From contig CALMVZ010000024.1 of assembly GCA_937873155.1 (NCBI GenBank), forward strand, positions 62,001 through 126,000: a stretch of 64,000 bases of DNA, written 5' to 3'. The notes beneath the pieces are model-generated. The model did not search any database, was not told the DNA's origin, and saw nothing but the letters and a program-made list of their open reading frames with translations. The DNA comes from an uncultured Bacteroidota bacterium. GTDB lineage: Bacteria; Bacteroidota; Bacteroidia; B-17B0; Aurantibacillaceae. The stretch's first letter is position 1, and each line of letters starts with the position of its first letter. Of the stretch, positions 1-64,000 are shown one piece after another. A program made the translations under genes and the position numbers.

Positions 1-713
1 TCGGCGTGAGAAAAAACTTTGGAGAACAAATAATTTTTTAATAAGTCAGCAGTTGACAATTTTACGCCTCTCGCATTCAACGTTTCGAATACTTTGTAAG
101 CGTTAATGTCATCTCCTACCGTAATTGAGGTGAAAAAAAGTTTTTCATCAACCTTTCTACTAATAAAAGCTGCTATGTCTTGGGTAGTACGGCTTTCAAA
201 ATGCTTTTGAAGCTCGTTATAAAAATATTTGTAGGCTCCTACCAATCTTTTTTCCGATGGCTTTAGTCCAGCCGTATATTGTGGAACTTGTAATTGGAGA
301 AGTTGAGAAGCGTAAACATAGTCATTGTTTCTGTTTAGCTTTAATTTAGTCTTGTGGATAAGAGAAGACGGTTCTTTATAACTTAAATAAGTGTTTCTTA
401 ACAAGTCTGATCTTTCAGAATCTCCTCTGTCTTGTAATAGTTTAACGGCTGCAATTACCAAAGTGCTAATTGTGGTTATCCTTTGTTGACCATCAATAAT
501 CAAGAATTTTTTACTTTCTTTTGTCTCTTGTAGAACAACGTAACCCATGTAATGATCACCTTCTTCGTCTAATCCGATCAGGTCTAGCCAAAGGTCTTCC
601 CATTCTTCTTTATCCCAACTATAGTCACGTTGAAACGGGGGTACTTCGAAAGTTCTTCCGTTGCCAACTAGACCGCCAAAAGTCGGTTGTTCTTGTTTCA
701 ATAGAGTAGACAT
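1..713 (-). CDS. DUF262 (GmrSD-type) protein, N-terminal part, cut by window edge
   Basis: Open from the ATG at 711-713 to the left edge (237 codons, no stop), so the C-terminus is missing. The family signatures are plain: PFQRDYSW at residues 26-33, DGQQR at 74-78, and FETLNARG at 209-216 followed by a LSTADLLKN-like stretch. In GmrSD and related proteins DUF262 is the nucleotide-binding domain that drives a DUF1524 HNH-type nuclease acting on modified phage DNA; DGQQR is its key motif. Whether a nuclease domain follows here cannot be seen. A consensus -7 element lies 4 bases before the ATG. The family is certain; a restriction role is inferred from relatives. Confidence 0.9.
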   Translation of the reverse strand, partial: MSTLLKQEQPTFGGLVGNGRTFEVPPFQRDYSWDKEEWEDLWLDLIGLDEEGDHYMGYVVLQETKESKKFLIIDGQQRITTISTLVIAAVKLLQDRGDSERSDLLRNTYLSYKEPSSLIHKTKLKLNRNNDYVYASQLLQLQVPQYTAGLKPSEKRLVGAYKYFYNELQKHFESRTTQDIAAFISRKVDEKLFFTSITVGDDINAYKVFETLNARGVKLSTADLLKNYLFSKVFSHA

Positions 714-717
714 AAGT

Positions 718-725
718 CAAAGATA
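718..725 (-). promoter_or_regulatory. Promoter -7 element of the DUF262 gene
   Basis: On the minus strand this reads TATCTTTG, an exact match to the Bacteroidota -7 consensus TAnnTTTG. It ends only 4 bases before the ATG, which predicts transcription starting at or beside the start codon. No clear -33 TTTG is visible. Confidence 0.55.
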
Positions 726-890
726 ATGAATTTTTGGAATCTTCTGTTTGCAGTCTAGAAACCAAGCGATTACACAGTGTTTAATCGGTCCTGTTGCATT
801 GCCTATAACTAGTGGATTGGCGCCACAAACAAATGTTTACAAATGCTTATAAGCGCTTATCCTGTTTTGTAAGATTAAATATACAAAAAT

Positions 891-2081
891 TTATTCCTGC
901 TTTGGCTGTAGCTTATGAATTTTCTTAGTGCCTGCGTACATCTCAAATTTAAAGAGGCGGCATTCGAGGGAGCCGTTGAAGAGCGTTATTTTGCGGGTAG
1001 GACGGAGGCCGATGAATTTAGCGGCATCGAGATTGGATGTGATGATCCAGCAGGTCCAGCCGCTGAAATCTTTTTTTAGTTTGTCGCCGATGTGTTTGTA
1101 GAAATCAGCAATGTCTTCTTTCTTCATCCGTTCATCGTAAGGAGGATTCAACAGAACTGTTCCCATTGGTTTATCTACTTTCACATCAAAGAAAGATTTA
1201 CGTGTGAATTTTATAGCATCATCCACTTTCGCAACAGCTACATTCACTTTTGCAACATTCAGGCTTTTATCTGAGATATCATTCGCAGTAATATTAGGAA
1301 TATCTTCTTTAATTCTGCTTACAGCCGATTCATATATGGTATCGTATAATTTCTCATCGTAATTCTTCCAGCGCATGAAACCGAATTCTTTCCTGAAGAT
1401 ACCTGCCGGAATATTTCCGGCGAACAAAGCTGCTTCAATTGCTAAAGTGCCACTTCCACACATCCCATCGATCAAAGGTAAATGCGGCTGCCATCCGGAA
1501 ATAAGAACAATTCCTGCTGCTAAAACTTCTTTGATAGGCGCTTCAATAATATCTTCACGGTAACCGCGCTTGTATAAAATATCGCCGCTGCTATCTAGAC
1601 TAACGCTTACATCATCTTTAAAGATGTGAACGTAAATACGAAGTGTAGGAGCTTTCAGGTCAACACTCGGACGTTTATCCCCGCTAATTTCCCTGAAGCG
1701 GTCACAAATAGCATCTTTTGTTTTCTGTTCTACATATAAACTATGCTGGAAATATTCTGAATTCGGAACCCCTTCAACTGCTAATGTATCCGTCACTTTC
1801 ATGAAATCATCCCAGGGGAATTTTTTCATGCCATCGTACAATTCCTGGTCACTGCTTGCTTTGAATTTGAAGATCGGGATCAGAACACGTAAAGCTACAC
1901 GTGAACATAAATTCACTTTGTATAAATATCCAAGATCTCCTGTAACAGAAACACCGCGTTTGAACGGTTCGATATTCTTTCCTCCCAAACGTAAAAGTTC
2001 AGCCGCCAAAACTTCTTCGAGTCCGAAAAAAGTAGTGACTTTCATTTCAAAATCGCCGGTGGTGTTGAATGTGTAGTTCAT
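891..2081 (-). CDS. THUMP-domain class I RNA methyltransferase (RlmL-like)
   Basis: A 396-residue protein with an N-terminal ferredoxin-like/THUMP region (about 1-160) and a Rossmann methyltransferase domain. The SAM-binding loop is DGMCGSGT (205-212) and the catalytic motif IV is NPPYDERM (312-319), as in the N2-guanine or N6-adenine methyltransferases that modify rRNA. It corresponds to the N-terminal half of E. coli RlmL (23S m2G2445); the RlmK half is absent, as is usual in Bacteroidota. A start at 2111 would add ten residues encoded inside an intergenic inverted repeat, so I chose the ATG at 2081. The modified base is inferred from the family. Confidence 0.88.
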   Translation of the reverse strand: MNYTFNTTGDFEMKVTTFFGLEEVLAAELLRLGGKNIEPFKRGVSVTGDLGYLYKVNLCSRVALRVLIPIFKFKASSDQELYDGMKKFPWDDFMKVTDTLAVEGVPNSEYFQHSLYVEQKTKDAICDRFREISGDKRPSVDLKAPTLRIYVHIFKDDVSVSLDSSGDILYKRGYREDIIEAPIKEVLAAGIVLISGWQPHLPLIDGMCGSGTLAIEAALFAGNIPAGIFRKEFGFMRWKNYDEKLYDTIYESAVSRIKEDIPNITANDISDKSLNVAKVNVAVAKVDDAIKFTRKSFFDVKVDKPMGTVLLNPPYDERMKKEDIADFYKHIGDKLKKDFSGWTCWIITSNLDAAKFIGLRPTRKITLFNGSLECRLFKFEMYAGTKKIHKLQPKQE

Positions 2082-2105
2082 TGGGGTGTAAAGGTAGTAA
2101 ATAAA

Positions 2106-2236
2106 CCTCACCCATCATCCGCCCTGCGGATGATTTGTCTCTCCTCAAGGAGAGGGTTAATTCATGAACTCAATAGGAATCCGTATCATTCTCTCCTCTG
2201 AGGAGAGCAATATCCGCCGAAGGCGGATAGGTGAGG
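2106..2236. repeat. 131-bp intergenic inverted-repeat element of tandem hairpins
   Basis: CCTCACC (2106-2112) pairs with GGTGAGG (2230-2236). Inside are four short hairpins: a 9-bp stem with CCT loop (2114-2134), a CTCTCCT/AGGAGAG stem (2139-2154), a second CTCTCCT/AGGAGAG stem with CTG loop (2191-2207), and an 8-bp stem with GAA loop (2211-2229). The two halves are diverged inverted copies of each other. It separates the methyltransferase gene from the thioesterase gene and resembles REP-type intergenic elements. Confidence 0.8.
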
Positions 2237-2250
2237 TAATTAAAACGGAA

Positions 2251-2670
2251 TTAGTTTTCGAAGCGAGAAACCGCCTCTTTCCATTCAGTGGGAATCTCAA
2301 CAGTTTGCTTGATCTCGTAATTAAAACAAACTATTACACTTTTCCCTTCTGCAACATTGATTTCGCCTTTTTCCGTTCTTTTGGTGATGAGATTGGAGAT
2401 CTCGAAACTTTTGGTGCCGAATGATGTTATTTTGGTGTAACAAAAAACTTCATCATTCATAAATACCGGTTCAAAATAATCGATCTCCGTTTTAGCTAGG
2501 ATCATCCCGGTTTTGGTCCAGTCGTTACGTTTTATTACTTCATTGAAATAGTTTACACGCGCTGTTTCAAAATAGGTGATGTGATTAGCGTTGTTTACGT
2601 GTCCCTGGATATCAACGTCCTTATAACGGATCTGAATGGGGAGTTTGTGTTTAAAATCTTTGGGTTCCAT
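2251..2670 (-). CDS. Hotdog-fold acyl-CoA/acyl-ACP thioesterase (4HBT family)
   Basis: A 139-residue single-domain hotdog protein. The YbgC/FadM-type signature lies near the N-terminus: RYKDVDIQGHVNNANH (15-30), with the catalytic Asp and the HVNN segment, followed by YFETARV on the hotdog helix. Such enzymes hydrolyse acyl-CoA or acyl-ACP thioesters in the cytoplasm; the chain preferred here cannot be read from sequence. Its ATG overlaps the stop of the upstream polyprenyl synthase gene (TAATG), so the two are translationally coupled in one operon. A second, separate YbgC-like gene lies at 25950. Confidence 0.88.
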   Translation of the reverse strand: MEPKDFKHKLPIQIRYKDVDIQGHVNNANHITYFETARVNYFNEVIKRNDWTKTGMILAKTEIDYFEPVFMNDEVFCYTKITSFGTKSFEISNLITKRTEKGEINVAEGKSVIVCFNYEIKQTVEIPTEWKEAVSRFEN

Positions 2671-3647
2671 TAGAATTGACGATTTAAAAGTTGATGCGCC
2701 ATTTCTTCAAGCGCCATTTTCTTTTCTGACCTGGCTTTTATATCGTGTAAATGTTTTATGGCTTGCCTGGTGTGTTTATCGGCTTCCTGTTTGCAAAATG
2801 CTTTTATATTGAATTCGTTGTAGATCGCTAAAACACTTTGCACTTTTTTTGAAGCATCCGTTTCTTTCAAAGCAGAAACTAATTTTTCTTTTTTGGAAGT
2901 TCCTGATAATTCAAACGCCTTCAATAATAAAAATGTTTTTTTGTTCGCAATGATATCGCCGCCAACCTGCTTTCCGAAATTATCTCCTTCAGCGTAAGCA
3001 TCTAAAAGATCATCCATTAATTGAAATGCTATTCCCAAATGTTTTCCGAATTCATAAATGTGATTCGCGTCATCCGGATGTGCATCTGCACAAATGGCCC
3101 CCATCTTTAAACTGCAGCCTAAAAGAACAGCTGTTTTATTGGTGATCATATGAATATAATCTGCAACAGTAACCGAATCATTATTCTCGAAATTCATATC
3201 CAGTTGCTGGCCTTCACAAACTTCGATGGCTGTTTTAGAAAATTCTGATAATAGTAATTTTAATTTTTGAGGTTCTGTATTCCTGAGCACATCAAAAGCT
3301 TTCACCAGCATCACATCGCCGCTTAAAATGGCAATATCAGAATTCCATTTGCTGTGAACAGTTGCTTGTCCGCGGCGCAAAGGTGCTTTATCTAAAATAT
3401 CATCGTGAATGAGAGAGAAGTTATGAAATAACTCAACGCATAGAGCGGCGTCTAAAGCTTCTTCAGCTTTCTTATCAAAAAGATCACAAGCGATCAATGC
3501 TAAAAGCGGACGGATTCGTTTTCCGCCTAATGATAGGATATAACTTTCAGGATCGTAGAGTTCTTTAGGTAGCTTTTTATCCAGTCCTTTAATGTAATTA
3601 TCAAGGTGTGTATTGAATAATTCAAATAATGACTGATAATTCTTCAC
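2670..3647 (-). CDS. Polyprenyl (isoprenyl) diphosphate synthase
   Basis: A 325-residue all-helical trans-prenyltransferase. Visible motifs: GGKRIRPLL near residue 40, the first aspartate-rich motif in LIHDDILDKAPLRRG (about 79-93), and the second in QLMDDLLDA (about 208). It condenses isopentenyl diphosphate onto an allylic diphosphate with Mg2+ held by the two Asp motifs. The product could be farnesyl, geranylgeranyl or a longer chain for quinones; length alone does not decide. It lies 3 bases after rmlA and overlaps the thioesterase gene, so the three are probably one transcript. Confidence 0.9.
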   Translation of the reverse strand: MKNYQSLFELFNTHLDNYIKGLDKKLPKELYDPESYILSLGGKRIRPLLALIACDLFDKKAEEALDAALCVELFHNFSLIHDDILDKAPLRRGQATVHSKWNSDIAILSGDVMLVKAFDVLRNTEPQKLKLLLSEFSKTAIEVCEGQQLDMNFENNDSVTVADYIHMITNKTAVLLGCSLKMGAICADAHPDDANHIYEFGKHLGIAFQLMDDLLDAYAEGDNFGKQVGGDIIANKKTFLLLKAFELSGTSKKEKLVSALKETDASKKVQSVLAIYNEFNIKAFCKQEADKHTRQAIKHLHDIKARSEKKMALEEMAHQLLNRQF

Positions 3648-3650
3648 AGC

Positions 3651-4511
3651 TTAATCTAATAAACCCAATAAATAATTTCCGTAACCGCTTTTTGTCAATG
3701 GCTCGGCCACTTTACGCAATTGCTCTTTGTTGATATAGCCCATTGTGTAAGCTATCTCTTCAATACATCCTATCTTAAGTGATTGACGTTCTTCGATGAT
3801 CTGAACGAATTGCCCTGCTTGCATAAGAGAGGCAAATGTCCCGGTATCCAGCCATGCGGTTCCACGGTCCATGATAGATACTTTTAGTTTGCCGCGTTTC
3901 AAATATTCTTTGTTCACATCTGTAATTTCGTATTCACCGCGCGGAGATGGTTTTAATTCTTTCGCAATTTTTACAACATCGTTATCGTAAAAATATAATC
4001 CCGGTACCGCGTAATGTGACTTTGGCTGCTTTGGTTTTTCTTCTATAGAGAGAACTTTATTGTCTTTATCAAATTCAACCACGCCATAACGTTCCGGATC
4101 GCTTACGTGATAAGCAAATACAACGCCACCATCCGGATTAGAAATAGTTTGAAGCATTCGTCCCAAACCAACACCGTAGAAAATATTATCTCCTAAAATC
4201 AAAGCGACCTTATCATTACCAATGAATTTTTCTCCCAACACAAAAGCCTGCGCTAAACCATTTGGTACTTCCTGTACCTGGTATGAGAATTTGCAACCGA
4301 TCTGTTCGCCTGTTCCCAATAGTTTTTGGAAATTGGGAAGGTCGTGTGGTGTTGAAATAATTAAAATTTCATTTATGCCTGACATCATCAGAACTGATAA
4401 TGGGTAATAGATCATTGGTTTGTCATAAACGGGCATCATTTGCTTGCTCATGGCAAGTGTCAAAGGATGTAAACGCGTGCCGGAACCGCCGGCTAAAATA
4501 ATTCCCTTCAT
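3651..4511 (-). CDS. rmlA: Glucose-1-phosphate thymidylyltransferase RmlA
   Basis: A 286-residue nucleotidyltransferase with the N-terminal loop [14 protein letters not shown] (5-18), where Arg acts on dTTP, followed by [18 protein letters not shown], and the ILGDNIF metal-binding segment near residue 105. It makes dTDP-glucose from glucose-1-phosphate, the entry step to dTDP-rhamnose and other deoxysugars. No rmlB, rmlC or rmlD lies nearby, so the rest of the pathway is elsewhere. It is the first gene of the operon with polyprenyl synthase and thioesterase, preceded by a consensus -7 element at 4525-4532. Confidence 0.95.
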
Positions 4512-4524
4512 AATGAAATGGATT

Positions 4525-4532
4525 CAAATTTA
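4525..4532 (-). promoter_or_regulatory. Promoter -7 element of the rmlA operon
   Basis: Minus strand reads TAAATTTG, matching TAnnTTTG, 13 bases before the rmlA ATG at 4511. Confidence 0.5.
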
Positions 4533-4549
4533 TCAGACCAAGATACAAA

Positions 4550-5287
4550 TTAAGGCTTAGATGCCGAAATAGCTTTAACTTTTTTTCGGTACTTCGGTCG
4601 AATGAAGCCATAGAACTTAATATCACGGTAGATCTGGCGGAGATCGATCCACACTCCATAGGAATAATAGAATCCATTGAAATTTAAATTGGTTCGTTTA
4701 TTGAAAGCCACAAAACGAAAACCGGCCATGCCTCTTAAGCCTATCCATTTTAGTGGTTTTACTATCATTGTTACTCCGCCACCGGTAAGTTTTATGGGGC
4801 CTTCTTCGTGCCATAATAAAGCGGTTTGGGACGAATCTTTTAAGTTGTAAACGTAGCGGCCAAGTCCAACCTCAAGTGGTACATCCAATTCGAAGAAGCG
4901 GGTATTCACAATAACATATTCGTAGTTTAGGGTTGAGTATTTCAGTAATAATTCCTGGTACGTGATCTTATTGCTTCCGTCACTGATCTTTACCGGTTTT
5001 TGTGAAGTGGCATTCATACTATAAAGACCAAGCCCTACAGTGTGTTTCTCTTTTAAAATAGCACCAAACTGCAAGCCGTTTATCGTCACAGGAATCCTTT
5101 GTAACCCTTTCGTATTTTTTATCCACGAATTACGCTGGTCGAGTGCGATCCATGGCCTTACTTTTTTGAAACGGTAAGTGCGCGCGGAATCTTTTTGGAA
5201 TTTTAATTTAAGGGAATCAAGTTGGGTTTGAGAATAGAAAGTATTGGCAAGAATGAAAAAGAAGAATAAGAAAATAATTCTTTTCAT
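4550..5287 (-). CDS. Secreted or envelope protein of unknown function
   Basis: A 245-residue protein with a typical signal peptide (MKRIIFLFFFFILANTFYSQ) when started at the ATG at 5287. The longer frame to 5326 would run into the preceding RND gene and bury the signal. The remainder is rich in alternating polar and hydrophobic residues with aromatic ends, as in small outer-membrane beta-barrels, but no family motif is recognisable. The final segment is basic (RPKYRKKVKAISASKP). It starts 4 bases after the RND transporter stop, so it is in that operon and may serve the transporter. Function unknown. Confidence 0.75.
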   Translation of the reverse strand: MKRIIFLFFFFILANTFYSQTQLDSLKLKFQKDSARTYRFKKVRPWIALDQRNSWIKNTKGLQRIPVTINGLQFGAILKEKHTVGLGLYSMNATSQKPVKISDGSNKITYQELLLKYSTLNYEYVIVNTRFFELDVPLEVGLGRYVYNLKDSSQTALLWHEEGPIKLTGGGVTMIVKPLKWIGLRGMAGFRFVAFNKRTNLNFNGFYYSYGVWIDLRQIYRDIKFYGFIRPKYRKKVKAISASKP

Positions 5288-5291
5288 TATG

Positions 5292-7709
5292 TTAATCGAA
5301 TTTTTTGTCGTCCTCAAATTCCGCATCTTCCAATGCTTCTCCTAATTCAGATTTACTTTCAATAAAGCCTTTGCTTGTTAAACGTTTTTCGAGTGATAAT
5401 AAGAAGGCCGGCAATAAAATTAAATTGGCGCAATAACCGACTATAAGCGTGAATGAAATTAAAATGCCCAGGGCCTGCGTTCCTCCAAAACCTGAAAGCG
5501 CGAACATCCCGAAACCAAAAAATAATACGATAGCGGTATAGATCATGCTTACACCGGTTTCACTGATGGTTAATTTAACTGCATCAGAAATACTGCGTTT
5601 GTTCTTTTTAATTTCGAAACGGTATTTGGTAAGAAAATATAAAGTCCCGTCGGAAGAGATACCGAAGGCGATACTGAATACCAGGATCGTACTTGGTTTC
5701 AAAGGAATTCCCAAATAACCCATTACACCGGCAGTGATCAATAACGCTACTAAACTCGGGATGGTTGAGATCAATATCATCCGGAATGATGTGAAGAGCG
5801 TTAACATTAATAAAGCGATCAATACAATAGCAAGAACTACACTCTCCACGAGATTATTGATCAAAAAATCATTACCCTTTAAGAACATGATGCTATTACC
5901 TGTGATCTTCACATCGTATTGATCTTCTTTCGGCAGCCATGCTTTAGCTTCATCATCATAATTGAAAATGGAATCGATGCGTGGTTTTAATTCTTTGGTC
6001 AACTCTTTTACACGGACAGAACCAACATCTTTCATTTGAACACTTATGCGTGTGAAACGTTTGGTGCTATCTACGAACGGACGGATCTGTGCCTGTTTTT
6101 CTTTTTCTTCTTTGATGTATTCTGCTAATATCTTCAGATCGGTAACGGGAGGCATTTTAAAATATTTTTCTTCTCCGCCTTTGTAGGATTGAAATAAGAA
6201 CTTAACGATCTCAACTAAAGAAAGGGGACGGGATAGCTCTTTATAATTACTTAATAATTTTTGTACGCGGTTAATGCGATAAAGGGCGCGGCCTGAATTT
6301 TTTATGATCCCATTCTCTTTCTTGGTATCAATTGTGATCTCGAATGGTAATACGCCCCCGAATTTTTCTTCAAAGTATTTTAAATCGGTGATAAGGACAT
6401 CCGTTTTCGGAATATCATCTACAACAAATCCAAAAGCACGGATCTTTAAAGCGCCGATGAGGCAAACTACAACTAAAGTTATTACAGTGATATAAATGGT
6501 CCGGCGGTATTTTACAGTGATGAGAGCAACTTTCTCAAGCGATTTGCGTAAACTTTTCCCGTCTAAATGTTTTAACTGACGTTTATTCGGGACAGGCAGA
6601 TAACTGAAAATAATAGGAATCAGGATCAGCGAGAAAGCGAATGTCGCCATTACACTGATAGAAGATACTAAACCAAATTCGTAAAGGATCTGGTTTTTTG
6701 TTGCGCAGAATACCGCGAAGCCGATTGATGTGGTGATGTTCGCAAAAAACAAAGAAACTGTAGAACGTTGAATAGCGATGTGAAGCGCCATCATTTTCGA
6801 AACGCCTTTAGCGATCTCGGTATGATATTTATTCAGAATTAAGATACAATTCGGAACACCGATAACAATAATGAGCGGAGGAATGAGTCCGGAAAGTACC
6901 GTGAGTTTATAGCCGAACAAGACGACCGTTCCAAGAGAAGTAAGCACTCCCATGATAACAACAATGAGCGAGAAGATCATTGGTGATAATGAACGGAAGA
7001 AAATGATTAAAATTAAAGCGGTAACAATTAAAGCGATAAGTAAGAAGAAGATCATCTCATGCGAGATCTTCCGCATGATTATAGTTCTGATGTACGGTAA
7101 TCCTGAGTAATGTACTTCAATGTTCGTAGCTCTCGAAAAACTATCAATTACAGTGCGGATATTATCTACGATATCTAAACGGTTCTTTGTATTCAGGTCT
7201 TTTTCGTAGAATGTGATAAGCATTGAGGTGCAATTCGTTTTGCGGTCGAAAACATAACCTTCGTAAAATTTCAGGCTGTTGATCTTTAGCCACAGATCTT
7301 CTAATTCACTCTGCGTGGTAGGTACAGAACCTTTTAATGGTTTGAATTCAAATTTACCCAAGGAATCATTTAAAGTGAGGTCGCTCAAACGGGCTACGGA
7401 AAGTACATTTTTTATTCCCGCCAGATTTTTCACATCATCACCTGCTTTAGCCCATGCCTGGTAATTCGCGAGTGTGTTTAATTCATCTTTTTTAATTCCA
7501 ACTACTAAAATGGTGCCATCCTGACCGAATTTTTCCTTAAAAAAATCGTAATCAATACTGGCAGAATCGGTAGAAGGTAAAAGACGCGGGTTATTGAAGG
7601 TGATCTGAACTTTTGTTGCGAAAAAGCCCATCACGACTGTAATAGCTAACAGCGTAAATAACAGCGTTAAACGGTATTTTAATATGAAATATGCCAGTTT
7701 TTTAAGCAT
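5292..7709 (-). CDS. MMPL/RND-superfamily inner-membrane transporter
   Basis: An 805-residue transporter in two similar halves. Each has one membrane helix (about residues 8-27 and 395-415), a large periplasmic loop, then a block of five helices (about 210-370 and 620-785). This is the MMPL or Patched-like layout, at the size of the shorter exporters of lipids, hopanoids or hydrophobic compounds. The C-terminal tail is acidic (ESKSELGEALEDAEFEDD). No membrane-fusion protein or TolC partner is adjacent, which favours MMPL-type lipid transport over tripartite drug efflux. I chose the ATG at 7709 over the TTG at 7718. Substrate unknown. Confidence 0.88.
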   Translation of the reverse strand: MLKKLAYFILKYRLTLLFTLLAITVVMGFFATKVQITFNNPRLLPSTDSASIDYDFFKEKFGQDGTILVVGIKKDELNTLANYQAWAKAGDDVKNLAGIKNVLSVARLSDLTLNDSLGKFEFKPLKGSVPTTQSELEDLWLKINSLKFYEGYVFDRKTNCTSMLITFYEKDLNTKNRLDIVDNIRTVIDSFSRATNIEVHYSGLPYIRTIIMRKISHEMIFFLLIALIVTALILIIFFRSLSPMIFSLIVVIMGVLTSLGTVVLFGYKLTVLSGLIPPLIIVIGVPNCILILNKYHTEIAKGVSKMMALHIAIQRSTVSLFFANITTSIGFAVFCATKNQILYEFGLVSSISVMATFAFSLILIPIIFSYLPVPNKRQLKHLDGKSLRKSLEKVALITVKYRRTIYITVITLVVVCLIGALKIRAFGFVVDDIPKTDVLITDLKYFEEKFGGVLPFEITIDTKKENGIIKNSGRALYRINRVQKLLSNYKELSRPLSLVEIVKFLFQSYKGGEEKYFKMPPVTDLKILAEYIKEEKEKQAQIRPFVDSTKRFTRISVQMKDVGSVRVKELTKELKPRIDSIFNYDDEAKAWLPKEDQYDVKITGNSIMFLKGNDFLINNLVESVVLAIVLIALLMLTLFTSFRMILISTIPSLVALLITAGVMGYLGIPLKPSTILVFSIAFGISSDGTLYFLTKYRFEIKKNKRSISDAVKLTISETGVSMIYTAIVLFFGFGMFALSGFGGTQALGILISFTLIVGYCANLILLPAFLLSLEKRLTSKGFIESKSELGEALEDAEFEDDKKFD

Positions 7710-7826
7710 AAAAGCCAAAGTGGTGAATTTAGTTAAAATCTCTCATCTGGAAAAACATATTTTTCATAATATAAATGCGGGTTTATTTTTTTGGTATTCA
7801 AATGCTGAGTAATTTTACGCACCATA

Positions 7827-8885
7827 ATGGAGAATCAGGTGTTACAAAATTCTAACAAAGCGATCATCCGCTGGCTATTAGCGGGCTGCGCCCTAGTTTA
7901 TATTATGGTTGTGGTTGGATGTTTGACCCGCTTAACGCATTCCGGATTATCAATTACAGATTGGAATTTTATGGGATCATTGCCGCCTTTGAGCGAAGAT
8001 GATTGGTTCGAGCGTTTTCAAAAGTATCAAACGAGTCCTGAATTCATTTACAAGAACAGCACTATGAATATGGAAGAATTCAAATCCATTTTCTGGTGGG
8101 AATATATTCACCGTTCTATCGGGAATACAATGATGTTCGTTTTTTTAGCGGGCTTTGTATATTTCCTTGTAAGAAAGAAATTCGACAAGCCAATGTTGTG
8201 GAAGGCTGTTTTTTTATTTGTATTGGGAGGTTTCCAGGGATTGATCGGCTGGTGGATGGTGAAAAGCGGATTAGTTAAAGATCCGAATGTTTCTCATTAC
8301 CGTTTAGCGATACATTTAATGAGTGCATTCTCTGTATTCGCATTTACATTCTGGTTCGCGCTGCAATTAATTTATCCGAAAGAAAGTGCTGTTGAGAGTG
8401 ATGGAAAAAAAATAAAGAGTACGACTGTATTTCTTTTCATTGTGTTGATCGTTCAAATAATTTATGGTGCATTTGTTGCGGGATTAAAAGCCGGATTATT
8501 TTATCCTACCTGGCCAAAAATGGGAAATGAATGGTTTCCGGAAGATACGATCATGATCGAAGATTCATTCATCAGGAATTTTCTGGAAGTAGGAGCGGGG
8601 GTTCAATTCATGCACCGTACCATTGCGTTTTTGGTTGTGGCTTGTGTTCTTCTTTTGTGGCAGAAGTCTTCAAAATTAAATTTGACCAAGCAACAAAGCT
8701 TAGGGGTAACCTTATTGATCTACGGCGTTACTATTCAGTTCATGCTTGGTATTTTTACGCTGTTGTACCAGGTTCCTGTTGCAATGGGCGTTTTGCATCA
8801 GACAGGCGCTTTCTTTTTATTTGCTACTTGTATCTATCTCTTGTTCCATATTAACCTGAAACCTGTAAGTGGAGATCAACGATAA
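7827..8885 (+). CDS. ctaA: Heme A synthase (COX15/CtaA family)
   Basis: A 352-residue integral membrane protein with eight predicted helices. The four conserved histidines are present: H95 (HRSIGN), H163 (HLMSAF), H263 (HRTIAF) and H324 (HQTGAF), which hold heme B and the substrate heme. The N-terminal segment TRLTHSGLSITDW is also typical. It oxidises the heme O methyl group to heme A for aa3-type cytochrome oxidase. No oxidase subunits are nearby. The ATG at 7827 lies about 16 bases after a near-consensus -7 element (TAATTTTA). The downstream M50 protease gene overlaps its 3' end by 17 bases. Confidence 0.95.
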   Translation: MENQVLQNSNKAIIRWLLAGCALVYIMVVVGCLTRLTHSGLSITDWNFMGSLPPLSEDDWFERFQKYQTSPEFIYKNSTMNMEEFKSIFWWEYIHRSIGNTMMFVFLAGFVYFLVRKKFDKPMLWKAVFLFVLGGFQGLIGWWMVKSGLVKDPNVSHYRLAIHLMSAFSVFAFTFWFALQLIYPKESAVESDGKKIKSTTVFLFIVLIVQIIYGAFVAGLKAGLFYPTWPKMGNEWFPEDTIMIEDSFIRNFLEVGAGVQFMHRTIAFLVVACVLLLWQKSSKLNLTKQQSLGVTLLIYGVTIQFMLGIFTLLYQVPVAMGVLHQTGAFFLFATCIYLLFHINLKPVSGDQR

Positions 8886-9795
8886 TATATTCCCTCCAAA
8901 ACCGCAGGTAGCGGAAACGCAACAGAATAACCTGACGCGTTCGTTATTCAGTTTGCTTTTATACGGTGTGCTCTTTTATTTTTTATTTGATCAGAATATC
9001 GCTTACATAGCAGCCCTTTTAGTTGTATTGCTTATTCATGAATTCGGACATTTTGCAGCAATGAAACTTTACAATTACCAAAACGTAAGGTTATTTATCG
9101 TTCCCTTACTTGGTGCTTTTGTGAGTGGTAAGAAACACAGTGTTTCACAAAAACAAATGAGTATCATTCTTTTGGCGGGTCCGGTTCCGGGAATTATAAT
9201 TGGTACGATCTTGTACATGATCCACAAGTCTGACCCGAATGAAACTATCAAAATGTTAGCGAATGTTTTTATTTTCATTAATATTTTCAATTTGTTGCCG
9301 ATCTATCCTTTGGATGGCGGACGTTTGTTGGAAAATCTTTTCATTAAGAACAATCATGGCATTCGTTTAGTGTTCACTATCCTGTCAATTCTCCTTTTGA
9401 TAACACTTATTACTTTAAGTGGTAACATCATTATGGTGATAATTCCGGCCATTATGATCTTTGAATTGATAAACGAGATCAAGAATCAGAAGATCCGTGA
9501 TTACCTGGATGGGGAAAGAATTCAATACCATATAGAATACGAGAATCTGCCTGATAAGAATTATTGGCTGATCCGTGATTGTATCTTATTCTCATTTCAG
9601 AAAAAATACGGAGCTGTACCTCCCGGGAAGTATGAATACAGCATAATTGAAGCTATGTTAATGCAGCATGTTATGAAGGTACTGAGACCTGAATTCGCTA
9701 CAGATATGTCGGTTTTTCAAAAAGTACTGTTCCTGCTTATTTATGTATTCTTCCTGATTGGTATCCCCATCACGTTGTTTATAATGTATTATTAA
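8869..9795 (+). CDS. Site-2-protease-family (M50) membrane metalloprotease
   Basis: A 308-residue membrane protein with the zinc site HEFGH at 57-61 in a transmembrane helix and the third ligand in PLDGG (147-151), the two hallmarks of intramembrane M50 proteases. There is no PDZ domain, so it is closer to SpoIVFB-like or minimal S2P forms than to RseP. A soluble stretch (about 165-270) and a C-terminal helix follow. It starts at a GTG inside the end of ctaA; no in-frame ATG occurs before the active-site helix, so this start is needed. Substrate unknown; membrane-bound regulators are usual targets. Confidence 0.85.
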   Translation: MEINDNIFPPKPQVAETQQNNLTRSLFSLLLYGVLFYFLFDQNIAYIAALLVVLLIHEFGHFAAMKLYNYQNVRLFIVPLLGAFVSGKKHSVSQKQMSIILLAGPVPGIIIGTILYMIHKSDPNETIKMLANVFIFINIFNLLPIYPLDGGRLLENLFIKNNHGIRLVFTILSILLLITLITLSGNIIMVIIPAIMIFELINEIKNQKIRDYLDGERIQYHIEYENLPDKNYWLIRDCILFSFQKKYGAVPPGKYEYSIIEAMLMQHVMKVLRPEFATDMSVFQKVLFLLIYVFFLIGIPITLFIMYY

Positions 9796-9872
9796 CCCCG
9801 TTTATTTAATAACTATGGGGTAACAACGTAGTAAACCCCCATTTTAAGGGAGTTCTTTTCTCGGAATTTATT

Positions 9873-9880
9873 TATATTTG
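9873..9880 (+). promoter_or_regulatory. Promoter -7 element of the amino-acid permease gene
   Basis: TATATTTG matches the Bacteroidota -7 consensus exactly and lies 23 bases before the ATG at 9904. The rest of 9796-9903 holds no gene; a weak CCCC/GGGG pairing at its start may be a poor terminator. Confidence 0.55.
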
Positions 9881-9903
9881 GTTCAAACAATAAAAATCTA
9901 TTT

Positions 9904-11376
9904 ATGTCAGTTTGGAGAGTAAAACCGGTTTCAGCATTTGAGGCCGACATGAAAAAGAGTGACCTGAAGCGCGTTCTAACAAAATGGGGCTTGACCTCGT
10001 TAGGGATCGGCGCAATTATTGGCGGAGGTATCTTTACGTTAACAGGTATCGCGGCTCATAATTATGCAGGGCCTGCTTTAGCCTTATCATTTGTTATTGC
10101 GGGTATTGGTTGTTTATTCGCATCGCTTTGTTATGCTGAGTTTGCATCAGTATTACCTGTTGAAGGTTCAGCTTACGCCTATGCATACGGAACTGTAGGT
10201 GAATTATTCGCCTGGTTCATTGGCTGGAATTTGATCCTTGAATATATGATGGGAGCGACCACAGTTGCTGTTGCATGGAGCGGATACTTCTGTAAACTCC
10301 TTCATCTATGCGGCATTGATGTCCCCATTTATCTCTCTAATGATCTCGCCACCGCCACTGAAAAATGTTTGGCATTAGGAATGGAGGCGCCGGCTTTTGC
10401 ATTTAATTTACCAGCATTCATTATTACCTGGATCGTAACTATGATCCTTGTTAAAGGAATTAAAGAAGCTGCAAGTACAAACAACATTATTGTAGTTGTG
10501 AAAATAGCTGTGGTATTATTTGTGATCATTGTTGGTGCTTTTTATGTAAACCCTGACAACTGGACACCATTCATTCCCGAAAAACAACTTGTTGTTAATC
10601 CTGACGGAACGGAATCATTTAAATTTGGTTTTGGTGGTGTATTAACTGCGGCCACCATCGTATTCTTTGCATACATTGGTTTCGATGCTGTATCAACACA
10701 GGCAGGTGAGGCTATTAATCCTAAAAAAGATGTTCCTTTTGCTATTATCGCATCACTTGTAATTTGTACTGTGCTTTACATTTTAGTTTCATTAGTATTA
10801 ACAGGTATGGTTAAATATGATCAGTTAGATCTTGCCGCTCCGGTTGCTTCTGCTTTTTCGGGAATAGGAATTAATTGGGCTGTATTTATTATCACGATCG
10901 CTGCAACTGCAGGTTTAACTTCAGTAATGTTAGTGATGATGTTAGGACAAACCCGTGTATTCTTAGGGATGGCAAAAGACGGGTTATTACCATTCGGCAT
11001 GTTCGGTAAATTGCACCAGACGTTTAAAACGCCTTATAAAAGTACATTATTGATCGGGTTGATCATTTCTATTGTAGCGTCGTTAACTCCGATTGATAAG
11101 ATCTCTGAGATGTGCAGTATGGGAACTTTATTAGCATTCGCGATGGTTTGTGTTGCTGTTATGATCTTACGTAAAAAGAAACCGGAATTGGAAAGACCGT
11201 ACAGAACTCCTGCTGTTTATTTAGTGGGAACATTAGGTGTAGCTTTCAATATTTTCTTAATGGCTTTTGTAAGAAAAGAAACATGGATCGCATTTTTGAT
11301 CTGGGGCGCAATTGGAATTGCAGTTTACTTCTTATACAGCAAGAAGAACAGTAATTTGAATAAGACAGGCGAGTAA
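9904..11376 (+). CDS. APC-family amino acid permease
   Basis: A 490-residue transporter with twelve or more predicted helices. The first helix carries the substrate-binding GIGAIIGGGIFTLTG (35-49), the unwound glycine-rich segment of APC transporters, and helix 6 contains FFAYIGFDAVSTQAGE, also typical. The layout matches the cationic amino-acid transporter (CAT/YfnA-like) branch, which moves amino acids across the inner membrane in symport with protons or by exchange. It has its own promoter at 9873 and a strong terminator at 11401, so it is monocistronic. The exact substrate is not predictable. Confidence 0.92.
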   Translation: MSVWRVKPVSAFEADMKKSDLKRVLTKWGLTSLGIGAIIGGGIFTLTGIAAHNYAGPALALSFVIAGIGCLFASLCYAEFASVLPVEGSAYAYAYGTVGELFAWFIGWNLILEYMMGATTVAVAWSGYFCKLLHLCGIDVPIYLSNDLATATEKCLALGMEAPAFAFNLPAFIITWIVTMILVKGIKEAASTNNIIVVVKIAVVLFVIIVGAFYVNPDNWTPFIPEKQLVVNPDGTESFKFGFGGVLTAATIVFFAYIGFDAVSTQAGEAINPKKDVPFAIIASLVICTVLYILVSLVLTGMVKYDQLDLAAPVASAFSGIGINWAVFIITIAATAGLTSVMLVMMLGQTRVFLGMAKDGLLPFGMFGKLHQTFKTPYKSTLLIGLIISIVASLTPIDKISEMCSMGTLLAFAMVCVAVMILRKKKPELERPYRTPAVYLVGTLGVAFNIFLMAFVRKETWIAFLIWGAIGIAVYFLYSKKNSNLNKTGE

Positions 11377-11400
11377 GAGCCCGCAAAGAAATTAGAATAA

Positions 11401-11431
11401 AAAAACCTGAAGGATCGCTTCAGGTTTTTTT
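11401..11431 (+). terminator. Rho-independent terminator after the permease gene
   Basis: CCTGAAG (11406-11412) and CTTCAGG (11418-11424) form a stem with a 5-base loop, flanked by an A-run and a run of seven T. It is bidirectional and also faces the end of the membrane protein gene at 11452. Confidence 0.9.
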
Positions 11432-11451
11432 GTTATGTGTTATTTTAAATT

Positions 11452-11910
11452 CTATCCTGCTTCTTCAGCTTCGAAATCAGGTTCAAAAATATAATGTTTG
11501 CCTAAAACTATGAATACTGCCCCGATGGATTGTTCAACGATCTGCCAGCAAAAATCAGTTATTAAATAAGTTGTGGTCATATTCTTTGTGAAAGAAATAT
11601 GAAGCACGGTCATGATAGCAAATAAACTAACCGCAACAATCAGCGCTGAAATAAATCCACGCATCAATATGTTATCAAAGAAAGATAGGATCTTTGTTTC
11701 GAAAACCCGGAATAAGATATAAGATATGATCAGGTAAGCAAAAGCCGATAATATGACAAACCAAACGATAGGGAACTGGATCTGTTTAAAATCATTCAGA
11801 ATAAGACCATGCCACAAATAAAAAGACCCATACATTGCTATGGCTGCAAGGATCCAACTGATAAAAAACCGTAAGGTATAGCGCATGAACAAGAGTACTA
11901 AGTCTGACAA
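11452..11910 (-). CDS. Four-helix membrane protein of unknown function
   Basis: A 152-residue protein with four hydrophobic helices at about 10-31, 44-68, 78-102 and 114-142 and an acidic C-terminal tail (EPDFEAEEAG). I recognise no family motif. It is on the same strand as, and 56 bases downstream of, the ABC ATPase gene, and could be co-transcribed. It is too small and lacks the coupling-loop signature of an ABC permease, so a role as that ATPase's membrane partner is only a possibility. Expression is supported by the terminator right after it. Confidence 0.65.
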   Translation of the reverse strand: MSDLVLLFMRYTLRFFISWILAAIAMYGSFYLWHGLILNDFKQIQFPIVWFVILSAFAYLIISYILFRVFETKILSFFDNILMRGFISALIVAVSLFAIMTVLHISFTKNMTTTYLITDFCWQIVEQSIGAVFIVLGKHYIFEPDFEAEEAG

Positions 11911-11966
11911 AGGTACTGAATTCTTGAAAAAATAGCAATTAAAGCTTGTAAATTACTGTTAATTAA

Positions 11967-12947
11967 CTACTTAATAGAGTCGATCTTTAAGAATAATTCC
12001 TCTTCTTTCGCTTTTGGGCCGTGACTGTAAATAATGATCTCTTTACCTGATCTTGTTTGAACAAACAATTCGTAACACTTACCATTAAAGAAACAATTGA
12101 TGACCGTAACAACTATATCAGCTTCTTTTTTTGAAGCATCACTGAATTGATTCGGTCGTAACAATGCCCGTTTTTTTGTTTTGAAATAGGAAGACCCTTT
12201 TTCAAACTCAAGATGATCGATCACATTATAATCTCCAAGGGTTTTAGCGATCTTTAAATTCTTTGGCCTGTAATACACTTGTTCTTTGCTTCCGATCTGC
12301 GCGATCTTTCCGCTGATCACCAAAGCAATTCTGTCTGCATATTTCAAAGCTTCTTCGGCCTGGTGTGTAATTAAAATAACACCACAATGTTTTTTCTGTG
12401 CTTCGTGAATGATGAAATCAAATAATTTATCTTTTAGGATCTTGTCAAGATTGCTGAATGGTTCATCTAACAATAACAATTTCGGAAAAGCAGTCAACGC
12501 CCTTGCAATTGCAACCCGTTGTTTTTGCCCGGATGAAAGATTTTTCGCTTTTAAATGTTTGATGCTTTCTAATTCAAGCAACTTTAAAATTTTACGGTTC
12601 CTTTTTTCTTTATACTCATCTGTATAACCGATCAGCATGTCTTTGATATTCTCTTCCACACTGTGATTATCCAGAACATAATAATCCTGGCTTACCAGTT
12701 TCATATCCGGGTAACCGGGAATTAAATTATAAGAAGGGCCTAATACTTTTTGTTTATTGAAAATGATCTCGCCTTCGGTAATATCCTCTAAACCATAAAC
12801 GCATTTTACTAATGTTGTTTTTCCTTCTCCGCTTGGCCCGAGTAATGCCAATACTTCGCCATCGTTAACTTCGAACGATACGTTGGTGATGCCGGTAAAT
12901 GCGGTTTGGTTCTTGTAATTAAAAGATATGTTCTTAACCTTAAGCAG
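11967..12947 (-). CDS. ABC transporter ATP-binding protein, probable CTG start
   Basis: A PotA-like ABC ATPase. Counting from the CTG at 12945-12947 it has 326 residues: Walker A GPSGEGKTT (37-45), Q-loop Q87, signature LSSGQ (137-141), Walker B LLLLDE (157-162) and switch H195, then a TOBE-like C-terminal region (about 235-326). The first ATG, GTG or TTG in frame is the TTG at 12851, which would delete the first two strands and leave Walker A at residue 5. The 32 codons upstream (LLKVKNISFNYKN and on) look like a normal ABC N-terminus, so I start at CTG, two bases after the stop of the preceding gene. No permease gene is adjacent; substrate unknown. Confidence 0.82.
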   Translation of the reverse strand: MLKVKNISFNYKNQTAFTGITNVSFEVNDGEVLALLGPSGEGKTTLVKCVYGLEDITEGEIIFNKQKVLGPSYNLIPGYPDMKLVSQDYYVLDNHSVEENIKDMLIGYTDEYKEKRNRKILKLLELESIKHLKAKNLSSGQKQRVAIARALTAFPKLLLLDEPFSNLDKILKDKLFDFIIHEAQKKHCGVILITHQAEEALKYADRIALVISGKIAQIGSKEQVYYRPKNLKIAKTLGDYNVIDHLEFEKGSSYFKTKKRALLRPNQFSDASKKEADIVVTVINCFFNGKCYELFVQTRSGKEIIIYSHGPKAKEEELFLKIDSIK

Positions 12948-12949
12948 AT

Positions 12950-13786
12950 CTAATTTCGAAAGAGGTTGAGGAAGCTTTTTAATTTATAACTTTTCCCATC
13001 GAAGCCTTCAGCTTCCAGTACATAAAAATAAGTTCCTGAATCGCAAAGTATACCGCTTGTAGTATAGCCATCCCAGAAACCATTCACAGTATCCCAATTG
13101 TAAACTAAAATGCCGAAGCGGTTATATACATGAACTTTTAAAGTTTTAAGCCCCCTTGCAACAGGTTTAAAGATATCATTGATCCCGTCAGCGTTCGGTG
13201 TAAAGAAATTCGGTAATGAAACCCCTGATGAATCCGCTAAACGGAAACTATAACTCGAAATGGTTGAACATCCGTTAAGGTTCATAGCTACAAGGGAAAC
13301 TGTATAATTCCCGCTGGCGGTGTATGAATGAGAGGCGTTAGTTGTAGTATAAGTAGTTGCTTCTCCGCTGAACGTCCACAGATAAGCATTTGCATTTGTA
13401 GAAAAATTAGTGAGGTCGATCTGGTTAGGAAAGCCTGCAGAAGTCAAGCTTGCAGAGAATAGTGCTGAAGGAGAAATGCCGATAGAAACAGAAGTTGACG
13501 CTGTTACAGTTCCTGAAGCATTTGAAACGGTTAATGAAACAGAATAGATTCCGGCGTTTGTAAAAGTAACTCCAACCGAAGGCTGATTATTACTTAAAAT
13601 AGCCCCGCTGCCGGGGTTAATGGTCCATGAATAAGCTGTAGGTGTATTGGTAGTTAAAGAATTAAAAACAAGTGATTGTCCGGTACAAAGTATTCCTGCG
13701 GGCGGAACAATAGTAGCGGTTGGTGCCTGGCTAAGAGCCAGCAGGCCGGATACGGTAAAGACAATAGAAAGTAGCTTTCTTAACAC
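12950..13786 (-). CDS. PKD-domain protein with T9SS type B sorting domain
   Basis: A 278-residue secreted protein: signal peptide (1-18), two PKD-like Ig repeats (about 22-103 and 105-185; YSWTINPGSG and YLWTFSGEATT mark the cores), and a type B (gliding-associated) C-terminal domain with LPNFFTPNADGINDIF near 192 and the YNRFG/GFWDG/GTYFYVLE pattern. Such domains route proteins through the type IX system to the cell surface. It is short for the family and has no enzymatic domain, so an adhesive or structural surface role is likely. It starts one base after the acyl-CoA reductase stop. Confidence 0.9.
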   Translation of the reverse strand: MLRKLLSIVFTVSGLLALSQAPTATIVPPAGILCTGQSLVFNSLTTNTPTAYSWTINPGSGAILSNNQPSVGVTFTNAGIYSVSLTVSNASGTVTASTSVSIGISPSALFSASLTSAGFPNQIDLTNFSTNANAYLWTFSGEATTYTTTNASHSYTASGNYTVSLVAMNLNGCSTISSYSFRLADSSGVSLPNFFTPNADGINDIFKPVARGLKTLKVHVYNRFGILVYNWDTVNGFWDGYTTSGILCDSGTYFYVLEAEGFDGKSYKLKSFLNLFRN

Positions 13787-13787
13787 A

Positions 13788-14822
13788 TCATAAATTTACT
13801 AAAAAATCCAGTGTATTCACACCATCGGCATACTCAGTAATAACAGGTTGTTGTGAATAACCAAATGGCACATAATCAGGCCCTTTCCCTACAATGCATT
13901 GCAGGTTTTCTTTATTATCGGCGAGGTATTGTTCAATCTCTTTTTGAGAGTCAAATTCCTGGTAATAAAGCACCGAAACGGGAGAAAAAAGTCCTTTATC
14001 TTCTTTGATGATCAGGAAATTATTATCGAGGAACTTATCCAGGTTCAACAAATAAATGGCGCGGTTGTAATCGTAATTGTTTCCGTATTTCTTATTATCG
14101 ACCGCAAATTTGTAATCAAAAACGGCTTCAAAAACGGGGTCAAAAACGAAACCTTTTGGCACCAATAATTTCGAAACGTTTCGACAGCCCAGGCCAAAAT
14201 AAAGGAATATATCACGGCCTAAATTTTTAAGATCTGCAGTAGTTTCTTTACCTGTAATAATTGCAACCGAAGTGCGGTTCTTACGGATGATGTTAGGGTA
14301 TTTCCCGAAATAATATTGAAAATGGGTGGATGTATTATTGCTGCCTGTAGCTATAACCGCATCGAAATTTACCAGCTTTGCTTCACTGAATTTTACATTT
14401 TCTGTAATTGCCGGCTCGTAGTATTCAAGAAGTTTAATGAAGAAAGGCATGAGTACATTGTCATCGGACGATAGTTTCAATAATGCTTTGTGTCCACTTA
14501 ACAGAACGCACATAAGATCATGAAAGCCAACCATTGGAATATTGCCCGCCATAATAATGGCGACCATCTTTTGTTGCTTAGGCTCAGGAATATTTTTCGT
14601 GAAATCGTTTATAGACTTCTCATCCAGCATCAAAGCAATATTCTTAAGGGCTTCTTCCACAAATTCCTTAATAAACCAGCCGTTATAGACAAAAGCGCCT
14701 TCAATAAGCTTGTTAAGGCCTTCGTGCAAACCCTTCTCTTTTTCCTCCCAATTTGCGTTAAAATGACGTTTAATAAACAAGCCGCATTTAACAAAAGCCG
14801 CTTTTCTCTGTTCTAAATTCAT
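13788..14822 (-). CDS. Acyl-CoA reductase (LuxC-like)
   Basis: A 344-residue protein matching the LuxC/acyl-CoA reductase family of the aldehyde dehydrogenase superfamily. Recognisable segments are [20 protein letters not shown] (about 90-109), the nucleotide-binding region [15 protein letters not shown] and the active-site segment [13 protein letters not shown], where the Cys forms the thioester. It reduces fatty acyl-CoA to the aldehyde with NADPH in other systems; here no lux genes are present. It is divergent from a ferredoxin gene, with promoters overlapping in the 50-base gap, and heads the operon with the T9SS protein and the ABC ATPase. Confidence 0.85.
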
Positions 14823-14832
14823 AATTACGTAG

Positions 14833-14840
14833 TATATTTG
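14833..14840 (+). promoter_or_regulatory. Promoter -7 element of the ferredoxin gene
   Basis: TATATTTG matches TAnnTTTG exactly, 33 bases before the ATG at 14874. It interlocks with the opposite promoter at 14860-14867. Confidence 0.6.
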
Positions 14841-14859
14841 TGGTCTGTTAAAAGAAGTA

Positions 14860-14867
14860 CAAAACTA
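14860..14867 (-). promoter_or_regulatory. Promoter -7 element of the acyl-CoA reductase operon
   Basis: Minus strand reads TAGTTTTG, an exact TAnnTTTG match, 37 bases before the ATG at 14822. It lies inside the predicted leader of the ferredoxin gene, so the two divergent promoters face each other and overlap. Confidence 0.55.
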
Positions 14868-14873
14868 AGTAAA

Positions 14874-15224
14874 ATGGCTATTAAAATCACAGATGAATGC
14901 ATTAATTGCGGGGCTTGTGAACCTGAATGTCCGAATAATGCAATATATGAAGGCGGAGCAGAGTGGAGATTTTCTGACGGAACCGGTGTAAAAGGAACAT
15001 TTAAAGGAAAAAATTCAGGAATCGAAGCAGGTGCTGAAGATCCGCAAACGCCGGTATCAATGGATCTGTATTATATCGTAAGTGATAAATGTACTGAGTG
15101 CGTAGGTTTCCATGATGAACCTCAATGCGCAGCTGTTTGTCCGGTTGATTGCTGTATAAAGGATGAGAATAATGTTGAGGGCGAAGCGGAATTATTACAA
15201 AAGAAAGAATCACTTCACGTGTGA
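14874..15224 (+). CDS. 4Fe-4S dicluster ferredoxin
   Basis: A 116-residue ferredoxin with two cluster motifs. The first is C9-x2-C12-x2-C15-x3-C19P; the second is C73-x2-C76-x8-C85-x3-C89P, where the eight-residue loop is the YfhL/Allochromatium-type insertion associated with very low-potential clusters. A charged insertion of about 45 residues separates the two. The ATG at 14874 ([13 protein letters not shown]) fits the family; a TTG at 14838 lies within the promoter region and is rejected. It pairs divergently with the acyl-CoA reductase and may supply electrons there or to another oxidoreductase. Confidence 0.92.
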
Positions 15225-15262
15225 TGGTTCGGCGAGCTCACCATGACTCTGGACTTCGAGTA
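15225..15262. repeat. Degenerate REP-like hairpin sequence
   Basis: ATGGT and ACCAT, then ACTC and GAGT, enclose a GGTTCGGCGAGCTCACC core. This resembles the dispersed bacterial repeat whose core is GAGCTTGTCGAA. A related piece (GCTGAGCTTGTCGACG) occurs upstream of lipA at about 62361-62376. The resemblance is from memory of such repeats, not an alignment. Confidence 0.4.
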
Positions 15263-15270
15263 TAATTTTT

Positions 15271-15300
15271 AAAAGCCCGCGACTCAAGCGGGTTTTTATT
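15271..15300 (+). terminator. Rho-independent terminator after the ferredoxin gene
   Basis: CCCGC (15276-15280), a 7-base loop, GCGGG (15288-15292) and a T-run, with a matching A-run before the stem. It can also serve the convergent oxygenase gene. Confidence 0.85.
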
Positions 15301-15336
15301 TATGAGCGGTTTTCGTCCCAACGAAAGTCAGGATAT

Positions 15337-15930
15337 TTAAAAAGCAAGCCTCTTGCTTTTTAGCCAACCGGTTACACTGTAACGGTCGGTTTTGCTTTCC
15401 AGGACTTCATGTTCTAAATGACTTTCAAAAATAACTAAGCGTTCTCCAATTGGTTCGATAGTTTCTTCGGAGTTCGCCAAATACAATTTCAATTCGCCGC
15501 CGTTTCCTTTTTTCCAATTTTTATTCAGGTAAAGGATCACACTTATTTTCCGTGCATCATCACTTTTAAAAGCGTCTTTATGTTTTTTATAAAATCCTCC
15601 TGGAGGATAATGTGCCAAATGAAATTCCTCGTCGTTGATCCCCAAATAAAAAGTGCGGTTGAGGTGTTGGACCAACGCATTTATTTTGTTTGAAAAGAAA
15701 GAAATGCTCTCGTCATCTTTCTCCAGCCAATAAATGTTATCGCGGCGTATTCCGGTATTAGTTTGTTTTTCGGTTTTGTTTCCGATAGAAGCTTGTTTGA
15801 ATAATTTCTGAGTTTCCAGTTCTTTTATCTTACTCAAAAGAACTTCCGTTTCACTTAAAGAAATGAATCCGTCACAAACTGAATAGCTTTTTGTCTCTAT
15901 ATCTTCAAGTATTTTGATTGTCGGTTCCAA
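15337..15930 (-). CDS. 2OG-Fe(II) oxygenase (prolyl 4-hydroxylase-like)
   Basis: A 197-residue double-stranded beta-helix dioxygenase. The iron ligands are seen as H117-x-D119 (KKHKDAF) and H174 (LEHEV), with R183 nine residues later as the 2-oxoglutarate anchor (TDRYSVTGW). The strand pattern around SVILYLN and GGELKLY fits the SM-20/EGL-9-like and P4Ha domain. It would hydroxylate a protein or small-molecule substrate, giving succinate and CO2; the target is unknown. No in-frame ATG exists near the N-terminus; a TTG at 15928-15930 is the likely start. It is divergent from the cytochrome lipoprotein gene. Confidence 0.85.
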   Translation of the reverse strand: MEPTIKILEDIETKSYSVCDGFISLSETEVLLSKIKELETQKLFKQASIGNKTEKQTNTGIRRDNIYWLEKDDESISFFSNKINALVQHLNRTFYLGINDEEFHLAHYPPGGFYKKHKDAFKSDDARKISVILYLNKNWKKGNGGELKLYLANSEETIEPIGERLVIFESHLEHEVLESKTDRYSVTGWLKSKRLAF

Positions 15931-15939
15931 AATAAACTT

Positions 15940-15947
15940 TAACTTTA
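15940..15947 (+). promoter_or_regulatory. Near-consensus -7 element of the cytochrome c gene
   Basis: TAACTTTA differs from TAnnTTTG at the last base and lies 16 bases before the ATG at 15964. Confidence 0.35.
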
Positions 15948-15963
15948 CGTTTTTATTAATAGT

Positions 15964-16326
15964 ATGAAATTACGCATTCTAGCCATATTATCTGTGTTAA
16001 CTGTAGTTTTCTATTCCTGCAAATCAAAATCAGCAGGAACTACAACTACTGAAGACCTGTATACTCCCGGGGATGCGCAATTAAAAGCGATCCAGGCAAA
16101 GTACGCTGATGTTACTGCCGCAACCTTAAAAGAAGGACACAGTATCTACATTGGTGCCTGCACAAATTGTCATGGTAAAAAGAATATGTACAAACATTCT
16201 GAAGCTGACTGGCAAAATGACATAAATCGCATGGCGCCCAAAGCTAAGATCACAGATGCACAAAAAGACGCACTTTGGAAATATGTCTTAGCGATGCGCT
16301 TAGCAAAAGGAACACCGTCCAATTAA
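15964..16326 (+). CDS. Single-heme cytochrome c-like lipoprotein
   Basis: A 120-residue protein with a lipoprotein signal ending FYSC (Cys19) and one heme-binding motif, CTNCH (66-70). M90 (NRMAPKAK) is a good axial ligand candidate. The domain is of small class I cytochrome c size, anchored in a membrane by the lipid and exposed to the periplasm. It has its own near-consensus promoter, and the next gene (MATE pump) starts 59 bases later after a small hairpin (CGGGTT/AACCCG, about 16354-16370). Partner oxidase or reductase is not identifiable nearby. Confidence 0.85.
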   Translation: MKLRILAILSVLTVVFYSCKSKSAGTTTTEDLYTPGDAQLKAIQAKYADVTAATLKEGHSIYIGACTNCHGKKNMYKHSEADWQNDINRMAPKAKITDAQKDALWKYVLAMRLAKGTPSN

Positions 16327-16385
16327 AACCTGAATTTTCGAATTAAACGTAAATGCGGGTTCATTTAACCCGTAGATAAACTATT

Positions 16386-17735
16386 GTGAAAACTTTAACA
16401 AATAAACAACATATAAAAGAAACTGTCCTGTTATCACTTCCGTTAATAGCGACACAGATCGGTCATGTCTTTACCGGTATGGCAGATAATTATTTTCTCG
16501 GACAAATTGGAAAAACAGAATTAGCGGCGGGGGTATTCTCGAATGGCATTTTCGTTCTTTTGCTTGTATTTTGCATTGGGATGAGTTTTGCGTCAACACC
16601 ATTGGTATCATCGGCACATATTAAAGGTGATGTTGAACGAAAAGCTTTATTATTCAAAAATGCTTTAGTATTGAATCTTTTGGTTTCAGTGATCGCGTTC
16701 CTGCTTTTATTTTTTCTGAGTCCATTAATGATCTATATGCAGCAACCACCAGATGTGGTTGAATTGGCAAAACCGTTCTTTAATGTGTTGGTTTTCTCCA
16801 TGATCCCGATCTCATTATTCTTTACCTGTAAACAATATACTGAAGGATTGAGTAACACGCGCGCTGCGATGTACATTAGTATAATCGGCAACTTATTGAA
16901 TATAGTTTTAAATTATGCATTGATACAGGGAAAATGGGGTTTGCCTCAATTAGGTTATATGGGCGCCGCGTGGGCAACATTTACTGCGCGTTGTTTTATG
17001 GGCATCGCTTTTCTTTGGTATGTTTTTTATAATCCGCAAACCAACGATATAAAAAAGTTTTACAAAAAAGTAAAGTTGGGCGGCGAAGCATTGCGCTCAC
17101 TTTGGAAGATAGGAATTAACTCAGGTATGCAGTTTACTTTTGAAGTAGCGGCTTTTGTTATCGCTTTATTCATGGCGGGAAAATTCGGGAAAGAACAAAT
17201 TGATTCGCATGGGATCGCTATTACTTTAGCTTCGTTCACTTATATGTTTGCCAGTGGTATTAGTAGCGCGTCAACCATCCGTGTAAGTAATTTGGCTGCA
17301 ACAAAGAATGTTGCGGAGATCAGAAAAGCAGGAAACATGGCTGTGCTGTTGGTTTTGGCATGTATGGGATTCTTTGCTTTGATATTTACTGTATTCAGTA
17401 ATGTATTGCCGGGATTTTTCACGAATGATGCTTATATCTTAGATCTAAGCTCAGACTTACTTTTGATCGCGGCTGTATTCCAGTTGTTCGATGGTTTGCA
17501 GGTTGTTTCCATCGGAATGTTACGTGGTATGGAAGATGTGAAATTTCCTACTTACGTTACATTGATTGGTTATTGGATCCTGGCTTTGCCGCTCGCGTAT
17601 TTCTTAGGTTTCACTTGTAAAATGGAGGTGATCGGGATATGGTGGGCGCTGACGTTTAGCCTGGTATTTGTGGGAATAATTCTTTATTGGAGGTTTAGGA
17701 AACTAACGAGAGTCAGAATTTCAACACGGAGTTAA
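16386..17735 (+). CDS. MATE-family multidrug efflux transporter
   Basis: A 449-residue membrane protein with twelve predicted helices in two six-helix halves. It opens with LLSLPLIATQIGHVFTGMAD, typical of MATE helix 1, and the second half begins near SLWKIGINSGMQFTFEVAAF. These export cationic drugs or metabolites using Na+ or H+ gradients. The start is a GTG at 16386, close to the family's usual N-terminus; no upstream ATG is in frame. It is convergent with the MsbA-like exporter gene. The gap between them holds a degenerate palindrome. Confidence 0.92.
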   Translation: MKTLTNKQHIKETVLLSLPLIATQIGHVFTGMADNYFLGQIGKTELAAGVFSNGIFVLLLVFCIGMSFASTPLVSSAHIKGDVERKALLFKNALVLNLLVSVIAFLLLFFLSPLMIYMQQPPDVVELAKPFFNVLVFSMIPISLFFTCKQYTEGLSNTRAAMYISIIGNLLNIVLNYALIQGKWGLPQLGYMGAAWATFTARCFMGIAFLWYVFYNPQTNDIKKFYKKVKLGGEALRSLWKIGINSGMQFTFEVAAFVIALFMAGKFGKEQIDSHGIAITLASFTYMFASGISSASTIRVSNLAATKNVAEIRKAGNMAVLLVLACMGFFALIFTVFSNVLPGFFTNDAYILDLSSDLLLIAAVFQLFDGLQVVSIGMLRGMEDVKFPTYVTLIGYWILALPLAYFLGFTCKMEVIGIWWALTFSLVFVGIILYWRFRKLTRVRISTRS

Positions 17736-17797
17736 AGGAGTTTTATAGAGTTGTACAGAGACCTCTGTGATCTTTGTATCTCCGTTTCTCTGTGTTG
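17722..17797. repeat. Imperfect palindrome with CACAGAG-type words
   Basis: CAACACGGAG (17722-17731) pairs with CTCTGTGTTG (17788-17797), nine of ten positions. A central ACAGAG/CTCTGT stem sits at 17755-17768. The left arm overlaps the last codons of the MATE gene. It lies where two convergent genes meet and could act as a bidirectional terminator or be a decayed repeat. Confidence 0.5.
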
Positions 17798-17812
17798 TAA
17801 AAGGAAATCTCC

Positions 17813-19660
17813 CTATTTAAAACTCTGCATATCGCAAAGCTTTTTATAAATGCCATTTTTAGCAATGAGTTCGGCATGGTTGCCACGCTCTGCAATTTCA
17901 CCGTGTTGTAATACAACGATCTCATCAGCGTTTGCGATTGTACTCAAACGGTGGGCGATGACGATACTGGTTCTGTTCTGCATTAAATTACTTAAGGCAT
18001 CCTGGACCAATTTTTCACTTTCTGTATCTAAAGCTGAGGTCGCTTCATCTAAAATTAAGATCGGTGGATTCTTTAATACAGCACGGGCAATACTTAAACG
18101 TTGGCGCTGACCACCACTTAATTTTCCGCCGCGGTCACCGATATTGGTATGATAGCCTTCGGGTAAAGCGACGATAAAATCATGTGCGTTTGCAATTTTA
18201 GCGGCCTGGATCACATTTTCTTCTGAAGCCGTAGTTATTCCAAAAGCGATATTATTAAAAACAGTATCGTTGAATAAAATGCTTTCCTGCGAAACCATAC
18301 CGATCAATCCGCGGAGTTCTTTTATTTTCAGATCTTTTGTATTTACGGAGTCAATTAATAATTCGCCCTGGTCCACATCATAAAAACGCGGGACCATATC
18401 CGCTAAAGTAGTTTTACCACTGCCGCTTTGTCCAACGAGTGCAATGGTTTTTCCTTTAGGAATAACAAGGTTGATATCCTTCAATACATAACCTGAATCC
18501 CCTTTACGGTAAGCGAAGGATACATTTTTAAATTCTATTTGCGAATTAAATTCAGAGATAGGTTTAGCATTAGCTTTTTCATGTATGACAAGTTCCGCAT
18601 CCAGGATCTTGCTGATACGTTCTTCTGATGCTACGCCTTTTTGAATGTTATTATAAGCCTGGGTAATTTGTTTGATAGGAGGGACAATTTGAGAAGCTGC
18701 TGCGAAATAAGTAATGAAGGCTGCTGCTGTTAATACACCATCACCTTTGAATACCATATTGCAGCCCATAAATAAAATGAGCATCAATACACCAACTACA
18801 ACCGTTTCACTGATGGGTGAGGCAAGATCAGTCTTACGGTATACTCTTACTGCTTGTTTGAAAAAGGACTGATTCACTTCTTCAAATTTTTTCTGTACGT
18901 AACTTTCGCCTGTAAATGCTTTAATGATCTTTAAACCACCAAGCGTTTCTTCCATGATATTGAAGAGATTCCCAAGGATCTCTTTGCTGCGGATCGAAGT
19001 ACGTTTCAAACTTTTTCCAATAATACCCACCGTTAATCCTGCAATAGGTAAGAACAATAAAACGTACAAAGTCAGATAACCGCTGATCTTGACCATCATG
19101 ATCAGGTAAAAGATAATGATCAATGGTTCCCTGAAGATAAGTTCTAATGTTTGCATGATGCTCCATTCAATTTCCTGAACATCACTGGTCATTCTACTCA
19201 TTATATCGCCTTTCCGTTCATCACTATAATAAGAAAGCGGCAGATTCAAAGATTTTTTCATGAGTTTATTTCTCAGGTCGCGCACCACACCATTCCTGAT
19301 CGGCGCTAAAAAATACATGGCTAAATACCGGAACAGGTTTTTGAAGAATGTAAGTATAAAAATGGTTATACAAATGAATACGACAGCAGTTGATTTACCA
19401 AACTGCAAAATATAAGAGGACATCAGTCCATAGAAATAATTTTTTAAAGACTCACCGCTCAGTTCAAAATGTGTCGGTGCATTTTTCATGGCATCCACAT
19501 AGAATTGAGGATCCTTTTGAAACAGGAGGTCCATGAAAGGCATTACTAAGGCAATGGACACGACAGAGAAGAGGGAGAACAGCACATTAAAAGCAATATT
19601 TAAAGAAGCATAGCCCCAATAACCTTTAATGTATTTAAGAACCGAAAAGAGTTTTCCCAT
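17813..19660 (-). CDS. MsbA-like ABC exporter (fused membrane and ATPase domains)
   Basis: A 615-residue half-transporter that works as a dimer. Six membrane helices occupy about 15-320, followed by an ATPase domain with Walker A GQSGSGKTT, signature LSGGQRQRLS, Walker B ILILDEATSALD and switch His in IAHRLST. It is of the type that flips lipid A or exports lipids and drugs. The ATG at 19660 (MGKLFSVLKYIKGYW) gives the normal N-terminus; the extension to 19780 would overlap the divergent rbfA start. A near-consensus -7 element (TATCTTCG) lies about 10 bases upstream on its strand. Confidence 0.92.
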   Translation of the reverse strand: MGKLFSVLKYIKGYWGYASLNIAFNVLFSLFSVVSIALVMPFMDLLFQKDPQFYVDAMKNAPTHFELSGESLKNYFYGLMSSYILQFGKSTAVVFICITIFILTFFKNLFRYLAMYFLAPIRNGVVRDLRNKLMKKSLNLPLSYYSDERKGDIMSRMTSDVQEIEWSIMQTLELIFREPLIIIFYLIMMVKISGYLTLYVLLFLPIAGLTVGIIGKSLKRTSIRSKEILGNLFNIMEETLGGLKIIKAFTGESYVQKKFEEVNQSFFKQAVRVYRKTDLASPISETVVVGVLMLILFMGCNMVFKGDGVLTAAAFITYFAAASQIVPPIKQITQAYNNIQKGVASEERISKILDAELVIHEKANAKPISEFNSQIEFKNVSFAYRKGDSGYVLKDINLVIPKGKTIALVGQSGSGKTTLADMVPRFYDVDQGELLIDSVNTKDLKIKELRGLIGMVSQESILFNDTVFNNIAFGITTASEENVIQAAKIANAHDFIVALPEGYHTNIGDRGGKLSGGQRQRLSIARAVLKNPPILILDEATSALDTESEKLVQDALSNLMQNRTSIVIAHRLSTIANADEIVVLQHGEIAERGNHAELIAKNGIYKKLCDMQSFK

Positions 19661-19690
19661 AATGATACAACGAAGATAGCAACAAATTAT

Positions 19691-19714
19691 TACTCCGAAG
19701 GAGTACCTACGGTA
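19691..19714. repeat. Two overlapping tri-loop hairpins upstream of rbfA
   Basis: TACTCC-GAA-GGAGTA (19691-19705) is followed at once by TACC-TAC-GGTA (19704-19714*). The design of perfect short stems with three-base loops is shared with elements at 2106-2236 and 25893-25934. It lies between the divergent ABC exporter and rbfA genes. (*the shared TA of the two stems overlaps by two bases.). Confidence 0.6.
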
Positions 19715-19726
19715 TAAAATTCTCAC

Positions 19727-19734
19727 TATCTTTA
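19727..19734 (+). promoter_or_regulatory. Near-consensus -7 element of rbfA
   Basis: TATCTTTA, one base off TAnnTTTG, ends 4 bases before the ATG at 19739. This suggests a leaderless transcript. Confidence 0.4.
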
Positions 19735-19738
19735 CCTT

Positions 19739-20077
19739 ATGGAAAGCGTAAGGCAGCAAAAGGTAAATAAACTTATTCAAAAAGAATTAGCGGAAATTTT
19801 CAGGGGGGAATCAAAAACTCTTTTTGGAGGGGCTTTTATTACGGTTACCCAAACCAGGGTGAGCCCTGACCTGGGTCTTGCTAAAGTTTATATTAGTATT
19901 ATGGCTACCAAAGACCGCCAGGCTATCTTTGAATTGGTACAACAGGAAAAAGCAAGTATAAGAAAGCGTCTTGGTAATTTGATTGGCAAACAATTGCGTG
20001 TGGTTCCTGACCTAGTGTTTTTCATTGATGATTCATTGGATTATGCTATGAAAATAGAAGAACTCCTAAAAAAGTAG
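19739..20077 (+). CDS. rbfA: 30S ribosome-binding factor RbfA
   Basis: A 112-residue KH-like protein of normal family length. It begins with SVRQQKVNKLIQKELAEIF, the conserved first helix, and contains the ITVTQTRVSPDLGLAKVYIS strand region and the C-terminal VPDLVFFIDDSLDYAMKIEELL that marks RbfA (PELxFxxDxSxxxxxxI). It binds the 30S subunit and helps process the 5' end of 16S rRNA, also in cold adaptation. Its TAG stop is followed after two bases by the probable CTG start of the FtsX-like permease gene, so the two are coupled. Confidence 0.95.
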   Translation: MESVRQQKVNKLIQKELAEIFRGESKTLFGGAFITVTQTRVSPDLGLAKVYISIMATKDRQAIFELVQQEKASIRKRLGNLIGKQLRVVPDLVFFIDDSLDYAMKIEELLKK

Positions 20078-20079
20078 AT

Positions 20080-21303
20080 CTGAATTTATCCTTTCACATA
20101 GCCCGGCGTTACCTAGTTTCAAAAAAATCGAATAACGCTATTAATATCATTAGCTGGATCAGCATTGTGGCTATTGCTTTAACTACCGCGGCTCTTGTTA
20201 TTATTTTGTCGGCTATGAATGGTTTGACCGGAGTAGTGGCAGGCCTTTACAACGCTATTGAGCCTGATCTTAAAGTAATGCCCGCTAAAGGTAAATTCTT
20301 TATAGCTGATGATGACTTCATGGCGAAAATAAGATCAACACAAGGCGTTAACCAGGTCTCAGCTTGCATCAGCGATAATGCTTTAATTAAGAGTGGCGAT
20401 AAGCAATCTATCATAACTATTAAAGGTGTTGATGATAATTTTAAGATAGTTACGCGTTTTGATTCTGTTATTAAAGAAGGTTCTTTTCATTTGAAACATG
20501 GCAAAGACCGTTTCGCAGTTTTCGGGAGAGGGGTGGCTAACCAATTAGGAATAAACGTCAATAACCTTATCGAGCAAGTGGCAATTTATAGTCCGAAAAG
20601 AGGGCAGGAGGAGAGCCTGAACCCGGATGATAATTTTAACCAGAAATATGTTTTTCCTTCGGGTGTATTCTCATTGAATGATGATTTTGATTTTAAATAT
20701 GTGATCGTTGATATTGACCTTGCTCGTGAATTGTTAGATTGTACGAATGAAGTTTCTTCTGTTGAGATCAGTTTAAATAAGGGCGCGGATATGGAAGACG
20801 TGCAGCAAGAATTAACTTCTGTATTGGGAGATAAATTCATAATTAAGAACCGTTACCAGTTGAATGATGTTCTGTTTAAGACGCTGGAATCCGAAAAACT
20901 CTGGACCTTCATTATCCTGGCCTTTATATTGATCATTGCCACTTTTAATATAATAGGAGCGTTAACTATGCTTATTATAGAGAAGAAGAAAGATATCAAG
21001 ACTCTGTATTGTCTTGGTGCCGACAATACCTTAATAAGCCGAATTTTTATGGGCGAAGGTTTTTTAATTACTGCGATCGGTGCTGCAATAGGTTTATCTA
21101 TCGGTTTAGTAGTTTGTCTGCTGCAAATGGAATTTCATTTTGTTGAATTCAATGATCAATATGTAATTCCTTATTACCCGATCGATCTCCAGGCAAAAGA
21201 TTTTGCCTGGATCATTTCTTTAATTATGCTGATCGGTTTCTTCGCTGCTCTTTATCCTGTAAGGGTTTTTACCCGTAATGATTTTGTGCATGAGAGTAAT
21301 TAA
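20080..21303 (+). CDS. FtsX-like ABC permease (LolC/E-like), probable CTG start
   Basis: Counting from the CTG at 20080-20082 this has 407 residues. It begins NLSFHIARRYLVSKKSNNAI, the standard cytoplasmic segment of lipoprotein-release permeases, then helix 1 (about 22-47), a periplasmic MacB-like domain (about 50-260) and three C-terminal helices (about 270-400). The first in-frame ATG, GTG or TTG after the upstream stop is a GTG at 20167, inside helix 1, which would destroy that segment. The CTG follows the rbfA stop by two bases, as in the ABC ATPase gene at 12947. The matching ATPase is not adjacent. Lipoprotein release is the family role; the substrate is inferred. Confidence 0.85.
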   Translation: MNLSFHIARRYLVSKKSNNAINIISWISIVAIALTTAALVIILSAMNGLTGVVAGLYNAIEPDLKVMPAKGKFFIADDDFMAKIRSTQGVNQVSACISDNALIKSGDKQSIITIKGVDDNFKIVTRFDSVIKEGSFHLKHGKDRFAVFGRGVANQLGINVNNLIEQVAIYSPKRGQEESLNPDDNFNQKYVFPSGVFSLNDDFDFKYVIVDIDLARELLDCTNEVSSVEISLNKGADMEDVQQELTSVLGDKFIIKNRYQLNDVLFKTLESEKLWTFIILAFILIIATFNIIGALTMLIIEKKKDIKTLYCLGADNTLISRIFMGEGFLITAIGAAIGLSIGLVVCLLQMEFHFVEFNDQYVIPYYPIDLQAKDFAWIISLIMLIGFFAALYPVRVFTRNDFVHESN

Positions 21304-22531
21304 GTGTTTTATTGGTTTGTTCTTGTTGGTTAGCGGTGTAAAAGCTCAGAAAACTTCTACTGTTTTCATTGATAGTGTCTCAGTAAAAATAAACGATAAG
21401 ATCATATATGATCAAAATAGAACATATCTGAAATTTCTTCCCAGCAATAAAACTTCCGCTTTAACCCTCTTTGATGATGGAACTTATAAACTTCAACTGG
21501 AGTTTCCGGCTTATTTGCTTGGCGATTACTTTTATCTAAGACCTCCGGATGTAAAATTTTTCAAGAACGATGTTCTGCAGGCTTTAGCAACAGAGGAATT
21601 AGACGCCGGGAGTTCAGAATGGACTTGTTCAGGAGTTCATGATGAGAGATATAAAATTACTCCTATAAATAATGGATTGGATAAAAGTAATACGGAAATC
21701 CTTCTGAGATTCAGGTATTTCGGATTCGCGCCTAAAGACACAACGAATTATCAATATAATTACAGGCAGGGGGAGTGGATAGGATTTTACGACGGAATAA
21801 AGGAAATAACCATTAATTACCAATTGGATATAAAGGATGGAAAAGCGACGGTCGTTTATAATGATGGAACAATTTACAAGTCGAATTTTGTGAATGGCAT
21901 TGTAGATGATTTTGGGTATGGAATATTTGAAAGCAGAAAAAAAGCAAAATATTTAATTCCAAATATAGTGTCCAGGTCTTGTGATGACAAACTTTCTTCC
22001 CTTTATATGGAAAAGGGAAAGAAATATAAAGAAATAAGCAGATACGACAGGTTAAGCGTGTTTTTTGAAACAAGAGGAATTAAAACAGATAGCGTGGCTT
22101 ATAATGTACAGGGAGACATGGTAACTATTATGGATGATACTATGATCATTCATAGCGAAGAATTGGAAGTTCATGACTACTATAAAAGAAATACAGACCC
22201 ATTTCATTTCTATTATAAGAACATACCCAGGCGTTTTCAAAAGATCCCACTGAAAGACATTACACTTATTAAAAAAACCAGGCCTGTGTTGCAAACTTCT
22301 GTGATTTCGTTGACCTTACTTTCATTAGTATCTGCAATTGTGGTTTCTCCACTTGTTTCAATACAAAAGGACGGTTTTAATGCAAATAGATTTCGGAAGG
22401 TCTCAGGAGTTTCTTTGGGAATAGCTACGATCTCTGTTAGTACCGGTGTATTGTTTGGAAGTAAGAAATTCTTGGTCAAGCCTACTTCAAGAGAACGGAA
22501 TGTTTGGAAAATGTCACCAGATTATGAGTAA
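21290..22531 (+). CDS. Secreted protein of unknown function with C-terminal membrane segment
   Basis: A 413-residue protein with a signal peptide (MRVIKCFIGLFLLVSGVKAQ) from the ATG at 21290, chosen because the ATG at 21278 would place four residues in front of it. Two hydrophobic stretches occur near the C-terminus (about 336-358 and 372-392). The middle is beta-rich, with repeated Asp/Asn-Gly turns. The start overlaps the end of the FtsX-like gene by 14 bases, so it belongs to the rbfA operon. No family is recognised. A terminator follows at 22541. Confidence 0.7.
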   Translation: MRVIKCFIGLFLLVSGVKAQKTSTVFIDSVSVKINDKIIYDQNRTYLKFLPSNKTSALTLFDDGTYKLQLEFPAYLLGDYFYLRPPDVKFFKNDVLQALATEELDAGSSEWTCSGVHDERYKITPINNGLDKSNTEILLRFRYFGFAPKDTTNYQYNYRQGEWIGFYDGIKEITINYQLDIKDGKATVVYNDGTIYKSNFVNGIVDDFGYGIFESRKKAKYLIPNIVSRSCDDKLSSLYMEKGKKYKEISRYDRLSVFFETRGIKTDSVAYNVQGDMVTIMDDTMIIHSEELEVHDYYKRNTDPFHFYYKNIPRRFQKIPLKDITLIKKTRPVLQTSVISLTLLSLVSAIVVSPLVSIQKDGFNANRFRKVSGVSLGIATISVSTGVLFGSKKFLVKPTSRERNVWKMSPDYE

Positions 22532-22540
22532 TAGGTAAAC

Positions 22541-22573
22541 AAAAAAGCCCCTCATTTCTGAAGGGCTTTTTTG
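22541..22573 (+). terminator. Rho-independent terminator ending the rbfA operon
   Basis: AAAAGCCC and GGGCTTTT flank a loop of about 12 bases, followed by T's. It also lies downstream of dnaA on the other strand. The remaining 22574-22638 shows only a short GTGC/GCAC pairing. Confidence 0.8.
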
Positions 22574-22638
22574 TCAATTATAAATTTATAAGAAGGAGCT
22601 TGAGCTGCTGGCGCGAAAGCCCGTGCGAGTCGAAGGCA

Positions 22639-24075
22639 CTAGTTGCTAATGCTGATCTTCTTTTCTAATTCTTCGATATACGCTTTGAAGCGCTTATCAG
22701 TATCCATTAAATTATTTACCGTACGGCAAGCATGTAATACAGTTGCGTGATCTTTACCACCGCAATGCATACCGATAGTAGCTAAAGATGATTTAGTCAT
22801 ATTTTTAGCAAAGTACATTGCAATTTGACGAGCCTGAACCACTTCACGTTTACGTGTTTTAGATTTCATGGTATCAATAGCTAAATCGAAATAATCGCAA
22901 ACTACTTTTTGGATATAATCGATAGATACTTCGCGTGCAGTACTCTTCACGAATTTATCGATCATGTTCTTCGCTAATTCTAAAGTAATAGTTTTCTTGT
23001 TCAATGAAGACTGAGCTAATAATGAAATTAAAGCACCTTCTAATTCACGAACGTTTGAAGTGATGCTGTATGCTAAATACTCAACCACTTCTTTTGGTAA
23101 CTGAATACCTTCGTTATAGATCTTCTTCTCAAGGATAGCGATACGTGTCTCTAAGCCCGGAGCTTGTAGGTCTGCACTAAGGCCCCATTTGAAACGGCTT
23201 AATAAACGCTGCTCGATGCCTTGAATGTCAACAGGAGCGCGGTCTGCCGTTAAAATAACCTGCTTGCCTAATTGGTGTAAGTGATTAAAGATATGGAAGA
23301 ACACATCCTGTGTTTTATCCTTACCTGCAAAATATTGCACATCGTCAATAATAAGAACGTCTATCATTTGATAGAAATGAACGAAGTCGTTTTGATTATT
23401 GTTACGGATGCTCTCGATGAATTGAGTAATGAATTTTTCTGACTGAACGTAAAGAACCGTTTTGTTCGGGTGATTCTTCTTTACTTCGATACCGATAGCT
23501 TGTGCTAAGTGAGTTTTTCCTAAACCAACACCACCATAAATTAATAATGGGTTGAATGCGTTCCCGCCCGGCTTTTGTGCTACTGCGAAACCTGCGCTGC
23601 GTGCTAAACGGTTACAATCGCCTTCTACAAAATTATCAAAGCTATAGTTAGGGTTTAACTGGGATTCTACCTGAACCTTTTTTAACCCGGGAATTACAAA
23701 TGGATTTTTAATCGGATTAGCGCTCACGTCTATTGGCATAGATACATGAGGATTCTTCAAATTGGTGTTGATGTTCGGTAACTTAAATGTGATCGGGGTT
23801 TCTGTCTTGCCTGTGCCATTATCCATGATAATGTTGTATTCTAATCTGCCTTCAGTACCAAGTTCTTTACGAATCACTTTTTTAATGAGGGTGATATAGT
23901 GCTCTTCAAGCCATTCGTAAAAAAATTGTGAAGGAACCTGGATGGTTAGAATACTTTCAGCTAATCTAACAGGCTTAATCGGATCAAACCATGTCTTGAA
24001 GTTCTGCGGACTAACATTATCCTTCACAACCTCTAAACAATTGCTCCAAACCTGTTCTGCTGTTTTCTCCTTCAT
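22639..24075 (-). CDS. dnaA: Chromosomal replication initiator DnaA
   Basis: A 478-residue protein with all four DnaA domains: N-terminal domain I (WSNCLEVVKDNVSPQNFKTW), a linker, the AAA+ domain (Walker A GGVGLGKTH, Walker B VLIIDDVQYF, sensor I region LTADRAP) and the C-terminal helix-turn-helix ending with GGKDHATVLHACRTV, the DnaA signature. It binds DnaA boxes at oriC, melts the origin and loads the helicase. No dnaN or recF follows, which is common in Bacteroidota. I see no convincing cluster of TTATCCACA-type boxes beside it. Confidence 0.97.
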   Translation of the reverse strand: MKEKTAEQVWSNCLEVVKDNVSPQNFKTWFDPIKPVRLAESILTIQVPSQFFYEWLEEHYITLIKKVIRKELGTEGRLEYNIIMDNGTGKTETPITFKLPNINTNLKNPHVSMPIDVSANPIKNPFVIPGLKKVQVESQLNPNYSFDNFVEGDCNRLARSAGFAVAQKPGGNAFNPLLIYGGVGLGKTHLAQAIGIEVKKNHPNKTVLYVQSEKFITQFIESIRNNNQNDFVHFYQMIDVLIIDDVQYFAGKDKTQDVFFHIFNHLHQLGKQVILTADRAPVDIQGIEQRLLSRFKWGLSADLQAPGLETRIAILEKKIYNEGIQLPKEVVEYLAYSITSNVRELEGALISLLAQSSLNKKTITLELAKNMIDKFVKSTAREVSIDYIQKVVCDYFDLAIDTMKSKTRKREVVQARQIAMYFAKNMTKSSLATIGMHCGGKDHATVLHACRTVNNLMDTDKRFKAYIEELEKKISISN

Positions 24076-24220
24076 AATTGTAAATAAGTTTTATGGTTTA
24101 TATATTGAGTAAAAATGATATTAACGTGTAATTGTTTGTAAATATACATTGTTTATTTATTTACGCAACAAATTCCCTCAAAAAAAAATTTTTTAAAAAA
24201 ATCGTGATTTGCTTGGATAT
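24076..24220. other. AT-rich gap upstream of dnaA
   Basis: A 145-base very AT-rich spacer containing runs of A and T (24178-24203) but no DnaA box, tRNA or clear -7 element that I can support. It must hold the dnaA promoter. Confidence 0.4.
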
Positions 24221-25150
24221 TTAAATATTTTGTTTAGTCCCCTGTTGAAACAGCTTTTCTCCTCTGAAATTGAAGAAAACATCAATGCGTCCCAACCAAA
24301 TTCCGGCCCAACCTACTTGTGTAATTAAAGTTTGTTTTCCGATTGAATTTGTGGTAATTACGGGCTCGTTCAAAAAGGTATGCGTATGGCCTCCAATTAC
24401 TAAATCGATATTTTTAGTTTGAGGAACGAGTGTTACATCACTTATTTTTTTCGAATCGTATTTATAACCTAAGTGGCTCAGGCATATAACATAATCACAA
24501 TTCATATTATGTTTTAAATGATGTGCTGTAGTGTTGGCACAAGCAACGGGATCAGTGTACTTCACATTTCCATAGAGGTGTTTTGGTACAAGTCCTTCAA
24601 GCTCAATACCAATTCCAAATACACCGATTTTCAATCCGCTCTTATTAAATATCTTGTAAGGTTGTATCTTTCCGGTGAGTGCTGTATCGGAAAAATCGTA
24701 ATTGCAATTCAGAAAAGAAAAAGAGGCATGCGGCATTTGGGTAACAATATTTTCTATGCCCATATCAAAATCATGATTTCCGAAAGTGGCGGCATCGTAA
24801 CCCATTTGGCTCATGAGTTTAAATTCCAATTCACCATGATAGTAATTGAAGTAAGGTGTTCCCTGGAAAATATCTCCTGCATCAAGTAAAAGAACGTTCT
24901 CTTCTGTTTTACGAATTTCCTTTATTAAAGTTGCTCTTTTTGCAAAACCTCCTTGCCCCGGATATTTCGGGTCATTATCCGGAAACGGTTCAATGCGGCT
25001 GTGCTGATCATTCGTATATAAAATAGTGAGTTGCTTTATTCTCTTTTTACTCGCCAGGTCATTCGCCAAAGCATCAAATCCCGAAAGCGCAATTGTGCCT
25101 CCGATAAAGTACTTTAAAAAATCACGCCTATTTTGAAATTCTGACATCAC
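24221..25150 (-). CDS. Metallophosphoesterase half of a split 5'-nucleotidase, Tat signal
   Basis: A 309-residue protein opening with a twin-arginine signal (NRRDFLKYFIGG), so it is exported folded. The calcineurin-type metal site is complete: NDQHSR, LDAGDIFQG, FGNHDFDMG and GGHTHTF. This is the N-terminal catalytic domain of UshA-like UDP-sugar hydrolase/5'-nucleotidases, which cleave nucleoside monophosphates in the periplasm. The usual C-terminal substrate domain is missing and is encoded by the gene just upstream, which overlaps this one by 23 bases. The two products probably work together. Confidence 0.9.
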   Translation of the reverse strand: MMSEFQNRRDFLKYFIGGTIALSGFDALANDLASKKRIKQLTILYTNDQHSRIEPFPDNDPKYPGQGGFAKRATLIKEIRKTEENVLLLDAGDIFQGTPYFNYYHGELEFKLMSQMGYDAATFGNHDFDMGIENIVTQMPHASFSFLNCNYDFSDTALTGKIQPYKIFNKSGLKIGVFGIGIELEGLVPKHLYGNVKYTDPVACANTTAHHLKHNMNCDYVICLSHLGYKYDSKKISDVTLVPQTKNIDLVIGGHTHTFLNEPVITTNSIGKQTLITQVGWAGIWLGRIDVFFNFRGEKLFQQGTKQNI

Positions 25151-25871
25151 TATTTCTCTCCGGAATAATATGTTTGTTAATTTTTGTTAGCGTCAGGCAA
25201 TAGTTGATCATCACATCACGCAATTTTAATTTTGTTGTTTCATAAGAAATCGGTTGAGCAAAAAAACTGCAATTGTCTCCGCCCATTGCTAAATAATCAG
25301 TGGTCACAACATAATACTCGTGTTTAATATTAAATGGGGATCCCCAAATTTTTATATCCAAGGCTTCCTTATCTTTCGAAGTGAAACTTAAATTACGGCT
25401 GATCAATTTTTTGTCCTTTATCATTGAATTGATCATTTCTATTATTTTCTCACCTGAGATCTTTAGAATGACGACCTCGTTATCGAAGGGCATCAATTCG
25501 AAAATATGACCTTTTGTAATTTCACCTGCAGGAAGGTTATTTCGTAATCCCCCTCTGTTCAATATCACAATATGTTTGCCTGCCAGCTCATTTTTATTGA
25601 CCCTTACATAGTCGTCTACGGTCCCGCATGCGAAATTTCCTAATGAAACGTCATTTCCGTCCTTGGTTAAGTTACTGTCGCTGTAAGCGATCACCTGTTT
25701 CATTTCAGAGTCAAGCTTCTGTTTATAGGGAAGTGCGCTTAAAAGGGCTATAGAGTCGTTTTTAGAGCTTTTTACCTCGTAATGGGCTGGTTTTACCTCA
25801 GAAACATGAAAATGTCGGTTACAGGCGCTTAAAACAACCAGGAATAAACTGTATCTTAAAAGCCTGATCAT
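25128..25871 (-). CDS. 5'-nucleotidase C-terminal-domain lipoprotein
   Basis: A 247-residue lipoprotein (signal ending VVLSAC, Cys17) made of the 5'-nucleotidase C-terminal domain alone. Family landmarks are GNFACGTVDDYVR, the LNRGGLRNNLPAGEIT segment (substrate-binding RGG), ELMPFDNEVV and YLAMGGDNCSFF. In UshA-type enzymes this domain holds the nucleoside; it has no catalytic metals itself. The partner phosphoesterase is encoded next, with overlapping reading frames. Each half carries its own export signal, one Lip-type and one Tat-type, so the halves must meet outside the cytoplasm. Confidence 0.88.
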   Translation of the reverse strand: MIRLLRYSLFLVVLSACNRHFHVSEVKPAHYEVKSSKNDSIALLSALPYKQKLDSEMKQVIAYSDSNLTKDGNDVSLGNFACGTVDDYVRVNKNELAGKHIVILNRGGLRNNLPAGEITKGHIFELMPFDNEVVILKISGEKIIEMINSMIKDKKLISRNLSFTSKDKEALDIKIWGSPFNIKHEYYVVTTDYLAMGGDNCSFFAQPISYETTKLKLRDVMINYCLTLTKINKHIIPERNSDVRISK

Positions 25872-25881
25872 TTATAACATT

Positions 25882-25889
25882 TATATTTG
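25882..25889 (+). promoter_or_regulatory. Promoter -7 element of the YbgC-like thioesterase gene
   Basis: TATATTTG, exact consensus, 60 bases before the ATG at 25950. The predicted leader is filled by the tandem hairpins at 25893-25934. Confidence 0.55.
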
Positions 25890-25892
25890 CTA

Positions 25893-25934
25893 TCCCGAAG
25901 GGAAGTTCCAAAGGAATGCCCTTGGCACCTTCGG
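25893..25934. repeat. Four tandem tri-loop hairpins in a leader region
   Basis: In order: TCCC-GAA-GGGA (25893-25903), TTCC-AAA-GGAA (25906-25916), TGCC-CTT-GGCA (25917-25927) and CC-TTC-GG (25928-25934). Every unit is a perfect stem with a three-base loop. It lies between the -7 element and the start of the thioesterase gene. Confidence 0.75.
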
Positions 25935-25949
25935 CTAAAATACAATTTT

Positions 25950-26360
25950 ATGATCAAAGCTGAAGTTAAATTAAGGGTAAGATATGGTGAGACCGATCAA
26001 ATGGGGTATGCGTATTACGGGGTATATGCCCAGTATTACGAGGTAGGCCGTGTTGAGACCATGCGTGTTCTTGGCTTTAGTTACAAAGATGTGGAAGCGA
26101 AAGGGATCTTGATGCCTGTAAGCGAATTTATAGTTAATTATAAAAAACCGGCTTACTACGATGATGAGGTTACGATTATAACCACAGTAAAGGAAATGCC
26201 AAAAGGTGCAAGGATCACATTTGATTACGAGTGTTACAACCAGCACAAAGAATTATTGAATACCGGAAAAGTGGTTCTTGTATTCATAGATAAAGCTAAA
26301 AATAAGCCCTGCGCGGCTCCCGAATGGTTCGTTTCAGCGGCCCAAAAATATTTTAAATAA
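25950..26360 (+). CDS. YbgC/FadM-type acyl-CoA thioesterase
   Basis: A 136-residue hotdog protein. RYGETDQMGYAYYGVYAQYYEVGR (11-34) contains the catalytic Asp and the Y-x-x-Y-x-E helix of the YbgC group; DYECYNQHKELLNTGKVVL is the central sheet. It hydrolyses acyl-CoA thioesters; YbgC relatives act with the Tol-Pal system, but no tol genes are nearby. I start at the ATG at 25950; an upstream in-frame start at 25887 would fall inside the -7 element and hairpins. Confidence 0.9.
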   Translation: MIKAEVKLRVRYGETDQMGYAYYGVYAQYYEVGRVETMRVLGFSYKDVEAKGILMPVSEFIVNYKKPAYYDDEVTIITTVKEMPKGARITFDYECYNQHKELLNTGKVVLVFIDKAKNKPCAAPEWFVSAAQKYFK

Positions 26361-26400
26361 ATAGAGGTAAAATCGTTAAATTCGCATCTCTTAATTTACC

Positions 26401-27540
26401 ATGACAACAGCTACTAAAAAAATTCAAATGGTTGACCTGAAAGGTCAGTATCTGAAAATAAAAAAGGAAGTGGATGCAGCGATCGCTGAAGTGATCGATA
26501 ATACGGCTTTCATTAATGGTCCTGCCGTAAAAGAATTCGCGGCCGACATGGAAAAATACCTGGGTATAAAGCATGTGATGCCGTGTGCTAATGGTACCGA
26601 TGCTTTGCAAATAGCAATGATGGCTCTGGATCTGAAGCCGGGGGATGAAGTTATCACAGCAAGTTTTACTTATGTGGCTACAGCGGAAGTTATCGGATTA
26701 TTAGGACTGAAACCGGTATTAGTGGATGTTTATCCGGATACGTTTGATATCAATATTGAAGCAATAGAAAAAGCAATTACTCCAAAAACAAAAGCAATTG
26801 TTCCTGTACATTTATTCGGACAATGTGCTGATATGGAACGAATAATGGCTGTTGCTAAAAAGCATAATTTGTTTGTGATTGAAGATGTGGCACAAGCGAT
26901 CGGAGCAGATTATACGTTCAGTGATGGTAAAAAAGCAAAAGCAGGAACGATCGGAACCATTGGTTGCACATCATTTTTCCCCAGTAAGAATTTAGGTTGT
27001 TATGGTGATGGCGGAGCTATGTACACGAATGATCCTGATCTTGCAGCAAAAATGAAAATGATCTCGCATCACGGACAAAGTGTACAATACGTGCATGATG
27101 TTTTAGGTGTGAATTCAAGATTAGATACTATACAAGCAGCGGTGTTAAAAGTGAAATTGAAACATTTGGATGAGTATGCTGCAGCAAGAAACAAAGCAGC
27201 TAACTATTATGATAAGGCGCTGGCAAACCACCCAAAATTAAAAACACCGAAGAGAGTAAAGAATTCAACCCACGTGTTCCATCAATATACTCTACAACTG
27301 AATGGTGTGGACAGAACAGCCTTAAGAGAGTTTTTATCCAATAAAGGAATTCCGGCGATGATCTATTATCCGATTCCTTTGCATATGCAAAAAGCTTATA
27401 AGGATGACAAGTATAAAGCAGGCGATTTTCCGGTGACTGAAAAATTATGTGCAAGTGTATTATCACTACCGATGCATACAGAGTTAGATGAAGACACTCT
27501 GAAATATATTACAGACTCAGTATTAGAATTCTGCAAATAA
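26401..27540 (+). CDS. DegT/DnrJ/EryC1-family sugar aminotransferase
   Basis: A 379-residue PLP-dependent aminotransferase of the sugar (ArnB/WbpE) type. PLP-binding residues seen are D162 and Q165 (EDVAQAIGA) and the Schiff-base lysine K196 in SFFPSKNLGCYGDGG; GTDAL near 65-69 holds the phosphate. It places an amino group from glutamate on a nucleotide-linked keto-sugar (C3 or C4). It is followed 19 bases later by ugd, so it is in an operon for UDP-linked sugars; a substrate derived from UDP-glucuronate is possible but unproven. Confidence 0.9.
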   Translation: MTTATKKIQMVDLKGQYLKIKKEVDAAIAEVIDNTAFINGPAVKEFAADMEKYLGIKHVMPCANGTDALQIAMMALDLKPGDEVITASFTYVATAEVIGLLGLKPVLVDVYPDTFDINIEAIEKAITPKTKAIVPVHLFGQCADMERIMAVAKKHNLFVIEDVAQAIGADYTFSDGKKAKAGTIGTIGCTSFFPSKNLGCYGDGGAMYTNDPDLAAKMKMISHHGQSVQYVHDVLGVNSRLDTIQAAVLKVKLKHLDEYAAARNKAANYYDKALANHPKLKTPKRVKNSTHVFHQYTLQLNGVDRTALREFLSNKGIPAMIYYPIPLHMQKAYKDDKYKAGDFPVTEKLCASVLSLPMHTELDEDTLKYITDSVLEFCK

Positions 27541-27559
27541 CAATTAGAAAAATTATTTT

Positions 27560-28882
27560 ATGAAGATCGCAATAGTAGGAACAGGTTACGTTGGATTAGT
27601 TACAGGTACTTGTTTTTCAGAAGTAGGTGTTGATGTTACTTGCGTTGACATCGACCAAAAAAAGATCGACAACTTAAACAAAGGTGTTCTTCCGATATAC
27701 GAACCCGGGTTAGAAGAAATGGTGATCCGTAATTCTCAAAAGCACCGTTTGCATTTTTCTACATCACTAAAAAATAGTATTAAAGATGTAGAAGTTGTTT
27801 TCATCGCAGTAGGAACTCCTCCTGATGAAGATGGTTCTGCGGATCTTAAATATGTATTAGGTGTTGCTTCCTCTATCGGAGAGCATATGACAAATCCATT
27901 GGTAGTAGTAACAAAATCTACGGTTCCTGTTACCACTGCTGAAAAAGTCAGAGGTGCTGTGCAATCTGCTTTAGATAAGCGCGGGGCAAAAATTGATTTC
28001 TATGTTGCATCAAACCCTGAATTCTTAAAAGAAGGAGCGGCTATTGAAGATTTCATGAAACCTGATCGTATCGTTGTTGGTACTGATAGGAAAGAGGCGG
28101 AAGAGATCATGAAGAAATTATACAAACCGTTTTTAATGAACGGGCATCCTATTATTTTCATGGATATCCCTTCAGCGGAAATGACTAAATACGCCGCGAA
28201 TGCTATGTTAGCTACAAAGATAAGTTTCATGAATGATGTTGCTAATCTGTGTGAGATCATGGGTGCAGATGTGAACATGGTCCGTAAAGGAATTGGAAGT
28301 GATACACGTATCGGGCAAAAATTTATTTACCCCGGAGTAGGTTACGGAGGAAGCTGTTTCCCGAAAGATGTGAAAGCATTAATTAAAACCGCGAAGGAAC
28401 AAGGGTATGATATGCGTATCCTTAATGCTGTTGAAGATGTGAATGAAGCTCAGAAAGAAGTGCTGTTCACCAAAGTAAAAAACCATTTTAAGAACGATCT
28501 GAAAGGAAAGAAATTCGCATTATGGGGATTATCTTTCAAGCCAAAAACAGATGATATGCGTGAAGCACCATCATTAGTTATTATAGAGAAATTATTGAAA
28601 GCCGGCGCTTCAGTTATTGCTTACGATCCGGTTGCCATGCATGAAGCGCACCGAATTTTAGGAGATACGATCACTTATACGGATGAATTAAATGATACTC
28701 TGAACGGTGCAGATGCTTTATTGATCATCACCGAGTGGCCTGAATTCCGGGTACCTGATTTTGATGAATTAGGAAAACGTTTAAAGAATAAAGTATTATT
28801 CGACGGCAGAAATATCTTCGATCCGGTTGAAATGAAAAAAATGGGATACGATTATTATTGTATCGGCGTAAAAACCAATTAG
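27560..28882 (+). CDS. ugd: UDP-glucose 6-dehydrogenase
   Basis: A 440-residue enzyme of standard length. N-terminal Rossmann loop [10 protein letters not shown] (7-16), the [12 protein letters not shown] segment (contains the catalytic Glu) and the active-site Cys in [12 protein letters not shown] (about 250-261) are all present. It oxidises UDP-glucose twice with NAD+ to UDP-glucuronate. The UDP-glucuronate decarboxylase lies two genes downstream. The short gene between them (28918) has its own flanking repeats and appears inserted into what was an ugd-uxs pair. Its stop codon lies next to the left repeat. Confidence 0.95.
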
Positions 28883-28892
28883 CCAATTTGAC

Positions 28893-28912
28893 AATTTGTC
28901 GATGTGACAATT
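28893..28912. repeat. Left inverted repeat of the S23 cassette
   Basis: AATTTGTCGATGTGACAATT, matching the reverse complement of 29289-29308 at 18 of 20 positions. It lies between the ugd stop codon and the S23 start codon. Confidence 0.75.
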
Positions 28913-28917
28913 AAAAA

Positions 28918-29310
28918 ATGGATACACGAAAAGAAAATATTATAGTTAAGCTGACTTTCGAGTTCGCTTTGGATATTGTCACTTTATCGGATCTTCTTGA
29001 AGAAAACAAGAAGTATGTTATCGCTCGTCAAATTCTAAAATCAGGGACTAGCATTGGTGCAAATGTTAGGGAAGCACAAAATGCAGAAAGTAAATCGGAT
29101 TTTATTCACAAAATGAAAATTGCTTTAAAAGAAGCTGACGAAACTCAATATTGGCTTGATATTATTCAGCAGTCTGAAGGGTATCCAGATACCAAATTGC
29201 TAAAAGAAAAGATTAATTCAATTGATAAGATACTTACTAAAATAGTAAGCTCTTCTAAAACAAATATAAAACCATTGTCAAATTATCAAATTGACAAATC
29301 GACAAATTAG
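28918..29310 (+). CDS. Four-helix-bundle protein (S23/IVS-type)
   Basis: A 130-residue protein with the family signature: [20 protein letters not shown] (central) and [19 protein letters not shown]. These four-helix-bundle proteins were first found encoded in intervening sequences of 23S rRNA genes and are related to the diversity-generating-retroelement accessory protein Avd; they are basic and can bind nucleic acid. Here the gene sits between ugd and uxs, where it has no metabolic sense. Imperfect 20-bp inverted repeats flank it, the right one overlapping its last codons. It is best read as a small insertion. Confidence 0.88.
29289..29308. repeat. Right inverted repeat of the S23 cassette
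   Basis: AATTGACAAATCGACAAATT, inverse of the left repeat with two mismatches. It overlaps the final codons of the S23 gene, and related TCAAATT words extend left to about 29275. Confidence 0.75.
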
Positions 29311-29315
29311 TTATT

Positions 29316-30287
29316 ATGAAAAGAGTACTCATAACCGGAGCGGCTGGTTTTTTAGGATCACACTTATGCGACCGTTTTATTAAAGAAGGCATGAGAGTTG
29401 TCGCGATGGATAATTTAATTACCGGCGACTTAAAAAACATTGAACACCTTTTTAAGCTGGAGCAATTCGAGTTCTATCATCATGATGTAAGTAAATTCAT
29501 TCATGTTCCGGGCGATCTGGATTATATCATGCACTTTGCTTCTCCGGCAAGTCCGATCGATTATTTAAAAATTCCTATCCAAACTTTAAAGGTTTCTTCA
29601 TTGGGGACTCATAATGTTTTAGGATTAGCAAGAGTGAAAAAGGCAAGGGTTTTAGTTGCATCAACCAGCGAAGTTTACGGCGATCCTCACGTTCATCCGC
29701 AACCTGAAGAATATTGGGGACATGTGAATACAGTTGGTCCGCGTGGTTGTTATGATGAAGCAAAACGTTTCATGGAAGCAATGACGATGGCCTACAATAA
29801 TGTGCATGGTGTTGAAACCAGAATTGTGAGGATCTTCAATACATATGGTCCGCGCATGCGACTGAATGACGGACGTGTTTTACCTGCATTTATCGGGCAA
29901 GCTTTAAGAGGGGAAGATCTAACTATGTTTGGCGATGGTTCACAAACACGCAGTTTCTGTTATGTGGATGATCTTGTTGATGGTATTTACCGTTTGTTAA
30001 TGAGCGATTATCATTTGCCGGTTAACATTGGTAATCCAAGTGAAATTTCTATAAAAGAATTTGGTGAAGAGATCCTGAAATTAACAGGAGCAAAGCAAAA
30101 ATTAATTTCTTTGCCATTACCGAAAGACGATCCAAAACAACGTCAGCCAGATATCACAAAAGCAAAAGCCATTTTAGGCTGGGAGCCAAAAGTGAACAGG
30201 GCAGAAGGTTTAAAGATCACTTACGATTACTTTAAGTCTTTATCAAAAGAAGAACTTTCTAAAACAGAACACAGGCAATTCAGTTAA
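29316..30287 (+). CDS. UDP-glucuronate decarboxylase (UDP-xylose synthase)
   Basis: A 323-residue extended SDR. NAD+ loop GAAGFLGSH (8-16); active-site residues in TSEVYGDP (E119), Y146 and K150 of CYDEAKRF; and [15 protein letters not shown], all diagnostic of UXS rather than a generic epimerase. It converts UDP-glucuronate to UDP-xylose, the step after Ugd. Together with the aminotransferase upstream it supplies sugars for surface polysaccharide. It begins 5 bases after the S23 gene stop, with no visible promoter, so its expression probably depends on transcription from ugd through the insertion. Confidence 0.92.
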
Positions 30288-30290
30288 GCG

Positions 30291-30809
30291 TTGAGGTATT
30301 TATTAGTGATATCATTCTTTGTAGCCTCTGTTGTAAACGGACAAAGTGATTCAAAATATAAATACAGTAAGGCTTTATTAGAAGGGAAATGGTATGTTGT
30401 AGCCACTAATTTCCCAATGTGGCTGGACAAGAAGAATACTGATCCTAATTTTAATTACACCAATTTCAGGGAGAAGAAAGGCAAATTGATCTTTGATGAT
30501 TGTGTGATGTATTCTAAAAATAAGTCTCCCAAAAAGATCAAAGGGAAAGACAAACAAAAGCATTCTGACGAATTAAAATTCGCTTGGCGAGGAAAAGGTT
30601 TGTTAGCCCTATTTAAAAGTAATTGGAGAGTTATTGCAAGCGATAAGGAGGGGCGTTGGATAGTGATCTATTCTACGAAAACATTAGTGAGTCCGGAAGG
30701 AGTTGACGTTATTGCAAGGAAAAAAGATCTTTCTGAGAAGGAGATCCATAGTATCCTGGCGCATCTCGATAAGAAATACATTAAAAAACCAATTCAGGTA
30801 CTGCAATGA
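30291..30809 (+). CDS. Lipocalin-like secreted protein
   Basis: A 172-residue protein with a signal peptide (1-17, ending VVNGQ). EGKWYVVATNFPMWLD follows, close to the G-x-W and NFP motif that starts bacterial lipocalins (Blc). Later, GRWIVIYSTK resembles the second lipocalin strand pair. It would bind a hydrophobic ligand in the periplasm. The start is TTG at 30291, three bases after the uxs stop. Its 3' end overlaps the acylphosphatase start by four bases (ATGA). The lipocalin call is by motif only. Confidence 0.7.
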   Translation: MRYLLVISFFVASVVNGQSDSKYKYSKALLEGKWYVVATNFPMWLDKKNTDPNFNYTNFREKKGKLIFDDCVMYSKNKSPKKIKGKDKQKHSDELKFAWRGKGLLALFKSNWRVIASDKEGRWIVIYSTKTLVSPEGVDVIARKKDLSEKEIHSILAHLDKKYIKKPIQVLQ

Positions 30810-31081
30810 TCCGTCACTATGATATAGTTGTAAAAGGAAAAGTTCAAGGTGTTAGCTATCGATTTTCTACTCATCATAAAGCCATTGAACTCGGTTTAAC
30901 AGGATTAGTTAAAAATATGCCGGATGGTTCGGTATTTATTGAAGCTGAAGGAAAAGAGGAAGCCATCAATAAATTGATAGAGTGGTGTTATTACGGCCCG
31001 CCAAAAGCTAAAGTTTCAGAGGTAAACGCTACCGAAGGCGAAGTAAAGGGCTATAGGAACTTCGAACTGAAGCGTCTCTGA
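30806..31081 (+). CDS. acyP: Acylphosphatase
   Basis: A 91-residue protein, normal size. The catalytic residues are present: R19 in KGKVQGVSYRF and N37 in GLVKNMPDGSV. It hydrolyses acyl phosphates in the cytoplasm. Its ATG overlaps the stop of the lipocalin-like gene, so the two are co-translated although nothing links their roles. The final segment (GYRNFELKRL) also fits the family. Confidence 0.93.
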   Translation: MIRHYDIVVKGKVQGVSYRFSTHHKAIELGLTGLVKNMPDGSVFIEAEGKEEAINKLIEWCYYGPPKAKVSEVNATEGEVKGYRNFELKRL

Positions 31082-31187
31082 TTATTTGATAAGGTAAACC
31101 CCAAACGGAATTTCTGTAACTTTAATTATTAAAAACCTGCTGTTTAATAGTTTAAAATACATGTAACATAAAGCTTTTGAAGCAGTG

Positions 31188-31195
31188 TAACTTTG
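31188..31195 (+). promoter_or_regulatory. Promoter -7 element of the DUF5698 gene
   Basis: TAACTTTG, exact consensus, ends 5 bases before the ATG at 31201, so the mRNA is predicted to be almost leaderless. Confidence 0.55.
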
Positions 31196-31200
31196 TTATA

Positions 31201-31770
31201 ATGGATTTTGATTATTTTAACTGGATCATTTTACCGCTTCTTATCTTTCTGTCGCGGCTGGCTGATGTGTCGTTAGCAACACTTCGTCATATTTTCGTTT
31301 CCAAGGGTTACAAAACATTAGTTCCCATTCTTGGTTTTTTTGAAGTTTTAATTTGGCTAATTGCTATTCGTCAAATTTTTAATAACGTAGATAATTTAGC
31401 CTGTTATATTGCCTGGGCAGGCGGTTTCAGTGCAGGAACTTATTTAGGCATGTACATCGAGGAAAAATTAGCTCTTGGTATGCAGATCATCAGAATTATC
31501 ACTCACGAAAATACAGATGAACTTATAGAAGCATTCAAAAAATACCAACAAGGTGTTACAATAGTTGACGGACAAGGAGCTATCGGCCCCGTGAAGGTAA
31601 TTTTTACAGTTGTACGCCGCACTACTAAAAATGAAATAATAAAATTGATACACGAGCATTCACCGGATGCTTTTTATTCTATTGAAGATGTGAAAAGTTC
31701 TTCCCACGGTTTTTTTAAGAATGGAAATAATTCTTCCGCTTTTAAAAGAATGTTCTCTTTATCTAAATAA
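31201..31770 (+). CDS. DUF5698/DUF2179 (UPF0316) membrane protein
   Basis: A 189-residue protein. The N-terminal half has three membrane helices (about 8-28, 38-56 and 66-82) with the conserved RLADVSLATLRHIFVSKG segment; the C-terminal half (about 95-170) is a DUF2179 domain of two beta-alpha-beta units (GVTIVDGQGAIG and IIKLIHEHSPDAFYSIEDV), seen in bacterial proteins that bind small ligands such as nucleotides. Function is unknown. I take the ATG at 31201; the TTG at 31177 lies upstream of the -7 element. It is convergent with the T9SS gene and overlaps its end by 12 bases. Confidence 0.85.
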   Translation: MDFDYFNWIILPLLIFLSRLADVSLATLRHIFVSKGYKTLVPILGFFEVLIWLIAIRQIFNNVDNLACYIAWAGGFSAGTYLGMYIEEKLALGMQIIRIITHENTDELIEAFKKYQQGVTIVDGQGAIGPVKVIFTVVRRTTKNEIIKLIHEHSPDAFYSIEDVKSSSHGFFKNGNNSSAFKRMFSLSK

Positions 31771-32757
31771 AGTGATCTGACCGGTACGCGGTACTTTTTT
31801 ACCGGTATTCTTCTCTATAGTTTCTATCCTGTAAATATAAATGTCATCCGGACATAAATTCCCTTTGTAACGACCGTCCCATTTCGCATTTACATTAGTA
31901 CTGGTAAAAACAACGTTGTCCCAGCGGTCTTCAATAGTGATACTGTAATAACTGTACTCGCAGGTTAAGTGAGGATAGAAGTAATCATTCTTTCCGTCTT
32001 CATTCGGTGTAAAACTATTTGGAATTAAGATCTCGCAATCGCAGGCTTTTAATTTCACATTAACGCTGTCAACGCTGATCCCGCACATCTTACTTTCTGT
32101 TTTTACCCAATATACGCCTTCTTTATGCGGAACTATACTATTCGCTGTTGAACCATTGTTCCAGACTATTTTACTTCCTGCAGCCGGTTTAACACTGAGT
32201 ACTTTATTCTCATCACTCATGCAAAATGTAACTTCATTACCGAAACTTGGAACTGAGGCTTTATAAAAACTAACATTGATATTATTCGTGATGGCACAAC
32301 CGTGATTATTAATTTTTACGGTATACTTTCCGGCTGTTTCTACACGGATCCTTGGTGTGGTCTCGTCTGTATTCCACAAATATGTATATGCGGTGTTTTT
32401 TATCCCGATAAGTGCGCTGTTACTGTTACAGATCAAAGTGTCATTCAGTTTTAATTTTGGCCGCTCGTAATACTTTACATAAACACTATCCGTATAAATA
32501 GTATTATTACTGTTGATCCGCAGGTAATATTTTCCTTCTTCACGCGCCGGTAAGATCTTGTAATTATCCTTAATAGCAGTCGGCGTTCTCCAGTGATAAA
32601 AAGGATTTTTTCCGATCGAATTGCTTTTTCCTTCTAAAAAAGCAGTATCGCCCCTGCAGATGCCAATGGTATCCGGCAGCAAATTGACCTGCGCTTTGCC
32701 TGCAAAACAGAAGAATAGAAAAAGGTATGTGATTATTTTTTTCAGTTTACAGTTCAA
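31759..32757 (-). CDS. T9SS type B sorting-domain protein
   Basis: A 332-residue secreted protein: signal peptide (ending FAGKAQ), about three Ig-like repeats each carrying an YLWNT- or IVWNNG-like core, then a type B sorting domain beginning CDCEILIPNSFTPNEDGKND (about 240) with the YSITIEDRWDN and AKWDGRYKG pattern. It is bound for the surface through the type IX system. Its start overlaps the end of the histidine kinase gene by 11 bases, a translational coupling that suggests its production is tied to the two-component system. No enzyme domain is visible. Confidence 0.9.
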   Translation of the reverse strand: MNCKLKKIITYLFLFFCFAGKAQVNLLPDTIGICRGDTAFLEGKSNSIGKNPFYHWRTPTAIKDNYKILPAREEGKYYLRINSNNTIYTDSVYVKYYERPKLKLNDTLICNSNSALIGIKNTAYTYLWNTDETTPRIRVETAGKYTVKINNHGCAITNNINVSFYKASVPSFGNEVTFCMSDENKVLSVKPAAGSKIVWNNGSTANSIVPHKEGVYWVKTESKMCGISVDSVNVKLKACDCEILIPNSFTPNEDGKNDYFYPHLTCEYSYYSITIEDRWDNVVFTSTNVNAKWDGRYKGNLCPDDIYIYRIETIEKNTGKKVPRTGQITLFR

Positions 32758-35680
32758 GTGTTATAGTTATGATAGTTCCGTGATCTTTAGGGTTAAGGAC
32801 ACTTTTGTCTTCCATCTTCACATTTTGTTTTTTATTATAAAGCTTAGAGTTCAGTTCCAGGATATTTGAGATGGTTGATGTTCCCAACGATTTGTGGCTG
32901 CTCTTAGCATGTTCTTTAGCTTTTATCAGGCCGATACCATCATCCTGTATAGTGATCAGTAATTCATTTTTTTTGCTTTTCCTGAAGCTGATAGTAAGTG
33001 TTCCGTGTTCGTGTTTAGGTAAAATACCGTGAATAATGGAATTCTCTGCATGCGGCTGAATGATCATGTTTGGGATCGAGATATCATCTATATTAATTGA
33101 AGGATCAACTTCAATTTTAAAATCAAATTTATTTTTGAAACGCTCTTTCTCAAGATCCAGGTAATAATTTAAACGTACCACTTCATCCCGTAAAGTAATT
33201 TGGCTTTGTGCCGCTTTCTCAATGATCATACGTATAAGTCGCGAGAATTTGGCAAGATATTCACTCGCCATCAAACTATTGTTCGTGTTAATGTAGTTCT
33301 GGATAGAAGTTAAAGAGTTAAAGATGAAATGCGGACTTAATAAAGAGTTCATGGCCTGGTGCTTCAGTAAATTGATCTGTTGTTCATCTGCGATCCGCTT
33401 CTTGGCCTTACGTTTTACATTCTTTACCCAGAAGTAGCTGACAGTAATTATCAAAAATAATGCCGCAATACTTACAAAAATGTAAAGTCCGCCTGTTTCT
33501 TTAAAGGATTCTTCTTTTTCGAGGTCAATATTTACCGGAGCACTCCAGTTAATATTATCCAGTGAGCTTATTATTTGAATGCTGTGTTTACCACCTTCCA
33601 CTGAAGGGAATGTCAACTCAAAATCTGTAAATGAAGTAAATTGCCCTTTATCTTTCTTGTATTTAAAGGATTGTTTATTTGGCTTATTAAAAACAGGACT
33701 GGAAAATTTAATGGTCAGATCGCTTTGAGATGCTTTTAATTTTAATAACCCGGTCGTGTAAGGTACTTCTACACCATCAATGATCAAAGAGGTAATACGT
33801 ATTCCATCCGGCTTAAACCGCGTTGCTATCAGTTCTTTTGTATCTGCAATTGAAATGCCCCTGTCAGTTGCAATACAAGCTGTGGCGCCGCTGAAAATAA
33901 CATCGTTGATAGTATTGGATAAAAGGCCTGAAGATTTATTATATTTTGTGATCGGGTTAAGGTCCATATCACACATGAATAAACCATTCAACGTAGCAAG
34001 CCAGATGTGGTTATCGTAAGCTTTTATCTTCTTAACTGCGGTTAATTTTATTGTACCCGAATTTGTTTTAAGCTCACTGATCAGTTTCTTATCTTCATAG
34101 ATACTTAATCCTCCTTCGTGGGCAATGTAAACTTTATTATTGATGAGACAAATATGATTGACAGGAAAATTAAATATTGAATCGGTACTATTACTGCGTT
34201 TTTTTGTAGACTGATCAGCGATCGTTAAACCATTAGACGTGCCAATGAAAAGCAGGTTATCCTTTTTCAGTATAGAAGTGACCTTAGTTCTGTAATCCGG
34301 AAAAGACAAAATTGTATCAAACACTTTTCCTGTTGAGATATTGAACTTATAAATGGTCCCTGCATCAACCATCAAAGGCTCTTTTCCATTATCGGACAAG
34401 TAAACGTATTTAGACTCGATGGGATTGAACCTCAAAATATTCTTCCCGCTTATTAAACTTTTTTTTGTGGTACTGAAAGTTCCCTGTACGGAATAATAAT
34501 AGTCGTTTTGATTTGAAACAATATTGTAAATAGGTTCTGAGAAACTTTCATCCGGGCCCGAAAGGGTTTGTAAACCGTAGGTTTTGTAATTGAAGCCATA
34601 CAATCCATTACTTGTCGCTGTAAGGATGTAATCATCTCTCACAGCAACTTCATTCACAGTAAGGTTCTTATCTTTTATGCTGAATGAAAAATTATTTAAG
34701 AATGGATTTTGGATAAAGTATACCCCATCATTGAACGTGCTCACCCAAATGTTCTCATCATTGTCTTTTGAAATGCTATTCAATACCGTTGTTGAAATAT
34801 TAAGATTCTCAAAAACATCATAGGTTTGGTTATTCTCAAATAGGAAAAGGGTATTATCAGGTTTGGTAGTAAACCAAAATCGACCGAAACGGTCTACATT
34901 TAGTTTACGGATCGGTTTTGCAAAATCAATTAGAAAGGTCTTGGCTGCTTTGAATTTCGGAAAGTATTCTTTATCCACCCTGTAATTTTTATCGAGTACA
35001 ATGATCTTATTGTCGGAGCCGATAACTAAATTTCCTTCTTTATTGTTGGTGATCGAATAAACGGGAATATCCTTCAGTAATTTTATTTTAACTTGTTTAG
35101 GCCCTTCTAATAAATAGATCCCATCTGACCGCCCGATATAAACTTTGTTGTCCGCATTCTTAAAAATGCAATAGGGCGTATTGAAATCGAGATCGTTTTT
35201 TTTCCGGATACCATCCCCGAAAAATTCTTTCGTTTTTAAATTGACACAACCGAAGGTGGCCTCTGGAATGAGATTGTAAGCATAATCACCGCTGATCTGG
35301 ATCTCATCAGTTGATTTACCGCCGAATTTCAGATCTTCATTTTTTTTTGCTGTGAAAGTTTTAAGGTCCACTTCAAAAGCGCCCTCGTCATTCGATACTA
35401 AAAGCTTATCACCGTTGAAATTGATGTTGCGGATATAATTGGTCTTTAGATTCCTTACCCGTAACTGAATGAAATTATAACCATCGTAAGAGTAGATCCC
35501 GTTGGCAGTTGCAAAATACATTAACGACGAACCCGGTGATTGCTTAATTGCCCATACGTTAGTGTTGTTCAATCCGTCTTCCGGACCGTAATGCTGGTAT
35601 GTGAACGATTTATCCTGTGCCTTTAAAAGACAGGAGAATAGAATAAGTAAGCAGGGCAAATATGATCTGAAGTTTGCCAA
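32747..35680 (-). CDS. Propeller-type LytS-family sensor histidine kinase
   Basis: A 977-residue membrane kinase: signal peptide, a large periplasmic region of two-component-regulator propeller repeats (about 25-640; HIWLATLNGLFMCD is one example), a Y_Y_Y-like Ig domain (about 655-720), one membrane helix (about 732-753), and a cytoplasmic His_kinase domain. The phosphorylated His lies in LLSPHFIFNSLTSIQNYI (about 785); the N-box is QPHAENSIIHGI and the G-box DDGIGL. It is shorter than the hybrid Bacteroides kinases and lacks a fused receiver. The response regulator gene is 36 bases upstream. Signal unknown. Confidence 0.9.
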   Translation of the reverse strand: MANFRSYLPCLLILFSCLLKAQDKSFTYQHYGPEDGLNNTNVWAIKQSPGSSLMYFATANGIYSYDGYNFIQLRVRNLKTNYIRNINFNGDKLLVSNDEGAFEVDLKTFTAKKNEDLKFGGKSTDEIQISGDYAYNLIPEATFGCVNLKTKEFFGDGIRKKNDLDFNTPYCIFKNADNKVYIGRSDGIYLLEGPKQVKIKLLKDIPVYSITNNKEGNLVIGSDNKIIVLDKNYRVDKEYFPKFKAAKTFLIDFAKPIRKLNVDRFGRFWFTTKPDNTLFLFENNQTYDVFENLNISTTVLNSISKDNDENIWVSTFNDGVYFIQNPFLNNFSFSIKDKNLTVNEVAVRDDYILTATSNGLYGFNYKTYGLQTLSGPDESFSEPIYNIVSNQNDYYYSVQGTFSTTKKSLISGKNILRFNPIESKYVYLSDNGKEPLMVDAGTIYKFNISTGKVFDTILSFPDYRTKVTSILKKDNLLFIGTSNGLTIADQSTKKRSNSTDSIFNFPVNHICLINNKVYIAHEGGLSIYEDKKLISELKTNSGTIKLTAVKKIKAYDNHIWLATLNGLFMCDMDLNPITKYNKSSGLLSNTINDVIFSGATACIATDRGISIADTKELIATRFKPDGIRITSLIIDGVEVPYTTGLLKLKASQSDLTIKFSSPVFNKPNKQSFKYKKDKGQFTSFTDFELTFPSVEGGKHSIQIISSLDNINWSAPVNIDLEKEESFKETGGLYIFVSIAALFLIITVSYFWVKNVKRKAKKRIADEQQINLLKHQAMNSLLSPHFIFNSLTSIQNYINTNNSLMASEYLAKFSRLIRMIIEKAAQSQITLRDEVVRLNYYLDLEKERFKNKFDFKIEVDPSINIDDISIPNMIIQPHAENSIIHGILPKHEHGTLTISFRKSKKNELLITIQDDGIGLIKAKEHAKSSHKSLGTSTISNILELNSKLYNKKQNVKMEDKSVLNPKDHGTIITITLEL

Positions 35681-35715
35681 ATAAGGGCTATCCCGTTGAG
35701 GAATAAAGGTACTAT

Positions 35716-36459
35716 TTATTTAGGAGAAACAGAGCGGTTTTTAATGAAATCGGCGAACTCCTGAACACGTGCTTTCGAGATCTGAACATGAGTACCGTCA
35801 CTTAAAATCACTTCTCCACCTTCGTTGTTCGAATACTCTTTAATATAACTGACGTTAATTAAAGTAGAACGATGAGAACGGAAGAAATCTGTTGTAGGTA
35901 AAATAGCTTCAAACTCTTTTAAAGTTTTTGACGCTACAATTTTTTTACCGGTATTCAGATATAGAGTCGTGTAATTATCATTGGCCTCTAGCCAAATGAT
36001 GTCTTTAAAATCAACTAAATTGAATCCTTTGCTGTGGTTGATAAGCACCATGTTCTTATCCACTTCAGTTTTTGTACTGATACCGCCTTTTGCTTCGTAA
36101 TGCTGGATCACTTTACGGATCGCCCCCTGAAGTTCACCCAGAATAAGCGGCTTCATTAAATAATCAGTCGCACCTGCTTTTACAGCATTGATACCATGCT
36201 CACTATAAGCAGTTAAGAACACCACACAAAAATCACGGTTATAAATACCTTCCAGCATTTCAAAACCGTTCATGCCCGGCATATTAATATCTAAAAAAAC
36301 CACGTGAGGTTTTAATTCCTGGATCTTTACTTTTCCTTCAGGACCGCTTCCCGCTTCGCCAACAATTTCAATTTCTGGACAGTAATTCGACAGCATGTTT
36401 TTGGTATTACTGCGGCTGTTCTCTTCGTCATCAACTATTAAAGCACGATATTTTTGCAT
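35716..36459 (-). CDS. LytTR-family DNA-binding response regulator
   Basis: A 247-residue regulator: receiver domain (1-125) with acidic D11-D12 pocket, phospho-acceptor D57 (VVFLDINMPGMNG), K in YLMKPL, then a LytTR DNA-binding domain (about 140-245) with FKDIIWLEANDNYTTLYL and FFRSHRSTLINVSYI. It is the cognate partner of the propeller kinase downstream, in an operon of three (regulator, kinase, T9SS protein). LytTR proteins bind pairs of short direct repeats about 21 bases apart; I cannot point to such a pair in its upstream region. Confidence 0.94.
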   Translation of the reverse strand: MQKYRALIVDDEENSRSNTKNMLSNYCPEIEIVGEAGSGPEGKVKIQELKPHVVFLDINMPGMNGFEMLEGIYNRDFCVVFLTAYSEHGINAVKAGATDYLMKPLILGELQGAIRKVIQHYEAKGGISTKTEVDKNMVLINHSKGFNLVDFKDIIWLEANDNYTTLYLNTGKKIVASKTLKEFEAILPTTDFFRSHRSTLINVSYIKEYSNNEGGEVILSDGTHVQISKARVQEFADFIKNRSVSPK

Positions 36460-36769
36460 AATTCTGGTATTATAGTTTTTTAAAAACTGTTTCTTAATTT
36501 AAAATTGCCGGTTCTATTAACATTCGTAAATTTCGGGTTTAGTGTTTCGTGTTTTTTTGAAAATTAATAGTTAACCCGAAACTTTAAACCCGTAACCCGG
36601 AATAGTTTATGCTAATCTATATAAATAATCTTTATAGTTATTAAAAAATTATCGAAAAACGCCTCTAATTACTGAAATAGCCTTACAATTGAGTAAACGG
36701 GCATTTACCGTATAATGGGGGAGTGTAAAACCGTGCGAAATCTGTAATTTCACCCTATAAAACCCATAT
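36460..36769. other. 310-base divergent intergenic region with hairpin
   Basis: No gene seen between the regulator operon and the peptidase gene. It holds a 16-base inverted repeat, CGGGTTTAGTGTTTCG (36534-36549) against CGAAACTTTAAACCCG (36577-36592), 14 of 16 paired, with a T-run in the loop. Further CCCG-rich words follow to 36600. No exact TAnnTTTG element is visible for either gene. Confidence 0.6.
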
Positions 36770-38923
36770 ATGAAAAAGCTTTTTTTATTCGTCTCGTTAG
36801 CACTTTTTATTGGCCTTAATGCCCAAACCAAGATCACCCTTGAGGATGTATGGGTAAAATCCACATTCAGGCAACAATTCCCTGATGGCTATAACGCCAT
36901 GAATGACGGGTTACGCTATACCGAACTGGAAGGTGATGACCTGGTGACCTACGAAATTAAAAGTGGCAAAAAAATTGATGTTCTTGTAAAAGGATCAGAT
37001 GTGAAATTCGATGGTAAAATTCTTCCTTTATCGGGATATAGTTTTAGTCCGGATGAATCAAAGATCATTCTTTCGAAAGAATCAGATCATATTTACCGCC
37101 GTTCGTCAAAAGCGTTCCATTATATTTTTGATATCAAATCGAAGTCGTTAACAGAATTAAGTAAGAACGGAAAACAGATGTTCCCGACTTTCTCTAAAGA
37201 CAGTAAGAAAGTTGCTTTCGTGCGCGATAATAATTTATTCTATAAGAATTTAGAGAATGGTGAAGAGATCCAGGTAACAACAGATGGTGCTAATAATAAA
37301 ATTAAGAACGGCTGGGGGGATTGGGTTTACGAGGAAGAATTTTCTTTAGCTAATTATTTTGACTGGAGTGATGATGGAAAGTATTTAGCTTTTATCCGTT
37401 GGGACGAAACAAATGTAAAAGAGTATAGCATGGATATGTACAATGGCGGTTTGTATCCCGATAAAGTAACTTTCAAATATCCGAAAGCAGGAGAAGATAA
37501 TTCGATCGTTTCAGTTCATATTTATGATGTAGCTTCTAAGAAAACTGTAACGGCAGATATCGGAGCGGAAAAAGATATTTACATTCCGCGTATCACGTGG
37601 ACGGCAGACGCTAATTTATGCATCCAGCGCATGAACCGGTTACAAAATAAGATAGAGTTGTTATTTGCAAATGCTGCTACAGGCGCTTCAAAGGTAATTT
37701 TAACGGAAGAGGCAAAAACTTATATCGATATCACTGACAATTTAACTTTCCTTCCGGGAAATAAAGGGTTTATCTGGAGCAGTGAGATGGATGAATTCAA
37801 TCATTTATATTATTATGATATGAATGGAAAATTAGTGAACCAGATCACGAAAGGGAATTGGGATGTGATCGAGTTCAAAGGCTACGATGAGAAAACTGGT
37901 ACTTTGTTCTATTTATCTACGGAGCGCGGCGCCATTAACCGTGATCTTTACAGTGTAAAATTGAACGGAAGCGGTAAAAAATTATTATCAACCGCAGAAG
38001 GAACAACAGAAGCTGATTTCACAAATGGGTTCAAGTATTATGTAAGTTCTTACAGTAATGCCAATACACCAACTGTTTTTGAATTACATACTGCGGATGG
38101 AAAATTGGTGAAAGTATTAGAAGACAATAAAGCTTTGGTTGAGAAAATGAAGCCTTATAATTTTTCTAAAAAAGAATTCTTCACATTTAAAACAAGCGAA
38201 GGTGTTGAACTGAACGGATGGATGATAAAGCCACAGAATTTTGACGCGGGTAAAAAATATCCGGTTTACATGACCGCTTATAATGGTCCGGGTTCCAACA
38301 TGGTAAATAACAGCTGGGGTGGCGCAGGATGGGATCAACTATTAGCACAGGAAGGTTATATGGTAGTTTGTGTAGATGGCAGGGGAACTTTAGGCAGAGG
38401 CCGTCAATTCAAGCACTGCACGTATTTACAGTTAGGCAAATTAGAAACTATTGACCAGATAGAAGCTGCAAAATACATTGGTAATTTACCTTATGTAGAT
38501 AAGGCGCGTATAGGGTTCCAGGGCTGGAGTTATGGTGGTTACATGGCATCGTTATTAATTAGTAAAGGAGCGGATTATTTTAAAGCAGCAATTGCAGTTG
38601 CGCCTGTTACCAATTGGAAATATTATGATAACATCTATACGGAACGTTTTTTACGTAAGCCCGCAGATAACAAAAGCGGTTATGAGGATAACTCACCTGT
38701 GAATTTTGTAAAACAGATAAAAGGTAAATTCCTGTTGGTCCATGGTGCAGGAGATGATAACGTTCATTACCAAAACAGTATGGAAATGGCAAAAACATTA
38801 GTGATGCACAATATTCCGTTCGAATTCATGACTTATCCTAATAAGAATCATGGGATCTACGGCGGTAATACTAGATTACACCTTTATACCAAGATCCTGA
38901 ATTTTGTAAAGCAGAATTTATAA
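36770..38923 (+). CDS. Dipeptidyl peptidase IV (S9 family)
   Basis: A 717-residue secreted peptidase: signal peptide (1-19), an eight-bladed N-terminal propeller (about 30-470) with the DWVYEEEF segment that anchors the substrate amino terminus, and a C-terminal alpha/beta-hydrolase. The triad is S587 (GWSYGGYMA), D662 (HGAGDDNVH) and H694 (NKNHGIYGG). It removes X-Pro or X-Ala dipeptides in the periplasm during peptide use. All catalytic elements are intact. It is followed by a sirtuin gene 18 bases later, probably co-transcribed. Confidence 0.95.
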   Translation: MKKLFLFVSLALFIGLNAQTKITLEDVWVKSTFRQQFPDGYNAMNDGLRYTELEGDDLVTYEIKSGKKIDVLVKGSDVKFDGKILPLSGYSFSPDESKIILSKESDHIYRRSSKAFHYIFDIKSKSLTELSKNGKQMFPTFSKDSKKVAFVRDNNLFYKNLENGEEIQVTTDGANNKIKNGWGDWVYEEEFSLANYFDWSDDGKYLAFIRWDETNVKEYSMDMYNGGLYPDKVTFKYPKAGEDNSIVSVHIYDVASKKTVTADIGAEKDIYIPRITWTADANLCIQRMNRLQNKIELLFANAATGASKVILTEEAKTYIDITDNLTFLPGNKGFIWSSEMDEFNHLYYYDMNGKLVNQITKGNWDVIEFKGYDEKTGTLFYLSTERGAINRDLYSVKLNGSGKKLLSTAEGTTEADFTNGFKYYVSSYSNANTPTVFELHTADGKLVKVLEDNKALVEKMKPYNFSKKEFFTFKTSEGVELNGWMIKPQNFDAGKKYPVYMTAYNGPGSNMVNNSWGGAGWDQLLAQEGYMVVCVDGRGTLGRGRQFKHCTYLQLGKLETIDQIEAAKYIGNLPYVDKARIGFQGWSYGGYMASLLISKGADYFKAAIAVAPVTNWKYYDNIYTERFLRKPADNKSGYEDNSPVNFVKQIKGKFLLVHGAGDDNVHYQNSMEMAKTLVMHNIPFEFMTYPNKNHGIYGGNTRLHLYTKILNFVKQNL

Positions 38924-38941
38924 ATTATCTTGGCAAGGTAA

Positions 38942-39637
38942 TTGAAAAAGAACCTTGTTATATTTAGCGGAGCCGGAATAAGCGCGGAAAGCGGATTAAA
39001 AACTTTCCGCGATTCGGGCGGTTTATGGGAAGAATTCAGGATCGAGGATGTAGCAACACCTGAGGCCTGGAAGAAAGACCCTTCTTTAGTTACGCAATTC
39101 TATAATTTACGCCGTAAACAGGTAATGGATGCTGCGCCTAATGATGCGCATCGTATCATTGCTGACCTTGAAAGTAAATTCAATGTACATATTATCACAC
39201 AAAATATTGATGACCTTCATGAACGCGCCGGCAGTAAAAATGTTTTGCATCTGCACGGCGAGATCATGAAAGTAAGAAGTTCAAGCCATCCTGAATTGGT
39301 TTACCCGATAAATCAGTGGGAAATAAGAATAGGGGACAGGTGTGAGAAAGGCTCGCAATTACGCCCCCACATTGTTTGGTTCGGTGAAATGGTCCCTGAA
39401 ATGGATAATGCCATTGCTGTAGCTGAAAAAGCTGATCTGTTCGTTGTAATAGGTACATCACTTAATGTTTATCCTGCTGCAGGAATTTTGAATTATGTGC
39501 CTGCCAAAGCCCCTAAATGGTTAATAGACCCGGGTGATTTCAGTCTCGATTATGTGAATAATCTGAAACATATTAAAAAGATCGCTTCCGATGGAATGAT
39601 GGAATTCTACCGCGAGTTATTGAGACTGAAATTTTAA
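38942..39637 (+). CDS. Sirtuin-type NAD-dependent protein deacylase, zinc site degenerate
   Basis: A 231-residue CobB-like sirtuin: NAD-binding FSGAGISAESGLKTFRD (8-24), TQNIDDLHERAG (86-97) and catalytic H105 (LHLHGE). Y54 and R57 in QFYNLRR match the class III pocket that accepts succinyl or malonyl lysine. The four zinc cysteines of CobB are reduced to one, C134; the segment 110-135 is VRSSSHPELVYP and on. It starts at TTG at 38942. The product removes acyl groups from lysine in cytoplasmic proteins, releasing O-acyl-ADP-ribose. Confidence 0.9.
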   Translation: MKKNLVIFSGAGISAESGLKTFRDSGGLWEEFRIEDVATPEAWKKDPSLVTQFYNLRRKQVMDAAPNDAHRIIADLESKFNVHIITQNIDDLHERAGSKNVLHLHGEIMKVRSSSHPELVYPINQWEIRIGDRCEKGSQLRPHIVWFGEMVPEMDNAIAVAEKADLFVVIGTSLNVYPAAGILNYVPAKAPKWLIDPGDFSLDYVNNLKHIKKIASDGMMEFYRELLRLKF

Positions 39638-39646
39638 GAACCTTCT

Positions 39647-41656
39647 TTATTTAAAGATCCCCAGGGCTTCTAATTCTTCAAGATAAACACGTCTGCCGTT
39701 ATATATCGCAGTTACGAAAGCATCGGTTTGTCCCGCTTTTATAACCTTCTTATTGTGTTCAAATGCCTCGCTAAGTTTCAGGAATTGCCCGCCGATAGTA
39801 ATACGTGTAATGCCATCTTCCAACAATAAATGATCTACCTTCCCGCATTTTTTCAAATGATCCCATTTGTAATTCTTCGGGAATTTATAAGCTGCTACCT
39901 GTACACGGAATTCTAATCCGGAAGAAACTATATCACCATATTTCTCGGCATACTTCTGAACTTTTGCCTGTATCGGTGTATTAGCTACGAAATCATCTTT
40001 TTTAGGCTCTACAGTTGGAGTTACGGCCGCTACAGTTGGTGTTACAACAGGTTTAGCTGTATCCGGAGCAGTATTGAATTCGATATTGAATTCTTTCTCT
40101 GTAAAGTCTGTGATGGCACTGGCATCTACATCTAAAGTTCGTGCAGGAAAATCTTTATAAGTATAGGTTAATTTAAATATTGCACCTGCAGGTAATGTCA
40201 CGAGGTAATTTCCGGTCGCACCATTGGTTTTTGATTCGGTGAATTTTTTATTGTTTCTTGATGTAACAACAACTTCGATCTTTGCTTCAACAGGTTGGCT
40301 ATTTAAAGTTACCTTACCTTTAACCAAATAAGTAAGCGGTTTTTTTCCGATATAGCCGGGATTAACTAAATAAATATCTTCTAAGCCAACCCCGCCTTTT
40401 TCAGCACTGGCGTAATAACCGGTTTTACCATCAGCAGATAATACATAATACCTGTCATCATCTGTAGTATTGATAGGATAACCAACATTCACAGCGTTCT
40501 TAAAAGTAGAATCTATCGGGTTCATAACTGCCTGGAAGATATCATAACCTCCCATGCTGTTCTTGCCTTCAGAACTGTAGAATAAAGTGATGCCATCAGG
40601 GTGAATAAAGGGAGCATCATCGTTCAGGTTAGTATTAATTGAATCACCAAGGTTTACAATATTCCCCCATGTACTGTCAGCTGATAAAGAAGCACGATAA
40701 ATATCACGTCCACCGTATCCGCCTGAACGCTCACTCGAGAAATAAAGTGTTTTTCCGTCTGATGTTAAAGAACAGCTTCCTTCCCACGAATAAGAATTTA
40801 CTTGTCCTTTTAATTTTTGAGGGACTGTCCATGTGGTGTCATGTAAATAACTCACATAAATATCACCATGATCATCACCGTTATCGCGGTAAACAAATAA
40901 TTGCTGACCATCGGGACTGATCGCAATAGCCGCATCGTGAACTTTTGTGTTGATGCTTGAGATACCGCGTGGTTTGGTCCATTGATCATTCACTTTTACA
41001 GACATGAAAACATCTTCGTAATAATCGCCATAAGCGAAGGGTTGCTGCATTTTATCCTGTCTGCCTCCCGTACTTTCTTTTCCTACATAAGTAAAGATCA
41101 TAACAGATTCATCGGCTGAAACTACCGGAACGTATTCATCATATTCGGTATTTAAGATGGTACCGGCATTAGTGATCTTAGCGCTGGTTGGTTTCGCATA
41201 AAGTTCTTTAGCATTGATAATATATTTTTTTAATTGTTCAGCTAAGATCTTTTCTTCGGGGAAAGTTTTTTTGTTAGCTAGGCATTGGTTCACCATTGCA
41301 AGTGCTTCATCAAATTTATAGTTGTAGTGATAGGCACGTGCCATATCATATTCAATACTTTCTGCTTTTTTATTCTTGGCGTAGATAGCACTCAGGTTGG
41401 TCAATGCTTCTTCATGTTTATCGCTCCTGGTGAGGCAGCAACGGCCATATACGTATTTCAGGAAATCTTCCTGCGGATGTGCTTTGAACAGATTTTCATA
41501 GATAGGTAAAGCAGCTTTGTAATCTTTTTCATCATACATGATCAATGCTTTTTGCATCGAATCCTGCTCGGTCTTTCTCCATTTTTTAGTATTGGTTACT
41601 TGCGAAAAAGTAACGACACAAAATAATAGAAAGTAAACTAGTAAACTATTTTTCAT
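39647..41656 (-). CDS. TPR and PD40-propeller envelope protein (PorE-like, no OmpA domain)
   Basis: A 669-residue secreted protein: signal peptide, TPR repeats (about 30-150; YKAALPIYENLFKAHP and FDEALAMVNQCLA), a PD40 beta-propeller (about 160-430; AIAISPDGQQLFVY, SLTSDGKTLYFSSERSGG), a carboxypeptidase-regulatory-like domain (about 435-525) and a C-terminal domain of about 95 residues resembling SPOR folds. This order matches the PorE-type proteins of type IX secretion, but the peptidoglycan-binding OmpA domain is missing. It overlaps the glycosyltransferase gene start by 11 bases, so it is the last gene of the five-gene operon from 47424. Confidence 0.82.
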   Translation of the reverse strand: MKNSLLVYFLLFCVVTFSQVTNTKKWRKTEQDSMQKALIMYDEKDYKAALPIYENLFKAHPQEDFLKYVYGRCCLTRSDKHEEALTNLSAIYAKNKKAESIEYDMARAYHYNYKFDEALAMVNQCLANKKTFPEEKILAEQLKKYIINAKELYAKPTSAKITNAGTILNTEYDEYVPVVSADESVMIFTYVGKESTGGRQDKMQQPFAYGDYYEDVFMSVKVNDQWTKPRGISSINTKVHDAAIAISPDGQQLFVYRDNGDDHGDIYVSYLHDTTWTVPQKLKGQVNSYSWEGSCSLTSDGKTLYFSSERSGGYGGRDIYRASLSADSTWGNIVNLGDSINTNLNDDAPFIHPDGITLFYSSEGKNSMGGYDIFQAVMNPIDSTFKNAVNVGYPINTTDDDRYYVLSADGKTGYYASAEKGGVGLEDIYLVNPGYIGKKPLTYLVKGKVTLNSQPVEAKIEVVVTSRNNKKFTESKTNGATGNYLVTLPAGAIFKLTYTYKDFPARTLDVDASAITDFTEKEFNIEFNTAPDTAKPVVTPTVAAVTPTVEPKKDDFVANTPIQAKVQKYAEKYGDIVSSGLEFRVQVAAYKFPKNYKWDHLKKCGKVDHLLLEDGITRITIGGQFLKLSEAFEHNKKVIKAGQTDAFVTAIYNGRRVYLEELEALGIFK

Positions 41657-43103
41657 AAAATTCGATTTTTCTCAATAAAGATATCTTCACTCCCTTAACG
41701 CCTTTTGTCGTTTTGAAAACGAAGTTATTTTGTTTAAATATATCAAAAATTTGATTACTGTCATCCTGTTTCTCGAAAGTTTGACAGAAAATAATGGTGT
41801 TTTCTCCTGTAAAGGGTAACCCGGACAGATCTGATTTATTTTCAAGTTCAAATACCTTATGATTCTTTAAATTATTGGTTAAGTTCTTATAGTCTTTGAA
41901 ATAAGATATATCGAAATAATAAGCAAATAAGGCCGTTACGTCCTTAGTTTGGATAAGGATCATAGGCTTTTTGTTCTCCTGAAGTCTTTTTACAACCAAT
42001 GAGGCAAGCTTAAAATCCATTGGTTTTGATGGGTTTAGGTTAGCGGAATAGATGGCTAAACAAACGAGTGGGATGACCAACAGAGCAATTAATTTATTGA
42101 TGTTGGATAGAAAGTGGCTTATCAATATTAAAATGAATGGAACAGTGAACAAGATGTAACGCGCCAAAAATATCGGTTTAAACATGCCAATAAAATAGGT
42201 CAGCGCAATGCACATAACAGAAAGATAAACAGAATAGACCAGAACAAGATTTTGATCCTTGGAATTCTTTTTCCTGAGAATAAACGTGGCTGCTAACGAA
42301 ATGAAAAAGACAGTTAAAAAGATCAGCCAAACTGTTTCACCAAAAAAGAGATTGGCGAGTGCTTCTTTTAATGAGTTGGAATCTGCGGTCTGCAACCAAA
42401 ATGTTTTGCCTTCTTTATTAAAAGAAAGCATGACCAGGAATTGTTTTTTTGTGAACCGGAGCAACACGAAAAGAAGGAGAATTGCAATTGAGATCCCGAA
42501 TTGTTTTATGAAATCTCTTTTATAGATCAGGACCAGAACTAACTGGAAGAATAGAATGAGACCCGCAATATAATGGGTATAAATGACAAGGAAATTAACC
42601 AGGCCCAACCAGAAGACCGAAAGAAATGTTTTTTTCTCAAGCGCGTGAAAAAAGCAAATTGTAGAAAGAATGACAAGTAAAACTACAAGAGAATAACAAC
42701 GTGCCTCATGGGAATACTCATAGGAAAAGCCATGAAATGAAAATAACAGAGCTCCAAATAAACCTGTAAGTATATTATAATGTTTCTTTAGGAAATGAAA
42801 TAAAAGGCAAACTGAAACCGAACTGAATAAAACGCTTAGCAATCTGACATTGAATTCTGATATCCCGAACATCTTAGCCCAAACCCAAAGGCAGTAATAA
42901 TAGAAGGGCGGGTTGTTATCCCACTCGGACATATGTTTAATGTGTCCAAAATCAATTAGGGTGGCTTTAACGCTCACTATTTCATCATACCAAAAGGGTT
43001 CTGCGCCTAAGAAAGAAATCTTAAGAATCAGGTTGCAAATAAAAATGCCAGACAGAAGAATGAAATAACCGGATTTGGAATTGATATTAAGCGACTTAAA
43101 CAT
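41646..43103 (-). CDS. GT-C membrane glycosyltransferase (family 39 type)
   Basis: A 485-residue membrane protein with about ten helices and a C-terminal soluble tail (about 370-485). The first loop carries FWYDEIVSVKA with D40 and E41, the acidic catalytic pair of the GT-C fold, followed by WDNNPPFYYY (about 61-70). Relatives transfer sugars from a lipid-linked donor in the periplasm (ArnT/PMT type). Embedded in an operon of secreted proteins, it may glycosylate surface proteins or lipids, but the acceptor cannot be told. Confidence 0.85.
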   Translation of the reverse strand: MFKSLNINSKSGYFILLSGIFICNLILKISFLGAEPFWYDEIVSVKATLIDFGHIKHMSEWDNNPPFYYYCLWVWAKMFGISEFNVRLLSVLFSSVSVCLLFHFLKKHYNILTGLFGALLFSFHGFSYEYSHEARCYSLVVLLVILSTICFFHALEKKTFLSVFWLGLVNFLVIYTHYIAGLILFFQLVLVLIYKRDFIKQFGISIAILLLFVLLRFTKKQFLVMLSFNKEGKTFWLQTADSNSLKEALANLFFGETVWLIFLTVFFISLAATFILRKKNSKDQNLVLVYSVYLSVMCIALTYFIGMFKPIFLARYILFTVPFILILISHFLSNINKLIALLVIPLVCLAIYSANLNPSKPMDFKLASLVVKRLQENKKPMILIQTKDVTALFAYYFDISYFKDYKNLTNNLKNHKVFELENKSDLSGLPFTGENTIIFCQTFEKQDDSNQIFDIFKQNNFVFKTTKGVKGVKISLLRKIEFYEK

Positions 43104-43108
43104 ACACC

Positions 43109-44563
43109 TTATTCAATTTTCATGATTTTAAAGGTCTTGGAATAATTTCCCTCAATTATTTTAATAAAATAAAATCCTTCACTTAAACCGGTCAAGTCTA
43201 CAGTTGTTTTTTTCTCAACGGATTCTTTTGTTAATATGATTTTACCCAATGCATCTAAAATGTAAATATTGTATTTACCTGAATTTGCATGGCTATAAAT
43301 ACCAACTTCATCTTTTGTAATGGTAGGATAAGCCTTGTAAGATTCAACCTTGTTCTCTAATTCTTTGATCCCGATAAGACTGTTTGCACCAAGTAACGAA
43401 ACGGTATCCATTTTAAGTAAATAAACATCGGTTAATTCAGCACCGTATCCTTTGGTATATCCAACGCCAATGAATCCTTTATCTTTTGTTTTAGATATAC
43501 AATAGATCTGGTCATCGTCAAATGATCCATATTTTGTTGCTCCGTTATAAAGGTGATCCTCAAATAGTGAAACCAATGCTTCTTCTCTATGATCTGAGGA
43601 AGATTTAATGCTTTTTCTTATATAATGAAAGTAGTTGCCCTTAGAGTGTGCATTGGTGAGATATTGTTCATCTTTTTGCTCATGATAACTGTGAATGAAA
43701 TTAAATTTATTACCTCCATTCGAATCAAGTATCAGTATCATTGCCCATGTGGAGTCAACTCCAAGAGAATCGTAACCACCGCATAAATGAAAATTATTAT
43801 TACCCGGATTTTCTTTTATATCGTTAAAAAATTGCTTTTTGTTTCCGGTTCCGTACTTCAATGAAAAAATAGAGTCACCCGCTAGTCCTGTTTTAACCAA
43901 CCAGGCATTTCCTTTTATATTTCCCATGCTTTTTGTGGTTCCTGCAAAAGCATATTGGTTATTATAAGTTAAGGTGAACGATTTGAACTCATCATCTTCA
44001 GCACCGCCGTAGGTATCCTGCCATTGTAAATTTCCATTAAGATCCAGTTTTAAAATATAACCATCATTTTTTCCGTAACCGAAACTGGATGTAGTGCCTG
44101 CTACAATTAAACTATCATTACCGGAAGTCGCTTTTACGCAGTAACCAAAATCCCAGTCTAATCCTCCAAATGCTTTTTGCCAGATCAGATTTCCAACCTT
44201 ATCAGTTCTCACAACCAAAACATCATAGCCGCCATTACCAAATGAATTGGTATAACCAGTGATCACAAATCCTGAATCCGGTAATTGAATTATAGAGCGA
44301 CCGATATCATTATTAAAACCGCCGTAAGATTTTTCCCAGCGGACCCATCCCATGCTATCTACAAAAGCCAGGTAAGCATCAGTATTACCCATACCGAAGC
44401 TTCCTGTTGATCCTGTTACAGCGTATTGACCATTTAATGTTTGAATAACACCATAACCCACATCATGACCAAAGCCTCCAAAACGGGTATAGAATTTTTG
44501 CGGTGCTTGTCCGAAAAGAAAAACACTAATAAAGATAAGTATGAATGTTAAGCATTTCTTCAT
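43109..44563 (-). CDS. Beta-propeller protein with T9SS type A sorting domain
   Basis: A 484-residue secreted protein: signal peptide (1-20), then six or more repeats of about 47 residues with cores such as YGGFNNDIGRSIIQLPDSGF and AFGGLDWDFGYCV, forming a propeller, and a type A sorting domain in the last 75 residues (YPTITKDEVGIYS, ILDALGKI, LTGLSEGFYFIKI). The repeats keep the G(S/T)FG(Y/N) pattern. It overlaps the DUF5723 gene by four bases (ATGA). A surface role is expected; no enzyme motif is visible. Confidence 0.9.
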   Translation of the reverse strand: MKKCLTFILIFISVFLFGQAPQKFYTRFGGFGHDVGYGVIQTLNGQYAVTGSTGSFGMGNTDAYLAFVDSMGWVRWEKSYGGFNNDIGRSIIQLPDSGFVITGYTNSFGNGGYDVLVVRTDKVGNLIWQKAFGGLDWDFGYCVKATSGNDSLIVAGTTSSFGYGKNDGYILKLDLNGNLQWQDTYGGAEDDEFKSFTLTYNNQYAFAGTTKSMGNIKGNAWLVKTGLAGDSIFSLKYGTGNKKQFFNDIKENPGNNNFHLCGGYDSLGVDSTWAMILILDSNGGNKFNFIHSYHEQKDEQYLTNAHSKGNYFHYIRKSIKSSSDHREEALVSLFEDHLYNGATKYGSFDDDQIYCISKTKDKGFIGVGYTKGYGAELTDVYLLKMDTVSLLGANSLIGIKELENKVESYKAYPTITKDEVGIYSHANSGKYNIYILDALGKIILTKESVEKKTTVDLTGLSEGFYFIKIIEGNYSKTFKIMKIE

Positions 44564-45816
44564 CCTTTGAATTTTTTAGCAATGCTGAAAAATACACCTT
44601 GTCCGTATGCTTGTTTAGGCGCAATATAACCTTGCAGGCTATTACTTCCCAATTTCACGAACCAATGCCTTGCATTATAAACCAGTGATAATCCCATATT
44701 TAAACGCGTATAACCACCATAACCAATATGAACGCTTATTTGAATGCGGTTTGCGATCTTATATTCAGGTTCAATAAATATATAAGGTTTGTAGTTCGCA
44801 TGAAAAATATAACGGAAGCCTGTATTGAAAGCGAACTGCCGGTTAAAATTAATTTTATTGATGATAATTAAATTGGTGGGAATATTTGTGTTGAATGATT
44901 CCTGCCTTGCATTAGTTGCTTTCCGGATCACACTATCTGTATTTACTTTTTGCAGAGTTGAATCTTTCAGATCAAGGATGTTGTTGATATGATAACCATC
45001 AAATTTCAGAATGGAATCGCTGCTGTATTGCAAACTTCTTTCCGACCAGTGGATGAAACCGATGTTGTTGGCGTTCACTGTCAGAACACTTTGTCTTCCT
45101 ATCTTGCTTTTATATGGTGTTTCGAAAAAGATATCTGCGCTGGCGCCGATCCCGTTAAACGAAAAAATATCTTTTTTTGTACCGGTATCGCTCAGCGCCA
45201 TGTTGAAATTCGAATTAAAGATCAGCTCTGTTCCATCTGCATTTGTATAGAGTGATGAATTTTTGTTGGCTTTGATATAAAATAATTGTTCACCTTTTAA
45301 GAATGAAACTGAGATCCCGATCTTGGCGGTCGAATCTACTTTATGCATGATGATCCCCAATTTTGCTTCCTGGAACCGCAAGGCATTGATATTGGTTCCG
45401 CTGAAGTTCGCTGTTTTATCTAAGAACGGTTTGTTGCCATACATCATTAGTGTATAAAAATCCCTTGTATAAGTAGCATTCAGGATCTCCTGGTTTTTGA
45501 ACCCGACAAGGAAATCATATTTCGGGTTTTTACCAATGAATAAACTGATATCGTAGTTAAGATTGATGCCTAGTTGATTATAACCATGCATTTTTTTCAG
45601 CGCGGCATCCTTCATTTTGGTATCAATGTGTCCGCCCAAAATGAATTTATTCATCATCGCATTTTGGATCCCGTTGGTACCTGCATCAAAATCAGCATTA
45701 ATGGAAACGCTCCTTCCTGTACTCTCATAATTCAGGAATTCACTGTTGTATTGAGACAGCACCTGACCGCCAAACAGGCAAAATGAAAAAAGTATGAGGT
45801 AAGATGATCTGAACAT
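44560..45816 (-). CDS. DUF5723-type outer-membrane beta-barrel
   Basis: A 418-residue protein with signal peptide (ending GQVLSQ). The N-terminal segment ends NYDISLFIGKNPKYDFLVGF and the C-terminal strands are of alternating pattern ending in IAKKFKG. It fits the DUF5723/PorV-related outer-membrane barrel group of Bacteroidota, from memory of the family. Barrels of this sort accompany T9SS substrates; here one is coupled to the propeller gene on its 3' side and lies 3 bases after a lipoprotein gene, supporting a joint surface structure. Confidence 0.75.
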   Translation of the reverse strand: MFRSSYLILFSFCLFGGQVLSQYNSEFLNYESTGRSVSINADFDAGTNGIQNAMMNKFILGGHIDTKMKDAALKKMHGYNQLGINLNYDISLFIGKNPKYDFLVGFKNQEILNATYTRDFYTLMMYGNKPFLDKTANFSGTNINALRFQEAKLGIIMHKVDSTAKIGISVSFLKGEQLFYIKANKNSSLYTNADGTELIFNSNFNMALSDTGTKKDIFSFNGIGASADIFFETPYKSKIGRQSVLTVNANNIGFIHWSERSLQYSSDSILKFDGYHINNILDLKDSTLQKVNTDSVIRKATNARQESFNTNIPTNLIIINKINFNRQFAFNTGFRYIFHANYKPYIFIEPEYKIANRIQISVHIGYGGYTRLNMGLSLVYNARHWFVKLGSNSLQGYIAPKQAYGQGVFFSIAKKFKG

Positions 45817-45819
45817 GGT

Positions 45820-47424
45820 TTACTTCTTCTTCGCTTTGTAATTAACATCCAGGCCAAGGATCAGGTCGAGGTTATAGCTATCCAATAATTTAATATCCGG
45901 GGGTTGAGGTTGAGGCAAATTGAATTTGGAAACAAATTGGATCTGTTTGCACTTTTTCAGGTTTTGTAATTTCTCTTTTGTGAGTGATATGAATAATTTT
46001 GTATATACAGGGGAAAGAACAAGATTGGTCATAACGTCGATGTTTCCTCTTTGTATTACATTTCCCGGAATGTTGAATAATGAATCTATGACCTGTTTCT
46101 GTTCATCTAAGATATAACCTTGTAATACGGCATCAAAAGGAAAACCATTGGTACATTGTAAAATAATATTCCCGTAATTGATGTTATCGATCTGTTTCAC
46201 TGATGTAAGATCAATGGTGCTGTTGGATACTAATTTGAAATAATCAGCACGTATTTGTAACGGCATATCCACATCGGCATAAATATTGATGCCTGTATTT
46301 AAAAAAGCAAAATCGTTGGATGCTGAAATATTCCCGAACGGATTCACGACTATTTTTCCCTGGTAGGTCAGATAATCGGGCAGATTTTCTAAGAACGGTT
46401 TTAGGTTGGAGTTATTAGTGTTAACTGAAATTGTTTTAACGGAAGGGAAAACAGGATTAGAAAAGTTAGTTGTTTTTCCGGCACGGTTAATATTGATGTT
46501 AGATAATCCGGACGCATTAAGTGTAACGGAAGTACTGTTTAACGAATTTACTGAATTGATGTTGGTCAATTGCGCGTTAATGTCAACGCCAAATTCATTT
46601 ACAATTTTAAAATTAATGAAAGCTGAATTGATCTGAAAATTACTGACCTGTAAATTATTGCTGATGTTGAGTGCAGTTGAATCGTAAGGTATATCTATGT
46701 TCTGCTGGCCAAAATAGCCTTCTACATAATATGGAACAAGGTCAGTGTAAGAGATGAGTGCCTCTACACCCTGGTTTGCACGTAGTGTATCGTTCTGGGC
46801 GGTAGAAGGAACTTTAATGTCGATGGTTTGTACCAGTTTGTTTATTTTGTTTTGAGTGGATCCTGTAAGCTTGACCTCATAACCGGAAATATCATAATAC
46901 CTAACGCTGTTATTTGCTCCCGGCGGAACAGTTTCGTTGATAGTGAACGGGAATCCGTATTTAGTTGTGTAAGGTAAAACTAAATTAAAAACGAGGGGTT
47001 GGGCATAAGTGTTGCTAAAAACGATCTTTAAGCGGCCATTGTTAATAATGGCTCTCCGTAATTCTACCCCGCCACTGATATTGAAAGGTATTTCCTGTGT
47101 TTGGGGGAAACCGATAATGCTGTTCCCGGCTGGTATGTAAAGAGTGCCTGAACCCAATTTAAATCCGTAGGTGATAACAGTATCAGGTAACTCGATCAAA
47201 GAGTCTAATTGAAAACCTGCTATCTTCCTGGAAAATGATAAATGTAACAAGCCTGTTGGGTCAGAAGAAAAGAGGGTGTCGCTGAAAAAATTCCTGATGT
47301 TTAGTTTGCTTCTTGCAATTGGGGCAACAATATCAACATCCCAATCCGTTTCAAAAGATTTGCGGCATGAAACAATAGTAACAATAAAAATGATAAAAAG
47401 GCTTATTTTGTGAATGAAGCGCAT
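45820..47424 (-). CDS. Large lipoprotein of unknown function
   Basis: A 534-residue lipoprotein (signal ending TIVSC, Cys20) beginning RKSFETDWDVDIVAPIARS. That opening is common in unclassified Bacteroidota lipoproteins. The body is Asn/Ser-rich with many predicted beta strands, like stacked beta-sandwich domains; I recognise no Pfam motif. It is the first gene of a five-gene operon (lipoprotein, DUF5723 barrel, T9SS propeller, GT-C transferase, TPR/PD40 protein), preceded by an exact -7 element at 47429. Confidence 0.75.
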   Translation of the reverse strand: MRFIHKISLFIIFIVTIVSCRKSFETDWDVDIVAPIARSKLNIRNFFSDTLFSSDPTGLLHLSFSRKIAGFQLDSLIELPDTVITYGFKLGSGTLYIPAGNSIIGFPQTQEIPFNISGGVELRRAIINNGRLKIVFSNTYAQPLVFNLVLPYTTKYGFPFTINETVPPGANNSVRYYDISGYEVKLTGSTQNKINKLVQTIDIKVPSTAQNDTLRANQGVEALISYTDLVPYYVEGYFGQQNIDIPYDSTALNISNNLQVSNFQINSAFINFKIVNEFGVDINAQLTNINSVNSLNSTSVTLNASGLSNININRAGKTTNFSNPVFPSVKTISVNTNNSNLKPFLENLPDYLTYQGKIVVNPFGNISASNDFAFLNTGINIYADVDMPLQIRADYFKLVSNSTIDLTSVKQIDNINYGNIILQCTNGFPFDAVLQGYILDEQKQVIDSLFNIPGNVIQRGNIDVMTNLVLSPVYTKLFISLTKEKLQNLKKCKQIQFVSKFNLPQPQPPDIKLLDSYNLDLILGLDVNYKAKKK

Positions 47425-47428
47425 TATA

Positions 47429-47436
47429 CAAATATA
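47429..47436 (-). promoter_or_regulatory. Promoter -7 element of the five-gene envelope operon
   Basis: Minus strand reads TATATTTG, exact, 4 bases before the ATG at 47424. A leaderless mRNA is predicted. Confidence 0.6.
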
Positions 47437-47565
47437 ACGTTTTTTTGAGGTGGAAGGTTGGGTGGAAGCATTGTTAAAACCCCATATTATCAGATAGATA
47501 TTTAAATTATTGTCATTTTATCAAATTCATAGGAAAACAGCCTTATTTATCCGTAAATTTATATA

Positions 47566-48978
47566 ATGAAATTCTGGCTCTATATTCTCGTTTTTACAGG
47601 TCTTTCCCTGACCCTCCATTCGCAAATTTTAAACTATTATTTCGGTAATTTGCATTCTCACACTGCTTATTCGGATGGAAATAAAGATGCCGGTACTACA
47701 GGTGTTTCAACTCCTTCTGCAAGTTATGCCTATGCTAAGCTTTCCCAGAATTTTGATTTTATGGGGATATCAGAACATAATCATTATTCATCTTCAAATA
47801 ATCCGGGGATGTTCAGATCTTTGTACGCTCCGGGTTTAGCACAAGCTGCCGCTTCAAATACAGGAACTTTTTTATGTTTATATGGAATGGAATGGGGGAC
47901 CAGCGTTAATGGACATGTTATTATTTACGGCGTAAATCAGTTGATTGGTTGGGAAACCTCCGGAGTCCCGGGGAATGCACCGAATTATGATGTCTACAAT
48001 GATAAAACGGATTATGATGGTTTGTTCACAAAAATTAAAAGCTATCCAAACGGGTTCGCTACTTTAGCGCATCCCGGCAGCACAGAGTTTGGCAATTTAT
48101 CGAACTCGTCTTATAATCCTATTGCGGATTCAGCAATAGTTGGCTCGGTTTTTAAAAATGGTCCTGCATTCAGTACAGCAACCAACTATTTGGATTTCGC
48201 CGGAAGCGGGAGTGATTATTATTTTGAATATTACAGAAAAATTTTGTCAAAAGGTTATCATGTTGGGATCACTTACGATCAGGATAATCATTATACAACT
48301 TTTGGACGAACGAATGCAGGTCGTCTTGTTGTTATTACCCCGACTTTAACCGAAAGTAATTTCTATTCTGCAATGAAAAGCATGCATTTTTATGCAAGTG
48401 ATGATTGGAATTGCAAATTGGATTTTAAGATCAACAGCAGTATCATGGGGGATTCTACTTCAGGAACAGTAAGGCCAACCATAGATGTTACGCATAATGA
48501 TGGCGATGGTGAGATCGCAGACAGTATTAAAGTTTGGGCAGGGGAAGAAGGCAGCGGATCTTATCCAACAGTTATTAAAGTTGTAAAATCAACAAATACC
48601 TTATCGCATACCGACCTGGTTCAGGCCGCTGGAAAAAATTACTACTATTTTATTGAAGTGGTTCAGCAGGATGGTGACAGGATCATTTCTTCTCCTATCT
48701 GGTATCGCTTAAGCATTTTTGCAGGGGTTGATGAACTGAACAATAATTTTACATTCTTAGTTGCGCCGAATCCGGTTAAAGGAACATTATATATCAGCAC
48801 AAGCTTAACATCAAGCTGTGAAATTGAAATTTCAGATGTAAGCGGCAAGATCATTCATTCCGAAAAACTGGAATCAGGGAACGGAATGATCTCAACAGAA
48901 AAATTCGCAAGCGGTTTTTATACCGTAAAGATCAGTAATGGTAAATTCATCCAGACCAAAAAACTGATTATCGAATAG
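47566..48978 (+). CDS. Secreted PHP-fold (CehA/McbA-like) metallohydrolase, T9SS type A
   Basis: A 470-residue secreted protein: signal peptide (1-20), PHP-like metal site FGNLHSHTAYSDG (H30, H32, D37) and ISEHNHY (E70, H71), further HPGS and TYDQDNHYTTFG that could add ligands, a beta-sandwich (about 290-385) and a type A sorting domain (about 395-470; VAPNPVKGTLYIS, GFYTVKI). CehA/McbA relatives hydrolyse phosphoester or carbamate substrates; this one is sent to the surface. The pairing of a PHP enzyme with a T9SS tag is seen in other Bacteroidota. A near-consensus -7 element (TAAATTTA, 47554) lies just before the ATG. Confidence 0.88.
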   Translation: MKFWLYILVFTGLSLTLHSQILNYYFGNLHSHTAYSDGNKDAGTTGVSTPSASYAYAKLSQNFDFMGISEHNHYSSSNNPGMFRSLYAPGLAQAAASNTGTFLCLYGMEWGTSVNGHVIIYGVNQLIGWETSGVPGNAPNYDVYNDKTDYDGLFTKIKSYPNGFATLAHPGSTEFGNLSNSSYNPIADSAIVGSVFKNGPAFSTATNYLDFAGSGSDYYFEYYRKILSKGYHVGITYDQDNHYTTFGRTNAGRLVVITPTLTESNFYSAMKSMHFYASDDWNCKLDFKINSSIMGDSTSGTVRPTIDVTHNDGDGEIADSIKVWAGEEGSGSYPTVIKVVKSTNTLSHTDLVQAAGKNYYYFIEVVQQDGDRIISSPIWYRLSIFAGVDELNNNFTFLVAPNPVKGTLYISTSLTSSCEIEISDVSGKIIHSEKLESGNGMISTEKFASGFYTVKISNGKFIQTKKLIIE

Positions 48979-49987
48979 ACTTCAGGACTTTTTCTAATTG
49001 TCCAAGCATATCATCAGTGAAATCAAGATGAGTTACAAAACGTACGGTTTGTTTTCCGAATGCCGCCATCCGGATATTATTCTCAGCTAATTTTTTCTCA
49101 AAATCAAGGCTGCTTAATTTAGGATTGATATCGAAGATCAAAATATTTGTATCTACAGGCAGAACAGAATCTACATACGATAGTTGCTTTAATATCTTTT
49201 CTATTTCTTTAGCGCGTTTATGATCATCTTTCAAACGTGTTACGTTATTATCCAAAGCATAAATTCCTGCAGCAGCAAGAAAACCTGCCTGCCTCATCCC
49301 GCCGCCAAATACTTTCCTGATCTTTCTTCCTTTTTTGATGAATTCTTTTGAACCTAACAAAACGGATCCTGCCGGAGTTCCTAATCCTTTAGATAAACAA
49401 ATGGAAATACTATCAAATAATTTGCCTGTATCCTGAGTTGATTCTTTTGTTTCAACTAAAGCATTGAAAATTCTTGCCCCATCCAGGTGAAGCGCCAGTT
49501 TTTTCTCGTTACATAATTTTTGGATTGGTTTTACCTGGTCAACCGTATAAAAAGATCCGCCGGCACGGTTCACAGTATTCTCTAAACTTACTAAAGAAGT
49601 TCTTGTCAGCCAATCAAAATCGCCATTAATGCTTTGTTCAATTTGTTGAGCAGAAATTCTTCCTCTGTCGCCTGTCATTAATTTAGCTTGTACACCCGAA
49701 TTAAAAGAGATACCACCGCCTTCATAATTGTAAATATGAGAATTCACATCACAGATCAACTCATCTCCCGGTTGGGTGTGTGCTTTAATAGCGATCTGAT
49801 TCGTCATGGTGCCGCTCGGGCAAAACAATCCTGCTTCTTTTCCGAAGAGAGCTGCAGATTTCTGTTCCAATTCGATCACTGTCGGATCTTCACCAAAAAC
49901 ATCGTCACCAACTTTTGCGTTCATCATAGCATCCATCATGCCTTTGGTTGGCTTTGTAACGGTATCACTTCTTAAATCTATAATCAT
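48968..49987 (-). CDS. Low-specificity threonine aldolase
   Basis: A 339-residue fold-type I PLP enzyme. It begins IDLRSDTVTKPTKGMMDAM with VGDDVFGEDPTV (26-37), has HLDGAR (167-172) and the PLP lysine K200 in CLSKGLGTPAG. It cleaves threonine or allo-threonine to glycine and acetaldehyde. The gene ends overlap by 11 bases with the convergent CehA-like gene. Length and motifs are those of the GntG/LtaE group. Confidence 0.93.
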   Translation of the reverse strand: MIIDLRSDTVTKPTKGMMDAMMNAKVGDDVFGEDPTVIELEQKSAALFGKEAGLFCPSGTMTNQIAIKAHTQPGDELICDVNSHIYNYEGGGISFNSGVQAKLMTGDRGRISAQQIEQSINGDFDWLTRTSLVSLENTVNRAGGSFYTVDQVKPIQKLCNEKKLALHLDGARIFNALVETKESTQDTGKLFDSISICLSKGLGTPAGSVLLGSKEFIKKGRKIRKVFGGGMRQAGFLAAAGIYALDNNVTRLKDDHKRAKEIEKILKQLSYVDSVLPVDTNILIFDINPKLSSLDFEKKLAENNIRMAAFGKQTVRFVTHLDFTDDMLGQLEKVLKSIR

Positions 49988-50069
49988 ATCCTGGTTCTTA
50001 ATTCGTTGTTAATTCATTTAAAGATTTAAAATTTAAAGATGGCAAGCGTAATTTTTGAATTTTGAATCT

Positions 50070-50711
50070 TCAAATCTTTCTCATTAGCATAAGTCCGTCT
50101 CTAACCGGTAACAATAAATTTGTCACGCGCTTATCTTCATTTACTTTTTTATTGAAATCGTGAATAGCTTTTGTGTCCGGATCCATTTCTTTCTCATTCA
50201 TCACCACTTTTCCGCTCCATAGAACATTATCAGCAATTATCAATCCGCCTTGTTTTACTTTATCAATTACAAGATCGAAATACAAAGCGTAATTACGTTT
50301 ATCAGCATCAATAAAAACAATATCTAAGGTTTGGGTTAGAGTAGGGATGATCTTCGTTGCATCACCGGCTTTTAATTCAATTTGATTTGCATAAGCAGAA
50401 CACCGGAAATATTTTGAAGCTATGACATTGGTCTCTTCATTAGGATCGATGGTTATCAGTTTTCCATCAGCTTGTAAACCTTCAGCTAAACAAAGGGCCG
50501 AATAACCTGTATAGGTGCCTATCTCAAGAATGTTCTTTGGAGATGCTAACTTAGATATAAAACTCAATACACGTCCTTGTAAATGTCCGCTAAGCATGCG
50601 GGGGGACATAGCTTTTAAATGTGTTTCGCGGTTCAATTCATTCAATAAAGCGGATTCAGCTTCGGTGTGTTGCTCACTGTAATTACTTAATGCCTCACTG
50701 ATGAATTCCAT
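50070..50711 (-). CDS. Class I SAM-dependent O-methyltransferase (COMT-like)
   Basis: A 213-residue caffeoyl-CoA-type O-methyltransferase. SAM motif LEIGTYTGYSALCLAE (about 62-77), the metal site DIVFIDADKRNYALYFD and IADNVLWSGKV are all present, with the paired Asp and Asn residues that hold Mg2+ or Ca2+. It methylates a catechol-like hydroxyl group; bacterial substrates are unknown. The start is supported by a -7 element 4 bases upstream. Confidence 0.9.
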   Translation of the reverse strand: MEFISEALSNYSEQHTEAESALLNELNRETHLKAMSPRMLSGHLQGRVLSFISKLASPKNILEIGTYTGYSALCLAEGLQADGKLITIDPNEETNVIASKYFRCSAYANQIELKAGDATKIIPTLTQTLDIVFIDADKRNYALYFDLVIDKVKQGGLIIADNVLWSGKVVMNEKEMDPDTKAIHDFNKKVNEDKRVTNLLLPVRDGLMLMRKI

Positions 50712-50715
50712 GAAT

Positions 50716-50723
50716 CAAACGTA
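50716..50723 (-). promoter_or_regulatory. Promoter -7 element of the O-methyltransferase gene
   Basis: Minus strand reads TACGTTTG, an exact TAnnTTTG match 4 bases before the ATG at 50711. Confidence 0.5.
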
Positions 50724-50764
50724 CATTTTTTATTTAATTTTCCAAAGTATGTTTTCTCTAAAAG

Positions 50765-51904
50765 CTACAAAATAAAGTCGGGATAATTAGTTGATGTTAC
50801 TACTTCGAACGCAGCTTTTTTATAAGCTTTTGAAAATGCCGCTGGTTTTTTCGGAAGTTTTTTCGGCGAAAATTTAAATTCGAAGGCGTGGAGTTTTTTG
50901 TCGTATTCTTCCAAAAGATCTATTTCCTGCTGATCGTATGTACGCCAAAAGTAATAACGCGGAAAATAGTTTCTATAAGTGTTGCGTTTTAATCTTTCCA
51001 TAAACAGGTAATTTTCCCACAACATTCCTTTTTCATCATCCCTTCGTAATGAAAGTGGATTAAAATCGCCTGTAATGGCATTACGTATTCCATTGTCAAT
51101 AAAGTACCAACGCTGGCTCTTGCTAATTTCTTTTCTGAGATTATTACTATAAGCACTGACCTTATACAAAACAAATACTTTTGTAAGTAAGTTTAAATAT
51201 TTTTCTACTGTATTTTTACTTATACCTAAGGCATTACCTATTTCGTTATAAGATACTTCTTTCCCTATCTGGTAAGCGATCATTTGCAAAAGGCTGCTCA
51301 CTATACTTGCATTTCTAATGCCATCCAGCATTAAAATATCTTTTAAAAGGTATGAGTTTACCATGCCGATTAAATAATTTCGTTTGTCCTCTAAAGAGGG
51401 TAGGTGCCATAATTCAGGATAGGAACCATAAATAAGCCTTTCTTCAAGATTTTGTTTCGTTTGAAGTGCATTTTCATATTTTCCGATTTCGCCCTGGTAA
51501 AGCGGATATAGTATAAGATTATTGCTTCGGCCTGTAAGAGGTTCTCCAGATACATTTAACATATCAAACGCTGATGAACCTGTTACCAGGATTTTTAATC
51601 CCTTAAAAGAATCAATCATTAGCTTTAATTTACGGCCTATATCAGGTATGTTTTGAGCCTCATCTATAACCAATAAATCATTCCCATTTAGTACTCTTGT
51701 ATAGTTTTTAACGCTTCTTTCAATTAACAGTTGATGCGTTGTTTGGTCTTCTCCGTTCAAAAACAGGTAAGGGCGTTTATAAGCCGAAAGAAAATTTTGA
51801 AGAAGCACCGATTTACCCACACGCCTTGCTCCTAACAAAATAGTTACTTTCTGTGGTTTTAAAGCTTTTGCCAGTGCTTCTTGTTGTAAACGCCTGATGT
51901 CCAT
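50765..51904 (-). CDS. AAA_14/DUF4143 ATPase
   Basis: A 379-residue protein: AAA_14 ATPase domain (about 18-140) with Walker A GARRVGKS (25-32) and Walker B LLVIDEAQNI, sensor ILVTGSSAF (about 110), then a winged-helix region (YNEIGNALGISKNTVEKYL) and a DUF4143 domain (about 230-360) ending with a PD-(D/E)XK-like stretch (QEIDLLEEYDKKLHAFEFKFS). These ATPases are widespread, patchily distributed, and of unknown function; links to DNA, toxin-antitoxin-like or mobile behaviour have been suggested. Three palindromes precede the gene, and it has an isolated promoter between terminators. It has no operon partner. Confidence 0.92.
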   Translation of the reverse strand: MDIRRLQQEALAKALKPQKVTILLGARRVGKSVLLQNFLSAYKRPYLFLNGEDQTTHQLLIERSVKNYTRVLNGNDLLVIDEAQNIPDIGRKLKLMIDSFKGLKILVTGSSAFDMLNVSGEPLTGRSNNLILYPLYQGEIGKYENALQTKQNLEERLIYGSYPELWHLPSLEDKRNYLIGMVNSYLLKDILMLDGIRNASIVSSLLQMIAYQIGKEVSYNEIGNALGISKNTVEKYLNLLTKVFVLYKVSAYSNNLRKEISKSQRWYFIDNGIRNAITGDFNPLSLRRDDEKGMLWENYLFMERLKRNTYRNYFPRYYFWRTYDQQEIDLLEEYDKKLHAFEFKFSPKKLPKKPAAFSKAYKKAAFEVVTSTNYPDFIL

Positions 51905-51908
51905 ATTG

Positions 51909-51942
51909 CAAATATACGAATTCTGTTATTATAATGACAAAA
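51909..51942 (-). promoter_or_regulatory. Complete promoter of the DUF4143 ATPase gene
   Basis: Minus strand reads TTTTG (51942-51938), 21 bases, then TATATTTG (51916-51909), an exact fit to the Bacteroidota -33/-7 pattern. The -7 element ends 4 bases before the ATG at 51904. The first palindrome (51924-51939) fills the spacer and touches the -33 element. Confidence 0.75.
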
Positions 51943-52003
51943 TTTACATTAAAAATGTCATTATAATGACAAAATTTATATAAAAATTGTCATTATAATG
52001 ACA
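51924..52003. promoter_or_regulatory. Three 16-bp palindromes at 32-bp spacing (probable operators)
   Basis: TGTCATTATAATGACA occurs perfectly at 51956-51971 and 51988-52003, and with one change (TGTTATTATAATGACA) at 51924-51939. Start-to-start distance is exactly 32 bp both times, about three helical turns. The 16-bp spacers are also alike (AAATTTAyATwAAAAA). The first copy lies between the -33 and -7 elements of the ATPase gene. Repression by a dimeric regulator, perhaps the ATPase itself (it has a winged-helix region), is inferred. Confidence 0.85.
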
Positions 52004-52027
52004 ATTTTTTCATTTTATTCAAAAAAT

Positions 52028-52062
52028 AAAACCCCTGAAGCACGAAAACATCAGGGGTTTTA
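52028..52062 (-). terminator. Bidirectional terminator after the zinc-ribbon gene
   Basis: AAAACCCCTGA and TCAGGGGTTTT flank a 12-base loop. It ends the Nif3/zinc-ribbon operon and insulates the ATPase promoter. Confidence 0.88.
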
Positions 52063-52077
52063 AAAATTTAAATTTGA

Positions 52078-52851
52078 TTATTGTGCCGCTTGCTGTTCGT
52101 CCGGGATAATTGTTCCGTCAACTAAGATACGTCCGCAATGTTCACAAACGATGATCTTCTTGTTTGTACGGATGTCTAATTGGCGTTGAGGCGGGATCTT
52201 GTTATAGCATCCACCGCAAGCATCACGGTCAACAGTAACAACTGCTAAACCATTACGCGTATTAGAACGGATACGTTTGTATGCATTCAATAAACGGTCT
52301 TCAATTTTTGCAGAAGCTTTTTCTGATTCTTTCAATAATTCAACTTCTTCTTTTTCAGTTTCAGCAATGATCTCATCAAGTTCACCCTTCTTTTGCTTTA
52401 GATCTTTTGTACGCTCTTCAAATTCAGTTTTAGATTTCTCTAAAAGATCTGATTTAAGTGCAACTCCTGCTTTAGCTTCCTTGCTGCGTTTTTCAGCTAA
52501 CTGGATCTCTAAATTCTGGAATTCAATTTCTTTAGTGATAGCATCATACTCACGGTTGTTACGTACTTTACCTTGTTGTGATTCGTATTTTTTAATGTTA
52601 GCCTGAAAATCTTTTATGGCTTGTTTCTTCTCCTCGATCTGATTTTCTAACTCTTGTACTTCAGTAGTAACGTTGTTCAATCGGGTCTCTAAACCGGCAA
52701 CAACGTCTTCAAGGTCGCTAACTTCTAATGGTAACTCACCGCGCACAGTACGAAGCTTGTCTATTTTAGAGTCAATTAATTGTAATTCGTAAAGAGAACG
52801 CAATTTTCCTTCAATGGAAGCGTCGATTTTTTCTTTGATTTTTGCGCACAT
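52078..52851 (-). CDS. Zinc-ribbon coiled-coil protein (DUF164/zf-RING_7 type)
   Basis: A 257-residue protein: a long coiled coil (about 15-190; rich in Glu, Lys and Leu heptads) and a C-terminal zinc ribbon with CGGCYNKIPP and IVCEHCGRIL providing four Cys ligands. These conserved proteins are probably RNA- or ribosome-associated; function in Bacteroidota is unproven. It starts 2 bases after the Nif3 gene, and this pairing is common. It is the last gene of that operon and is followed by a strong terminator. Confidence 0.9.
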   Translation of the reverse strand: MCAKIKEKIDASIEGKLRSLYELQLIDSKIDKLRTVRGELPLEVSDLEDVVAGLETRLNNVTTEVQELENQIEEKKQAIKDFQANIKKYESQQGKVRNNREYDAITKEIEFQNLEIQLAEKRSKEAKAGVALKSDLLEKSKTEFEERTKDLKQKKGELDEIIAETEKEEVELLKESEKASAKIEDRLLNAYKRIRSNTRNGLAVVTVDRDACGGCYNKIPPQRQLDIRTNKKIIVCEHCGRILVDGTIIPDEQQAAQ

Positions 52852-52853
52852 AG

Positions 52854-53948
52854 TTAAAAATAGTTTACCGGGTTGGTGTTAACTTTCGATAAATAGGTCG
52901 CAAATGTAGTAAATTTTTTCTGAATAAGAGTATAAAATATCTCCGGGGTAAACTGCTCATTTTCAAAGTGTCCGGTATCCGCAATTAATATCCTGCTTTC
53001 AGCATCAAAAAATTCGTGGTATTTAATATCAGAGCTTATATAAGCGTCTGAACCTGAGTTTATTGCGTTTTTAATCAAAAAACTGCCGCTTCCCCCGCAA
53101 AAAGCTACCTTTTTTATTGGCTTGTTCAACAGGCTGGTATGTTTAACAACTTTTAAGTTGAAGGTCTTTTTTACCAAATTCAAAAAGTCGGTTTCGGGGA
53201 TGGATTTTTCAAACTCCCCGGTCATGCCGCTACCCACATTTTGGTAAGAATTATCTAAAGGATACACATCAAAAGCTACTTCTTCGTAAGGGTGATTTGC
53301 CAGAAGGTTCCTTAGGATCGCACTTTCATTTACAGCTTCAAAGATCACTTCGATGCGTGTTTCCGGTTCTGTACTTAATTTTCCCTTTTCTCCGATCACG
53401 GGATTTGAATTTTCATTTCCCCGGTAAGTTCCCGTTCCTGCTATGTTGAAACTACAGCTATCATAATTACCGATGTTTCCCGCTCCTGCTTCAAACAAAG
53501 AAGTCCTTACTTTTTCCTGATGTGATGCAGGAACATAAGTAACTAATTTTTTCAGTAATTGTTTTTTCGGGGCTAAGATCTTAATGTTCTTCAATCCTAA
53601 CTTCTCAGCTATTTTCGCGTTCACACCTTCTTTTACATTATCGAAATTGGTGTGAGCCGCATAGATCGCAATATTATTTTGGATAGCTTTTATAACCGTA
53701 CGCTCAACATAATTGTTGCCGTTCAAGCGTTTTAAGCCGCCAAAAATTATCGGGTGATGTGCAATGACCAGGTTACATTTTAACTGAATGGCTTCTTCAA
53801 CAACACTTTCAACGCAATCTAAACTTAATAACACGCCGGTTACAGTTGTTTCTTTGTTCCCGACAATCAAACCGCAATTATCATAACTCTCCTGGTAAGC
53901 GAGCGGGGCAAACTTTTCTAATTCTGAAATAACATCTTTAATAAGCAT
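52854..53948 (-). CDS. Nif3-like dinuclear metal-centre protein (YqfO type)
   Basis: A 364-residue protein with the two Nif3 halves separated by an inserted PII-like domain of about 110 residues (about 125-235), as in YqfO. Metal ligands are seen in VIAHHPIIFGG (about 65), AAHTNFDNV (about 102) and the C-terminal ADTGHFENE. GTP cyclohydrolase activity is unproven. The ATG at 53948 (MLIKDVISELEKFAPL) matches the family; the longer frame to 54035 would overlap the terminator. An exact -7 element lies 3 bases before it. Confidence 0.92.
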   Translation of the reverse strand: MLIKDVISELEKFAPLAYQESYDNCGLIVGNKETTVTGVLLSLDCVESVVEEAIQLKCNLVIAHHPIIFGGLKRLNGNNYVERTVIKAIQNNIAIYAAHTNFDNVKEGVNAKIAEKLGLKNIKILAPKKQLLKKLVTYVPASHQEKVRTSLFEAGAGNIGNYDSCSFNIAGTGTYRGNENSNPVIGEKGKLSTEPETRIEVIFEAVNESAILRNLLANHPYEEVAFDVYPLDNSYQNVGSGMTGEFEKSIPETDFLNLVKKTFNLKVVKHTSLLNKPIKKVAFCGGSGSFLIKNAINSGSDAYISSDIKYHEFFDAESRILIADTGHFENEQFTPEIFYTLIQKKFTTFATYLSKVNTNPVNYF

Positions 53949-53951
53949 AAA

Positions 53952-53959
53952 CAAATATA
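53952..53959 (-). promoter_or_regulatory. Promoter -7 element of the Nif3/zinc-ribbon operon
   Basis: Minus strand reads TATATTTG, exact, 3 bases before the ATG at 53948, so the mRNA is predicted to start at the AUG. Confidence 0.6.
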
Positions 53960-54012
53960 GTGAAGTAAATTCACTGAAGATATTGGAGGTGTGAATTACT
54001 TCACTACAAGAC

Positions 54013-54040
54013 AAAAAAAAGGGTTGAAAATTCAACCCTT
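54013..54040 (-). terminator. Rho-independent terminator of the 54046 gene
   Basis: AAGGGTTGAA and TTCAACCCTT form a 10-bp stem (54019-54040) with a 2-base centre; the A-run before it is a U-run on the minus transcript. Confidence 0.85.
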
Positions 54041-54045
54041 AAAAT

Positions 54046-54684
54046 TTATTTAACTCCCAGTTCTTTTTTCCATCTTTTATAGGCACCGCCATCTATCTGG
54101 TTCAATACATCCTTAATAGCGCCTGCCCAATAATTTCGCATTCCTCCACCGGCCGGTGTTCCCGACATTTTTTCACATATAAGGACTTTCTTTGTTGCAA
54201 TATCAAAACATACTACATACATATCAGCTACCTTATCATTTTTATTGAAAGTTTCAATCACAAAAGCAACTCCAAAACCTTCCTTTTTCACGCTGTTATA
54301 ATTTTTCACCATGTCGGGGATCTGTGATTTGTCGATCTTGGAAGGATTAGGCGACATCATATTATCCACATCGATCTTGCTATTCAAACCATTTACAGAT
54401 TCAATGTCATAATAACAACTTTCCTTACGGAAGGCGTCTTTAATACTGTATTTATCCTGCTCTTTAATAATAAGATCATTCCAGCGTGGAACCCATTTAT
54501 TTCTCATATCAGTACCACTTGTTCCGGCAATTCCCATTCCCTGGTCGAATGCACCAATAAATTTTGCTTTAGTAAAATCCAAACCGAACCACACAACTTC
54601 AGTAGCTGAAAATGCTTTTGCCGCATCTTGAGCTTTAATACTTATGCCGCCGAGCAATAAAAGGCTTAATAATAATTTTCTCAT
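54046..54684 (-). CDS. Secreted protein of unknown function
   Basis: A 212-residue protein with signal peptide (MRKLLLSLLLLGGISIKAQ) from the ATG at 54684. Conserved-looking blocks are VVWFGLDFTKAKFIG, NKWVPRWNDL, and GGGMRNYWAGAIKDVL near the C-terminus. I recognise no named family. It has its own promoter (54711) and terminator (54013), so it is monocistronic. Confidence 0.75.
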   Translation of the reverse strand: MRKLLLSLLLLGGISIKAQDAAKAFSATEVVWFGLDFTKAKFIGAFDQGMGIAGTSGTDMRNKWVPRWNDLIIKEQDKYSIKDAFRKESCYYDIESVNGLNSKIDVDNMMSPNPSKIDKSQIPDMVKNYNSVKKEGFGVAFVIETFNKNDKVADMYVVCFDIATKKVLICEKMSGTPAGGGMRNYWAGAIKDVLNQIDGGAYKRWKKELGVK

Positions 54685-54710
54685 TTTAAATTTAAGGTTT
54701 AAATACAGTT

Positions 54711-54718
54711 CAAAAATA
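54711..54718 (-). promoter_or_regulatory. Promoter -7 element of the 54046 gene
   Basis: Minus strand reads TATTTTTG, exact TAnnTTTG, 26 bases before the ATG at 54684. Confidence 0.5.
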
Positions 54719-54809
54719 TTCAAATCATAGTCAATCGCAAAATATTTATCGTGACTTTATCAGCCTTTTTTCATTTGATTATTCCGAAAAAAAACTGATA
54801 TTTAAAAAA

Positions 54810-55895
54810 TTGAAGGAACTAAGTAAAATACCACTCTTTCCATTAGCCCTTATATTTGGGTTGATCACCTTCATCAGGAACCGTTTGTATGATCTGGGTT
54901 TTATCAGATCGTATCATCCATTAAAACATACCATTTGCGTCGGGAACCTTTCAGTAGGAGGTAGTGGAAAAACACCACATGTAGAATACCTGATCAATCT
55001 TCTCAAGTCAGATTATCCGCTCGCAACATTAAGCAGGGGATACAAACGCAAAACATCGGGCTACATAATTGCTGATACTAACAGCACAGCTGAAGATATA
55101 GGCGATGAGCCTTTGCTTTATAAAACAAAACATAAAGACCTAACCGTTTGTGTTGAAGTGAACAGAGTTAAAGGCGTAAAAAAATTAGCAGAACATGATC
55201 CTTCGCCGCAAGTGATCATTCTCGATGATGCTTTTCAGCACCGTCCCATAAAATGCGGTTTGAATATTGTTGTGAGTGAATATGAGGATATTTTTTACAA
55301 TGATTTTTTAATGCCGGTTGGACGTTTACGTGAGAGTAAATCAGGCATGCACCGAGCTGATATTATTGTTATCAGTAAAACTCCCGAGAAAACCACAGCA
55401 GTTGATATCAGGAATGTGATGAAGGACGTTAAGCCATTGCCGCATCAATACGTTTTCTTCAGTTATTTAAAATACGGAGATGTTTATTCGATCAGTAATA
55501 CGAATGAAAAGTTAAGTACGCTTAACGATCTGTTCCGTTACCGCCTTATTGTGTTCACCGGGATTGCAAATCCGGCACCGATGATCACTTATTTGAAAGA
55601 GTATTCTGCCGGTGTTAGTCATTTACCTTTTGATGATCATCACGAATATACAATAGCTGATGTGGCTAACATTCAGAAGTATTACGAAACTTTTGAGGGC
55701 GGCAATAAGATAATTGTGACCACGGAAAAAGATCTGATGCGCTTGAAATTGCCGGAAATTTGGACAATTGCCGAAAGAATGAATATTTTTGTGCTCCCTG
55801 TTGAGGTCACATTTAAAGATAAAGCAGAAGAATTTAACGAGATCATTTTAAAATATGTTAGAACAAATAGAATTTACCACCAAAAGTATTCGTGA
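54810..55895 (+). CDS. lpxK: Tetraacyldisaccharide 4'-kinase LpxK
   Basis: A 361-residue inner-membrane kinase of lipid A synthesis. Walker A-type loop VGNLSVGGSGKTPH (about 47-60), LSRGYKR, EPLLY and the catalytic ILDDAFQHR segment (about 141-150) are present. It phosphorylates the disaccharide at 4' with ATP. It starts at TTG at 54810 (LKELSKIPLFPLALIFGL, the membrane helix). The 3' end overlaps the nucleoside phosphorylase start by 41 bases. Confidence 0.95.
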   Translation: MKELSKIPLFPLALIFGLITFIRNRLYDLGFIRSYHPLKHTICVGNLSVGGSGKTPHVEYLINLLKSDYPLATLSRGYKRKTSGYIIADTNSTAEDIGDEPLLYKTKHKDLTVCVEVNRVKGVKKLAEHDPSPQVIILDDAFQHRPIKCGLNIVVSEYEDIFYNDFLMPVGRLRESKSGMHRADIIVISKTPEKTTAVDIRNVMKDVKPLPHQYVFFSYLKYGDVYSISNTNEKLSTLNDLFRYRLIVFTGIANPAPMITYLKEYSAGVSHLPFDDHHEYTIADVANIQKYYETFEGGNKIIVTTEKDLMRLKLPEIWTIAERMNIFVLPVEVTFKDKAEEFNEIILKYVRTNRIYHQKYS

Positions 55896-56670
55896 AAAGA
55901 CCAATAATTTTAAACCTGAGGTCGGGATCATTTTAGGAACAGGTTTAGGAGGATTAGTGAAAGAAATTACCGTGGAACATGTCCTTCCATACGAAAGCAT
56001 CCCGAATTTTCCTGTTTCAACTGTTGAAGGCCATAGCGGAAAATTGATCTTCGGAAACCTGGGAGGAAAAAATGTAGTTGCCATGCAAGGACGCTTTCAT
56101 TTTTATGAGGGGTATACCATGCAACAAATTACTTTTCCTGTAAGAGTAATGAAATCACTTGGTGTAAAAACATTGTGTGTAAGTAACGCAGCAGGCGGAA
56201 TGAATCCGAAATTCGAAGTAGGAGAGATCATGATCATAACAGATCACATCAATTTATTCCCGACTAATCCATTGATCGGAAAAAATATAAATGAATTAGG
56301 AGTCCGCTTTCCTGATATGAGCGAAGCGTACAACAAAAAGTATGTTGACCTCGCTTTAGCAATCGCAAAAGAAAAAAACATTAAAGTAAGTACAGGTGTT
56401 TATGCAGGCTTAAGCGGCCCATGTTTCGAAACGCCGGCAGAGTATCGTTATTTATGGAGAATCGGTGCTGATGTGGTTGGGATGAGTACGGTTCCGGAAG
56501 TTATTGTTGCCATTCATGGAGGCATGAGTGTATTCGGTGTGAGTATCGTTACAGATCTTGGTGTTGAAGGAAAAGTATTTAATGTGAGTCACGAAGAGGT
56601 GCAGCAGGTGGCCAATCAGCAAGAACCTAAAATGAGTGCGCTTGTAAAAGAATTAGTAGCGAGGCTTTAA
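55855..56670 (+). CDS. Purine-nucleoside phosphorylase (trimeric type)
   Basis: A 271-residue PNP. Phosphate loop IILGTGLGGLVKEI (about 26-39), FPVSTVEGHSGKLIFG, LCVSNAAGGMNP, and the purine site SGPCFETPAEYRYL and VGMSTVPEVI are all present. It splits purine nucleosides with phosphate. Its ATG lies within the end of lpxK. This order recurs in Bacteroidota. Its stop codon overlaps the stop of the convergent membrane gene. Confidence 0.95.
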   Translation: MLEQIEFTTKSIREKTNNFKPEVGIILGTGLGGLVKEITVEHVLPYESIPNFPVSTVEGHSGKLIFGNLGGKNVVAMQGRFHFYEGYTMQQITFPVRVMKSLGVKTLCVSNAAGGMNPKFEVGEIMIITDHINLFPTNPLIGKNINELGVRFPDMSEAYNKKYVDLALAIAKEKNIKVSTGVYAGLSGPCFETPAEYRYLWRIGADVVGMSTVPEVIVAIHGGMSVFGVSIVTDLGVEGKVFNVSHEEVQQVANQQEPKMSALVKELVARL

Positions 56671-57038
56671 GCGTCTTTCCTTTTCGATTGTTTGATATAA
56701 TAAATGCTAACAGCAATCATGCCCATTACAAAAGGAATTCCTGCTAGATCTTTATACTCCACAAATCCGAAAAATTCGGAGCACATCCAATATGAATTGG
56801 CAGTGATCCAGAAACATATGGCGAGATTGATATAAAATTCGTTATACCCTCTGGATTTCCACAAAATATAAATTGCAGTTAAAACCGTAGGAATAACCAT
56901 CGTAACTCCCAGCCAACGCCATTCCAGCATCCAGCAAGTATCTTTCAATAACCAAAGTGGTATGTGCATATTCTCCCAATACCTGGTTTCAGGCAAACCC
57001 TGCCATATACTTTCCGGCGCTTGTTTTTTATCCGACAT
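56667..57038 (-). CDS. Small membrane protein of unknown function
   Basis: A 123-residue protein with three to four hydrophobic helices (about 40-58, 65-83 and 95-113), and tryptophan-rich loops such as NMHIPLWLLKDTCWMLEWRW. I start at the ATG at 57038 (MSDKKQAPESIW). It is convergent with the PNP gene (stop codons overlap by four bases) and divergent from the sigma operon. No family recognised. Confidence 0.6.
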   Translation of the reverse strand: MSDKKQAPESIWQGLPETRYWENMHIPLWLLKDTCWMLEWRWLGVTMVIPTVLTAIYILWKSRGYNEFYINLAICFWITANSYWMCSEFFGFVEYKDLAGIPFVMGMIAVSIYYIKQSKRKDA

Positions 57039-57081
57039 ATTGAGATACAAATGAATACATTTTTTTACTTTTAAAAAAGTG

Positions 57082-57089
57082 TATATTTA
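57082..57089 (+). promoter_or_regulatory. Near-consensus -7 element of the ECF sigma operon
   Basis: TATATTTA, one base off consensus. If used, the transcript would start at about 57095, inside the left arm of the leader hairpin. Confidence 0.4.
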
Positions 57090-57176
57090 CCCTGAAGGAA
57101 TTAAAACCAGGATTTTTTGAAATTCTTTGAATAACCCCTGTCAGATCGATAGAATGGAAATTTTAATCCTTCAGGG
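57090..57176 (+). promoter_or_regulatory. Long inverted repeat in the sigma operon leader
   Basis: CCCTGAAGGAATTAAAA (57090-57106) and TTTTAATCCTTCAGGG (57161-57176) are complementary over 16 bases with one bulged base, and enclose about 54 bases. In RNA they would form a strong stem-loop about 40 bases before the sigma factor start at 57213. Confidence 0.75.
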
Positions 57177-57212
57177 TTTAAACTTCAACACCAAATTGTA
57201 GTCTAATAACAA

Positions 57213-57761
57213 GTGGGTCATTATTCTGACGAAGAAATATTAAAGATGTACAAGGAGGAAAGCTCCCGGAACATCGCCCTGCACCACCTTATTGAAAAGT
57301 ACCAGCAAAAGTTATATTGGCAGATCCGGAAAATAGTTATTGATCACGATGACGCTGATGATGTGATGCAGAACACCTTTATTAAAGTTTGGAAAGGATT
57401 AGAGAATTTTAAGGAAGAATCACAACTTTTTACCTGGCTTTACAGAATCGCCACTAATGAATCGCTTACTTTTTTACGACAAAAACAAAAGCAAAATACA
57501 ACTTCTTTACATCCTATTGAATATCAGTTAAGTAAGTCTTTAGAGAGTGATGTGTATTTTGTGGGTGATGATATTCAAAAGAAACTTCAACAGGCTATTT
57601 TGACACTTCCGGAGAAGCAAAGGATAGTATTTAACATGCGGTATTATGATGAAATGCCTTATGAGGAGATGAGCAAGGTGCTGGAAACCTCGGTCGGGGC
57701 CTTAAAAGCCTCCTATCACCATGCGGCAAAAAAGATAGAAGAATTTTTAACAACCGATTAA
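57213..57761 (+). CDS. ECF-type RNA polymerase sigma factor
   Basis: A 182-residue sigma-70 factor: region 2 (about 22-88; DHDDADDVMQNTFIKVWKGL and FTWLYRIATNES) and region 4 (about 118-172; LPEKQRIVFNMRYYDEMPYEEMSKVL and SVGALKASYHHAAKKI). No region 3 or N-terminal extension, so it is ECF group. The start is GTG at 57213 (MGHYSDEEILKMYK). A four-repeat membrane protein, a Spy-like protein and a barrel follow; this order suggests an envelope stress unit. Confidence 0.94.
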   Translation: MGHYSDEEILKMYKEESSRNIALHHLIEKYQQKLYWQIRKIVIDHDDADDVMQNTFIKVWKGLENFKEESQLFTWLYRIATNESLTFLRQKQKQNTTSLHPIEYQLSKSLESDVYFVGDDIQKKLQQAILTLPEKQRIVFNMRYYDEMPYEEMSKVLETSVGALKASYHHAAKKIEEFLTTD

Positions 57762-57795
57762 ACCTAAAACGATAAATAGCGTCAAACCTATTGAA

Positions 57796-58599
57796 ATGAG
57801 CAAAAACGAAGAAAATAATAATAACAAGAAGAATGAGAACCCGTTCTCGTTGCCTGAAGGCTATTTTGGCTCATTTGGTAAAAAAATGATGCACAAGATA
57901 GAGCTGGCCGAAGAATTGAAAGAGTTCAAGGTGCTTTCATCGATCGAAAAAAAATTGCCTTTTGCTACTCCTGATAATTATTTTGCATCAAGTGAAGTAA
58001 GATCTGAACTTTCTGTTTATCCTGAATTATCTTCAGTTGAAAAACAAAATGGTTTCACAACACCTCAATCATATTTCGAAATTTCTGCTCAAGCGATCAA
58101 AACAAGAATTGAAATAGATGAAGAATTAAAAGCGTATCCAACATTATATTCTATAACTAAAGAAAATGCTTTTGTCGCACCACAAAATTATTTTGAGGAA
58201 TTAAGTTACAGATTGCGTGGTGATATAACTCCGGTGCAGGAAGAAAGTACTGTAGTTAAGGTCCTTCATCTTGTATTTAATAAGAGAACAGCTTATGCAA
58301 TTGCTGCAATGCTGGTGATCAGTTTAGGATTGTATTTTTATAATTCAGGTGAAGAGACAACGAAATGTAATGGTATAGCTTGTTTAGATAAGAATGAGAT
58401 CATGAAGAGCAATGAATTCATCAATACACTTGATGAAGAATCATTAATGGAATCTGTAAATATCGAAGAGTTAAGTAAGAACCTTCGGGAAAATATCAAA
58501 CAATCAAAAAAACAAAGCGACACACAATCTGATAAAGAAACAAAAGAAGAGTATGTTTTGGAAAATGTGGACGTAAACGATATTGTAGATGAAATTTAG
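57796..58599 (+). CDS. Four-repeat membrane protein, probable anti-sigma factor
   Basis: A 267-residue protein with one membrane helix (about 165-182). The cytoplasmic N-terminal part has four copies of a P-x-x-YF module: P20-F24, P59-F63, P90-F94 and P129-F133, separated by 39, 31 and 39 residues, with linkers such as ELKEFKVLSSIEK and ELKAYPTLYSITK. The C-terminal part is acidic. The gene comes 34 bases after the sigma gene, and overlaps the next gene by 11 bases. Anti-sigma function is inferred from position; no zinc-finger (HxxxCxxC) is seen. Confidence 0.8.
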   Translation: MSKNEENNNNKKNENPFSLPEGYFGSFGKKMMHKIELAEELKEFKVLSSIEKKLPFATPDNYFASSEVRSELSVYPELSSVEKQNGFTTPQSYFEISAQAIKTRIEIDEELKAYPTLYSITKENAFVAPQNYFEELSYRLRGDITPVQEESTVVKVLHLVFNKRTAYAIAAMLVISLGLYFYNSGEETTKCNGIACLDKNEIMKSNEFINTLDEESLMESVNIEELSKNLRENIKQSKKQSDTQSDKETKEEYVLENVDVNDIVDEI

Positions 58600-59029
58600 T
58601 ATCAGACATATACTTGTTGTTGTGATGGTAGTCTTTACCACTTCAGTATCGTTTGCCCAACCGGGAAAAGCTGATAAAGTAGAAGCGTTGAAAGTATCGT
58701 TCATTACTGAAAAGATAAATTTAACACCGCAGGAAGCCCAAAATTTCTGGCCGTTGTATAACGAATATAACGATAAGATTAAATTTACCCGTAAAGCGTT
58801 TCGCCAGCAATATGCTAATGTGAACGATTTTAAATCGGATAAAGAAGCGGATGATTATTTAGCGGCCGAATTAAAATTAAGACAAACTGAAGTTGATCTG
58901 CAGAAAGAATACTTCGATAAATTCAAAAAGATCCTTGGCAGTAAAAAAACGGGATTATTGCGTAAAGCGGAAGAAGAATTTAAAAAAGAAGTTCTTAAGA
59001 TATTTAAAGGTAACGGAAACGATTCGTGA
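58589..59029 (+). CDS. Spy/CpxP-like periplasmic protein
   Basis: A 146-residue protein with a signal peptide (1-23, ending VSFAQ) and a mostly helical charged body. The LTPQEAQNFWPLYNEYNDKI segment (about 46-65) is typical of the Bacteroidota proteins annotated as sensors of ECF-type sigma factor, which resemble Spy/CpxP (LTxxQ-type repeats). It would act in the periplasm as a chaperone or stress sensor. It overlaps both neighbours (11 bases before, 4 after). Confidence 0.8.
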   Translation: MKFSIRHILVVVMVVFTTSVSFAQPGKADKVEALKVSFITEKINLTPQEAQNFWPLYNEYNDKIKFTRKAFRQQYANVNDFKSDKEADDYLAAELKLRQTEVDLQKEYFDKFKKILGSKKTGLLRKAEEEFKKEVLKIFKGNGNDS

Positions 59030-60264
59030 ATAACCGGCGGCAACTGATATTTTGTTTAGTAGTGCTGGGCCTTTACTTGGGGCTCAGTTCTTCATTTTAT
59101 GCCCAATCGGATTCAACAGCCGCAAAAAAAGTGAAGAAGGTAAAGGAACCGAAACATTTTTTTAATCATACTATTTTTCTCGACTCATATTATAAGCCGC
59201 CGGCCGATCTTATGAAACCAAACGGCAAACTGGATACTGGAAGAATTGCAAAACAACTCGGACAATATTCTATCCAGCAAAGCTGTATCAGTTTTTATTC
59301 ACCCCTTGTAACGATCAATAACTATAACAGGGATAGCAGTGTTAATTCAAACTTCCATTTATTACTGGCCGGAACTGCTTATTACCTCCAGCCACGTTTT
59401 AGCGGGATCTCAGAACATACGCTCGCAAAATATGGAATGGGGATCAGGGCTATTTATAACACAGGAAAAAGATCTATTTTTTTTATTGAATCCACTCCAT
59501 TTTTAACCCAGGATATTACTCCCGGTAGTAGTGACAAAGGCTCATGGCGTATGTCAGGTACTTTATTGTGGAGTTATTCGCCCGGGCCAAGATTTAATTT
59601 TCGTTTAGGGGCTACCAAATCTTTTTTATGGGGAAACAGATGGTATCTTCCATTTATCGGTGTCAGGTTTGGAAGGCTTGACAGGTTGAATTTCAGTGTT
59701 CAGTTCCCAAGGAACATTAGTCTTAATTTGCCGTTAGGAAATGTGTTCCGCTTATCGTTGTATTCGAAACCGCAGGGTGGTGTATTTAGTTTTTCGAACC
59801 GGGATACTGTTTATGATAACAGGTATTATAAGAATACCAATATTTCGAATGACCAGGTAATTCATTTCGGACGCTACGAATTGCTCACCGGTTTCAGAAT
59901 GGACGTTGTACCGTGCAGGTGGTTCAATTTTTATTTGTCTACAGGTTTCAGCACAAAGAACGGGATCACATTTTATTCGAACAGCTTTAATAAAAATAAC
60001 AAAGGCAGGTATGGCGATTTTTATGCCGCAGCACCAAAAAATTCTGTGTTTGTGAATTTCGGACTTGTTTTCAGGATAGGCCGCTCCAAATCATATTACA
60101 ATAACACTAATATGTACGATGTTGTTGATCTGAATAATTCGGTTGATCCCGGTGACAATAATATAAATCCTGGTAATGGAACGATCACCATTCCTAAAAA
60201 GAAATTACCTAAGAGCTTAAAACCTTCTGAGATCCAGGATCTGATCGATGCGAACGATTTCTAA
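59026..60264 (+). CDS. Outer-membrane beta-barrel protein of the sigma operon
   Basis: A 412-residue protein from the GTG at 59026 (GTGA overlap with the previous stop). Signal peptide ends SSFYAQ (27). The body has many alternating strands ending in aromatic residues (FRLSLYSK, FNFYLSTGF, VNFGLVFRIG), then an acidic tail (KPSEIQDLIDANDF). It is likely an outer-membrane barrel. It is the last gene of the sigma operon. Family not recognised. Confidence 0.75.
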   Translation: MNNRRQLIFCLVVLGLYLGLSSSFYAQSDSTAAKKVKKVKEPKHFFNHTIFLDSYYKPPADLMKPNGKLDTGRIAKQLGQYSIQQSCISFYSPLVTINNYNRDSSVNSNFHLLLAGTAYYLQPRFSGISEHTLAKYGMGIRAIYNTGKRSIFFIESTPFLTQDITPGSSDKGSWRMSGTLLWSYSPGPRFNFRLGATKSFLWGNRWYLPFIGVRFGRLDRLNFSVQFPRNISLNLPLGNVFRLSLYSKPQGGVFSFSNRDTVYDNRYYKNTNISNDQVIHFGRYELLTGFRMDVVPCRWFNFYLSTGFSTKNGITFYSNSFNKNNKGRYGDFYAAAPKNSVFVNFGLVFRIGRSKSYYNNTNMYDVVDLNNSVDPGDNNINPGNGTITIPKKKLPKSLKPSEIQDLIDANDF

Positions 60265-60320
60265 GAGATAAAATGTAAAAGTGTAGATGGCAGATGTAAT
60301 AACACATTTCCCATTTTCAT

Positions 60321-61397
60321 TTAAAAGCGTACTCCTAAACCAAATTCAATGGCTTGCCTGTACAACCTGATACGGGATTCTTTTATAGGAACGGTATTGA
60401 ATTCGATACTGTAAATAATGTTTGTAAAAAATTTATTACCGTTATAACCGATCTGCGCCCGCCCGTGTGCGTAAGTGGGAATATTGAGTCGCCAAAGATT
60501 TTTACCGGGCTGTTGATAGTTTTGGATCTGAACACCACTGCCAAGTAACACTACAGGTGTAAAATGGAACTTTCCCATTACAACCTGGTAGCCTCCGCCA
60601 ATGCTGAAAATAGTGGTAAAAAAATCTCCGCCAATATATCTGTCAAGGGTAGGATAATTAACAGCCTGGTCAACGGGTACAATATTACTGTCAGTTTCAA
60701 TTCTCTGATATCTTTCGGAAAGCGTCATTAGAAAAGAACCTGCACTTTTCTTTTGTCGCTCTGATTGCGCAAAGGCAGCATTCAATGAAAAATTCTTATT
60801 GAAATTAAATCCAAGGTTCAAACCTCCTTCAATGATATGCAGGTTTTTTGATGTAGGAAATCCTAAGGAATCTTCATTCCATTTTGGATAGAATTTTTTA
60901 TAATCCGCAAGATAAAAGCCTTTGTAATCCCTGTAAAAAATTCCCCACGATACAATTCGTCCCTGGATATTTACATAGATATCACGAAATTTTGTATCGC
61001 CATACTTTTGGGTGAGCGCTTTTGAAGCAGGTAACCGGAACATAGCGGCCGCATAAACCTTTTTTATTCTTATAGCCAGACCAACCAACCCCGGCATAGC
61101 AGGTTGCCAGTTAAAACTTGAACCTTTGTTTTGCCGGCTGGTGACATTGAATACTACCAACGGGTAAACAAACTTAGGTTTAAATAAAAAATTCTTAGGA
61201 AAAACTTCAATATTCTCAGGAACTCCGCCTCTTGCTTTTTTTACGGCTGCCAAACTATCTTTAACTTCTTTTTTTCTTTTGTTAACCTGCTCAACACGTT
61301 TTTTTTCAGCGAGTTTTTTTTCTTTCCGCGTTTGTGAGAAAGTTGAAGTTGAGTAAGAGAGAAGGATAATAAGACATACACAAATTATTCTCGGCAT
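60321..61397 (-). CDS. Outer-membrane beta-barrel-like protein
   Basis: A 358-residue protein with signal peptide (MPRIICVCLIILLSYSTSTFSQ) from the ATG at 61397; a start at 61424 would add nine residues before it. A highly charged Lys/Glu linker follows (about 22-55). The rest is beta-rich with aromatic-ended strands (FNLGFNFN, NIIYSIEFNTV) and ends QAIEFGLGVRF, a typical barrel C-terminus with terminal Phe. Family not recognised. Confidence 0.75.
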   Translation of the reverse strand: MPRIICVCLIILLSYSTSTFSQTRKEKKLAEKKRVEQVNKRKKEVKDSLAAVKKARGGVPENIEVFPKNFLFKPKFVYPLVVFNVTSRQNKGSSFNWQPAMPGLVGLAIRIKKVYAAAMFRLPASKALTQKYGDTKFRDIYVNIQGRIVSWGIFYRDYKGFYLADYKKFYPKWNEDSLGFPTSKNLHIIEGGLNLGFNFNKNFSLNAAFAQSERQKKSAGSFLMTLSERYQRIETDSNIVPVDQAVNYPTLDRYIGGDFFTTIFSIGGGYQVVMGKFHFTPVVLLGSGVQIQNYQQPGKNLWRLNIPTYAHGRAQIGYNGNKFFTNIIYSIEFNTVPIKESRIRLYRQAIEFGLGVRF

Positions 61398-61480
61398 ACT
61401 GCAGCGACTATTAAATAATTGCATTTCGAAAGTGCTATTTTCAATTTTATTTGCATTGTGAATTCGCGCAGCACAGGTAA

Positions 61481-62347
61481 CTAAAATATATGTTTCTCGG
61501 CGTGGTACGACGAACGAACTAACGGACCGCTTTCAACAAACCGGAACCCTTTTTCAAGAGCTATTTCTTTATACTTTTTAAATTCATCAGGATGAACAAA
61601 TCTGGCAACCGGTAAATGTTTTGGTGTTGGCTGTAAATACTGACCGATCGTCATTACATCACAATTCGCGCTGCGGAGATCATTGATCGTTTCTAAGATC
61701 TCTTCTTCAGTTTCACCAAGTCCTAACATCAAACCGCTTTTTGTTTTCACACCTGCAGCATTCAAACGTTTGATCACTTCTAAACTGCGGTCATATTTAG
61801 CTTGTATGCGAACTTGCGCTGTTAATCTTCTTACAGTTTCAATATTGTGGGAAACGATATCAGGCTTTACATCAATGATGCGTTGTAAATTTTCCCAGTT
61901 CCCTGCGAAATCCGGAATTAAGCATTCGAATTTTGTTTCGGGACTGATCGCTCTGATCTCCTTAATTGTTTCTGCCCAAATGATAGAACCACCATCTTTC
62001 AAATCATCACGGTCAACAGAAGTGATCACGCAATGTTTAACACCCATTAATTTTACGGAGTTGGCAACGCGTTTTGGTTCGTCCCAATCTGCCGGTTTTG
62101 GTTTACCTGTAGCTACTGCGCAAAATCCGCAGGAGCGTGTACAGATATTTCCTAAGATCATGAAAGTTGCTGTACCTGCACCCCAGCATTCACCCATGTT
62201 CGGACAATTACCGCTTTCACAAATGGTGTGTAATTTATGTTTGCTAACTATTCCGCGGACTTTAAGGAATTCTTCACCGATCGGTAATTTAACTCTTAAC
62301 CAATCTGGTTTTTTAATGCGGGGTTCTTGTAAATTTTCAGTTTCCAT
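61481..62347 (-). CDS. lipA: Lipoyl synthase LipA
   Basis: A 288-residue radical SAM enzyme of normal length. The auxiliary cluster motif is C43-x4-C48-x5-C54 and the radical SAM motif C69-x3-C73-x2-C76 (CTRSCGFC). The C-terminal RSSYHAE supplies the conserved serine that ligates the auxiliary cluster. It inserts two sulfurs into octanoyl-lipoyl domains. Its partner lipB is not nearby. The gene starts 38 bases after the secreted-protein gene. Confidence 0.97.
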
Positions 62348-62385
62348 TCTGAGCTAGTTTATGCTGAGCTTGTCGACGTAAAGGG

Positions 62386-63138
62386 TTAAAACCATTTCTT
62401 ACCAAACACAAAACCAACATAGAAAGTAACTACGAGATTTTCGTCCGGATTCCTGGCCATGATTGGAAGCGCTTTAGGAAAGTAATCAGCAGATACCCCT
62501 GTTTCAATTGCGCGCACCCAATGCGATAAAGGCGCATACTCAAAACTCATATTTACTTTTCCGTGTATACCCGGATAAATTTTTATTTCATCGAGTCCAT
62601 TTATGAACGGGCCCTTTCCTACAACGCTATCCTGTGTGAAACTCTCTTCATCATATTTTACAGATTCAGGCGCTCTTCTAGGTCCGTTACCCCTGTAAAC
62701 TAAAACATAATAAGGTTTTGCTAAAGCGATTGTTCCGCCAATAACATAAGAACAACGGATCTCGATTGCTTTTCTGTCTGATCTTTTATAAAGCACATTC
62801 TGTAAACCGGTACCTACACGTAGCATGGCAACGTTATTCATTTTACCATAAACGAAACGTTTGGCATTTTCTTCAGTGCTCTTTACTTTAATTTCTTTCG
62901 GGTGCTTTAAGTTAAGGCCTTCAAACTCGAGTAATGATTTTGTTTTAGCAGAAAGGTGTTTTCCTCTCCTGTACCCAACACCAAAACCACGGGTATGTGC
63001 AAAAACTTTAAAAGTAGCTTCGTGGCGGAACAATACGTTCACTTCCTGGCCTTTTTCAATAGCTTCAAGGGTGCTTTGTGAAAAGGCACTTGCCGATAAG
63101 ATAAGAGCTAAAAATGATAAAAAGCGTTTAAAAACCAT
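62386..63138 (-). CDS. Secreted protein of unknown function
   Basis: A 250-residue protein with signal peptide (1-20, ending SASAFS). Notable blocks are FRHEATFKVFAHTRGFGVGY, RRGKHLSAKTKSLLEFE and the C-terminal VTFYVGFVFGKKWF, a barrel-like ending. It fits a small outer-membrane beta-barrel of the sort common in Bacteroidota; not recognised further. An exact -7 element lies 5 bases before the ATG. Confidence 0.75.
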   Translation of the reverse strand: MVFKRFLSFLALILSASAFSQSTLEAIEKGQEVNVLFRHEATFKVFAHTRGFGVGYRRGKHLSAKTKSLLEFEGLNLKHPKEIKVKSTEENAKRFVYGKMNNVAMLRVGTGLQNVLYKRSDRKAIEIRCSYVIGGTIALAKPYYVLVYRGNGPRRAPESVKYDEESFTQDSVVGKGPFINGLDEIKIYPGIHGKVNMSFEYAPLSHWVRAIETGVSADYFPKALPIMARNPDENLVVTFYVGFVFGKKWF

Positions 63139-63143
63139 TGTAA

Positions 63144-63151
63144 CAAAATTA
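63144..63151 (-). promoter_or_regulatory. Promoter -7 element of the 62386 gene
   Basis: Minus strand reads TAATTTTG, exact, 5 bases before the ATG at 63138. Confidence 0.5.
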
Positions 63152-63172
63152 CATAATTCAGGGTTGAAAACC

Positions 63173-63180
63173 TACTTTTG
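63173..63180 (+). promoter_or_regulatory. Promoter -7 element of the OsmC gene
   Basis: TACTTTTG, exact, 24 bases before the ATG at 63205. Confidence 0.5.
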
Positions 63181-63204
63181 TTTGATATACATAAATCATA
63201 AAAA

Positions 63205-63612
63205 ATGGTAACAAGTACTGTAAAATATCCCGGTGAATTAAGAACTGAAGCAGTTCATGTAAAGAGCGGAAATACAATAATCACAGATGCCCCGTCAGAT
63301 AATCATGGCAAAGGTGAGGCTTTCTCGCCAACCGACCTTGTGGCCACGGCCCTGGCCTGTTGTATGATATCTGTAATGGGAATTGTTTCAATGAAAGAAG
63401 GTATTACTACAACCGATGGGGCCACGGCGGAGGTGACTAAAGTAATGTATGCTGATCCCCGAAGGATAGGCGAGATCCATGTTAAATTAATAATGCCCAA
63501 AAAGAACTTTACGGATAAAGAGAAAAAAATGTATGAACACGCAGCTCATACTTGTCCGGTTGCAAAGAGCCTGCACCCCGATCTTAAACAAGTGATAACT
63601 TTCGAGTGGTAA
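63205..63612 (+). CDS. OsmC-family peroxiredoxin-like protein
   Basis: A 135-residue protein of the OsmC/Ohr fold. The first redox Cys is in ALACCMISVMG (C52 or C53) and the second is C117 in HTCPVAKSLHPDL; this is the YhfA-like group rather than Ohr. It reduces organic peroxides with a thiol donor; the group is broad and physiological substrate is uncertain. Promoter at 63173; terminator at 63634; monocistronic. Confidence 0.9.
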   Translation: MVTSTVKYPGELRTEAVHVKSGNTIITDAPSDNHGKGEAFSPTDLVATALACCMISVMGIVSMKEGITTTDGATAEVTKVMYADPRRIGEIHVKLIMPKKNFTDKEKKMYEHAAHTCPVAKSLHPDLKQVITFEW

Positions 63613-63633
63613 TTTGCTATAGGAATAAACACA

Positions 63634-63665
63634 AAAGCCCAGACGGTTTCGTCTGGGCTTTGTTT
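63634..63665 (+). terminator. Rho-independent terminator after the OsmC gene
   Basis: AAAGCCCAGAC and GTCTGGGCTTT form an 11-bp stem with a 6-base loop, followed by T-rich sequence. Confidence 0.9.
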
Positions 63666-63694
63666 TAATATGTATAAGATAGGTTAAGCTGAGC

Positions 63695-63826
63695 TTAAGC
63701 TATTTTAATATGTTGATTTTGAGTATTTACTTTAGAATAAGCAGGGCACTTTTCGTGTGATTTGCAAGAAGAGAAAAGTACAGCTACAAAAGCGAATGCA
63801 GAGATGGTGATGATAACTTTTTTCAT
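63695..63826 (-). CDS. Small lipoprotein (43 residues)
   Basis: MKKVIITISAFAFVAVLFSSC is a full lipoprotein signal with Cys21. The mature part is only 23 residues (CKSHEKCPAYSKVNTQNQHI and three more). The CPAYSK piece resembles those in other tiny Bacteroidota lipoproteins. The ATG at 63826 is preferred over the upstream start at 63892 because it begins the signal and follows an exact -7 element (63848). Function unknown. Confidence 0.7.
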   Translation of the reverse strand: MKKVIITISAFAFVAVLFSSCKSHEKCPAYSKVNTQNQHIKIA

Positions 63827-63847
63827 GAGAGTTGAATGTTTATGTAA

Positions 63848-63855
63848 CAAAGATA
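63848..63855 (-). promoter_or_regulatory. Promoter -7 element of the small lipoprotein gene
   Basis: Minus strand reads TATCTTTG, exact, 21 bases before the ATG at 63826. Confidence 0.55.
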
Positions 63856-63921
63856 TGATATTCTCAAAAAGAACAAAAAAAATATTGTTCACAATGTTAA
63901 AAACCTAGGTAAATTAGCCTA

Positions 63922-64000
63922 ATGAATAGCCCGAAAATAGAAGCAGGTTGGTTACAGGCGCTAAATGAAGAGTTTAGCAAGCCTTACTTCAACAACCTTA
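63922..64000 (+). CDS. ung: Uracil-DNA glycosylase, first 26 codons, cut by window edge
   Basis: Open from the ATG at 63922 to the right edge. The visible part (KIEAGWLQALNEEFSKPYF and on) matches the N-terminal helix of family 1 uracil-DNA glycosylase, W-x-x-x-L-x-x-E-F-x-x-P-Y-F. The catalytic GQDPYH motif would lie beyond the window. It removes uracil from DNA. The call rests on this short segment only. Confidence 0.75.
   Translation, partial: MNSPKIEAGWLQALNEEFSKPYFNNL

What the first reader, a model, noticed from the sequence alone, without database searches (positions are those of the whole stretch)
51924..52003. Three phased palindromes control a DUF4143 ATPase gene
TGTCATTATAATGACA appears three times at exactly 32-bp steps, with like 16-bp spacers, so the whole is a 2.5-copy tandem repeat whose unit is half palindrome and half AT spacer. 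The first copy fills the gap between a matching -33 TTTTG and -7 TATATTTG, and the -7 element ends 4 bases before the ATG. This is an ideal operator array for cooperative repression. AAA_14/DUF4143 ATPases are common, patchy and unexplained; this one carries a winged-helix-like segment and no partner gene, so self-repression is possible. A terminator isolates the unit, so gene plus array look like a self-contained module. Three helical turns between copies would put bound dimers on one face of DNA.
Basis: partly seen in the sequence, partly recalled or inferred. Interest (0 to 1): 0.7.

Follow-up and report, generated by a model that had tools for sequence, protein, structure and literature searches.

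The report
Defence-candidate ATPase reads its own operator array
A very common but uncharacterised bacterial ATPase-nuclease, listed as a phage-defence candidate, carries a repeated DNA sequence in front of its gene that the protein itself almost certainly recognises, and several phages carry the same DNA array without the gene.

Summary
The array is real: three 16-bp palindromes at exact 32-bp steps, overlapping the promoter of an AAA_14/DUF4143 gene. It is not dispersed. The gene belongs to PADLOC's "PDC-S01", an abundant, untested single-gene phage-defence candidate. Upstream of 165 homologues (35-100% identity) the same 32/33-bp geometry recurs in 148, but the core sequence differs between clades. 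Core bases covary with the first residues of the winged-helix recognition helix (229-231). In 60 independent sister pairs, same residues gave the same core in 36/37 and different residues a different core in 22/23 (p=4e-14). Base preferences are chemically sensible (Lys/His-G, Asp/Glu-C), and partly predict arrays in another phylum. So the ATPase very probably binds its own array; repression is inferred from promoter overlap. In all seven congeners examined the site is empty, and the inserted 1.27 kb is exactly array plus gene. A blind search for the array in 395 genomes gave ten places, nine beside the gene or its relic. Unexpectedly, five or six phage lineages carry gene-less arrays of this class between genes, which hints at operator-based phage-host interplay.

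The parts
51924..51939 (.). palindrome 1 (TGTTATTATAATGACA), between and overlapping the promoter elements
51956..51971 (.). palindrome 2 (TGTCATTATAATGACA)
51988..52003 (.). palindrome 3 (TGTCATTATAATGACA), outermost copy
51940..51987 (.). AT-rich spacer dyads (51940-51955 and 51972-51987), second dyad centre of the 32-bp unit; conserved as (T)AAATT...AATTT(A) in homologues
51909..51916 (-). -7 promoter element TATATTTG (Bacteroidota TAnnTTTG type), 4 nt before the ATG
   Evidence: TAnnTTTG within 75 nt of the ATG in 82 of 120 homologues against 7 of 120 on the opposite strand
51938..51942 (-). -33 element TTTTG, overlaps palindrome 1
50765..51904 (-). PDC-S01 gene, 379 aa: AAA_14 ATPase + winged helix + DUF4143 with PD-(D/E)XK-type core
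51809..51832 (-). Walker A motif (residues 25-32, GARRVGKS)
   Evidence: G25, R27, G30 and K31 invariant in 120 homologues
51101..51310 (-). winged-helix domain (residues 199-268)
   Evidence: AlphaFold model, mean pLDDT 94
51179..51220 (-). recognition helix region (residues 229-242; 229-231 S-K-N are the specificity residues)
50873..51040 (-). PD-(D/E)XK-like nuclease core (E297, E327, D329, E342, K344)
   Evidence: near-invariant in 120 homologues; strands in the model
52027..52062 (-). terminator hairpin of the upstream zinc-ribbon gene, outside the inserted unit
   Evidence: a hairpin is also seen at the empty sites
50748..52015 (.). segment absent from the same site in all 7 congeners: array plus gene (ends approximate)

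Best explanation
The array is the operator of a self-regulated PDC-S01 gene. The encoded AAA+ ATPase-nuclease binds the 16-nt half-sites (AAATTnnGTCA) through the N-terminal residues of its winged-helix recognition helix (S229, K230, N231; also position 220). The half-sites alternate in orientation every 16 bp, so subunits sit on one face of the DNA over 2-3 palindromes, and the copy nearest the gene covers the -33/-7 promoter. Shown by computation: the array, its conservation with the gene, the residue-base covariation, and the joint presence or absence of array and gene at the site. Inferred: that the protein binds (from covariation), that binding represses transcription, that it is cooperative and linked to the ATP state, and that the resting protein is held as a low-level DNA-bound repressor until an unknown phage signal releases it and its nuclease.
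For: Upstream best period is 32 or 33 in 101 of 109 homologues at 45% identity or more and in 47 of 56 at 35-45%; downstream controls are flat. Residues 229-231 and 220 top 373 columns in mutual information with core bases 9-13. Residue 231 N-T 78/79, K/H-G 11/11, D/E-C 8/10; 229 S-C 73/77, D-G 23/24; 230 K-G 89/91. Sister pairs 36/37 against 22/23, p=3.6e-14. Prediction in Spirochaetota 10/13 against 5.2 permuted, P=0.0025. Blind array search: 8 of 10 places lie upstream of the gene and a ninth beside a relic. Promoter overlap. Empty sites in congeners. One genome carries many paralogues with different motifs, which argues against a shared host regulator.
Against: No binding or expression data exist. 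Activation instead of repression is not excluded. Many winged helices in STAND-type ATPases do not bind DNA (own knowledge), although the covariation argues that this one does. One bacterial array (L293) has no gene next to it. About a tenth of the homologues at 35% identity or more lack a clear 32/33-bp best period. Half-site calling used a heuristic that misplaces the register in some AT-rich cores.
Confidence: 0.8

Rival explanations
1. The protein binds the array but as an activator or architectural or partition-like assembly site, not as a repressor; the array nucleates an ordered ATPase oligomer on DNA (origin- or centromere-like).
For: Nearest solved folds include the Orc1/Cdc6 initiators, AAA+ proteins with a winged helix that reads inverted repeats; arrays reach 6-7 half-sites.
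Against: In the window and in most homologues the half-site nearest the gene lies about 13 nt from the -7 element, where binding would block RNA polymerase; the unit also sits in chromosomes, where no partition role is needed.
Confidence: 0.12
2. A host-encoded regulator, not the ATPase, binds the array.
For: Autoregulation is not shown biochemically.
Against: Core sequence follows the ATPase's own recognition-helix residues; paralogues in one genome have different motifs; array and gene are absent together from the same site in congeners.
Confidence: 0.03
3. The repeats are mobility ends or insertion scars that move the gene, with no regulatory role.
For: Array and gene behave as one inserted unit; a relic keeps the array and the gene's last 56 codons.
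Against: Repeats are on one side only, with no transposase or visible target duplication; position relative to the promoter is conserved.
Confidence: 0.04
4. The array forms an RNA structure (attenuator or riboswitch-like leader).
For: Palindromes fold.
Against: The promoter -7 lies between array and ATG, so the array is upstream of the start of transcription.
Confidence: 0.01

Closest known systems
PDC-S01 (PADLOC phage-defence candidate; AAA_14 PF13173 + DUF4143 PF13635)
   Same: Full-length match E=5e-149 to PDLC04789; all 111 aligned members match. A 2026 survey ranks PDC-S01 fourth most common across prokaryotes and describes an ATPase fused to a PD-(D/E)XK domain, unvalidated (PMC12988326).
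   Different: Neither paper read in part mentioned a cis array or DNA specificity in the passages shown; here both are linked to the family.
Archaeal Orc1/Cdc6 initiators binding ORB repeats
   Same: AAA+ ATPase with a winged helix that reads inverted repeats; fold hit 2qby, E=4e-6.
   Different: No origin context here; an added nuclease domain; array at the gene's own promoter; only partial structural overlap (TM 0.29).
STAND ATPases (Avs4, MalT-like, Apaf-1)
   Same: Weak fold hits to 6mfv, 8dgf (Avs4) and Apaf-1; ATPase, winged helix and effector in one chain.
   Different: No sensor repeats; the winged helix here is DNA-reading.
Archaeal Walker-type ATPases PABY2304 (2qen) and 2fna
   Same: Best whole-chain fold hit, 2qen; best profile hit, 2fna.
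   Different: 17% identity, TM about 0.5; no array is described in the tool results.
Self-repressing regulators with tandem operators (phage repressors, restriction C-proteins)
   Same: Operator next to own gene, symmetric sites, promoter overlap, specificity diverging between relatives (own knowledge).
   Different: The regulator is also an ATPase-nuclease; rigid 32-bp phase with two dyad types.

Membership tests
PDC-S01 | full-length match to the PADLOC models | tested here: met
   PDLC04789 residues 1-378, E=5.3e-149
PDC-S01 | AAA_14 and DUF4143 domains above Pfam cut-offs | tested here: met
PDC-S01 | intact Walker A/B and PD-(D/E)XK residues | tested here: met
   K31, D81, E82, E327, D329, E342, K344 present and near-invariant
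PDC-S01 | anti-phage activity | not testable with these tools
   PDCs are described as unvalidated (PMC12988326)
DNA-binding autoregulator | helix-turn-helix with recognition helix | tested here: met
   helices 219-226 and 230-242 plus wing, pLDDT 94
DNA-binding autoregulator | operator at own promoter in relatives | tested here: met
DNA-binding autoregulator | protein specificity matches operator sequence | tested here: met
   by covariation only:
DNA-binding autoregulator | measured repression | not testable with these tools
   needs a reporter or footprint
STAND ATPase | shared fold of the NTPase-winged-helix core | tested here: inconclusive
   significant but partial fold hits, TM 0.26-0.39
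mobile element (transposon) | terminal repeats at both ends, target duplication or transposase | tested here: not met
   empty-site comparison shows array on one side, no visible duplication, no transposase

The most novel reading that the evidence does not exclude
PDC-S01 is a defence switch run through its own operator: phages that carry gene-less copies of the array titrate or mis-position the protein, either disarming it (decoy) or, from the host's side, making operator titration by replicating DNA the trigger that derepresses the ATPase-nuclease.
Probability: 0.2. Interest if true: 0.9.

Novelty: new variant of a known kind. Interest (0 to 1): 0.72.

Why it matters
PDC-S01 is among the commonest predicted defence genes in prokaryotes and no study found here says how it works. 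A conserved cis array plus a readable residue-to-base code gives a direct handle: the DNA target of many members can be guessed from three residues, binding can be tested, and the state in which the protein rests can be studied. Gene-less arrays in Bacteroidota phages suggest that phages interact with this system through DNA alone.

Tried and rejected
Dispersed-repeat reading: rejected. Chance palindromes: rejected by shuffles and downstream controls. RNA leader: rejected, the array lies upstream of the promoter. Shared host regulator: rejected by covariation and by paralogues in one genome with different motifs. Transposon ends: no support. Searching viruses for the protein with peptide patterns found no relative. 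GTGA-class dyads in viruses are chance, with no neighbouring half-sites. The single-core GTCA pattern is not enriched in viruses (15 contigs against 103 for the backward pattern; dinucleotide effects not modelled); only phased arrays are. The isolated phage P12024S and the 12.7-kb part of phage Fpv5 that was read have no array. A strict N6 dyad test out of sample was weak (P=0.011); the looser 5-8 nt spacing was chosen after seeing that odd-spaced dyads exist, so that P value is somewhat optimistic. Literature searches found no functional study of DUF4143 in the held library.

Full report
Observation. The three palindromes are at the stated places with exact 32-bp steps; the first has one mismatch. 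The spacers are dyads too, so the unit is better read as a 16-nt half-site (ATAAATTTTGTCATTA in the window) in alternating orientation. The array abuts the minus-strand ORF 50765-51904. TTTTG and TATATTTG, the Bacteroidota -33/-7 elements (consensus from own knowledge), lie with the first palindrome between and overlapping them. The genome has no other copy.

What the gene is. AAA_14 and DUF4143 are both well above cut-off, and the whole protein matches PADLOC's PDC-S01. A 2026 survey calls PDC-S01 the fourth most common defence system across prokaryotes and describes it as an ATPase fused to a PD-(D/E)XK-type domain, without validation (PMC12988326). Walker A and B and the nuclease residues E327, D329, E342, K344 are nearly invariant over 120 homologues. 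AlphaFold gives mean pLDDT 94, with a clear winged helix (H219-226, H230-242, wing 246-268) and a nuclease-like sheet. Nearest solved folds are the archaeal ATPase 2qen, Orc1/Cdc6, and STAND proteins including Avs4.

Conservation. Of 229 non-redundant homologues, those at 45% identity or more have best upstream period 32 (92/109) or 33 (9/109); at 35-45% the counts are 33/56 and 14/56; downstream controls show no such period. Half-sites number mostly 2-7 per array. Members below 35% identity have other symmetric elements in the same place: 46 of 60 beat all ten shuffles, and upstream exceeds downstream, p=2e-7. Examples from other phyla include a Treponema plasmid with a 32-bp array. A blind search for GTCA-N6-TGAC-N18-GTCA-N6-TGAC in 395 genomes of the phylum found ten places, none for the backward control. 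Eight lie directly upstream of a PDC-S01 gene, one beside a relic of its last 56 codons, and one (L293) has none.

Who binds it. The core (half-site positions 9-14) differs between clades: GTCA, TTCA, GTGA, GCGA, TGGA, GATA, GGCT and others. Half-sites were called from DNA alone. Mutual information with protein columns (120 sequences, effective number 43) peaks at the start of the recognition helix: base 11 with residue 231 (0.61; best outside residues 215-240 is 0.38), base 12 with 229, base 10 with 230, base 13 with 231, base 9 with 220. The pairings make chemical sense: Lys or His with G, Asp or Glu with C, Asn with T, and Asp229 with G (C on the other strand). In 60 disjoint nearest pairs, identical triplets kept the core in 36 of 37 and different triplets changed it in 22 of 23, p=3.6e-14. 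In a second phylum, Spirochaetota, the code fixed beforehand predicted 8 of 9 bases in the six arrays passing the preset filter, and 10 of 13 loci hold the predicted dyad against 5.2 permuted, P=0.0025 (spacing relaxed). The same genome can hold many paralogues with different motifs (G011, G037). The protein therefore very probably reads its own array. This is inference from covariation, not a binding measurement.

One unit. In all seven congeners the upstream zinc-ribbon gene and the downstream O-methyltransferase gene are neighbours with 84-104 bp between them, holding a terminator-like hairpin and the methyltransferase promoter. The window has in addition about 1.27 kb that is array plus gene, with nothing else and no visible target duplication. 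Gain in this genome is the simpler reading; loss in seven is possible. Among the ten closest loci some related species share the flanking genes, but the window shares its flanks with none of the other nine.

How it works. Most likely the ATPase represses its own promoter: the half-site nearest the gene ends a median of 13 nt from the -7, and 32 bp is close to three helical turns, which suits subunits on one face. The trigger, the link to ATP, and whether the nuclease acts on phage DNA are unknown.

Phages. Viral contigs hold arrays with the right cores, spacer (AATT-N6-AATT, at most one base off) and 32-bp phase but no PDC-S01 gene, in five or six lineages: A (L300, L332, L361), B (L304, L333), C (L373, L376), D (L374, L375, L384), F (L385) and, weaker, E (L380). 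A profile search of these records found no gene, though records may be fragments. Neighbouring genes in A-D are phage genes: primase/helicase, portal, endolysin, terminase. The relatives of three lineages infect Bacteroidota: Nonlabens, Flavobacterium, Maribacter and Cellulophaga. For the single-core pattern, 5 of 15 hits have a neighbouring half-site matching 7-8 of 8 bases, against 0 of 80 for the backward pattern; four-half-site scores of 24 or more do not occur in 0.87 Mb of control viral DNA (E scores lower). They lie in or at the edge of intergenic gaps. Decoys, borrowed operators and relics of lost genes are all possible; nothing here decides between them.

Limits. The half-site heuristic can be off by one half-period in AT-rich cores. 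The literature library holds only open-licence papers, so absence of reports is weak evidence.

Noticed in passing
L300, L332, L361, L304, L333, L373, L376, L374, L375, L384, L385, L380: Gene-less PDC-S01-type operator arrays (GTCA class, 32-bp phase) in intergenic gaps of phage contigs from five or six lineages, some upstream of endolysin or terminase genes; relatives of three infect Bacteroidota.
   Followed up: partly
L290:1320-1546: Relic: array followed by only the last 56 codons of the PDC-S01 gene, the rest deleted.
   Followed up: yes
L293:1501-1546: Bacterial array with no PDC-S01 gene nearby, downstream of a 299-aa ORF that looks like an Mrr-type restriction protein (by eye).
   Followed up: partly
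L106, L168, L177, L184, L190, L192, L195 (upstream regions): Distant DUF4143 relatives have one long palindrome of about 36-40 bp at the promoter (for example CCATGAAAATTGGAA...TTCCAATTTTCATGG) in place of the 32-bp array; others show 22-23-bp or 33-bp direct repeats.
   Followed up: partly
G011, G037, G043: Single genomes with about 10-14 PDC-S01-type paralogues, which is unusual for a single-gene system.
   Followed up: no
Viral contigs: The single-core pattern AATTNNGTCAN6TGACNNAATT is found in 15 viral contigs against 103 for the same pattern read backwards; avoidance by phages or a dinucleotide effect.
   Followed up: no
L509:16313-17452: Nonlabens phage P12024S carries a gene annotated with an archaeal ATPase domain (PF01637) fused to an acetyltransferase domain.
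   Followed up: no
52078-52851: Upstream neighbour is a coiled-coil zinc-ribbon protein related to CdsZ/CT398, found in all 31 genomes searched.
   Followed up: no
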